Positions 1 through 34,597 of a stretch of 34,597 nucleotides of DNA are shown here, piece after piece. The first letter of the stretch is position 1, and the number at the start of each line of letters is the position of its first letter. The DNA lies in contig CANDMI010000040.1 of the NCBI GenBank assembly GCA_947385775.1, positions 1 through 34,597 of the forward strand, given 5' to 3'. This DNA is from an uncultured Eubacterium sp. (GTDB lineage Bacteria > Bacillota > Clostridia > Lachnospirales > Lachnospiraceae). Position numbers and translations under genes: made by a program. The notes below the pieces were generated by a model. The model made no database searches, was not told the DNA's origin, and saw only the letters and a list, made by a program, of their open reading frames with translations.

Positions 1-57
1 GAACGAACTCGTTTATGAATCTTTCAAGGTTATTTCACTGTTCAGTTATCAATGTTC
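1..57 (-). promoter_or_regulatory. rRNA-operon leader or spacer-like sequence
   Basis: Read on the minus strand this stretch carries TTGATAACTGAACAG followed by CCTTGAAAGATTC. It resembles the 'TTGAAAACTGAA' boxA-like sequence found in Firmicute 16S leaders and 16S-23S spacers. It lies downstream of a strong promoter (113-141) with no ORF in between, so an rRNA gene just beyond the left edge is a reasonable inference. No rRNA sequence itself is in the window. Confidence 0.45.
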
Positions 58-112
58 TGTTGGCTTTAAGCTTTTTCTTTTAAAGCTTTTGTGCTGCATC
101 AGCAGCTCGTTT

Positions 113-141
113 AATATATCATGTTTTGCGCTGCTTGTCAA
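113..141 (-). promoter_or_regulatory. Strong sigma-A promoter reading off the left edge
   Basis: On the minus strand there is a perfect -35 TTGACA (136-141), a 17-nt spacer and -10 TATATT (113-118). Transcription would start near 106 and run leftward through the rRNA-leader-like sequence. It lies downstream of the tRNA-Ile gene, so the tRNA and the presumed rRNA operon have tandem promoters. Confidence 0.75.
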
Positions 142-218
142 CTCTTTTTTTCAAAAGTTTTAAATTTTTTTTTATATGTTTTGCTTCCATATAATAAGTA
201 ATTTTCAACTTCTGAAAA

Positions 219-292
<74 letters not shown>

Positions 293-325
293 TTTCACTA
301 GTCACTTGCGTAACGCACGAGTTGT

Positions 326-354
326 ATAATAAACCCTTTTTTTGCATTTGTCAA
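326..354 (-). promoter_or_regulatory. Promoter of tRNA-Ile
   Basis: On the minus strand, TTGACA (349-354), a 17-nt spacer and TATTAT (326-331) form a near-consensus sigma-A promoter. Its predicted start is about 25-30 nt before the tRNA 5' end. Confidence 0.8.
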
Positions 355-411
355 CAGGATTTTTAAATTTTTTTCAAATTTTTTCTATTTTTTCCAAAAA
401 GCGGAACTTAT

Positions 412-497
412 CTCACGAGCATTAAAACTTACCAATAATGCCGACTCACAAGCGTTATTATCTTGAATCATATAGTAGTAACTTTATCGCTCGTGAG
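412..497. repeat. Nested inverted repeat between tRNA-Ile and thioesterase gene
   Basis: CTCACGAGC (412-420) is matched exactly by GCTCGTGAG (489-497). Inside, AATAATGC (434-441) pairs with GCGTTATT (452-459) apart from one wobble pair. The stretch 293-569 has no ORF and otherwise holds only the tRNA promoter and a short terminator. The function of this element is unknown. Confidence 0.5.
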
Positions 498-522
498 TAT
501 AACGCATTTTAAACGGTGAAAC

Positions 523-545
523 GCTGGGAGAAAAACCATCCCAGC
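523..545 (-). terminator. Hairpin after thioesterase gene
   Basis: GCTGGGA and TCCCAGC pair perfectly across a 9-nt loop, 25 nt beyond the thioesterase stop codon. The T-tract on the minus strand is weak (GTTTC), so this is a probable but suboptimal intrinsic terminator. Confidence 0.45.
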
Positions 546-569
546 TTTCAAATACAAAATCTGCCAGCT

Positions 570-986
570 TCAACTTCTGCGCAAATGAAAATACGTAAAG
601 CTCCCATCCATTAAAAGCTCTCCCTGGTCATTTGTCAGCTCCACCCCGACAACAGACACCCTGCCGCCGTGCCGCCGCACCCTGGCATCGCAATACAAAT
701 ATTTTGTATCCGTTATCGGCTTCATGTAATTTACCGCCGCGTTTAACGTTGTCACGATCTCTCCGAAGGTTACAACCGCAACTCCAGCCGTTGTGTCCGC
801 AAGGGAAAACGCGCAGCCTCCATGCATGCCTCCATAAATATTTTCGTATTCTTTTTTCAGCCGCATCCTTGTGCGGGCATATCCTTCATTCGCTTCTAAT
901 AGCTCCATTCCGATATGGCATGCAAACGCATTGCGCGAAAGGATGGCCTTTAACTTTTCCGCCAGCTTGCTTTCGTTTTCTTCCAA
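570..986 (-). CDS. PaaI-like hotdog-fold thioesterase
   Basis: The 138-residue protein has the size and pattern of a single hotdog domain of the PaaI/YdiI acyl-CoA thioesterase group. It shows the conserved NIYGGMHGGCAFSLAD segment (about residues 49-64), in which the HGG turn precedes the central helix and the Asp is a typical active-site position. It is followed by VNYMKPI and a strand-rich C terminus. The likely reaction is hydrolysis of an acyl- or aryl-CoA thioester in the cytoplasm, but the substrate cannot be read from sequence. The start is TTG at 986, supported by AAGGAGGTGAG about 9 nt upstream. It is monocistronic, with a hairpin at 523-545 behind it. Confidence 0.85.
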   Translation of the reverse strand: MEENESKLAEKLKAILSRNAFACHIGMELLEANEGYARTRMRLKKEYENIYGGMHGGCAFSLADTTAGVAVVTFGEIVTTLNAAVNYMKPITDTKYLYCDARVRRHGGRVSVVGVELTNDQGELLMDGSFTYFHLRRS

Positions 987-1068
987 CCGCCCTCACCTCC
1001 TTACTGTTTACACACATTTCCTTATCGGAGCTTAATTTTATCATAATTATATATTATCATAGTCTTTC

Positions 1069-2136
1069 TTATCGCAGTTTGATATCTCCGGATTCACTGT
1101 GGATTACGATATTTTTTGCTTTTCCCTGCTCAATGGAACGATAGGTTTCTCCCATATGTTCTCCGTCCATGCGTATTTCCCCATATTCCGCCTTCAGATC
1201 AAAGCCATACTCCGACAGCGGGCTTAAAAGCCCCAGTTCCACATCTCCATATTCTGATTTTATTTTACATTGCTCTAAACTTAATTCATCCAATATGCAT
1301 GAGCCGCTTTCCAGCGACGCTTTCATATTTCGAAGCTTTATTTGCTGACCGGATACTTTGCCATATTCGTTTTCCAGCGTCAAGTCGCGCACCCCAACGC
1401 TTTGGCAGTTCATGTCGCCGCTTTCTAACTTTACGTTCATATCCCCTTGAAACGACGCGTCTTTTACCGCAATGTTCCCATATTCGTTTTTGATCTTGCA
1501 ATCTTCTCCCTGCACCTGCTCCAAATACAGGTTGCCAGATTCCTGGCCTGTGTCTAATTGACGAAACCGCGCGTTTCGAAGCTCTATATCGCCATATGCC
1601 GCCACAAGCTTTGCGCTATCGGCGCTAACATCCTGGCATCTTACACTTCCTGACTCTGTCTTGATATTCATCTTTGTAAACCGCGCATCCTTTGGCACGT
1701 AAATAACTACACCCGGCGTTTCTCCAAGCTCCTGCGGGTCACGTCCAATGGAAAAAAAGGAAACGTCCCCTATGATGATTCCTCCCCGATGCGTGCTTTT
1801 TAACACGAGCCTGCCATCCGACACCCCATATTCCAGATCTCTTGTTTTCGGCAGGGCGTATTCTACCTTATATTCTTTTTCTTTCGACGCTTCCACACGC
1901 ACATCCGCATATCCCAGATCGATGTCCATGCTTTGAAACGCTTCGACCGTTTCTTTTTTTTCATAAAACTTTGATTTTTCTTTTTCCTGCAACGCCGGCG
2001 ACGATACGTGCAAACCGTCCACGCCAAGCCTTACATTATATACGATCCCGCCCATCGCGACTCCCGCAGCCGACAACACAACGCCCGCAGCGGCAAGCGC
2101 CGCGCAGCCAATTAAAAATTTTTTACTGTTTTTCAT
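1069..2136 (-). CDS. DUF4097-type membrane-anchored beta-repeat protein
   Basis: The 355-residue protein has an N-terminal hydrophobic anchor (about residues 8-30) followed by an extracytoplasmic domain of short beta repeats. About ten turns carry alternating ESG and EYG motifs at 17-22 residue spacing, ending in ESGDIKLR. This is the pattern of the DUF4097/LiaX-type 'adhesin' beta-helix. It is the last gene of a padR-DUF1700-DUF4097 operon, and its start overlaps the DUF1700 gene by 14 bp. The ATG at 2136 is chosen because GAGGGGGAAAAAGC lies directly before it, whereas an in-frame upstream extension has no ribosome site. Related operons respond to envelope stress, so that role here is an inference. 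Confidence 0.85.
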   Translation of the reverse strand: MKNSKKFLIGCAALAAAGVVLSAAGVAMGGIVYNVRLGVDGLHVSSPALQEKEKSKFYEKKETVEAFQSMDIDLGYADVRVEASKEKEYKVEYALPKTRDLEYGVSDGRLVLKSTHRGGIIIGDVSFFSIGRDPQELGETPGVVIYVPKDARFTKMNIKTESGSVRCQDVSADSAKLVAAYGDIELRNARFRQLDTGQESGNLYLEQVQGEDCKIKNEYGNIAVKDASFQGDMNVKLESGDMNCQSVGVRDLTLENEYGKVSGQQIKLRNMKASLESGSCILDELSLEQCKIKSEYGDVELGLLSPLSEYGFDLKAEYGEIRMDGEHMGETYRSIEQGKAKNIVIHSESGDIKLR

Positions 2137-2719
2137 GCTTTTTCCCCCTCTTTCGGATAATTTCGCCAAACCCGCGCAATGTCCATGCGATAAACTTTTT
2201 AAACAGCAAATACAAACCATATGCCGCCGCCGCTCCAACTCCTGTCAGAATAAATCCCATTCCGATGCATGTAAAAAACACCGGGACGCTCTTGGTTATG
2301 ACCGTCAAACCGGAAATAACCGCGATCGGCCCCATGATCACGCAGCTTACCGCGGTAAGCAAAAACGCCGCAAGTACCGCAAACGCCGACGCATACATGG
2401 CGATCGCCAAAACGATCCCCGAAGCCAAAAGCGGAAGCGCGATCGGCGCGGCGAATACCGCAAGGATGCCGACCCAGATCGCGTTCATTCCTTTCTTTAC
2501 ATTTTGTACCGGCTCTTTTGAATAAGCAAGCGCCATATCGCATATGATCTGCTCCGCCGCCTCCTGCGGGCTGCCCAGGTCTTCAATCGCTTTCTGTTCA
2601 TTTTCTTCTCCGGCTTCCGCGAAATATTCTTCGTAATATTCCACCGCCCGCTCAAAATCCTCCTTTGGCAGTCGCTTAAGCTTCACTTTGAGCTGCTCCA
2701 TATACTCTTTCTTTGTCAT
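2123..2719 (-). CDS. DUF1700 family membrane protein
   Basis: The 198-residue protein has a cytoplasmic N-terminal region of about 85 residues, beginning MTKKEYMEQLKVKLKRLP and containing the family's EYYEEYF and DLGSPQEAAEQI segments. Three or four hydrophobic helices follow (about 88-175), then a basic C-terminal tail. The start ATG at 2719 has AAGGGGGAGAAG in front of it and lies inside the 3' end of padR (44-bp overlap), which implies translational coupling. DUF1700 proteins regularly sit between a PadR regulator and a DUF4097 protein. They are thought to link membrane state to the beta-repeat partner, but no biochemical activity is established. Confidence 0.85.
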   Translation of the reverse strand: MTKKEYMEQLKVKLKRLPKEDFERAVEYYEEYFAEAGEENEQKAIEDLGSPQEAAEQIICDMALAYSKEPVQNVKKGMNAIWVGILAVFAAPIALPLLASGIVLAIAMYASAFAVLAAFLLTAVSCVIMGPIAVISGLTVITKSVPVFFTCIGMGFILTGVGAAAAYGLYLLFKKFIAWTLRGFGEIIRKRGKKHEKQ

Positions 2720-3074
2720 CTTCTCCCCCTTCTTCCTTTTCTGCTTTTTCATTTTGGCTGCACTTTGAAACGTTTGAAACGATCTGATCGATCGCCACGG
2801 TAAAATCATGCCATTCTTCCTTCAACTCTGCCTGTCTTCTCCTGCCTTGGTCTGTGATCTTATAATATTTTCTGTTTCTGCCCTGTATTTGCCTGTCATA
2901 GGCATCCACACACTTATTTTCCGACAGCCTGCGCAGCACAGGGTATAACGCGGAATCCTTAAGATTCGATACTTTTTTTAGCTGCTGGCCAATTTTATAC
3001 CCATAACTGTCCTCCGGCAAAACCAGGGATAACACTAAAAGCTCCATCAGCGCCGGATTTAATTGGTAGATCAT
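2676..3074 (-). CDS. PadR family transcriptional regulator
   Basis: The 132-residue protein has a winged helix-turn-helix with the PadR signature: LVLSLVLPEDSYGYKIGQ, then DSALYPVLRRL in the recognition helix and GRNRKYYKITDQGR in the wing. A helical C-terminal dimerisation segment follows. Two ATGs are available. The one at 3080 abuts AGGAGG with no spacing, so the second ATG at 3074 (6-nt spacing) is preferred. It is the first gene of the DUF1700-DUF4097 operon and probably represses its own promoter, whose AT-rich palindromic core (3110-3175) is a plausible operator. Confidence 0.88.
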   Translation of the reverse strand: MIYQLNPALMELLVLSLVLPEDSYGYKIGQQLKKVSNLKDSALYPVLRRLSENKCVDAYDRQIQGRNRKYYKITDQGRRRQAELKEEWHDFTVAIDQIVSNVSKCSQNEKAEKEEGGEDDKERVYGAAQSEA

Positions 3075-3118
3075 TCGCATCCTCCTCTCATAATTGGTTA
3101 TATTTCAAATTTATATAT

Positions 3119-3147
3119 ATTATATATTGTATAATATATTTTGTCAA
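3119..3147 (-). promoter_or_regulatory. Promoter of padR-DUF1700-DUF4097
   Basis: On the minus strand there is a perfect TTGACA (3142-3147), a 17-nt spacer and a perfect TATAAT (3119-3124). The surrounding sequence is alternating TATATA that forms several overlapping palindromes. Such a consensus promoter generally needs a repressor, which fits PadR autoregulation. Confidence 0.8.
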
Positions 3148-3176
3148 TATATATTCAGAAATTTTATATATATATT

Positions 3177-3340
3177 GTAACAGTTCAGCCATCGACTGTA
3201 AGATAGGCGAATCATGCTTGCATGAATGAGCATGTCTCACCGTCGATGAGCGGAGCGCCCGTTTATGAGCAAAGTTAGCTGCGTCAGCAGCGGGAAAGCG
3301 CCGCAGGCGCCTTTGCGAATGGCGCGGGCTGAACTGTAAC
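3177..3340. repeat. Structured interspersed repeat, copy 1 (MITE-like)
   Basis: This 164-bp element begins GTAACAGTTCAGCC and ends GGCTGAACTGTAAC, giving 14-bp terminal inverted repeats with one mismatch. Inside are a long stem built on ATCGAC/GTCGAT, a hairpin TCATGC-TT-GCATGA, a hairpin GCTGC-GTCA-GCAGC and a hairpin GCGCC-GCA-GGCGC. A second copy with the same order lies at 24495-24656. It contains no ORF and sits between the padR promoter and the aroD terminator. The small size, terminal repeats and intergenic location are those of a MITE or REP-like element. Confidence 0.85.
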
Positions 3341-3393
3341 TATGTATTTTAAAAGAGCATCTTCCCTACTCGCGCGCCAGGCGCCCGTACGCA

Positions 3394-3438
3394 TAAAAAA
3401 AGCATCCCACAAAACCCCAAAGGTTTCTTGCAGGATGC
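3394..3438 (-). terminator. Terminator of aroK-aroD
   Basis: On the minus strand GCATCCTGCAAGAAACC pairs with GGTTTTGTGGGATGC, followed by seven T residues. It lies about 85 nt beyond the aroD stop codon. Confidence 0.85.
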
Positions 3439-3449
3439 CTAAATCCATC

Positions 3450-3480
3450 GTTACAGCTCCGTCATTGGCTTTACTGTAAC
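3450..3480. repeat. Short inverted repeat GTTACAG...CTGTAAC
   Basis: GTTACAG and CTGTAAC are perfect inverted heptamers 17 bp apart, between the aroD stop and its terminator. The heptamer matches the right end of the nearby interspersed repeat, so this may be an internally deleted relic of such an element. That link is an inference. Confidence 0.4.
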
Positions 3481-3521
3481 ATTCTATCTGTATTTTTTAG
3501 CTGTTCGGCAGCGCTTTAAAA

Positions 3522-4283
3522 TTACATTTTGTGTAAAACAGACAATATTTCCTTTAACTTAGCCGCAGGCAGCTGGCCTGGCGCGGATGCCTGACCCGCG
3601 CAGCCAAATGTAACCGCCGAGCCAAACTGCTCCCCGCACAAACGGCTCATTACGCCAAGCTGCGACATAGACATCGTAATGATCGGTCGGTCGGCGTATT
3701 TTGTATACATTTCATCCGTAGCCGAAAGGAGCGTGAAAACATCTGTTTTCTCCTTTGGCATAACCGCGATTTTTACAATATCCGCGCCAAGCTCTTGCAT
3801 CTGACAAAGCCGCCTTATGATCTCCTCTTTCTTTGGCGTATGTTTAAAATCATGGTTTGACGCAATGACCTTTACGCCGTACTCATGCGCCTTTTTTATG
3901 ATATTTTCCACTTCTTCCTTGCCATCCAAAAACGCTTCCACATCTATGAAATCCACATCGCCTGTTTTTGCCGCCGTTTGGTTTAACGCCGCATATTCCA
4001 AAATCCCAATGGATCTTTTGCCGCCCTCTTTTGCTGTCCGAAACGTAAAAAGAAGCGGCATATCCTGTAATACACCCCTTAAATCAGACAATATTTCTTT
4101 GACCCGTTCCAAATCCGCCGCTTCCTCAAACCAATCCACCCGCCATTCCACAAAATCGGCGGCATCCGTATCCAGCTCTTTTGCCTGCTTTAAAATGCTT
4201 TCTTTTGTGCCGCCCAAAATCGGCACGCAAATTTTAGGGATTCCCTCCCCGATTTTTAAACCTCTTATATTTAATGGAATCAT
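3522..4283 (-). CDS. aroD: Type I 3-dehydroquinate dehydratase
   Basis: The 253-residue protein catalyses dehydration of 3-dehydroquinate to 3-dehydroshikimate in the shikimate pathway via a Schiff base. The class I active-site residues are all visible: EWR near 47-49, FRT near 82-84, His144 in SNHDF, the Schiff-base Lys171 in IVKIAVMPK, Arg214 in MSMSQLGVMSR and the C-terminal SAPGQLPA loop. The length is normal for a monofunctional enzyme. The ATG overlaps the aroK stop in an ATGA arrangement (4280-4283), so the two are translationally coupled, and a strong terminator follows. Confidence 0.96.
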   Translation of the reverse strand: MIPLNIRGLKIGEGIPKICVPILGGTKESILKQAKELDTDAADFVEWRVDWFEEAADLERVKEILSDLRGVLQDMPLLFTFRTAKEGGKRSIGILEYAALNQTAAKTGDVDFIDVEAFLDGKEEVENIIKKAHEYGVKVIASNHDFKHTPKKEEIIRRLCQMQELGADIVKIAVMPKEKTDVFTLLSATDEMYTKYADRPIITMSMSQLGVMSRLCGEQFGSAVTFGCAGQASAPGQLPAAKLKEILSVLHKM

Positions 4284-4825
4284 ATCTGCCTTTCCTTTTG
4301 TGAATCCGCGGGCATCAGCTTTTCTATTAATTCATCGCCGATCTTTGCGATCGTTTTCCCATCCGTTAAAAGCGCAATGTCCGCCGCCGCCTCGTATTTT
4401 TCCCTTCTTTGCTCCATTAAATGGGCGATGTACGAAACGCTTTTGTTGTTTTCCAAAAGCGGGCGGTCATGGTTATCCTTGACGCGCTCATAAATCGTTT
4501 CCGGGGAAGCCTTTAAAAGCACGACTTTTCCACTTTTTTTCATCTCGATCACATTTTCCTCACGCATCGGCACGCCGCCGCCGCAAGAAACCACCGTATT
4601 TTTCTTTTCCTGCGCTTCCTTTAGCAGGTTTGTCTCCAGGTTGCGGAAATATTCCTCTCCATGTTTATCAAAAATCTCAGAAATGCTCATCCCTTCCCGT
4701 TTTGAGATCCACTGGTCCATTTCTATAATTTCCATCCCAAACCGTTTTCCCAGATGCGCCGCAAGCGTCGATTTCCCGCTGCCCATAAATCCGATCAAAA
4801 ACAGATTATATCCAAGCTGCCCCAT
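4280..4825 (-). CDS. aroK: Shikimate kinase
   Basis: The 181-residue NMP-kinase-fold protein phosphorylates shikimate at the 3-hydroxyl with ATP. The Walker A motif is GFMGSGKST (residues 12-20). EMDQWI supplies the shikimate-binding Asp, YFRNLE the binding Arg, SCGGGVP the glycine-rich shikimate loop and NHDRPLL the lid region. It precedes aroD in a two-gene operon with a consensus promoter at 4853-4881. The remaining pathway genes are not in this window. Confidence 0.95.
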   Translation of the reverse strand: MGQLGYNLFLIGFMGSGKSTLAAHLGKRFGMEIIEMDQWISKREGMSISEIFDKHGEEYFRNLETNLLKEAQEKKNTVVSCGGGVPMREENVIEMKKSGKVVLLKASPETIYERVKDNHDRPLLENNKSVSYIAHLMEQRREKYEAAADIALLTDGKTIAKIGDELIEKLMPADSQKERQI

Positions 4826-4852
4826 ATCCTTTGCACTCCTTTTTTTTCGACC

Positions 4853-4881
4853 ATTATATCAGCTTGAAAAAAGGTTTGCAA
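4853..4881 (-). promoter_or_regulatory. Promoter of aroK-aroD
   Basis: On the minus strand TTGCAA (4876-4881), a 17-nt spacer and TATAAT (4853-4858) are followed by an AAGGAG ribosome site before the aroK ATG. Confidence 0.75.
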
Positions 4882-4906
4882 GACTTTACTGATTTAAAGT
4901 TTTAAA

Positions 4907-5164
4907 TCATATATAATGCTGATGAAGATATTTTTCTTTTGTCGCAAGTCCGCCGCGGATATGACGCTCCGATTTATTCACGTCTAATACCTTTCTGACC
5001 TCCGCCGCCAATGCCGGGTTGACCTGCAACAATCGTTCTGTGCAGTCTTTATGTACCGTTGATTTGCTGATCCCATATTTTTTTGCAGCCTGTCGCACGG
5101 TGGCGTTGTTTTGTATAATATAATTTGCGATATCAACCGCTCGTTCTTCAATATAATTTTTCAA
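4907..5164 (-). CDS. spoIIID: Sporulation transcriptional regulator SpoIIID
   Basis: SpoIIID is the small DNA-binding protein of the mother cell that modulates the sigma-E regulon and leads to sigma-K expression. This product matches the family throughout: KNYIEERAVDIANYII, the helix-turn-helix VRQAAKKYGISKSTVHKD, then RLLQVNPALAAEVRKVLD and the basic RHIRGGLATKEKY tail. The TTG at 5164 is favoured because it gives an N terminus aligning with the usual MHDYIKER form and has AGGGG 6 nt upstream. A TTG at 5179 would add five residues without a ribosome site. Its promoter and ribosome site are embedded in the terminator of the upstream flotillin gene. Confidence 0.95.
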   Translation of the reverse strand: MKNYIEERAVDIANYIIQNNATVRQAAKKYGISKSTVHKDCTERLLQVNPALAAEVRKVLDVNKSERHIRGGLATKEKYLHQHYI

Positions 5165-5166
5165 AA

Positions 5167-5210
5167 GAAACCCCTGCAATACTTGTTGTTACATTGTATG
5201 CAGGGGTTTC
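5167..5210 (-). terminator. Flotillin terminator overlapping spoIIID 5' region
   Basis: On the minus strand GAAACCCCTGCA (5199-5210) and TGCAGGGGTTTC (5167-5178) form a perfect 12-bp stem with a 20-nt loop, followed by TTTTG. It lies 31 nt beyond the flotillin stop. The 3' arm contains the AGGGG ribosome site of spoIIID, so read-through RNA would have that site sequestered. Confidence 0.8.
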
Positions 5211-5221
5211 TTTGATTATTC
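5193..5221 (-). promoter_or_regulatory. Sigma-E-type promoter of spoIIID
   Basis: On the minus strand -10 CATACAAT (5193-5200) matches the known sigma-E consensus CATACAMT. It is preceded by a 14-nt spacer and GAATAAT (5215-5221), a fair -35. spoIIID is a sigma-E target in Bacillus and Clostridium. The predicted start falls in the hairpin loop, so this transcript would lack the 5' arm and leave the ribosome site free. Confidence 0.75.
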
Positions 5222-5240
5222 GCGGCAGTTTGGATACAAT

Positions 5241-6800
5241 CTACTTCCTGTCTTTGATATCTACGCCCTCCACCTTGATGCTGCGCTCGGTCTGCGCCTG
5301 TATCGTATTGGCTTTCATCGCGTCCACCATATCAAAGCCTGTCGTTTCCTTTACCGTTTCCATCGTTTTGGCAAGGACGGAGGGCACGTAGCCGCCCATT
5401 TGGGAAATGCCGGACTCGCCGTTTCCGCCGTCTATGATCGTCACCTTGTCTATCGAGGTCAAAGGCTTTGCGATCGCTTCCGCCATTTCCGGCAGCTTAT
5501 CAATAACCATTTGGATCACGCCGGCGCTGTTTAATTTCTGCATCGCTTCCGCTTTCCGCTCCAAACCTTCGGCTTCCGCAAGCAGGGACGCCTTTTTCGC
5601 CTCCGCCTGGGCGCTACCCTTTTTGGCGATCGCTTCCGCTTCCGCCTGCGCTTTAGCGCCAATCGCCTCGGCTTCCGCAAGCGCCTTTGCCTTGATCGCC
5701 TCGGCTTCCGCAAGCGCGTCGATTTTCTTTTTCTCCGCTTCGGCTTCGGCTTTCTTAATCTCGGCGTATTTATCCGCCTCTGATTCCTGCTCCTGCTTTC
5801 TGCGGCCTGCCTCGGCAGGCTTTACCACATCAGACAAAAGCTGCTTTTCTTTTTCCAGCGCCCGTTGCTCCGCAAGCTCTGTATTTTTCTGCGCCTGTGT
5901 GATCTGGACCTGAATTTGCGCTTCCGCAATGTCCTTTTGGCGCTGCTGGCGGATCAATTCCGCATCCATTTCCGCCTGTATCACTTCTTTTTGCGTCTTT
6001 TTTAACTGAATGTCATGGGCAAGCTCCGCTTCGGCATTTGCCGTACTGATCTCCTTTTGATATCTCGCCTCGGCAACCTGTTTTTCCTTTTCCGCCTGCT
6101 TGATCGCGGTGGCGGCTTCCAGCTTTGCCTGCTCCCCGATCTTCACATTTTCAGAAGTCCGCTCATCCTGCTCGCGCTTTGCTTCGGACTTTTGGATCTC
6201 CGCGTCCTTTTTCCTCTGGGCGATCATGCCTTCCCCGAGCGCTTCTATGTAGCCGTTTTCATCGGAAATATCGGTGATCGTAAAGTTTTTCACTTCAAGC
6301 CCCATATTTCCCAGCTCGGTGCCGACCACCTCCTGCACCTGGCTAGAAAACGCTTCGCGCTTTTGATACAAGTCCTCTACAGTCATCGTCGCAATGATCT
6401 CACGCAGCTTTCCTTCCAGCACCGCGGTTGACGTAGACATAATGTTTCGTATGATCTCCTGCTCATTTTTTCCCGTAAACTGTTCAATTGCCGTTAAGAT
6501 CGCATCCGGTGAGTTTCTGACTTTAATAACCGCCGTTGTGCTGACGGAAATCGGCACGCCCTGTGAGGACAGGCTGCCCTTTGTGTCGACGCGAAGCGGC
6601 ATATTTCCAAGGGAAATATAGTCAATTCTTTCCACGCCCGGGATCACAAGACCGCCACCTCCGGTGATCACGCGGCGCTTTAACCCGGTGATCACGCCGG
6701 CTTTGTCTTGAGGCACCTTCTTCCACATAGAAAAGATCGCGATCAATACAAGTATGACGACGACCGGTATTGCGATCATTGGTAAAATTTCGCTTAACAT
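5241..6800 (-). CDS. Flotillin-like SPFH domain protein
   Basis: The 519-residue protein has an N-terminal hydrophobic segment (about 5-23) and an SPFH/Band 7 domain (about 25-200) containing GKNEQEIIRN and LEVKNFTITDISD. A long Ala/Glu/Lys-rich coiled coil (about 205-440) with many AEAEA tracts follows, then a C-terminal domain containing VTIIDGGNGESG. Flotillins scaffold membrane microdomains and oligomerise through the coiled coil. The upstream neighbour encodes an NfeD-like partner, the classic pairing. Two starts have ribosome sites. ATG 6800 (GGAGGAATAGCT) is preferred, while ATG 6821 (AGGAGAAAACAA) would add seven residues. The length and EA-rich tail match the YqiK/FloT type better than the shorter FloA. 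Confidence 0.93.
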   Translation of the reverse strand: MLSEILPMIAIPVVVILVLIAIFSMWKKVPQDKAGVITGLKRRVITGGGGLVIPGVERIDYISLGNMPLRVDTKGSLSSQGVPISVSTTAVIKVRNSPDAILTAIEQFTGKNEQEIIRNIMSTSTAVLEGKLREIIATMTVEDLYQKREAFSSQVQEVVGTELGNMGLEVKNFTITDISDENGYIEALGEGMIAQRKKDAEIQKSEAKREQDERTSENVKIGEQAKLEAATAIKQAEKEKQVAEARYQKEISTANAEAELAHDIQLKKTQKEVIQAEMDAELIRQQRQKDIAEAQIQVQITQAQKNTELAEQRALEKEKQLLSDVVKPAEAGRRKQEQESEADKYAEIKKAEAEAEKKKIDALAEAEAIKAKALAEAEAIGAKAQAEAEAIAKKGSAQAEAKKASLLAEAEGLERKAEAMQKLNSAGVIQMVIDKLPEMAEAIAKPLTSIDKVTIIDGGNGESGISQMGGYVPSVLAKTMETVKETTGFDMVDAMKANTIQAQTERSIKVEGVDIKDRK

Positions 6801-6934
6801 AGCTATTCCTCCATTATCCATTTGTTTTCTCCTGTTACACCCGTGAGCAAAATGACAAATACGTCTGCTCGTGAATATGAATAAAATTCGTTAACATCGT
6901 ATTCTTTTTGTTGTAAAGCCTTCCCCTGCCCGCA

Positions 6935-7489
6935 TTACAGGCCGCTGTCCTTGTTTTCAAGCACGATCGCAACATTGTTTTCCACACTTATGATGCGAAC
7001 TTCCCTCCCCGCCTTTACCGCGCTTCCATCCATCGTTTTTGCCGTCATCGTAATGACCGAGCAATCCTTTTCAGAGCTTGCCACAGAGCCATAGCCATTT
7101 TCCGGAATGGATATATTGACAACATAGCTGCGGCTTAAGATATTTTCTAAGGAATCCGCCTCTGATTGGTGGTTTTTTAAAAACCCGGTTATATTTTGCA
7201 CCGCAAACGCTCCAACATAAGCGCAAACCCCAGCTATCACATGCCGGTATGTCATCGGCCTGCTGATCAACAGCATACTGACGCTTCCAAATACGGTCGC
7301 GGCCAGGCAGATGGACTTCATCGAAATCGGTAAAATGTCAATGTCGCAGTCCCCGATATCGATGTCCAAATGCGGCAGCTCCACAGCCGCAAAATCGAAA
7401 AAATCCCCTACTGCGCCAAATAAAATAGACACAAACAATAATGCGATCCCACCGATCATGCATGTCATATAAATTGTCTGGACCTGCAT
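6935..7489 (-). CDS. NfeD-like membrane protein
   Basis: The 184-residue protein has about three to four hydrophobic segments (about 5-28, 55-75 and 78-98) and a C-terminal soluble domain (about 115-184). The latter reads VVNISIPENGYGSV...GREVRIISVENNVAIVL, the OB-fold pattern of NfeD C-terminal domains. NfeD proteins work with flotillins, and here the flotillin gene follows 134 bp downstream. The ATG at 7489 is preceded by AAAGGGGGAGTGTGT, and an in-frame upstream extension has no ribosome site. It lacks the ClpP-like protease domain of long NfeD proteins. Confidence 0.8.
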   Translation of the reverse strand: MQVQTIYMTCMIGGIALLFVSILFGAVGDFFDFAAVELPHLDIDIGDCDIDILPISMKSICLAATVFGSVSMLLISRPMTYRHVIAGVCAYVGAFAVQNITGFLKNHQSEADSLENILSRSYVVNISIPENGYGSVASSEKDCSVITMTAKTMDGSAVKAGREVRIISVENNVAIVLENKDSGL

Positions 7490-7509
7490 ACACACTCCCC
7501 CTTTCCAGC

Positions 7510-8745
7510 TTATAGCACGCTTACCCAAATTGCGGGACGTACGGAAATATCCTTAGAATCCACCGTATAGCCGCATCGCATCACCGCTCCCTTCGCGGAA
7601 ACAAACGCCGCGCTGTCCGCCTCCTTTCCCGGCGTGCGAAGCCACCATTCCCGCTGGTTTCCAGAAACCTTTAAAAATCCCCGGCACTGCTTTGCCTGGC
7701 TCTCATCCAATAAAAACATATGGTCGTTTGACGCTTCGCCCCCGTTTGTCCCATACAGGCTGTTTGGCTCCGTCTCGATACGTGTCTGCAATACCATTTC
7801 CTGTTCCACCGCTGAAAAACATTGTTGAAAATATTCCTGCTCCAGCCAGTTTCTAAGATCCGACTTCGCCCAGCTAAAATCGCTTTCGCCGCTTTGATAT
7901 GCCAGATCCACATCCATAGGTTTTTTTTTCACAAGCAGCCTCTTTCCCTGCTCAATCTGCGCAACCAGCCATCTTTCCCTGCCAAAGATCACCTCGTCCC
8001 CGGCCTTTGCTTTTTCCAACACCTTCTTTTCATACCACGCTTTTTTTCGCAAAGCGTCCTTATAATCTCCCACCTTGTTATATAAGATCTTAACCGCCAT
8101 CGGATAATCGCCTTTTTCGGCAAACATCACTGCCCTTTGATAGCCGCATTCCAATACGCGCTTGTCTGTATCCTTATAATTTTTACTTTTCGCAAATACC
8201 GTGTTTGCGCGCTCATAATCCCCAAGGCTCATTAAAATCTTGCCTTCCTGATAATAAGCGTCTGGCGTGCGCAGGTATAACACAAACGCCACAGCAGCGG
8301 CAATCCCCGCGATCAGCAAGACCCGGATCCGCACGCTCTTTGCATGCTCCCGTTTTAACGCCTTTGCCTTTTGCTCCCTGCACCAGGCGATAAGCTGCGG
8401 AGTGTCTTTATAATCCTGTTTTAATATTTGGAACTGTTTTATCGCTTCCTCGTACTCCGCAGAGCTATGCGCTTTTTCTTTCAGCTTTTGCCCGGTCTGG
8501 TATATCTCCTGCCTATACTCCTCCCTTGCGCCTGGCAATCTTTTTTTGCACTCCTTTTTGCGCTCTCTGCTGTCCTTATAATCCGAAAGCGCCTCAAACA
8601 TCCGCGTCGCCTCTTTATACATATGCACCTTATCTTTTGGCTGCATCATCTTTGCCGCGCCTTCCATACGCCGCACCGCTTTTTGATAATCCGCCTCCGT
8701 CTGCTGCTCCGGCGTCAAAATTTCCTTTTTCTTTTTTTTCGCCAT
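7510..8745 (-). CDS. TPR-like membrane protein with C-terminal DUF6273 domain
   Basis: The 411-residue protein starts with a lysine-rich cytoplasmic region carrying TPR-like helical repeats, in which a 'DYKD' signature recurs (about 55-58 and 111-114). A single membrane helix follows (about 141-158), then more TPR-like helices with YKDTDKR and YKDALRKK. The C-terminal domain (about 250-411) carries the DUF6273 marks: an SWAKSDLRNWL segment, WWLRTPG and the closing VRPAIWVS. DUF6273 is common on gut Firmicute surface proteins, and its function is unknown. It is the first gene of the NfeD-flotillin cluster, with 20 nt to the NfeD gene, so a role in membrane-domain organisation is possible. The start is supported by AAAAGGAG. 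Confidence 0.8.
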   Translation of the reverse strand: MAKKKKKEILTPEQQTEADYQKAVRRMEGAAKMMQPKDKVHMYKEATRMFEALSDYKDSRERKKECKKRLPGAREEYRQEIYQTGQKLKEKAHSSAEYEEAIKQFQILKQDYKDTPQLIAWCREQKAKALKREHAKSVRIRVLLIAGIAAAVAFVLYLRTPDAYYQEGKILMSLGDYERANTVFAKSKNYKDTDKRVLECGYQRAVMFAEKGDYPMAVKILYNKVGDYKDALRKKAWYEKKVLEKAKAGDEVIFGRERWLVAQIEQGKRLLVKKKPMDVDLAYQSGESDFSWAKSDLRNWLEQEYFQQCFSAVEQEMVLQTRIETEPNSLYGTNGGEASNDHMFLLDESQAKQCRGFLKVSGNQREWWLRTPGKEADSAAFVSAKGAVMRCGYTVDSKDISVRPAIWVSVL

Positions 8746-8766
8746 ATAAACTCCTTTTATTTGCGT

Positions 8767-8812
8767 AAAAGAGCTTGCAAAACAACCCTCCGCCGTTGTC
8801 TTACAAGCTCTT
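8767..8812 (-). terminator. Terminator after transglutaminase-like gene
   Basis: On the minus strand AAGAGCTTGTAAGACAAC pairs with GTTGTTTTGCAAGCTCTT (a few mismatches), followed by a short TTTT. It begins just after the stop at 8815 and separates that gene from the DUF6273 operon. Confidence 0.75.
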
Positions 8813-8814
8813 GT

Positions 8815-10224
8815 TTATAAAACGGCAGCCTTCACCTTTTTGGCATACGCCCCGTATACATTTTCCCCATTCTGGTCTAATACATATGCACGCGCCCTAA
8901 AATAATAAGTTTTTCCACTGGCTAACCCGGTAAGCTCAAACTCCGCGCTTTCCGAAGTCTTTTTCTTCGCGCCGTTGAAAGAAGAGTTTTGCGCGTATTG
9001 CAAAGAATAGCCGTCACAGCCATCCACCTTCGTAAAACGGATAAGCGCCTTCCCTTTCCCGTTTGCAGTTACGCTAAATTCCGCCGCCTTTCCCGGCGCA
9101 GGCACATCCGCCCCGGTATCCTTGCCGTTTGCCGCCTTTTCGTCAAACGCTTTTTCGCAAGACGGCGCGACGCCTTTCCATTCCTCTGATTCTGTATGCT
9201 CCGCGGCTATTGAATCTTCTATACGAAGCTGTTCATCCGTCGTGTTTAAAAACTTCTCGTCCCCACGGCTGTCATCCCATGTACAGTCCACATTATACCA
9301 TATGTTTCCCATGCAGACTTTGTTCCATGCATGGCCCTCGCTTGTTACCGTAACGCACCGTATCCCCGCCCGATTGCACAGCAGGGAAAAAAACTGTGCA
9401 TAACCGTTGCAAAGGGTTGCGCGGTCAAATAAGATCGCGCTGATACAGCTTTGGCTCATACGCGCATCGTCCGCGTCAACCGTCTCCCTCGTATAATCAT
9501 ATTCCGTATGCTCACAGACGATCTGGTGGATCAGCCGTTCCTTTTCCACTGTAGTCTCTTTTTGGGAAATCTGCTCGTCCCATTCAAAAAGCTTCGCCGC
9601 AAGCTCCCCTGTATATTTCTGCCGCTGCGATCCATCCGCAAACGCCTGGTAAAGCCCGATCGTCATGACCTCTTTTTTCTCAGAGTATATGACAGCGTTC
9701 CTCATGAAATAATACTGCGGGTTCTCAAAATAAAAACAGGAAAAAACTTTCTTCATCTGCGCCGTATCCATGCCCTGATAGGACACCATCGGCAAAACCG
9801 GCGTTTGCACCTGCTGCCCGTCCCTTAATATCGTCGTTGTCTGAAAATTGTCGGCGCCTGTCAGATAAATATCCGCCTGTGTTTTTAAATTTAAATATAA
9901 TTTCTTTTCCAAGGTATTCAACTGCCTGAAATAATAATTGCATCCGCTATCCGCCCATTCACTTTCAGACAAACGGTAATCCGAAGTCTGCTGCGCGGCT
10001 TTAAACGACAGTTTCCCTTTTGTTTCAATCGTTTCTACTTCATAATAATCCGTTTGTAAAGCGTTTGTATTGTAAGCATTTGTATCAAAAGCGTTCGTAT
10101 AAGAATCGTTCTGATCCAATTTCACCGGCTGCTTTTTTGCTTTCGCTTGCACTGTCATGCCAGCAGCGCATCCAGCTAACAGGAATGCCGCCATACAGCC
10201 AGATACCAGTTTTTTCGCATTCAT
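8815..10224 (-). CDS. Exported transglutaminase-like protein with Fn3 domain
   Basis: The 469-residue protein has a signal peptide ending in LAGC (residues 16-19), a lipobox, although VQAKA at 25-29 could serve signal peptidase I instead. A transglutaminase-like domain spans about 215-345 with the Cys-His-Asp triad in place: Cys272 in LCNGYAQFF, His298 in GHAWNKV and Asp313 in NVDCTWDD. A fibronectin type III domain occupies about 380-469. Such proteins are surface proteases or cross-linking enzymes acting on cell-wall or protein substrates. The actual substrate is unknown. A short TNAF/TNAY/TNAL repeat follows the signal. The start ATG has GAGAGG upstream, and a possible structured leader lies at 10259-10305. 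Confidence 0.82.
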   Translation of the reverse strand: MNAKKLVSGCMAAFLLAGCAAGMTVQAKAKKQPVKLDQNDSYTNAFDTNAYNTNALQTDYYEVETIETKGKLSFKAAQQTSDYRLSESEWADSGCNYYFRQLNTLEKKLYLNLKTQADIYLTGADNFQTTTILRDGQQVQTPVLPMVSYQGMDTAQMKKVFSCFYFENPQYYFMRNAVIYSEKKEVMTIGLYQAFADGSQRQKYTGELAAKLFEWDEQISQKETTVEKERLIHQIVCEHTEYDYTRETVDADDARMSQSCISAILFDRATLCNGYAQFFSLLCNRAGIRCVTVTSEGHAWNKVCMGNIWYNVDCTWDDSRGDEKFLNTTDEQLRIEDSIAAEHTESEEWKGVAPSCEKAFDEKAANGKDTGADVPAPGKAAEFSVTANGKGKALIRFTKVDGCDGYSLQYAQNSSFNGAKKKTSESAEFELTGLASGKTYYFRARAYVLDQNGENVYGAYAKKVKAAVL

Positions 10225-10258
10225 AAAATATATTCCTCTCTAAACTTATACCAATACG

Positions 10259-10305
10259 CCTATGGCCCGATATGCCAGCCTTTGCCAAAGCCAAAAGACC
10301 ATAGG
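10259..10305 (-). other. Structured leader before transglutaminase-like gene
   Basis: CCTATGG (10299-10305 on the minus strand) and CCATAGG (10259-10265) close a 47-nt unit that contains an inner GCTTTGGCAAAGGC hairpin. It lies about 35 nt before the start codon and after murI. It has no T-tract, so it is not a typical terminator, and it does not match a riboswitch class that I recognise. Confidence 0.4.
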
Positions 10306-10370
10306 TAACAAATATATGTCAGTATAAACCTTTTGATGTTTTGTTATATTTAATAAATACGAATCCAGGG

Positions 10371-11144
10371 CTAATTTTTTTGGAATAATGCCCTGCTTAA
10401 TTCAATTTCTTCTTCTGTTGCCAAACTGTTTTCAAAAAAAACCGTGCCAATGCCAGTCCTTGTGGTGCGAAGGTCCGCCTCCGAAAGCCGCCTGCACATC
10501 TCCCGCGCCGTCCCATTGCCGCCGTCAAAAATGCGCACCCGCTCCCCGACAAGCCCTTCGATCGCTTTTCGCACAAATGGGTAATGCGTACAGCCAAGCA
10601 CGATGGAATCAATTTTATTTCGATAGGGCGATAAGAGACGCTCTAAAAACGCCAGCAGCTCATCCCCGCTTGTCTTTCCAGATTCTACATATTCCATCAG
10701 CCCCGGACATGGCAGCCCGATAATTTCCGCTTCCGTTTCATAACGCGACACCAGCTTTCGGTATTTGTCCCCCTGTATCGTCATCGGCGTTGCCATGACC
10801 AATACGACCGGATGCCCAGGCTGTAGGGCCGCTGGCTTTATCGCCGGCTCAATCCCAACCAACGGCAGCGACGGGTACATGCCCCGCAAGATCCGAACCG
10901 CCGCCGCGGTCGCCGTATTGCACGCAACTACGATCCCTTTCGCCCCCTGGCTCAACAACTGCTGAACGTTTGAAATCGTAAGCTTTCGGATCTCTTCCAA
11001 TGGCTTCGTCCCATAAGGGGCGTTTCTGGAGTCTCCAAAATAAATGTAATCCTCTTGCGGCATAACCTTATACAATTCTTTGAGTACGCTGATCCCGCCT
11101 ACGCCAGAGTCAAACACTCCGATCGGGCGCTCCTTTTCATTCAT
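10371..11144 (-). CDS. murI: Glutamate racemase
   Basis: The 257-residue enzyme interconverts L- and D-glutamate, supplying D-Glu for peptidoglycan. The diagnostic motifs are all present: GVFDSGVGGISV (residues 9-20), DSRNAPYGTK, the first catalytic cysteine Cys75 in VACNTATA, and the second Cys185 in GCTHYPF. The length is typical. Its ATG directly follows the stop codon of the GH25 gene (TAAATG, no gap), so translation is coupled to that lysozyme. Pairing a precursor enzyme with a wall hydrolase is consistent with a wall-turnover operon. Confidence 0.95.
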   Translation of the reverse strand: MNEKERPIGVFDSGVGGISVLKELYKVMPQEDYIYFGDSRNAPYGTKPLEEIRKLTISNVQQLLSQGAKGIVVACNTATAAAVRILRGMYPSLPLVGIEPAIKPAALQPGHPVVLVMATPMTIQGDKYRKLVSRYETEAEIIGLPCPGLMEYVESGKTSGDELLAFLERLLSPYRNKIDSIVLGCTHYPFVRKAIEGLVGERVRIFDGGNGTAREMCRRLSEADLRTTRTGIGTVFFENSLATEEEIELSRALFQKN

Positions 11145-13643
11145 TTATCCATCTACTCCATATTCTACATTCACGTCTACCGGGACCAAGTTACCTGTGT
11201 CATCCGTAATCCCATCTACATGAAAATCCGACCCGGAATACTGCCCGCTGTTGTATTGCCAAAATCGGACATTCCCAGTTCCGGAATATCCATGCCCAAG
11301 CGACAGCTTCCCGTAACGCGCAACCCACAAATCCGTGCCAGTCAGCCTTGAGGGATCTAAGTTTGTCTGGAAAAAGGACAAATAACTATATAGCGCAAAC
11401 GAATAGCCCGCGTCCTCAATTTCCTGTCGAAAAGCTTCCACAATGGAATGCAATTTATCTTTTGTCATGCCCGCCTGCTTATGCGCCGTGCCGTCTTCTA
11501 TATCCAAAACGATCGGATAGTCCAGCTTTCTTCCATTTAAGATACGAAGCGCCGTACGCGCTTCCTCCTGCGCTTCCTCTTCCGTCGTCGCTAAACTGTA
11601 GCAATAAACGCCAAGCGGCATCCCCACCGCCGACGCATCCGCATACTTTGTCTCAAACGTCGTATCCTCTGAATTGTGATAGCTGATGCGCAAAAACGCA
11701 AAATCCACGCCGGACTCTTTCACACGCGCCCAGTCTATTTCCGGCTGCCAGACCGACACGTCAATCCCGTTTTTTACCCCCGGCGTAACCGACACGGTCA
11801 TCTGTGCGCTTTTCCCGGATACGGTCGCCGTGATCTTTGCCGTCCCGGCCAAAACCCCCGTAACCGTCCCGTTCGAATCCACCGACGCGACTTTTGGATT
11901 GTCTGATTTCCATACGATCCTGCCCTGGCGGAGCGTATTTGCTTTTAACTGCTTGGATGCGCCGACGCAAAGCTTTAACGTCCTTGTATCAAATTGAATC
12001 CCGCCTGCCGAAAAGCTGACCGGCGTGCATTTTGTCCCCTCGCCAGCCGTGCCTAAGGCGGATACGCGGTAATAATATTTCTGCCCGTCCTTTACATCCA
12101 CATCCGTATAGTCCGTCTGCTGCCCGTTTGCAATGCAGGTAAACGCGCCCGTATCGCCTACCCTCCGGTACAGCTTATAGCTTGCCGCTCCATTCGTCTC
12201 ATTCCAGCTGATCTTAAGCTGATCTGTGGCGGTCTGCTCGATTTTTAAGCCATTTGGCGACCCTGGCAGCGTAGAGCCGGACTGCGTAGCGCTCGCAGCG
12301 CTGATGCCCGTATACTTTTTATTTTGATATAGCGACTTTACCCGGTAATAATATGTGCCGCCAGGCTGCACCGTGCGGTCCTCATAGGCAATGTCCGTCC
12401 CGCTTGCAAGCTCGGCGATCTCTTTAAACTTTTTATTGGAATATACGCTTTTGTATAACCGATATCCAGTCGCCTCTTTTTGCCGTTCCCAGGATATCGT
12501 AAGGCTTCTGTGGTTGACATTGACCTGAGCCGAAGAGAGCTTTGGCGCCGCAAGCTCCGTTTTTACGGACATCGGGTCGGACAGCTCCAACGGCACAGCG
12601 TCCTCGCCTTGCGGCTGCGTATACGCGCAAATTTTATAATAAAACCTTTTCCCAGGCACGATCCCTTTATCCACATACGAAGTCACGTCCTTTTTCGTGA
12701 TCGTTTTGATCTTGCTATAAGCTCCATCCTCCTTTTTGCCACGATAAAGATAATATCCATCCACATACCCTAAGCTCTGCCATGTGATCTTCGAAGAACG
12801 ATGGTCTAACGCCTCCACAGACACAAGCTTTGCAGGCTCCCTTTTCCATTCCACTGTCGTTTTTTTGGAAGCCTTTCCAGACACGCCTTTTCCATTTACG
12901 AGCCGAATCGCCTGGACATAATAAGAATACGTCCCATCTGCGTCTCCATTTAAAAGCGCGTCTTTATCCAGATATGTAATCTCAGCGGTCGTCGTAAGCA
13001 GCTGATAGGCGCTTTCCCCTGTTTTCTTACGGTAAAGCTGATAGCTGTCCGCCCCCGCCACCTTTTTCCATTCCAGAAAGATCCCTTCTTCCTTCGATGG
13101 CTGGACAGATACAAACGCGGCTTTTTTTAAAACCGGCTTTCCATGCACAAGGCTGTAATTTCCAGCCTTGCCGCCTTCGTCCACCGCGCAGACCCGAAAG
13201 GTATAATCCGTTCCGGTCAAAAGCTTGCCGCATTTGGCGCTCCTTGTCTGGGCGTCCAGCTTTTTTAACACCCGATAGCTTGTCCCATCCGTCGAGACTT
13301 CCACCTGATACCCGGCCGCCCCCGCCACCTCGCTCCAGCTAAGCGTAACGGACTGATAGGCAGTCTTTGTAGTCTCTAGCGTCTGCGGCGCGGGCAAAAT
13401 CGCCTTATCATCCTTTTTATCCGGCTTATTTTCTTTTTTTGCTGGTTTTGCTGTTTTTGTCTGTTCTGACGTCTCGTTTGAAGATGTATCTTTTGCAATT
13501 CCCGTTTCCTGTATATTTTCAGCTTCTAATTGGCAAAATTGTCCCTCTTCCATTTTCGCCTGCGCCGGCATCGCCTGGCACAGGATAAAACCGCTAAGAC
13601 ATAAGGAAACGGAAACCAGCGCCTTTTTAAATTGCTTTGACAT
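11145..13643 (-). CDS. Secreted Fn3-rich GH25 lysozyme
   Basis: The 832-residue protein has a signal peptide cleaved after MPAQA (about residue 28) and a low-complexity Lys/Thr/Glu linker (about 45-75). Five fibronectin type III-like domains follow (about 75-545), then a Big2 immunoglobulin-like domain (about 548-620, with SDNPKVASVDSNGTVTG) and a C-terminal GH25 muramidase domain (about 622-832). The muramidase begins NGIDVSVWQPEIDW and has the catalytic acid region LDIEDG, a VARYG segment and the closing WQYNSG...VDVN motif. It should cleave the beta-1,4 bond between MurNAc and GlcNAc outside the cell. ATG 13643 has GGGAGGAAGGA in front. It lies 28 nt after the Cys-rich gene and is fused end to end with murI. 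Confidence 0.92.
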   Translation of the reverse strand: MSKQFKKALVSVSLCLSGFILCQAMPAQAKMEEGQFCQLEAENIQETGIAKDTSSNETSEQTKTAKPAKKENKPDKKDDKAILPAPQTLETTKTAYQSVTLSWSEVAGAAGYQVEVSTDGTSYRVLKKLDAQTRSAKCGKLLTGTDYTFRVCAVDEGGKAGNYSLVHGKPVLKKAAFVSVQPSKEEGIFLEWKKVAGADSYQLYRKKTGESAYQLLTTTAEITYLDKDALLNGDADGTYSYYVQAIRLVNGKGVSGKASKKTTVEWKREPAKLVSVEALDHRSSKITWQSLGYVDGYYLYRGKKEDGAYSKIKTITKKDVTSYVDKGIVPGKRFYYKICAYTQPQGEDAVPLELSDPMSVKTELAAPKLSSAQVNVNHRSLTISWERQKEATGYRLYKSVYSNKKFKEIAELASGTDIAYEDRTVQPGGTYYYRVKSLYQNKKYTGISAASATQSGSTLPGSPNGLKIEQTATDQLKISWNETNGAASYKLYRRVGDTGAFTCIANGQQTDYTDVDVKDGQKYYYRVSALGTAGEGTKCTPVSFSAGGIQFDTRTLKLCVGASKQLKANTLRQGRIVWKSDNPKVASVDSNGTVTGVLAGTAKITATVSGKSAQMTVSVTPGVKNGIDVSVWQPEIDWARVKESGVDFAFLRISYHNSEDTTFETKYADASAVGMPLGVYCYSLATTEEEAQEEARTALRILNGRKLDYPIVLDIEDGTAHKQAGMTKDKLHSIVEAFRQEIEDAGYSFALYSYLSFFQTNLDPSRLTGTDLWVARYGKLSLGHGYSGTGNVRFWQYNSGQYSGSDFHVDGITDDTGNLVPVDVNVEYGVDG

Positions 13644-13671
13644 TCCTTCCTCCCTGATAATATCTGACCTT

Positions 13672-14037
13672 TTATTCCTTCGGACAAACCTCCACCCGCT
13701 TAATATTACAATCCTGCACCCGCCCCGCGCTGCATGACACAAGTCCTTTTAAATAACAAAAAGACTGCTTTGCTTTTGGCTTATCCTTTTGTTCTAACAT
13801 GCATTCCGTTACACGTTTGATATTGCAGTCCTGTATCCTTCCCGCGTCACAATCCACGATCCCTTTTAAGTAACAAAACATCTGTTTTTTTTCTTTTTTG
13901 CTTTCCTTTTTATTTTCCTTTTGTTTCTTTTTATTCTGGTCTAACGGGCAGGTCGTAGCCCGTTTATTATTACAATCCTGGATCGTCCCTGAATCACAAT
14001 CTACGATCCCTTTTAAATAACAAAATTCATTTTTCAT
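13672..14037 (-). CDS. Small protein of three CX7CX7CX7C repeats
   Basis: The 121-residue protein consists of three copies of a 25-residue unit (6-30, 55-79 and 94-118) joined by lysine-rich linkers. Each unit reads roughly CYLKGIVDC-DAGRIQDC-NIKRVTEC. Its four cysteines are separated by exactly seven residues, so all 12 cysteines fall on an eight-residue period. There is no signal peptide or membrane segment, so it is probably cytoplasmic. I do not recognise the family. Regular Cys spacing could mean metal binding, disulfide stacking or a short parallel-coil fold. It precedes the GH25 lysozyme and murI by 28 nt and probably shares their transcript. The ribosome site (GGTGAAGG) is weak. Confidence 0.8.
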   Translation of the reverse strand: MKNEFCYLKGIVDCDSGTIQDCNNKRATTCPLDQNKKKQKENKKESKKEKKQMFCYLKGIVDCDAGRIQDCNIKRVTECMLEQKDKPKAKQSFCYLKGLVSCSAGRVQDCNIKRVEVCPKE

Positions 14038-14093
14038 ATTGCCTTCACCAGTCCTTATCTATTGTCTTTTTTTGTGAAATATGCCCCAGCTTT

Positions 14094-14122
14094 ATTATTA
14101 CAAATTTTCATTCATACGGCAA
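14094..14122 (-). promoter_or_regulatory. Probable promoter of the Cys-repeat/GH25/murI operon
   Basis: On the minus strand TTGCCG (14117-14122), a 17-nt spacer and AATAAT (14094-14099) lie about 57 nt before the Cys-repeat ATG. The match is moderate. Confidence 0.45.
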
Positions 14123-14182
14123 GAAGTTTTCTGTTTTTTTCACGTTGAAATTTTTTCAAAAAACAAAACCTTATTTTTTTGT

Positions 14183-14210
14183 TTGCATTCCGATATTTTC
14201 ATGCTATACT
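14183..14210 (+). promoter_or_regulatory. Probable promoter of putP
   Basis: TTGCAT (14183-14188), a 16-nt spacer and TATACT (14205-14210) lie about 80 nt before the putP start, diverging from the Cys-repeat operon. Confidence 0.55.
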
Positions 14211-14288
14211 ACGGTAGTGCTTTGCCAAAGCATCGCAAAATAAACAAATACCATAAAAACGCCTGAACAGGCAGATTGGAGAAAATTT

Positions 14289-15815
14289 ATGACATTATCT
14301 TCTATTGTTATCATGATAGCGATCTTATGCTATCTGGGACTGATGCTTGTCATCGGCATCCGGTTTTCCAAAACAAACACTTCCACCGATGATTTTTATC
14401 TCGGGGGACGAAAGCTCGGCCCGTTGGTGACTGCTATGAGCGCGGAAGCAAGCGATATGTCCAGCTGGCTGTTGATGGGGCTTCCTGGCGTAGCTTACCT
14501 GACCGGCGTATGCGACGCGGCGTGGACAGCTATTGGACTTGCGCTAGGCACCTGGTTAAACTGGTTTTTCGTATCAAAAAAAATCCGTCGCTACAGCCAG
14601 CAGATTCACGCCATCACGCTCCCGGACTTTTTTTCCAAGCGTTACCATGACAAAAATATGCTAAACTGCATAGCCGCGATTATTATCGTAATCTTTTTCA
14701 TCCCATATACCGCCAGCGGATTTGCCGCATGTGGAAAACTGTTTTCCACGTTATTCCAGGTAGATTACATGGCGGCGATGATCATTTGCGCGGTCATTAT
14801 CGTAGCGTATACCGCCCTGGGCGGCTTTCTTGCGGCTTCTACGACAGACTTGATCCAAAGCATCGTAATGACCATTGCTCTGATCACTGTCGTATTTTAC
14901 AGTGGGCATATCGCGGGAGGTTTTGACGCAGTTTTAGAAAACGCGAAAAGCCTGCCGGGATATTTATCTTTAACCCATACATATGACCCTGTCATGGGCG
15001 TTTCAAAGCCTTATGGCCTGATCACAACCTTTTCCCTCCTTGCATGGGGGCTTGGTTATTTTGGCATGCCGCATGTCCTCCTTCGGTTTATGGCGATCGA
15101 AGACGAGGATAAATTAACGGTTTCCCGCCGGATCGCTTCCGTATGGGTCGTGATCTCTATGGCAGTCGCTATTTTTATCGGCATTTGCGGCCTGGGAGTC
15201 AGCAAAGCCGGCGCGATCGAAACGCTTACCGGAAGTGACTCAGAGACAATTATTGTAAAAATTGCGGATATTTTAAGCAGGCATAATGTGCTTACCGCGC
15301 TGCTTGCGGGAATCATCCTGGCAGGGATCATGGCCGCTACCATGTCCACCGCGGACAGCCAGCTATTAGCCGCCTCCTCCAGCGTATCACAAAACCTGCT
15401 GCGGGATACCTTTGGCATCAATTTAAGCGACCGCGCATCCTTAATCGCCGCAAGGATCACAGTGCTTGCCATCAGCGCGATCGGCATTTTCCTGGCAAGG
15501 GACCCTGCCAGCAACGTATTTAATATCGTAAGCTTTGCCTGGGCCGGCTTTGGCGCCACCTTTGGCCCGGTCGTGCTGTGCGCGCTGTTTTGGAAGCGGA
15601 GCAACAAATACGGCGCGTTTGTCAGTATGCTAAGCGGCGGCATTATGATATTTGTCTGGAAATATCTGGTGCGCCCATTAGGCGGAGCATGGGATATTTA
15701 TGAGCTTTTGCCGGCATTTTTAATCGCAATGGCGTTAAACATCATCGTTTCACTATTGACAGAAAAACCGGACTCTTCGATCGAAAGAGAATTTGAAGCG
15801 GCGCGTTTCAAATAA
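14289..15815 (+). CDS. putP: Sodium/proline-type symporter (SSF family)
   Basis: The 508-residue membrane protein has about 13 hydrophobic helices, the layout of solute:sodium symporters. The family motifs are visible: TDDFYLGGRKLGPLVTAMSAEASDMSSW near residues 33-60 (the Na+ and proline site region of PutP), LGYFGMPHVLLRFMAI, and ILAGIMAATMSTADSQLLAASS in the conserved helix 8 region. The subfamily most closely resembles PutP, so Na+-coupled proline uptake is likely, but other small substrates cannot be excluded. The start ATG has TTGGAGAAAATTT ahead. It is monocistronic and ends in a bidirectional terminator. Confidence 0.88.
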   Translation: MTLSSIVIMIAILCYLGLMLVIGIRFSKTNTSTDDFYLGGRKLGPLVTAMSAEASDMSSWLLMGLPGVAYLTGVCDAAWTAIGLALGTWLNWFFVSKKIRRYSQQIHAITLPDFFSKRYHDKNMLNCIAAIIIVIFFIPYTASGFAACGKLFSTLFQVDYMAAMIICAVIIVAYTALGGFLAASTTDLIQSIVMTIALITVVFYSGHIAGGFDAVLENAKSLPGYLSLTHTYDPVMGVSKPYGLITTFSLLAWGLGYFGMPHVLLRFMAIEDEDKLTVSRRIASVWVVISMAVAIFIGICGLGVSKAGAIETLTGSDSETIIVKIADILSRHNVLTALLAGIILAGIMAATMSTADSQLLAASSSVSQNLLRDTFGINLSDRASLIAARITVLAISAIGIFLARDPASNVFNIVSFAWAGFGATFGPVVLCALFWKRSNKYGAFVSMLSGGIMIFVWKYLVRPLGGAWDIYELLPAFLIAMALNIIVSLLTEKPDSSIEREFEAARFK

Positions 15816-15841
15816 TGTAATTAAATATAAAACCTCAAATC

Positions 15842-15877
15842 TTTGAAAATGCGTTTTTGCAAAAACGCATTTTCAAA
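15842..15877. terminator. Bidirectional terminator between putP and recJ
   Basis: This is a perfect 36-bp palindrome centred at 15859/15860, with halves TTTGAAAATGCGTTTTTG and CAAAAACGCATTTTCAAA. It separates convergent genes. The stem is strong but neither side has a long T-run beyond it. Confidence 0.75.
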
Positions 15878-15880
15878 CGT

Positions 15881-17653
15881 TTAGCAATAATTACGTATCA
15901 CCACCTGAACGCTTTCCCTTCCCTGATAAGAATTGATGGACGGGTCATATGTAAAGGAAAAACGGATATCCTGCGGCGCGCCATGAAACAACGCCTCGAC
16001 CTGCGCATCCGAGAATTTTCCACGCAAAAAACTTAAAAAATCATTGATATCCCCAAAGTAAACGGCATCTATAGCGCCATTTTCCCCATCCTCTAATAAA
16101 AGCTTTAATACATTTTTATTTTTTCCGATGATCGCACAGCGCAGCGGATGCACATCCCGCACGGCAAACACCGGTTTTTCATTTCCCTTTCCAAAAGGCT
16201 CCAAGCACTCAAATTCCCGCAGCAAGCTTAAATGGATATAATACAGGGGCATTGGAACGTCAATATGTACTTTTTCTATAAAATCTTCCTCTGTCAATGC
16301 GCAATTCCTGTTCAGCTCCTGCCGAAACCGGCTGATATTTTCTTTTTCTATCGAAAACCCCGCCGCCATCGGATGCCCGCCAAACCGGGTCATTAAATCA
16401 GCGCATTTTGTCATCTCTTCATACATTGAATAAGCTTCGATCGAGCGCCCAGAGCCTTTGGCTCCTCCATCCTCTGCATCCGTTACCACAAATACCGGTT
16501 TATGGTACTGCTCCCTGATCCTTCCAGCAATAATGCCTGCCAAGCTTTCGTGGCATTTTGGCAGATATACGACCATGACCTTATCCTTGTCCATGCCAAA
16601 GCGCCCGATCAATTTCTCCGCTTCTTTTAACCATTTTAACGTCAGCTCCTTACGCCTTGCGTTCATCTCCACCAGCTCTTTGGCAAGCGCCGAGGCTTTT
16701 TCCAAAGACGTTTCCATCAAAAGCCGCAAGGAGCGAAGCGCGGTGTCCAGCCTGCCGCTGGCATTGATGCATGGCCCTAACACAAATCCAAAATGCCAGG
16801 ACTTAATCTGCTCCCGTTCCAGCTTATTTTGCTGTATCAGCGCCAAAAGCCCTGGGTTATCCGTGCGATGAACCGCTTCCAGCCCTAATTTTACAAGCAG
16901 CCTGTTTTCCCCGGTAAGCTCCATCACGTCGCCTACCGTGGCAAACGCCACATGCGCGATCATCTCAAAGCTTAAAGACACGTCAAAGCCCATATATTCA
17001 TACAATACCTGGATCCACTTCCATGCCACCGCCGCCCCGCATAATCCCTTATATGGATATTCGCAGTCTTTTTGCTTTGGATTTATGACCGCGTCCGCCT
17101 TTGGCACATGGTAAGTCTTTTCACCGGACGCTTCGCTTGTAAAAGGCACTTCATGATGATCCGTAACGATAACAGTAAGCCCCGCTTTTTTGGCGTAATC
17201 AATTTCTTCGATTGCGGAAATGCCATTATCACAAGTAATAATAGTATCAATCCCATCCTCCAACGCTTTATCGATCATACTGCTTCGGATGCCATAGCCG
17301 TCATGGATACGGTCTGGTATCATATAATCCGCCCTAGCGCCGCAGGCCGACAGCCCGGTATACAAAATATAGCTGGCATTTACGCCGTCAATGTCATAAT
17401 CCCCGATAATCCGCATTTTTTTATGTTCCGCGATCTTTAACGCCGCAATCTTGGCCCCTTTGACCGCATCCTTTAACAGATGCGGGTCATGCAGCCCCTT
17501 CGGGGAGCAGGAAAGATAATCGGAAATTGCCTCATCCCCGATAATGTCCCTGTTTCGAATAATTCTTGCCGTAACCTGGTCAATCCCGAATTTCTCCCCG
17601 ATTGCCTTAAAATCTGCTTTTTTTGCAGCCACATACCATTTTTGCTTTCTCAT
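15881..17653 (-). CDS. recJ: Single-stranded-DNA-specific exonuclease RecJ
   Basis: The 590-residue 5'-3' exonuclease acts in recombination, mismatch repair and base excision repair. DHH phosphoesterase motifs are intact: GDYDIDG (84-90), CDNG (141-144) and TDHHE (164-168). The DHHA1 domain carries KGSGRSIEAYSMYE and RFGGHPMAAGFS. A C-terminal OB-like region follows (about 455-590). The length is typical of Firmicute RecJ. The gene follows the SleC-like gene by 14 nt and is probably co-transcribed with it. The ribosome site is AGGGG, 8-9 nt before the ATG. Confidence 0.95.
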   Translation of the reverse strand: MRKQKWYVAAKKADFKAIGEKFGIDQVTARIIRNRDIIGDEAISDYLSCSPKGLHDPHLLKDAVKGAKIAALKIAEHKKMRIIGDYDIDGVNASYILYTGLSACGARADYMIPDRIHDGYGIRSSMIDKALEDGIDTIITCDNGISAIEEIDYAKKAGLTVIVTDHHEVPFTSEASGEKTYHVPKADAVINPKQKDCEYPYKGLCGAAVAWKWIQVLYEYMGFDVSLSFEMIAHVAFATVGDVMELTGENRLLVKLGLEAVHRTDNPGLLALIQQNKLEREQIKSWHFGFVLGPCINASGRLDTALRSLRLLMETSLEKASALAKELVEMNARRKELTLKWLKEAEKLIGRFGMDKDKVMVVYLPKCHESLAGIIAGRIREQYHKPVFVVTDAEDGGAKGSGRSIEAYSMYEEMTKCADLMTRFGGHPMAAGFSIEKENISRFRQELNRNCALTEEDFIEKVHIDVPMPLYYIHLSLLREFECLEPFGKGNEKPVFAVRDVHPLRCAIIGKNKNVLKLLLEDGENGAIDAVYFGDINDFLSFLRGKFSDAQVEALFHGAPQDIRFSFTYDPSINSYQGRESVQVVIRNYC

Positions 17654-17667
17654 TTGTTTATCCCCTA

Positions 17668-18930
17668 TTATGCCAGCTCCGCGATCCTGGACACTCCGAC
17701 ATAAATTTCTGAAATTTTATACCAGGTCCGAAAATCCACAACCCCCGTAACCGGAAGCCCAAACACAGCCTGGAACTTCTCCACCGCCGCTTTCGTATTC
17801 GGGCCATATATCCCGTCCGCGGTAATCGTCATCAATGCAGGGTAAGCCTTTGCGATCCGGTTTAGCTGCTCCTGCATCTGGCGCACCTTGCTGCCGGATG
17901 AGCCAATCGTCAAATTCGTGCCAGGCCAGGAAGCCGGTATCCCGGAAATCTCCTCTGCGGTATTGATATACATATCGCTTCCATAGTAATAGCGCAAGAT
18001 CTCAATCGTGGAATAACCCTGGTCGCCTAAATACTTTGAACCCCACTGTGTCATCCAGTTCGGGCAGGAAACCCGCTGGCCATCGCAATACTGCGTCAAT
18101 ATCGGCTGGCGGACGTTCGGCCTAGATAGATAATTTTGAAACATTTCGTCCACGATCAGCGAAATATTGGAAAAAATATTTCGTCCATAAGACCATTTCT
18201 GATCAAACGCGGTAGACGAGGTGATCGTAAAGCTGTATCCTTTATTCCGATACCACTCAGTGTAAACCCGGTTCATCGTAAACGACATGATCGCAAGCAC
18301 ATTCGCCCGAATCGTCGCGTCCGGCCAGGTTGCATAGATTTCACTGGAAGCGACGTTTTTAATATAGTCCTTATAACGGATATAATAATTGGTCGCGGTA
18401 TTGTCCGTTGGCGCCCCGTCATGAACCACCACATATTCCGGCACAACGATCCTGCTAAGTACAATCTCCCCGCTTTGGCGGACAGGCTTGATCTCCGCTT
18501 CTTCCATTTTCGGCGGAAAATTACCGAATAATGTGTTGGCAGGGATTACAATATCATCCGGCCACCTTTGCGGCGCGCCGACTGGCATCAAGCGGATATC
18601 CTGCACAGCTGTAGCTTCCGGCAATACCTGAATGCCCGTAATCGTGACCGGTTCGTAGCCTTCCGCCGTAATATGCAGCGTATACTGGGCATAAGGCTGA
18701 GTTTCAGATGGCTCCATGCTATAGTCCAGCGCCGGAGTCTTTAATTCCACCTGCCCGGTCTGCCCGGACTCATCTGTCGTTAACGTCTCAAATGTGCTGT
18801 CCGGCTCTCCCGTATAGGAAATCTCAATCTTTGCGTCCGGGATTGGATCATTGTTGATCCTGGATTCCACACTTGTTTGCAGCCTTCCTACATCTGGCAT
18901 ATCTGCCTGCATTTGATATATACTTTTCAT
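17668..18930 (-). CDS. sleC: SleC-like spore cortex-lytic enzyme
   Basis: The 420-residue protein has the three-part layout of clostridial SleC. An N-terminal beta-rich pro-region (about 10-116, GRLQTSVES...IRLMP) is followed by a SpoIID-type lytic transglycosylase domain (about 160-325) and a C-terminal peptidoglycan-binding domain (about 340-410, SSGSKVRQMQEQLNRI...DGIYGPNTKAAVEKFQ). The catalytic segment IKNVASSEIYATWPDATIR holds the conserved Glu (about 197), and the YCDGQRVSCPNWMTQWGS segment is characteristic. SleC cuts cortex peptidoglycan during germination after Csp-mediated activation. No csp gene is in the window. The start is uncertain: ATG 18930 lacks a well-spaced ribosome site, and GTG 18936 (AGAGGG 12 nt upstream) is an alternative. 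Confidence 0.75.
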   Translation of the reverse strand: MKSIYQMQADMPDVGRLQTSVESRINNDPIPDAKIEISYTGEPDSTFETLTTDESGQTGQVELKTPALDYSMEPSETQPYAQYTLHITAEGYEPVTITGIQVLPEATAVQDIRLMPVGAPQRWPDDIVIPANTLFGNFPPKMEEAEIKPVRQSGEIVLSRIVVPEYVVVHDGAPTDNTATNYYIRYKDYIKNVASSEIYATWPDATIRANVLAIMSFTMNRVYTEWYRNKGYSFTITSSTAFDQKWSYGRNIFSNISLIVDEMFQNYLSRPNVRQPILTQYCDGQRVSCPNWMTQWGSKYLGDQGYSTIEILRYYYGSDMYINTAEEISGIPASWPGTNLTIGSSGSKVRQMQEQLNRIAKAYPALMTITADGIYGPNTKAAVEKFQAVFGLPVTGVVDFRTWYKISEIYVGVSRIAELA

Positions 18931-19036
18931 ACACACACAACACTTTTTCCCTCTTACCATTAGCATATGCAAAGCTACGGCTTTGTTTCCTGCAACCGCA
19001 GGATTTTTTTATGCCGGACATATTTGAAAAAACGAT

Positions 19037-19723
19037 TTAACTGTTTTCCATACTTTGAATCCGTATCATATCCTTGACCGCCTCTGCCTGGCGGCGGATA
19101 TGGTTTCGCATGATATCCTTTACCGATTCCTTGTTGCGCTGTTTTAACGCGGTTAAGATCTCCCTATGCTCACGGATTAAATCCGGGTAATTTTTTTTAT
19201 CCTTTAAATATTCAATCCGGTAACGGTATATCTGTTCTCTTAAGTTATTCAAAACGATGACCAGCTTCGGGTTATCCGTGGCTTCATAAATAATGTCGTG
19301 AAACTCCACATCGTATTCGGCGATTTTTTTCAGATCCCCTTCCTGGATGGACGACTCAAATTTTTGGATTGTCTGCGTAAGCTCGGTAAGCTGGCGGCCA
19401 TTGATCTTATCACATGCCGTCTCCACCGCAAGCCCGTCTAACACTTCACGGATTTCCAAAACGTCTTGCATATCCTTTTCCGTCATTGCCGCTACCTGCG
19501 CGCCTTTTCTTGGAACCGTGATCGCAAGCCCCTCGTTTTCAAGTTTACGGATCGCTTCCCGCACAGGCGTCCTGCTAACGCCCAACTCCGACGCAAGCTG
19601 TAGCTCCATCAGCCGTTCTCCAGGCTTTAACCTCCCCTGTAAAATTGCGTCACGTAGTTTATGAAAAACGATTTCCCGCAGCGGCAGGCATGCTTCCGAA
19701 TTTAATTTCAGCTCCTCTGACAT
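19037..19723 (-). CDS. GntR/FadR-type transcriptional regulator (FCD domain)
   Basis: The 228-residue protein has an N-terminal winged helix (about 15-80: LRDAILQGRLKPGERLMELQLASELGVSRTPVREAIRKLENEGL). The all-helical FCD effector domain follows (about 85-220), with the metal-ligand pattern EYDVEFHDIIY and a late HREIL. The effector is unknown. It follows ispE by 60 nt in an apparent operon whose promoter carries a TGTATACA palindrome, a typical core for GntR regulators, so autoregulation is likely. ATG 19723 is preferred (GGGGG 8 nt upstream) over a GTG 36 nt earlier that has no ribosome site. Confidence 0.9.
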   Translation of the reverse strand: MSEELKLNSEACLPLREIVFHKLRDAILQGRLKPGERLMELQLASELGVSRTPVREAIRKLENEGLAITVPRKGAQVAAMTEKDMQDVLEIREVLDGLAVETACDKINGRQLTELTQTIQKFESSIQEGDLKKIAEYDVEFHDIIYEATDNPKLVIVLNNLREQIYRYRIEYLKDKKNYPDLIREHREILTALKQRNKESVKDIMRNHIRRQAEAVKDMIRIQSMENS

Positions 19724-19783
19724 TTTACGCCCCCATTTTTCCGAAACAACAACTTCCACAACCAGTTCAAATATAATTACGTT

Positions 19784-20650
19784 TTAAACATTAAATACCG
19801 TCGTTACATAAATCTGCCTAGCTAACCCGCTGGTGCGAACTGCGTCCGCCGCTTTCTGCGCTTCCTGGCGCTTTTCGAACAATGCAAACACCGTTGGCCC
19901 GCTGCCGCTCATCATCGCATGGATGGCGCCATGGGAGGCAAGATTTTCCTTGATCTGCGTGATCACTGGATAGGCTTTTACCGTAACTTCTTCTAACAGG
20001 TTGCCCATAGATAGCGCCATCTGTTTTAAATCCTGCCGCTCAATGCCCGTTATCAGCCTGTCTATATCCGGGTGCGCCATCTGTCCGTCTAGATGCAGGT
20101 TTTCATAGACCCATTTTGTAGAAACGCTGACCGCGGGCTTTGCCACCACAACCATACAACGCGGCATCGCAGGCAGCCTTGTGAGCTTTTCTCCAATCCC
20201 TTCGGCTAACGCCGTGCCGCGCATTAAGCAATATGGCACATCCGCCCCCAAAGTCAGCCCCCGTTTTGCCATCTGCTTATAAGACATCTTTAATCCATAC
20301 ATCTGGTTCATGCCGTATAACACAGCTGCGGCATCCGTACTGCCCCCCGCCATGCCGGCGCATACCGGGATACGCTTTGTGATATTGATATGTATGCCCT
20401 CTTTTATCCCAAATTCCTGCATGAGCAAATCCGCAGCCCTGTAAGCGATGTTATTTTCATCCCTTGGAAGGAATTTCATATTGGAAGTGATCAAAATGCC
20501 AGGCGCGCGTGTTTTTTGCATTTGCACACTATCGAATAAATGTATGGTCTGCATGACCATGCGCACAAGATGATAGCCATTTTCCTGCTTGCCGACCACA
20601 TCCAGGCCAAGGTTGATCTTTGCAAGCGCCTTTAACCGTATCTCATCCAT
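19784..20650 (-). CDS. ispE: 4-diphosphocytidyl-2-C-methyl-D-erythritol kinase
   Basis: The 288-residue GHMP kinase phosphorylates CDP-ME in the MEP pathway of isoprenoid synthesis. It begins with the signature KALAKINLGLDVVGK containing the conserved Lys11. The ATP-binding motif is PVCAGMAGGSTDAAA (95-109), LGADVPYCL holds the catalytic Asp, and SGSGPTVFALF is the third GHMP motif. In the ATP motif Met replaces the more usual Leu and Thr the usual Ser, both mild changes. The start at 20650 follows GGGAGGAAAATAAAT. It is the first gene of an operon with the GntR regulator. Confidence 0.95.
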   Translation of the reverse strand: MDEIRLKALAKINLGLDVVGKQENGYHLVRMVMQTIHLFDSVQMQKTRAPGILITSNMKFLPRDENNIAYRAADLLMQEFGIKEGIHINITKRIPVCAGMAGGSTDAAAVLYGMNQMYGLKMSYKQMAKRGLTLGADVPYCLMRGTALAEGIGEKLTRLPAMPRCMVVVAKPAVSVSTKWVYENLHLDGQMAHPDIDRLITGIERQDLKQMALSMGNLLEEVTVKAYPVITQIKENLASHGAIHAMMSGSGPTVFALFEKRQEAQKAADAVRTSGLARQIYVTTVFNV

Positions 20651-20720
20651 ATTTATTTTCCTCCCAAATTCCTGATATTCGCAACCCACAGCAGATCTTC
20701 CCGCAGGCGGCAGGTTTTTT

Positions 20721-20762
20721 GTATTATGTATACAATATACACACTTTACGATAAAAAGTCAA
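20721..20762 (-). promoter_or_regulatory. ispE-gntR promoter with overlapping palindromic operator
   Basis: On the minus strand TTGACT (20757-20762), a 17-nt spacer and TATATT (20734-20739) form a good sigma-A promoter. A palindrome centred on TGTATACA (20727-20734) extends over 20721-20740, with 8 of 10 positions symmetric. It overlaps the -10, where a bound repressor would block transcription. The GntR protein of the same operon is the obvious candidate. Confidence 0.7.
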
Positions 20763-20778
20763 TGCATTTTGGCTGCTG

Positions 20779-22101
20779 TCATTCGTAAAAAATATGGATG
20801 TGTATTTGCGCGCCGCTGTTGTTTGCATAGGTGGGGTTAAAGACATATCCGTTGATCTTTACAACGTTATCTTTAATTGTGATTTTTCCCAGGGCAGTAT
20901 CATTCCCGTTATGGTTTATGACATAATTGTCATTCACTAAAATCGCCGTTTTCGTGCTTGATGCGTATCCTCCGCCTTCTCGTATATTATCCTGGACATA
21001 CGCATATCGGACTTTGGTCTGCTCTGGTAAGGTGCAGGTATAATTCCAGTGCTTTGCATACGAGGTTTCATAAAAACTGGTAAATTCTTCCTCGTCCTGC
21101 AAATCGCCTTTTGGCCCATTGTTGCAGGAAAGCTCAATATCCGATTCAAACGGCTTTGTCTTTCCCTGTTTTTTCCCTTCCTCGAAGCCTTTTATATAAC
21201 TGATGGATTTATCATTTTCCCGCTTATCCGCAGCCTCCATGCCTGCTTTATAGCTTTCGGAATCTGGATTCACATGGCCATCCGCTTCTGTAATCCCTGC
21301 CTGCTTGCCTTCCTCTCTTTCTTTTTGGCATAATGTAAGAATGGAAGAACGAAGCTGTTCAAATGTTGCTGACGAACTAACGGATACTCCTTTGTCAGTA
21401 ATGGCGCCCGCCAATAAAGATTTTCCACTACTGACAGATGTAAAAGAATCGTTTACCTTTTTTTGTAAAGCGTCAAATTTTCCTTTCAGCTCATCATTCT
21501 GCCCTTCCAACGTTTCATTTTGCGTCTCCAGCCCCTCATTTTGTGTTTTTAAGTAATTTAGCTTGGCGCTGACGTTGGCTCTCGGATAGTTTTCCTTATC
21601 CGTCGTATCCGTCTGGCTGCCAATCCCAAAAAATCCTTTCAGCTTTTGCCAGGCATTTGCGACAAACGACAGCAACGATTTTTCTTCCGACGGGTCTTTT
21701 TTATCCTGGTATTCGGCTGACAGCTCCTCGCCCTTTCCAAGCTCCCGATTTTTCGTCACCTGCAAAAAATGCTCCTGCGCCTGCTCCCATGTTCCCTGAA
21801 TGTCATGCACGCAAATATAAAGCTCGCCGTCATACAGCGTATAATCGCCCGCGCTGTACGCCGTATTTTCATCAAACAAAACCGCGATCTTATCTGTTGC
21901 GTTGGATGTGATCACCGCCGCCTGGCTGTATGTTGTCGGCATGGCAAGCGCGCCTGCCGCAAACAGGGCAAAAATCGCTTTTTTCGCTCTATTGGTTTTA
22001 AAGCGGTCTGCGTTTTTCCAATTTGCTTTATTTTCATGATCGCTGTTTTGAAAAGCGCCATTTTCAGCGATACGGTTTCCTTTTATTCTGTTTTTTTCCA
22101 T
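20779..22101 (-). CDS. Exported coiled-coil protein with phage-tail-like modules
   Basis: I do not recognise this 440-residue protein as a named family. It has a long basic N-region with a signal-like hydrophobic stretch (about 39-62, ending YSQAA). Next comes a small module (about 76-116, YSAGDYTLYDGELYICVHDIQGTW) like the carbohydrate-binding modules of phage tail proteins and chitinases. A coiled coil (about 178-220) contains LETQNET/LEGQNDE repeats. The segment AITDKGVSVSSSATFEQLRSSI (about 233-254) resembles one common in Clostridia phage tail proteins. The C terminus (about 315-440) is beta-rich. It follows the 711-residue coiled-coil gene by 154 bp. A surface or adhesive role is an inference. 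The ribosome site is AAGGAG. Confidence 0.7.
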   Translation of the reverse strand: MEKNRIKGNRIAENGAFQNSDHENKANWKNADRFKTNRAKKAIFALFAAGALAMPTTYSQAAVITSNATDKIAVLFDENTAYSAGDYTLYDGELYICVHDIQGTWEQAQEHFLQVTKNRELGKGEELSAEYQDKKDPSEEKSLLSFVANAWQKLKGFFGIGSQTDTTDKENYPRANVSAKLNYLKTQNEGLETQNETLEGQNDELKGKFDALQKKVNDSFTSVSSGKSLLAGAITDKGVSVSSSATFEQLRSSILTLCQKEREEGKQAGITEADGHVNPDSESYKAGMEAADKRENDKSISYIKGFEEGKKQGKTKPFESDIELSCNNGPKGDLQDEEEFTSFYETSYAKHWNYTCTLPEQTKVRYAYVQDNIREGGGYASSTKTAILVNDNYVINHNGNDTALGKITIKDNVVKINGYVFNPTYANNSGAQIHIHIFYE

Positions 22102-22255
22102 TTTATAACGCTCCTTTTTGATTTTAAATTTTATTTCTCTTTTTTTGTGGATTTTCTGTTCTATATTTTTAATCTAGTTTTATTATTTCTTGATACAAGC
22201 TTTAATTTATTAATTTATAACTTAATTTCTCGTTCTCCCTCCTTTGATACGACCT

Positions 22256-24391
22256 TTATCTCTGCTTATACACATGAATGGAAACGATTTCAATATTTCT
22301 GGCAGGCTTGTTTGTGAATGTAATAAAAAGGCTGTCGCCGCTTGTGGAAAACGCGGCATGTGACGGCAGTTTATCCGGGCTTTTAAAATCTATTACAATC
22401 GCTGTGCTTGCATCGTCTAAATCGATCTGGTCTTGCTCTGTCACAAGCGGTATCTGGTAAGCATACGCCGAGCCGCTTTCCTGATAAGCGTATGCGTTTT
22501 CTTTTTCCGTAGATGCGTCCGCTAATAAGGTAATGTCCGCAAGCCACTTTTCTTTTTCCAACTCCCCTACGCGCGCCCTTGCGTCCGTTAGATCCGTATG
22601 GATATTCGTAACGCCTTCTTCCAGAGTTTTTGCGCCGCCGACATTTTTTAACGCATCCAATAAACCGCTTAGGCCATTGGAAGAAAGGATTTTCACGATC
22701 GAGCCGATCTTTTCAAAAATCGTATCCCCTTCGATCTTTCGAGCTGTTTCTTTATCGCCGATCAACGCATTTGTCTCGTCCACCCTGGATTGCAGCTTTT
22801 TATCCTCCTCCTCTCTAATCTTTTGCTCCTCCTTTAACATCTGTTCCTGTTTTTGCGCCTGGTCTTTTAACTGCTGCTCCTGTCTTTGCGCCTGGTCTTT
22901 TAACTGCTGCTCCTGCTTTTGCGCCTGGTCTTTTAACTGCGAGCCTTGCTGCTGGGTTTGCTGCTGTATCTGTCTGTCCCATTCCTCGTCCTTTTTTTCC
23001 TGCTGTATTTTAAACTGCTCCAGCTCCTCTCCGTTTTTATTCAAGGACTGCTCCAGCTCCTTGACAGACTTTTCAAACGCCGTATCCTGATTTTTGTTTT
23101 CTTCCTTCAATTCACCCACCAGTTTATTCAATTCCTGAATGGCGGCGGTATAAGCTTTGTCATTTCCCGCAAGCACGTCTACAAATTCCGCAACTGTCAT
23201 ATTGGCTGTAGATGCCTTTTGCGACTGTAGCGCGCTTCCATCCGCGGTTACCTTTTCCAGGTCTTTGTTGACAACCATAATGGATTTTGTCAGCTCCTTT
23301 GTCACAGAATTAATTTCCGTGATCAGACGGTTTATTTCCTGGATGTCATGCTGCATTGTAGATAAATCCGCCGTTTTTTCGTCATTCCACGTTTTTAATT
23401 CCAAAATACGGGCCGTCAGCTCATTTACGGATGACTTTACCAGATTGATATTTTCAGAAAGCTCCTCTGTCTTTTCTATCAGCTCTTTTGCGGCTTGCTT
23501 TAAAATCTTTTCCTGTAATTTTTCCGCCTGGGCTTTCGTCAGGTAATTTTTTGAGGATGATTTTATGTTTTTTTCTAATTTTGCCGCCATCTGCTTGGAA
23601 AGTTTTTCGATCTCTTTATCTGTCATAGACTTTGCAGAGGATTTCACAAGCTTTTCGATATGCAGGGAATTTTTTATTTTTTCCAGATCCTGGCTTGTCC
23701 ATTTTGCCGAGCTGTTTTGCAGCTGTGACTGTAAATCTTTGGAAAGCCGCTGCCTTAGCTGCTCCATCATGGCGTTTTTCTCCTGCGCAGAAAGCGTGCG
23801 GTTTACGTCTACCGATGCAAGCGCCGCGGTTATGGACTGATCTAACATGCTGCGGATTTCCGCTTTTTGCTTTTCCGTTAACGCCTCGCTGCCTGATTCC
23901 CCTGCGCCTTCCCGTAAATCCTGCCCTCCTGGCAAGGTCTGTTTTTCGGATAACGCTTCCTCTTTCGCCTGTTCCTTAGAACCGCGTTCCTTAGACGAAC
24001 GTTTTTTAGACGCAAGCTCCTTGGAAACGAACTCTTTTGCCACCGTACGTATCTCTTTTTTTGCCAGCTTTTTGACCTCGCTGCCTGGCTCTGTAACCGT
24101 TTCATAGATCCTCTCGCCCGTCAGCTCCTTTTCCACCGACTGGCTGACCATATCCGCCAAAATCTCTGTGCGTATCGTGTCCAATACATCTTCACTAATC
24201 TCATCGGATATCTGCTGAATGCGTTCCGGCGATATCACCGCCGTCCCCACTTCCGTAGACGCTTTTGTTTTATCCGTACACAAATATATGACAGCCACAA
24301 CCGCCGCTAAAACCGCGAAAAGCGCAAGGACAACAAACGCCACCTTCTTTTTATCAATCTCCCCATATTCATATTCGCCTTCCTGCTGCAT
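22256..24391 (-). CDS. Membrane-anchored long coiled-coil protein
   Basis: The 711-residue protein has a short acidic cytoplasmic N terminus, one membrane helix (about 17-37) and then a very long, mostly helical extracytoplasmic region rich in Lys, Glu, Gln and Ser (about 50-600). A basic KRSSKERGSKEQ patch lies near 130-145. Three 11-residue repeats of LKDQAQKQEQQ type lie near 484-516, a hendecad coiled-coil pattern. The C-terminal part (about 610-711) has a short Tyr/Ala-rich stretch and ends in a beta-rich domain with ITFTNKPARNIEIVSIHVYKQ. I do not recognise the family. It is upstream of the other exported coiled-coil gene, and the two may form one surface structure. The start has AAAGGAGG. 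Confidence 0.75.
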   Translation of the reverse strand: MQQEGEYEYGEIDKKKVAFVVLALFAVLAAVVAVIYLCTDKTKASTEVGTAVISPERIQQISDEISEDVLDTIRTEILADMVSQSVEKELTGERIYETVTEPGSEVKKLAKKEIRTVAKEFVSKELASKKRSSKERGSKEQAKEEALSEKQTLPGGQDLREGAGESGSEALTEKQKAEIRSMLDQSITAALASVDVNRTLSAQEKNAMMEQLRQRLSKDLQSQLQNSSAKWTSQDLEKIKNSLHIEKLVKSSAKSMTDKEIEKLSKQMAAKLEKNIKSSSKNYLTKAQAEKLQEKILKQAAKELIEKTEELSENINLVKSSVNELTARILELKTWNDEKTADLSTMQHDIQEINRLITEINSVTKELTKSIMVVNKDLEKVTADGSALQSQKASTANMTVAEFVDVLAGNDKAYTAAIQELNKLVGELKEENKNQDTAFEKSVKELEQSLNKNGEELEQFKIQQEKKDEEWDRQIQQQTQQQGSQLKDQAQKQEQQLKDQAQRQEQQLKDQAQKQEQMLKEEQKIREEEDKKLQSRVDETNALIGDKETARKIEGDTIFEKIGSIVKILSSNGLSGLLDALKNVGGAKTLEEGVTNIHTDLTDARARVGELEKEKWLADITLLADASTEKENAYAYQESGSAYAYQIPLVTEQDQIDLDDASTAIVIDFKSPDKLPSHAAFSTSGDSLFITFTNKPARNIEIVSIHVYKQR
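22850..22940 (-). repeat. 33-bp tandem repeat inside the coiled-coil gene
   Basis: The core GCGCCTGGTCTTTTAACTGC recurs at 22855, 22888 and 22921, a 33-bp period, and encodes the 11-residue hendecads of the 711-residue protein. The units are almost identical at the DNA level, suggesting recent expansion. Confidence 0.85.
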
Positions 24392-24494
24392 ATGTTCCTC
24401 CTTTCTTTACATCCGTATGCTTTATATGAAAACGCCTCGTTATATTTTAACCTCCGGCTTCCCTGTAACGATAACGCTCCTCATTTAATTTTTA

Positions 24495-24656
24495 GTAACA
24501 GTTCAGCCATCGGCTGTAAGATGGGCGAATCATGCTTGCATGAATGAGCACGTCTCACAGTCGATGAGCGTAGCCCCGATTAAGAGCAAAGTTAGCTGCA
24601 AAGCTGCGGGAAAGCGCCGCAGGCGCCTCCTCGAATGGCGCGGGCTGAACGGTTAC
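24495..24656. repeat. Structured interspersed repeat, copy 2 (MITE-like)
   Basis: This 162-bp relative of the element at 3177-3340 lies in the same orientation in the divergent gap between the coiled-coil gene and the HlyC/CorC gene. Its ends are GTAACAGTTCAGCC and GGCTGAACGGTTAC, 13 of 14 complementary. Differences from copy 1 mostly keep the internal stems: ATCGGCTGT still pairs with ACAGTCGAT through a G-U pair, and the TCATGC/GCATGA and GCGCC/GGCGC hairpins are unchanged. There is no ORF. The 358-bp gap (24392-24749) otherwise holds only a weak -10 (TATAAT near 24729) before the next gene. Confidence 0.85.
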
Positions 24657-24749
24657 AATTTTTATAAGAAATGCTTTTCAAATCCTATATTTTTTGATAT
24701 ATTATTAATTGTTACAGACAAACTATCCATATAATGAAGAGGTGTTCCT

Positions 24750-26024
24750 TTGCGCACAGATGACATACTAAAATTAATTGTACTTGTTGTGTTACTGCTT
24801 CTTTCCGCCTTTTTCTCATCCGCGGAAACAGCTTTGACCACCGCGAACCATATCCGTATGCTAACATTAGCCGAAGAGGGCAACAAACGGGCGGCGCGTG
24901 TGTTAAAAATCACAGACGACTCCGGAAAAATGTTAAGCGCGATTTTAATTGGCAATAACATCGTAAACCTCACAGCCTCAAGCATCGCGACCTCGCTGGC
25001 GATCCGGCTGTTTGGAAGCGTCGGCGCGGGCATTGCGACCGGGATACTGACTGTCCTTATCCTGATATTTGGAGAAATCTCACCAAAAACACTGGCTACC
25101 ATACATGCAGAAAAGCTTGCCATGATGTATTCCAGCGTAATTCAATTTCTCATGACAGCTCTGACTCCGGTCATTTTCATCATCAACAAGCTGTCTATTA
25201 TATTTTTACAGTTATTGCGCGTTAACCCTGAAAAAAGCAAAAACATCATCACGGAAGCCGAGTTAAAAACGATCGTGGATGTCAGCCACGAAAGCGGCGT
25301 GATCGAAACCGGAGAGCGTCAGATGATCCATAACGTATTTGATTTTTCAGACGCTACGGCAAAAGAGATTATGACTCCAAGGATCGATATGACATTTGTT
25401 TGCAGTAACGGCACTTACCGCAATATTTTAGAAATCTACCGCGAAAACCATTATACTCGCATTCCGGTTTACGAGGATACGACCGACAATGTCATCGGCA
25501 TTTTAAATATGAAAGACCTGTTGTTGTATGAGGACACCGGGCATTTTGCCGTTAAAAAAATCATGCGGGAGCCTTTTTTTACTTACGAGCAAAAAAACAC
25601 CGCGGAGCTTTTTGTAGAAATGCAAAACAAATCCATTAACCTAGCGATCGTCTTAGATGAATACGGCCTGACCGCGGGCATGGTTACAATGGAAGATTTA
25701 CTGGAAGAGATCGTCGGCGATATCCGCGATGAATACGACGCTAACGAGGATGCCGAGATCATCCCGGTAAACGACCTTGTATACCTGGTTTCCGGTTCCA
25801 TGAACCTGGAAGATTTATGCAGCCAGCTTGAACTTTCTCTAACGTCCGACGATTACGACACCATCGGCGGATATTTTATCGAAAGCTGCGACCATCTGCC
25901 GGAAGCGGGCGAAACAGTTATAACCGATGATAATGTTCGACTAACGGTAACCTCTGTCAGCAAAAACCGGATCGAACAGCTAAAGATCGAGCTGCCAAAG
26001 CCTGTCTCAAAGCCGCGGGATTAA
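24750..26024 (+). CDS. CNNM/CorC-HlyC family transporter-associated protein
   Basis: The 424-residue protein has an N-terminal DUF21/CNNM membrane domain (about 1-185) with three or four helices and the conserved SAFFSSAETALT and IFGEISPKTLA segments. A CBS pair follows (about 205-325: EIMTPRIDM, GILNMKDLL, LAIVLDEYGLTAGMVTMEDLLEEIVGDI), then a C-terminal CorC_HlyC domain (about 335-415, YDTIGGYF). Such proteins are linked to Mg2+/Co2+ transport; the 'hemolysin' name is historical. The start is TTG at 24750, with GAAGAGGTG 5 nt upstream. Its stop codon overlaps that of the convergent MinD-like gene. Confidence 0.92.
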   Translation: MRTDDILKLIVLVVLLLLSAFFSSAETALTTANHIRMLTLAEEGNKRAARVLKITDDSGKMLSAILIGNNIVNLTASSIATSLAIRLFGSVGAGIATGILTVLILIFGEISPKTLATIHAEKLAMMYSSVIQFLMTALTPVIFIINKLSIIFLQLLRVNPEKSKNIITEAELKTIVDVSHESGVIETGERQMIHNVFDFSDATAKEIMTPRIDMTFVCSNGTYRNILEIYRENHYTRIPVYEDTTDNVIGILNMKDLLLYEDTGHFAVKKIMREPFFTYEQKNTAELFVEMQNKSINLAIVLDEYGLTAGMVTMEDLLEEIVGDIRDEYDANEDAEIIPVNDLVYLVSGSMNLEDLCSQLELSLTSDDYDTIGGYFIESCDHLPEAGETVITDDNVRLTVTSVSKNRIEQLKIELPKPVSKPRD

Positions 26025-26827
26025 AACGCAGCGCCGACAGCCCGTAAGATAACCGCCGCTGTATGCAAAAGCTCCTGCATAAAGTAAAATTGCTGGTCAA
26101 AAATCCCGCCCCGTATATGCCGGTGGATAAAGCGCTCTAAACGCCCCTTGTCCCCGGCATGGCAAAAATACGGATTATGCGGGATGACCGCGATATCTTC
26201 CTGGGGCCGATAGATACGTCCTAGATTTGCTTTATTGTAAATGGATTCCTGGCTATAGCGGTTAATTAAATACACCGATTTCCCGCGAAAGCCATGGCTG
26301 TTTTTTAAATAAGCGTCCAACGCCATGCGTTCCTGGGAAAAATTAACGACTACCACATCCGCCTGCAAAAGCAGATAATCCGACCATTCATCCCGTCCGC
26401 TCCCGCAATCGATAAAAGTCAGATCCGACAGGCGTTCGGCAAGCTCTATGATCCGGCGCATCGCTTCTTTTTGGCCCTTAGCGTCAAAGCCGCCAAACCG
26501 CCATTTACCTTCTCCCGACGGCAGGTAGTGCAGCCCTCTTTTTCCAATCGGCACCATCGTCCTTTCTACCATCGCTTCATTTAAGCGCTTATTTTTCTCC
26601 TGCCAGAGCAGATAATCCAACCCGCCAAACGCATAATAAGGATCATCTTCAAAAACCGCGTCGCCAAGCGGCGATGCCTCCAGCTTTTTGCGCAGGTCCC
26701 CTTTTTGGTTTATGCTCTGCATCAATATGGTTTTCATCTTCCAAGCGTTAGAACACACGCTTGCGATCGCCGCCATGCCGCTCGTAGTCCCGCAGCCGTC
26801 CTCTTCACTCCAAAATGCAATGTTCAC
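26021..26827 (-). CDS. MinD/TadZ-like protein with degenerate P-loop
   Basis: The 268-residue protein resembles the MinD/ParA/CpaE-TadZ group. It has an N-terminal strand and loop NIAFWSEEDGCGTTSGMAAIASV, a Walker B-like LTFIDCGSG and a later VVVVNFSQE strand. The P-loop is altered: the deviant Walker A lysines of KGGxGKT are replaced (EEDGCGTT), so ATP hydrolysis is doubtful. TadZ proteins of pilus systems show similar loss. The start is GTG at 26827, 4 nt after the stop of the partner gene. No pilus or partition genes adjoin it. The function is unknown; a localisation scaffold is an inference. Confidence 0.65.
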   Translation of the reverse strand: MNIAFWSEEDGCGTTSGMAAIASVCSNAWKMKTILMQSINQKGDLRKKLEASPLGDAVFEDDPYYAFGGLDYLLWQEKNKRLNEAMVERTMVPIGKRGLHYLPSGEGKWRFGGFDAKGQKEAMRRIIELAERLSDLTFIDCGSGRDEWSDYLLLQADVVVVNFSQERMALDAYLKNSHGFRGKSVYLINRYSQESIYNKANLGRIYRPQEDIAVIPHNPYFCHAGDKGRLERFIHRHIRGGIFDQQFYFMQELLHTAAVILRAVGAAF

Positions 26828-26831
26828 ACTC

Positions 26832-27539
26832 TCATCCCTTTCCTTCCAACGCCACGCGCGCGTTTCTTAGCCGAAAATGCCGCATCCCGGACACCCTTCC
26901 ATGCTTGGCGGCTTTGATGCCGGAAATAATTTCTGCGTAATTCGAAGCTCCAAAGGAGTGCATCAGCTGTATCAACGCCTTTTCCATATCCGCCGAAAGC
27001 TTTCGGAAATTATTGATTGGTTCATACTGCATTGAAATCCGGTACGCCTCATCCGACTGGTCTAACGGCAACGTAAGCCACCTTTCCACAAAGCAATTTT
27101 CCCGCTCAAACTGCTCTTTGATCTTTCGTCCACAAATCCCGCCTGGGCAAAATCCGCGTAAAAGGACGGTCATCGCCTTTTCATTTTGCATCATCACGCA
27201 TCGATAGAAATCTAAATTCACGCGTTCGCAGTCTATGACTAAAACACAGTCTGTACAAACCGCAAGGTATAGTTCCTGCGGCATCGCCCCAAGCTGGACG
27301 AATACATATTCATAGCCTAAATCCTGCCAGTTCGCACATGGCTCGCGACGGATAAAGTCTACATTATGATACGTCACTGTCTCTAAGTTTTTATCCGGCG
27401 TTGGAATGGATTCATACAGCGCGCTGTCATCCGACTGGTCGACGACGCAAACGCTCCTGCCGGTATTTTGCATGGCAAGGGCTGTATAAAGGCACAGATC
27501 CGCTGTAAATGTGCCAAAAAAGCCAATAATTTTAGGCAA
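26832..27539 (-). CDS. MinD-like partner protein without P-loop
   Basis: The 235-residue protein begins PKIIGFFGTFTADLCLYTALAMQNTGRSVCVVDQSDDS, which has the strand-loop-helix-strand order of a ParA/MinD fold but no Walker A sequence. Later strands (YVFVQLG, CVLVIDCERVN) fit the same fold. It is probably a catalytically dead relative paired with the next gene (4-nt gap), perhaps as a heterodimer. The start is TTG at 27539 with GAAGGTAGGTG upstream. Its control region carries repeated ATCGATAT and AATCATACGATT boxes (27600-27762). I cannot assign a function. Confidence 0.55.
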   Translation of the reverse strand: MPKIIGFFGTFTADLCLYTALAMQNTGRSVCVVDQSDDSALYESIPTPDKNLETVTYHNVDFIRREPCANWQDLGYEYVFVQLGAMPQELYLAVCTDCVLVIDCERVNLDFYRCVMMQNEKAMTVLLRGFCPGGICGRKIKEQFERENCFVERWLTLPLDQSDEAYRISMQYEPINNFRKLSADMEKALIQLMHSFGASNYAEIISGIKAAKHGRVSGMRHFRLRNARVALEGKG

Positions 27540-27599
27540 ATTAACACCTACCTTCTTTTTTTAATCCGCAAGATCGCATACTTTCACGATTGCGTTTTG

Positions 27600-27762
27600 A
27601 ATCGATATCCGGATTCCTGTTTCAATCGATATTTGTATTCCTAATTTGGAACTATATATCGATATCCGGGTCAATATTTATTTTTGGGGATTTTGGTTTT
27701 CTATAAATAATACTAAAATAATACTATAAATCATACGATTTCATGCTATGAATCATACGATT
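27600..27762. promoter_or_regulatory. Repeated operator-like boxes upstream of the MinD-like pair
   Basis: ATCGATAT occurs three times (27601, 27625 and 27658), twice as ATCGATATCCGG. Further upstream AATCATACGATT occurs twice (27729-27740 and 27751-27762), 22 bp apart, and has AATC/GATT dyad symmetry. The positions suit regulator binding, but no clear -35/-10 pair is visible. Confidence 0.4.
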
Positions 27763-27928
27763 GTTATTTGACTGCCTGTTGTCAGGCTGATAAAAGAAAA
27801 TAAGATTATATGCATAATAACATCTTTTTTTGCATTTGTAAAGGGGGATTTGATTTTTTTTTGAAACAAAAGATTGCCACTTAGTAATAGTTCAGATAAG
27901 GGGGTGCGTTTGGAGATAGGGGGACGCT

Positions 27929-28161
27929 TGGAGAGGGGAAGCGCCCGGTCTGGATGGGGCCATTCCAAAATGTAAGAAGTTCTAAGTATTCTGATTTTAT
28001 GTTTTCACAACCGGACGGACGCGGCTCCTCAATCGCTTCGGCTAACGCCAGAAGCGAAAGGAGCCGCTTACGGCTTCGCCGCCTGGTTAGGGAACAGAAT
28101 ACTAAGAACTTCTAGACATTTTTCCATACGCCCCAGCCAGGCCGGGCGCCTCCCCTCTCCA
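27929..28161. repeat. Left long hairpin of the giant palindrome
   Basis: The base stem pairs TGGAGAGGGGAAGCGCCC (from 27929) with GGGCGCCTCCCCTCTCCA (to 28161), with wobble-compatible changes. The stem continues through 27961-27993 paired with 28095-28128 (arms ending TAAGTATTCTG and CAGAATACTAAG). The apex carries a nested hairpin GCGGCTCCT (28021-28029)/AGGAGCCGC (28059-28067), with CGCTTC/GAAGCG inside it, and a separate CGGC-TTC-GCCG. Confidence 0.85.
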
Positions 28162-28162
28162 G

Positions 28163-28312
28163 GCTGTTTTTCACAAGCGTTACTTATAAATCACTGTACG
28201 CAATTTTTATCAAACAGGCTCGAATGATTTTTCCCTTGATATAAGTGAAAAAAATGATTCGAGCCTGAGGGTAATTGCTAAAGTTAATTGCGTTTATCTT
28301 GTGAAAACCAGC
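28163..28312. repeat. Central hairpin of the giant palindrome
   Basis: The outer arms GCTGTTTTTCACAAG (28163-28177) and CTTGTGAAAACCAGC (28298-28312) match at 14 of 15 positions. The inner arms CAGGCTCGAATGATTTTT (from 28215) and AAAAATGATTCGAGCCTG (to 28267) match at 17 of 18 and flank a short loop. It lies on the symmetry axis of the whole element. Confidence 0.85.
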
Positions 28313-28320
28313 TAGGGGAG

Positions 28321-28540
28321 GGGGGACTGGTCTGGCTTTCGGTGACGTATGAAAGAATGTTTAGAAGCCGTTAGCATTCTGTCTGATAACCAGGCGGCGA
28401 AGCCGTAAGCGGAGTTTGTCGCTTCTGGCGCAGCCAGGGCGAATTAGGCTCCGCGTCCGTCCGGTAGCGCAGACGTAAATGCAGAATGTTTAGGGCTTCT
28501 TACATTCTGGAATTGGAACCGATTGCCAGGCCAGTCCCCC
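28321..28540. repeat. Right long hairpin of the giant palindrome
   Basis: The base stem pairs GGGGGACTGGTCTGGC (28321-28336) with GCCAGGCCAGTCCCCC (28525-28540), 15 of 16. It continues through 28337-28381 against 28480-28524, with the shared AGAATGT, AGAAGCC and CATTCTG blocks. Its reverse complement resembles the left hairpin over nearly its whole length. Confidence 0.85.
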
Positions 28541-28612
28541 ATCCCCCGGCGTTCGGCTAGTTAATAATTATCATTGTAATAAATGCAAAATCCAGCACAT
28601 TCCCAAACCTTC

Positions 28613-29443
28613 CTACAGCTTTATCGCAACTTCGATAAATCCAGCCGCATACGGCCCTAACGCATATGGGTCCGCATAAAAACGAAGCTTCCCGTTTTTC
28701 AAATAGCAGCTGTCGCTAAAATCCATCTTTTTTAAAGCGCCTTTTAGGGATTTCTCCGAAGCGATCGCCGTATTGTAAAACGGGCTTTTCTTCGAATCCT
28801 TCAACTTCTTATATTTCTTCCAAAAAAGATCAGAAACCTGGCTGTTTAATTCTTTTTTAGAAATTCCAAGTATTTGCGCCGCCGATATATTTTCTCCGGT
28901 ATCTGTTTTGAAAAAATAAGCGATGCGGTATGGCATTCCATGCGCCCCAAGCGTATAGTCGTAACCAGACTGCAATACGCTAATATATTGCCCGTTTTGG
29001 ACAAATTCACAGGCCACCTCGTCGGCATAATGCATCGCCGGGCTATCCTTATGCTGTGTTACATCTTGTTTTGCGTCTTTCAGGTTATTTTTTGCGTTTT
29101 TGATCCACTCTTTGCGCCTCTTTTGATAAAAGCCGTTGAAAGCGTCCGCGGCAGGGCTATCGTCGTTTGCCACTGGATATTCATAAGAAATCTTTTTATA
29201 GATCACGCCCTGCTTTGTTTTAAACTCATGGCTGTAGGTTTTTTTCGTGATCGAAAGCTCTTCGTCCTGATCCTTTTTTGCCTCCTGATCTTGCACGCCA
29301 TCTTCCCCGGACAAATCCCCAGCCGTCTCCTGCGCCGTTGCAGCGGACGCGTCAACCGTTTTTAAAAAACCAGGCTTTGCGGCCGCTATGCCTAAAATAA
29401 GCGCAGCGACTCCAAATCCTTTGATCATTTTTTTTCGATACAT
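28613..29443 (-). CDS. Exported DUF3298/RsiV-like protein
   Basis: The 276-residue protein has a signal peptide or anchor (about 5-35) and an acidic linker. A domain follows with ISYEYPVANDDSPAADAFNGFYQKRRKEW, then YDYTLGAHGMPYRIAYFFKTDTGENISAAQIL and a C-terminal LRFYADPYALGPYAAGFIEVAI. The 'GAHG...F...TG..I....' and 'Y.LGPYAAG' patterns are those of DUF3298 and RsiV C-terminal domains. RsiV binds lysozyme, but here there is no adjacent sigma factor and the N terminus lacks an anti-sigma domain, so sensing is only a possibility. ATG 29443 is chosen (GTGAGG 7 nt upstream) over GTG 29449. Confidence 0.78.
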   Translation of the reverse strand: MYRKKMIKGFGVAALILGIAAAKPGFLKTVDASAATAQETAGDLSGEDGVQDQEAKKDQDEELSITKKTYSHEFKTKQGVIYKKISYEYPVANDDSPAADAFNGFYQKRRKEWIKNAKNNLKDAKQDVTQHKDSPAMHYADEVACEFVQNGQYISVLQSGYDYTLGAHGMPYRIAYFFKTDTGENISAAQILGISKKELNSQVSDLFWKKYKKLKDSKKSPFYNTAIASEKSLKGALKKMDFSDSCYLKNGKLRFYADPYALGPYAAGFIEVAIKL

Positions 29444-29483
29444 ATGCACACCTCACACTCTTTCTGCAATCTGTGAAAATATT

Positions 29484-31283
29484 CTAATTGGATTTAAGAT
29501 CAGGGCTAAGAATTGCGATCCCAAGCTCCTCTAATTGCTTGTTTTCCACCACATCCGGGGCCTGGGACATTAAATCAGAAGCGTCCTTTACTTTCGGGAA
29601 CGCGATCACATCGCGGATGGATTCCGCATGAACCATGTGCATGATGATGCGGTCTAACCCGTAAGCAAGCCCGGCATGAGGCGGCACGCCATACTGGAAC
29701 GCGCTTAATAAAAATCCAAAATTCTCCCATGCCTTTTCTTTTGTAAAGCCCAATACTTCAAACATTTTTTCCTGAATGTCATTTCGATGGATACGCACGG
29801 AGCCGCCGCCAAGCTCTGTTCCGTTTAGCACAATGTCATACGCCTTGGCGCGAACCTTGCCAGGATCGGAATCAATTTTATCCCAGTCCTCTTCCATCGG
29901 CATCGTAAACGGATGGTGCATCGCCATATAACGGTTTTCCTCGTCCGACCACTCCAACAGTGGAAACTCCGTCACCCAAAGGAAATGATAGCTGTTTTCA
30001 TCTATCAGCCCAAGCTGCTTTCCCATTTCCAGGCGCAGCGCCCCTAATACGTTCCATACGATCTTATTTTTATCCGCCGCGAACAATAATAAATCTCCCG
30101 GCTCGCCGCCCATTTTTTGAACGATCTCATGCAGCCTTTCTTCCGTTAAAAATTTCGCAAAGGATGACTTATACGTGCCGTCTGGATTTACGCATAAATA
30201 GGCAAGCCCTTTTGCGCCGCAGCCCTTTGCGTATTCCACCAGCTTGTCGATCTTTTTACGAGGCATCGCGCCCTGCCCTTTGACGTTAATCCCGCGTACA
30301 GAGCCGCCCTGCTCCAACGCTCCTGTAAATACGCCAAAGCCGCAGCCCTCCGCCAGGTCTGACACGTCTACAAGCTCCATTCCAAACCGGGTGTCCGGCT
30401 TATCCGAGCCAAACCGGTCCATCGCTTCCTGCCAGGACATGCGCGGCAACGGAAGTTTAATGTCTACGTCCAGGCATTCTTTCCACATGCATTGCAGCAA
30501 TCGCTCGTTCACGTCGATCACGTCATCCACATCCACAAAAGACAGCTCCATATCTATCTGCGTAAATTCCGGCTGGCGGTCGGCGCGCAAATCTTCATCC
30601 CGAAAGCACCTTGCGATCTGGATATACCGGTCAAAGCCAGAGCACATCAAAAGCTGTTTAAACAGCTGCGGAGACTGCGGCAGCGCGTAAAAACGCCCCT
30701 GGTGGATGCGGCTTGGCACAAGGTAATCTCTGGCTCCCTCTGGCGTTGATTTTTGCAGGATCGGCGTTTCGATTTCCAAAAAGCCCTCCTGCTCCATAAA
30801 CCTGCGGATGACCGACATCGCCTTGCTTTTCATCATTAAATTTCGCTGCAAGTCCGGCCTTCTTAAATCCAGGTAACGGTATTTAAGCCGCAGCTCATCC
30901 TTGGTCTGGCTGTTTTCTTCAATTGGAAACGGCGGCGTTTCGGATTCTGATAAAATCCGAAGGCTTTTGGCTATGACTTCGATATCGCCTGTTTTTAAAT
31001 TCTCATTGACCGCGGCGCTGCGCTTTTGCACCGCCCCCGTTACGGCTACAACGTATTCGCTCCTTAATAATTCCGCTTTGGCAAATCCTTCCTGCCCGAT
31101 TTCGTCTCCGTCAAAGACGATCTGTAAAATGCCTGTCCGGTCCCTTAGATCGATAAAAATAAGGCTTCCAAGATTCCTCCTTTTTTGCACCCAGCCCATT
31201 ACGGTCACTTCCTGCCCGATATTTTGGCTGGAAACCTCTGTACATCTGTGGGACCTGTGCAAGCCCTGCATCGATTCTCCCAT
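29484..31283 (-). CDS. aspS: Aspartate--tRNA ligase
   Basis: The 599-residue class II synthetase has an N-terminal OB anticodon-binding domain (about 10-110, with VMGWVQKRRNLGSLIFIDLRDRTG). Motif 2 is RCFRDEDLRADRQPEFTQIDME, a bacterial GAD insertion domain follows (about 290-410), and motif 3 is PPHAGLAYGLDRI near 535-547. The length is normal for a bacterial-type enzyme. It follows hisS by 54 nt, the usual hisS-aspS order in Firmicutes. The ATG at 31283 has AAAGGAGAAAATATA ahead. Confidence 0.97.
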   Translation of the reverse strand: MGESMQGLHRSHRCTEVSSQNIGQEVTVMGWVQKRRNLGSLIFIDLRDRTGILQIVFDGDEIGQEGFAKAELLRSEYVVAVTGAVQKRSAAVNENLKTGDIEVIAKSLRILSESETPPFPIEENSQTKDELRLKYRYLDLRRPDLQRNLMMKSKAMSVIRRFMEQEGFLEIETPILQKSTPEGARDYLVPSRIHQGRFYALPQSPQLFKQLLMCSGFDRYIQIARCFRDEDLRADRQPEFTQIDMELSFVDVDDVIDVNERLLQCMWKECLDVDIKLPLPRMSWQEAMDRFGSDKPDTRFGMELVDVSDLAEGCGFGVFTGALEQGGSVRGINVKGQGAMPRKKIDKLVEYAKGCGAKGLAYLCVNPDGTYKSSFAKFLTEERLHEIVQKMGGEPGDLLLFAADKNKIVWNVLGALRLEMGKQLGLIDENSYHFLWVTEFPLLEWSDEENRYMAMHHPFTMPMEEDWDKIDSDPGKVRAKAYDIVLNGTELGGGSVRIHRNDIQEKMFEVLGFTKEKAWENFGFLLSAFQYGVPPHAGLAYGLDRIIMHMVHAESIRDVIAFPKVKDASDLMSQAPDVVENKQLEELGIAILSPDLKSN

Positions 31284-31337
31284 TATATTTTCTCCTTTCT
31301 GCAAATAAGCCTAAGGCTTTGTTCCCGCGCCTTTTTC

Positions 31338-32600
31338 TTATTCTTCTTTTCCGCGCCGGAAAAACTCTTCAAATTTTTCATATCCCTCTTTGGCAAGCTG
31401 CTCTTTTTGGAATTTTTTATTTTTATTCATACGCACAACCAATACCTGCTGCCCATCTTCCCTTGCCTTTTGCGCTTTTGCGATAACTTCTTTCAGCTTT
31501 TTGGCCGGATAGCCTTTTTCCACCAGATAGGCTGTTTTTTCAGGCTGCCTTGGGATCTGGAAGCCATTTTCCATCAAAAGCAGGATGATCCGCTCAAAGC
31601 CAATGGAAAACCCGCACGCCGGCACGTCTTTTCCGGTGAAGTTTCCAATCATCTTATCATAACGTCCCCCGCCGCCGCAGCTTGCCCCAAATTCCGGCAT
31701 CACAATCTCAAAAATCGTGCCCGTATAATAAGACATGCCGCGCACCAGCGACGGGTCAAACGCCAGCTCAAACTCCGCCGCCTTGCACCCATTGACGCAG
31801 TCCATGATCTCTTTTAGATTCACAACGACTTCCTCCTCTAAAAAGCCGTCCAGTTCCTTTTCCAGATAGGAAAGCCCGTCTTTTGCCTGGCGCACTCCTT
31901 CAAATAACGCCATATACTGATCCACGTTCGCCTGCGCAAACCCCGCGTCTTTTAATTCTTCCGCAACGCCCTCTATTCCGATTTTGTCTATTTTATCCAA
32001 AATGATAAATACGCTGTCCATTTCTTCTTCGGCAAACCCGCTGCATTTTGCCATCGCTTTTAAAATGCGCCGTTCATTGATCTTTACTTCAAATTTTTGA
32101 AATCCGATCCTGCCAAGCGCGGCAGTCGTTGCAAGGATCAACTCGATTTCCGCTAAAATCGACGGCTCCCCTAAAATATCAATGTCGCACTGCATAAACT
32201 GGCGGTAACGCCCACGCTGCGGTCTGTCCGCGCGCCAGACGTTTCCCATCTGCAACGCCTTAAACGGAGACGGCAGGTCGTTTGCATGATTGGCGTAAAA
32301 CCGCGCCAACGGCACCGTCAGATCGTAACGCATCCCAAAATCCACAAGGTCAGCCTGGGTCTTTGCCGTTTCTAAGTTCAGCTTTTCCCCGCGCTTCATA
32401 ACTTTAAATATCAGCTTCTCATTTTCCCCGCCCTGCTTATTCGAAAGGTTCGCGATGCTTTCCATGCAAGGCGTTTCTATCTGGGCAAATCCATATTCCC
32501 GGTATGTGTCCTTTATAACCCCCTGCACATAATCGCGAATCTGCATTTCCGCAGGCAAAATATCTTTCATGCCATTGACTGGTTTTTTGACTAAAGACAT
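31338..32600 (-). CDS. hisS: Histidine--tRNA ligase
   Basis: The 420-residue class II synthetase has motif 1 around the GMKDILP start region and motif 2 in WRADRPQRGRYRQFMQCDIDILG. The histidine-specific segment is RGMSYYTGTIFEI, motif 3 is CGFSIGFERI, and the C-terminal anticodon-binding domain is about 325-420. The length is typical. ATG 32600 has GGAGGAATCATTT ahead, and an in-frame extension has no ribosome site. A consensus promoter lies at 32651-32679 with a leader of only about 45 nt, so there is no room for a T-box. Confidence 0.97.
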   Translation of the reverse strand: MSLVKKPVNGMKDILPAEMQIRDYVQGVIKDTYREYGFAQIETPCMESIANLSNKQGGENEKLIFKVMKRGEKLNLETAKTQADLVDFGMRYDLTVPLARFYANHANDLPSPFKALQMGNVWRADRPQRGRYRQFMQCDIDILGEPSILAEIELILATTAALGRIGFQKFEVKINERRILKAMAKCSGFAEEEMDSVFIILDKIDKIGIEGVAEELKDAGFAQANVDQYMALFEGVRQAKDGLSYLEKELDGFLEEEVVVNLKEIMDCVNGCKAAEFELAFDPSLVRGMSYYTGTIFEIVMPEFGASCGGGGRYDKMIGNFTGKDVPACGFSIGFERIILLLMENGFQIPRQPEKTAYLVEKGYPAKKLKEVIAKAQKAREDGQQVLVVRMNKNKKFQKEQLAKEGYEKFEEFFRRGKEE

Positions 32601-32650
32601 AAATGATTCCTCCAAAAAATATAACCGAAACAATGATCCGTAACGCATTT

Positions 32651-32679
32651 ATTATAATCGTTTTTGGTAATTAGGGCAA
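32651..32679 (-). promoter_or_regulatory. Promoter of hisS-aspS
   Basis: On the minus strand TTGCCC (32674-32679), a 17-nt spacer and TATAAT (32651-32656) lie about 50 nt before hisS. Confidence 0.75.
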
Positions 32680-32715
32680 GCGAAAAACGTTCTTGCTTTA
32701 AACTAAGGTTTCCTC

Positions 32716-32743
32716 TTGAAAAAAAATAAATTCATGTTATAAT
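32716..32743 (+). promoter_or_regulatory. Promoter of GNAT-DUF2200 pair
   Basis: TTGAAA (32716-32721), a 16-nt spacer and TATAAT (32738-32743) are followed by an 80-nt leader. The leader has a possible ACCT...AGGT hairpin around 32773-32806. Confidence 0.7.
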
Positions 32744-32833
32744 TTAAATACATTTTTTTAATAGTAAAAGCCACCTTTCTGCTATAAGCGGGGAGGTTGC
32801 TATACAAAACACATTTCACCTGGAGGGATCACT

Positions 32834-33316
32834 ATGGAATATAAAAAAGCGTCTGCGGACATGGCGGATGGCATTTTTCATGTTTTACAGACAACGATAA
32901 AAACCGTCTATCCAAAATACTACCCGAAAGAGGTCGTAGACTTTTTCTGTGAACATCACAGCAGGGAGCATATTTTAGAAGGCGTCGCGTCCGGGAATAT
33001 GAGCGTATTGGCCGATAAGGACAAAATCATCGGGACGGGCTGTTTTCACGAGGACCATATTACAGGCGTATATGTGCTTCCAGAATATCAAAAACAAGGA
33101 TACGGGATGCAGATCATAAATCATTTAGAATGCGCGATCTCAGAAAAATACAAAACGGCGGTTTTAGACGCTTCCCTTCCAGCCGTATGCATCTATGAGC
33201 GCCACGGTTATAAAACCGTCGGGCATGGAACCTATTGCCTAAAAAACGATGTCGTGCTTGTATATGAAATTATGGAAAAGCGATTGTCAAAAGGAGGACG
33301 CGGCTATGAAGCCTGA
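32834..33316 (+). CDS. GNAT family N-acetyltransferase
   Basis: The 160-residue single-domain protein carries the acetyl-CoA pyrophosphate-binding motif GVYVLPEYQKQGYGMQIINHLE (about residues 76-97, Q-x-x-G-x-G). The later strand and helix TAVLDASLPAVCIYERHGYKTVG are typical of GNAT motif B. The acceptor could be a small amine, a peptide or a protein N terminus and cannot be told from sequence. The ATG has CTGGAGGGATCACT ahead. Its last 11 bp overlap the DUF2200 gene, so the two are translationally coupled. Confidence 0.88.
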   Translation: MEYKKASADMADGIFHVLQTTIKTVYPKYYPKEVVDFFCEHHSREHILEGVASGNMSVLADKDKIIGTGCFHEDHITGVYVLPEYQKQGYGMQIINHLECAISEKYKTAVLDASLPAVCIYERHGYKTVGHGTYCLKNDVVLVYEIMEKRLSKGGRGYEA

Positions 33317-33662
33317 AAAAGTATATGAAATGAGCTTTGCAAAAATTTATCCGCTGCTTGTTGCCAAAGCCCAAAAAAAGGGGCGGACCGTAGATGAAGT
33401 CAACGAGGTTATTTTCTGGCTGACTGGATATCCTAAAAAAGAGATTGACGCCGCTATCCAACAATCCTTAAGCTATGGCGACTTTTTCCGAAACGCCCCG
33501 CTTTTAAACCCAAACCGAAAAGCAATTAAAGGTGTCGTCTGCGGGGTACGCGTAGAAACGATCGAAGAGCCATTGATGCAGGAAATCCGATATCTGGACA
33601 AGCTGATCGACGACCTGGCAAAGGGCAAACCGCTGGATAAAATACTAAATCCCGCCACTTAA
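33306..33662 (+). CDS. DUF2200 family protein
   Basis: The 118-residue protein matches the DUF2200 family, which has the conserved pattern V(Y)xMxFAxIYPLLVxKAxxKGRTxxEVxxVIxWLTGY near the N terminus and FFxxAPxxNPNR in the middle. Both segments are visible here (about 6-43 and 60-72). The function of the family is unknown and no catalytic residues are known. The start at 33306 lies inside the GNAT gene, with AAAAGGAGGACGCGGCT ahead. The 3' end overlaps the convergent radical SAM gene by 18 bp. Confidence 0.88.
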   Translation: MKPEKVYEMSFAKIYPLLVAKAQKKGRTVDEVNEVIFWLTGYPKKEIDAAIQQSLSYGDFFRNAPLLNPNRKAIKGVVCGVRVETIEEPLMQEIRYLDKLIDDLAKGKPLDKILNPAT

Positions 33663-34538
33663 CCCAAAGTCCAGAAGACTTAACTGCCTGACGGCGCTTT
33701 TTTCTTCAAATTCATTTAAATACCGAAATATTCGCTCATTGTCATGCTCTATCCCATGTTTTTGACATGTTTGATGAAAAAGCCGCATAAGGCTGGCATT
33801 ATTTGGACTTTCTATGATATACTGGTTTCCAAATAAACGTATGTATCGTTCCTTTAAGCCTGGAAATAGTTTATCCAGCTGCTTATAAAAATATTCCCGG
33901 TTTCCTTCCCGAAGCGTCAGCCCCATTCCAAAGCAGATCACCCCGTAAACCCCCGCTTTCACGCACATATCCAAAATCCCGGAAATGTTTTCCTTTGTAT
34001 CGTTTAAAAACGGCAAAATCGGCGAAAGCCAAACAACAGTGGGGATTCCCGCGTCCCGCAGCCGTTTTAATGTTTCGAAACGCTCCTTTGTATCAGATAC
34101 ATTTGGCTCAATTTTTTTGCATAAATCATCATCATAAGTCGTCAGCGTCATTTGCACAACGCACTTTGTTTTTTCGTTTATTTTCTGCAACAGGTCGATA
34201 TCCCGTAAAATCCGGTTTGATTTTGTGATCATGGTAACGCCAAAGCCATACCGGCAGATCAGCTCTAAAGCCTTCCTGACATTTCCGATTTCCAGCTCCA
34301 GCGGGATATAAGGGTCTGTCATTGCGCCTGTGCCTATCATACACCTTTTCCGCTTGCGCAAAAGAGCCTGCTCCAATAGCTCTACCGCGTTTTCCTTAAC
34401 TTCAATATCCTCAAAGTCATGCTCCATATGATAGCATTTGCTTCTGGAATCACAGTAAATACAGCCATGGGCGCAGCCCCGATATAAATTCATGCCATTT
34501 TTCGAAGATAAGATCCCTTTCACTTTTACGTAATGCAT
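33645..34538 (-). CDS. Radical SAM protein of the spore photolyase-like family
   Basis: The 297-residue protein has the radical SAM cluster motif CAHGCIYCDSRS (Cys22, Cys26, Cys29) close to the N terminus. MIGTGAMTDPYIPLE, TKSNRILRDIDLL, VVQMTLTTYDDDL and WLSPILPFLNDT segments follow, as in the Rv2578c/SPL-like branch. True spore photoproduct lyase has a different N-terminal region and a conserved extra Cys that I cannot identify here, so DNA repair is not established. The ATG has AGGAGGAAGCGC ahead. It overlaps the convergent DUF2200 gene by 18 bp. Confidence 0.85.
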   Translation of the reverse strand: MHYVKVKGILSSKNGMNLYRGCAHGCIYCDSRSKCYHMEHDFEDIEVKENAVELLEQALLRKRKRCMIGTGAMTDPYIPLELEIGNVRKALELICRYGFGVTMITKSNRILRDIDLLQKINEKTKCVVQMTLTTYDDDLCKKIEPNVSDTKERFETLKRLRDAGIPTVVWLSPILPFLNDTKENISGILDMCVKAGVYGVICFGMGLTLREGNREYFYKQLDKLFPGLKERYIRLFGNQYIIESPNNASLMRLFHQTCQKHGIEHDNERIFRYLNEFEEKSAVRQLSLLDFGLSGGI

Positions 34539-34564
34539 GCGCTTCCTCCTAGTATAATAATGGT

Positions 34565-34582
34565 GTAGTCAAGAATGACTAC
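34565..34582. promoter_or_regulatory. Palindrome upstream of the radical SAM gene
   Basis: GTAGTCAAGAATGACTAC has perfect 7-bp arms around AGAA. It lies about 27 bp before the radical SAM start codon, where an operator or promoter-proximal element would be expected. A TATTATACT -10-like sequence lies between it and the gene. Confidence 0.45.
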
Positions 34583-34597
34583 TGGTTAATAGTTACA

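Follow-up and report, generated by a model that had tools for sequence, protein, structure and literature searches.

The long palindromic sequence in the window (the whole 34,597-nt stretch that was analysed) is one copy of an interspersed repeat restricted to its genus. Its copies are dispersed and keep a fixed geometry, their arms covary with no clear preference for G-T over A-C, and an internal loop stays open. Among the options raised in the first-pass annotation, a mobile palindromic element fits these observations best, and we see an even chance that it is a non-autonomous, genus-restricted, REP/BIME-like mobile element with giant folded-DNA ends. If this is right, it would be a mobile element of the REP/BIME-like or foldback kind with branched ends of several times the usual size, preserved by selection that acts on the fold of the DNA and not on an RNA. 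Among openly licensed papers we found none that describes these elements, which does not imply their absence from print.

Architecture of the element in the window

The first-pass annotation had described two long palindromic hairpins of about 233 and 220 bp, inverted copies of each other, in a gene-free stretch of about 1.07 kb. Both statements hold: the hairpins measure 239 bp (H1) and 232 bp (H2), and the intergenic gap covers 1,073 bp (27540-28612) with no ORF of at least 80 aa. The parts of the element are listed below by window position (no strand is assigned to any of them), together with what they were recognised by; LE and RE are the two types of ends.

27884..27901: remnant of the outer terminal motif, GTAATAGTTCAGATAAGG (flank listing; a right-side counterpart is not clear here)
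27905..27938: outer foot of H1, with GGACGC at 27922-27927 and, ahead of it, a second, imperfect copy of the foot in tandem (TGCGTTTGGAGATAGGGG / GACGCTTGGAGAGGGG)
27926..28164: hairpin H1, LE type, 239 bp (arm matches, folds, LE class, covariation)
27975..27993: conserved core of H1, 5' arm (arm match)
28013..28020: conserved GGACGGAC strand of H1 at the three-way junction (sequence, alignment, fold)
28021..28067: terminal hairpin of the H1 junction (fold; covarying pairs in helices 4 and 5)
28071..28081: small side hairpin of H1, CGGC-TTC-GCCG (fold; covariation count of helix 6)
28095..28113: conserved core of H1, 3' arm (arm match)
28165..28314: spacer, 150 bp, no ORF of at least 80 aa, with inverted repeats at its two ends (TGTTTTTCACAAG / CTTGTGAAAACCA)
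28215..28267: local hairpin on the axis, absent from the spacers of five other copies
28315..28546: hairpin H2, RE type, 232 bp, in opposite orientation to H1 (arm matches, folds, RE class, covariation)
28363..28381: conserved core of H2, inner arm
28482..28500: conserved core of H2, outer arm
28549..28556: outer foot of H2, GCGTTCGG, the usual form elsewhere being GCGTCCGG

The outer arms of H1 (27926-27960/28130-28164) are 89% complementary and its inner arms (27975-27993/28095-28113) 95%, while the arms of H2 (28315-28343/28518-28546) reach 86%. The inverted relatedness of H1 and H2 spans blocks of 82-85 nt with 77-81% complementarity (81% for 28046-28130/28346-28430 and 77% for 27962-28043/28432-28513). 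Folding of both strands of a 721-nt stretch bore out the suspected structure, with z = -23.1 for the + strand and -26.1 for the - strand, values equalled by none of the 20 shuffles made for each. Taken alone, H1 gave z = -16.7 as RNA and -14.4 as DNA, and H2 -9.9 and -8.5, respectively (200 shuffles each). The fold is not a plain stem: a conserved internal loop lies outside the 19-nt core, and a three-way junction, composed of the conserved GGACGGAC strand, the terminal hairpin and the small side hairpin, sits on top. A degenerate search pattern that represents the paired core motif and was built from the window's own family matched once in the window and in none of 100 shuffles.

A third hairpin, placed by the first-pass annotation near 28240 on the axis shared by the other two, is indeed present (28215-28232/28250-28267, 94% complementary), but a search of the spacers of five other copies found none of this type.

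The left neighbour of the element (26832-27539, - strand) and the next ORF beyond it have no Pfam match; for the right neighbour (28613-29449, - strand), Pfam gives PdaC and DUF3298. Elsewhere in the window (20779-24391), two adjoining long ORFs of 440 and 711 aa on the - strand are also without a Pfam match, and the second of them, of 711 aa, is rich in repeats.

Copies, shared anatomy and a sister family

In the window's own genome (G000), 96 match rows correspond to about 24 loci of the window's family, as counted by reading the regions, and 10 of the 13 genomes of the genus contain matches, with just one weak row in G001. The multiple copies that the first-pass annotation had named as support for a functional element are thus at hand. 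The element search returned no match in 48 genomes outside the genus. Across 397 genomes of the bacterial family, the core pattern was found solely in G000; the set includes three genomes of the genus, two of them without the core pattern. This count is a lower bound, because many genuine copies escape the exact pattern. A named collection yielded at least 106 stretches from six assemblies, all titled 'uncultured Eubacterium sp.' or 'Eubacteriaceae bacterium'; these assemblies appear to be the genomes G002, G003, G005, G008, G009 and G010, and hence not further species. The core pattern occurred in no stretch of viral contigs, and the plasmids and phages searched gave no match.

The anatomy of the copies is regular. 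The distance between core starts was 109-121 nt in 210 distinct hairpins, most commonly 119, 118 and 111 nt, with a script that admitted 105-125 nt. The fetched loci contained 74 adjacent hairpin pairs, 67 of them less than 3 kb apart, and in 61 of these 67 the outer ends pointed outward (the 61 include one pair of the sister family B described below, and one hairpin of locus L053 fits neither end model). After removal of near-identical hairpins and those of undecided orientation, 134 units were kept, of which 132 entered the foot counts, the other two being too close to a contig end. GGACGC stood at the outer foot of 111 of the 132, and GACG at that of 118, compared with 652 of 6180 background 40-mers. 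Tandem duplications of the foot (GGACGC with flank) just outside the hairpin were noticed at L043, L146, L136, L121, L028 and in the window (27905-27938). In some other copies in G000 the outer terminal motif, GTAATAGTTCAGATAAGG, flanks both ends on the outside; likewise, GTAACNGTTCAGATAAGG is an outer motif at both ends of some window-family copies and is missing from many. All 10 scored window-family pairs in G000 combine an LE with an RE hairpin. As a universal rule this pairing was rejected, since it applies to just 36 of the 61 pairs overall, and outside G000 both ends are often of the same type.

The spacers range from about 74 bp to about 2.3 kb and are noncoding, minisatellite-like or sometimes occupied by a gene. 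Tandem arrays scoring above 100 are present in at least 14 spacers, for example 54 bp x 7.3, which starts at the inner end of a hairpin, 68 bp x 14 and 104 bp x 9.3. Diverged tandem arrays form the spacers in L079, L024, L162, L211 and others, and the array of L079 begins at the inner hairpin end. The spacer of L056 encodes a 208-aa transglutaminase-like protein (3573-4199; PF01841, E = 1.6e-10) and that of L149 a 153-aa GNAT acetyltransferase (PF00583, E = 5.4e-15). Between a hairpin of family A and one of family B, L057 carries a 188-aa ORF without a Pfam match (3376-3942), and a 302-aa ORF between a partial and a full hairpin of L055 stays below all Pfam cut-offs. PADLOC assigned no family to three ORFs inside or beside elements. 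The ORFs beside five unpaired hairpins are ordinary chromosomal genes, with no transposase recognised on reading.

The quasi-fourfold palindrome proposed in the first-pass annotation survives as geometry only: a hairpin resembles its partner in the same element no more closely than it resembles hairpins from other elements. Hairpin similarity within and between elements was 0.771 and 0.805 in G000 (10 elements), and 0.850 and 0.843, 0.811 and 0.841, and 0.815 and 0.817 in three other genomes (11, 8 and 18 elements, respectively). The two arms of a hairpin match each other more closely than either matches the opposite arm of another copy (0.804 versus 0.681 in G000; 0.83-0.87 versus 0.68-0.72 in the three other genomes). 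Judged by these comparisons, each hairpin of the fourfold palindrome is maintained as a unit of its own, the two lying in inverted order, and fourfold pairing as one giant fold is not maintained.

A sister family, B, occurs in the same genome and has the same hairpin-pair architecture with different arm sequences (L065:2969-3774; also L060-L072, L100 and L269-L288 of G000). Its copies have fixed outer ends, GTTACTTTTCAYGGGG, beyond the hairpins, and this end sequence gives 41 match rows in G000. An 8-bp duplication, TACAGATC, surrounds one of five bounded family-B copies, and the other four are without one.

Pairing in the stems and its likely basis

The divergence of the arms had been suspected to leave pairing intact, and the LE and RE alignments show that it does so by covariation. 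Stem cells were paired in 96.3% of cases among 25 LE hairpins and in 96.1% among 27 RE hairpins; these alignments are subsets of 62 LE and 67 RE units chosen for diversity, and the structures counted were derived from these very alignments as RNAalifold consensus folds, which favours the percentage paired. Both sides had changed in 45 of 73 LE pairs and 47 of 77 RE pairs. Double-changed cells numbered 188 and 217, compared with shuffled means of 50.7 and 57.9, and none of 500 shuffles was as high. When the partner was shifted by 1-3 columns, pairing fell to 34-47%.

A functional RNA folded from one strand is expected to accept G-U. G-T and A-C cells numbered 34 and 32 in LE (of 1822) and 24 and 50 in RE (of 2070), with 12 (LE) and 10 (RE) of the G-T cells held by a single terminal pair in each alignment. 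Counted in minimum-energy folds, where loop pairs are included as well, G-U made up 6.1% of LE, 4.7% of RE and 4.3% of family-B pairs (5 hairpins), compared with 9.7% in 14 tRNAs and 12.7% in shuffled hairpins. Since G-T is not clearly commoner than A-C, pairing seems, from the sequences, to be kept in DNA, on both strands at once, and not in a one-strand RNA. The internal loop beside the AGAATG/CATTCT stem was open in 123 of the 124 hairpins that could be scored out of 129 (the rest lack a recognisable core flank), and its complementarity was 1.33 of 6 bases, compared with 5.90 of 6 in the adjoining stem.

Two other accounts of the stems have to be weighed against this one. A structured RNA or another transcript-level element, such as a terminator or a processing or stability site, would likewise produce covariation. 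It could also explain a strand bias that counts against selection at the DNA level: as RNA, the outer-to-inner strand has the higher stability in just 16 of 62 LE, 11 of 67 RE and 1 of 5 family-B hairpins, so that the inner-to-outer strand folds better in most of them. The elements lie nearer to gene 3' ends (median 54 bp) than to 5' ends (142 bp), which also suits such a role. Nevertheless, G-T is no better tolerated than A-C, and the only Rfam family in the window is a tRNA located elsewhere. Gene orientation does not help either: 35 elements lie between co-directional, 10 between convergent and 10 between divergent genes, in comparison with 47, 18 and 17 in the background, as scored with a crude ORF caller and without the 6 of 61 elements at locus edges. 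The structured RNA suggested in the first-pass annotation is thus, in our judgement, quite improbable. The same lack of orientation bias, along with tens of copies between ordinary genes, makes a dedicated replication or segregation site, also suggested there, unlikely.

Inert dispersed repeats, the arms of which are kept complementary by template switching during replication (quasipalindrome correction) with no selection on shape, are a minor but real possibility. Template switching has been proposed to create and maintain stems, and it can also yield double changes (PMC8794818). Differences on both sides outnumber those on one side (3572 and 4181 versus 1732 and 2226 sequence-pair comparisons), and the tandem duplications inside the elements and at their feet point to replication slippage. 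However, copying should close the internal loop, which stays open while the stem next to it pairs almost completely, and the fixed core spacing and pair orientation need another cause. Because the loop stays open, we favour selection on folded-DNA shape, helped perhaps by template switching, over copying alone. The scarcity of G-T and the never-corrected internal loop together offer a way to tell DNA folds from RNA folds by sequence alone, and the same two signals also separate DNA-level folds from replication-driven palindrome correction.

Relation to known systems and possible mode of spread

The REP/BIME group (TnpA-REP, RAYT) is the nearest known kind. Like its members, the elements are numerous intergenic palindromes, none of them inside an ORF, in inverted pairs with a short tag outside the palindrome, and they share a conserved mismatch in the stem; conserved stem mismatches in E. 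coli REPs are needed for recognition (PMC8266576). They differ in length (about 240 nt, here 239 and 232 bp, against 20-50 nt), in the absence of GTAG enrichment (21 of 132, compared with 433 of 3120 in the background), in their three-way junction, in spacers that reach 2.3 kb and may contain arrays or genes, and apparently in the partner enzyme, as no Y1 partner was found in these draft genomes, where a hairpin lies near one of 20 Y1 loci. CGTC-tagged repeats are mostly head-to-head dimers with the tag outside and no dedicated transposase known, and have stems of 8-9 bp (PMC3733652). The paired arrangement, the lack of a known transposase and a related tag, GACG at 118 of 132 outer feet, are alike, whereas the palindrome here is many times longer and, by our reading, carries its tag on the strand opposite to that used there. 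ERIC, YPAL, bcr1 and MITEs are interspersed, noncoding, intergenic repeats that form stem-loops (PMC2267715), as are the present elements, and terminal inverted repeats, as in MITEs, are found here and in the sister family. Unlike any of these, each element here has two palindromes, each with its own maintained fold, and may carry a gene or an array; the 59 elements scored gave no duplication signal.

Eukaryotic foldback transposons have long inverted fold-back ends with tandem repeats inside. The present elements are bacterial; their ends are single maintained palindromes, and the arrays lie in the spacer. The attC sites of integrons are active in single-stranded form, folded and with conserved bases left unpaired, and are smaller than the hairpins described here. 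In summary of these comparisons, the element would behave like one with hairpin ends that is mobilised in trans in the form of folded DNA, and it belongs to none of the families tested.

We infer that selection on pairing acts at the level of DNA, that an enzyme uses the ends as its substrate and that transposition has spread the copies. The two ends of the element, imperfect palindromes of about 240 nt in inverted order, each with a GGACGC foot, an internal loop and a three-way junction, would be read as folded DNA, either as a single-stranded hairpin or as a cruciform. A putative recombinase supplied in trans would recognise the folded ends and move whatever lies between them, which is short noncoding DNA in the window and arrays or a gene elsewhere. 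A stronger version, that this is an undescribed DNA-mobility system of gut Eubacterium-type bacteria in which giant branched hairpins, recognised as folded single strands or cruciforms by a putative enzyme, delimit and move DNA of any kind, single genes among it, is tentative and on balance improbable; it draws on the transglutaminase-like and GNAT genes between the ends of two copies and the 188-aa protein beside the end of a third.

An ordinary MITE, whose terminal inverted repeats a classical DDE transposase would recognise in double-stranded form, with the hairpins as passengers, is doubtful in about the same degree as that stronger version. The fixed outer ends GTTACTTTTCAYGGGG beyond the hairpins of the sister family, its single 8-bp duplication, and the outer motif GTAACNGTTCAGATAAGG at both ends of some window-family copies speak for it. 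On the other hand, that motif is missing from many copies, the hairpin shape itself is conserved, and four of the five sister copies lack a duplication. No target duplication was detected in the 59 elements that could be scored out of 61, since two offered no usable feet or flanks (one of the 59 may belong to family B); the longest shared k-mer averaged 4.1, compared with 4.3 in 200 mismatched pairs. No IS66 (PF03050) transposase was found in the draft G000, and no insertion sequence with family-B ends was present among the part of the 41 end matches that was read. Integron-like cassettes with attC-type sites would account for folded-DNA ends that surround occasional single genes, yet R''/R' boxes at both feet were found in none of 132 hairpins and the pairs are inverted, not direct. 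The integron integrase (TIGR02249) exceeded the cut-off in none of the 13 genomes, and weaker tyrosine-recombinase matches occurred in all 13. Integron attC sites were excluded on the boxes and the integrase, and the cassette reading as a whole is very improbable. An assembly artefact, which the first-pass annotation had considered, is more improbable still: all listed records are draft assemblies and family-B copies are often at contig ends, but six other titled assemblies carry the same design as the window's genome, in different contexts.

Searches for Y1, IS66 and integron-integrase genes identified no mobiliser. Y1 (PF01797) genes occur in 11 of 13 genomes, with none in the element-rich G002 and one decayed piece in G000; these are drafts that may miss repeats, so the absence of a transposase is weak evidence. 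A comparison of the window's flanks with relatives found no empty site, the flanks being too diverged or rearranged. Hairpins were located near two of 40 transposase loci: L237 among 20 Y1 loci, where the Y1 gene lies, by reading, outside the element, and L299 among 20 IS66 loci. The genome G004 (largest contig 6.35 Mb) has 91 IS66 and 54 Y1 transposase matches yet no more than 1-2 hairpin matches, the opposite of what the element-rich genomes show. In L299 (G005), several hairpin core motifs lie at positions 33-595 near an IS66 transposase gene.
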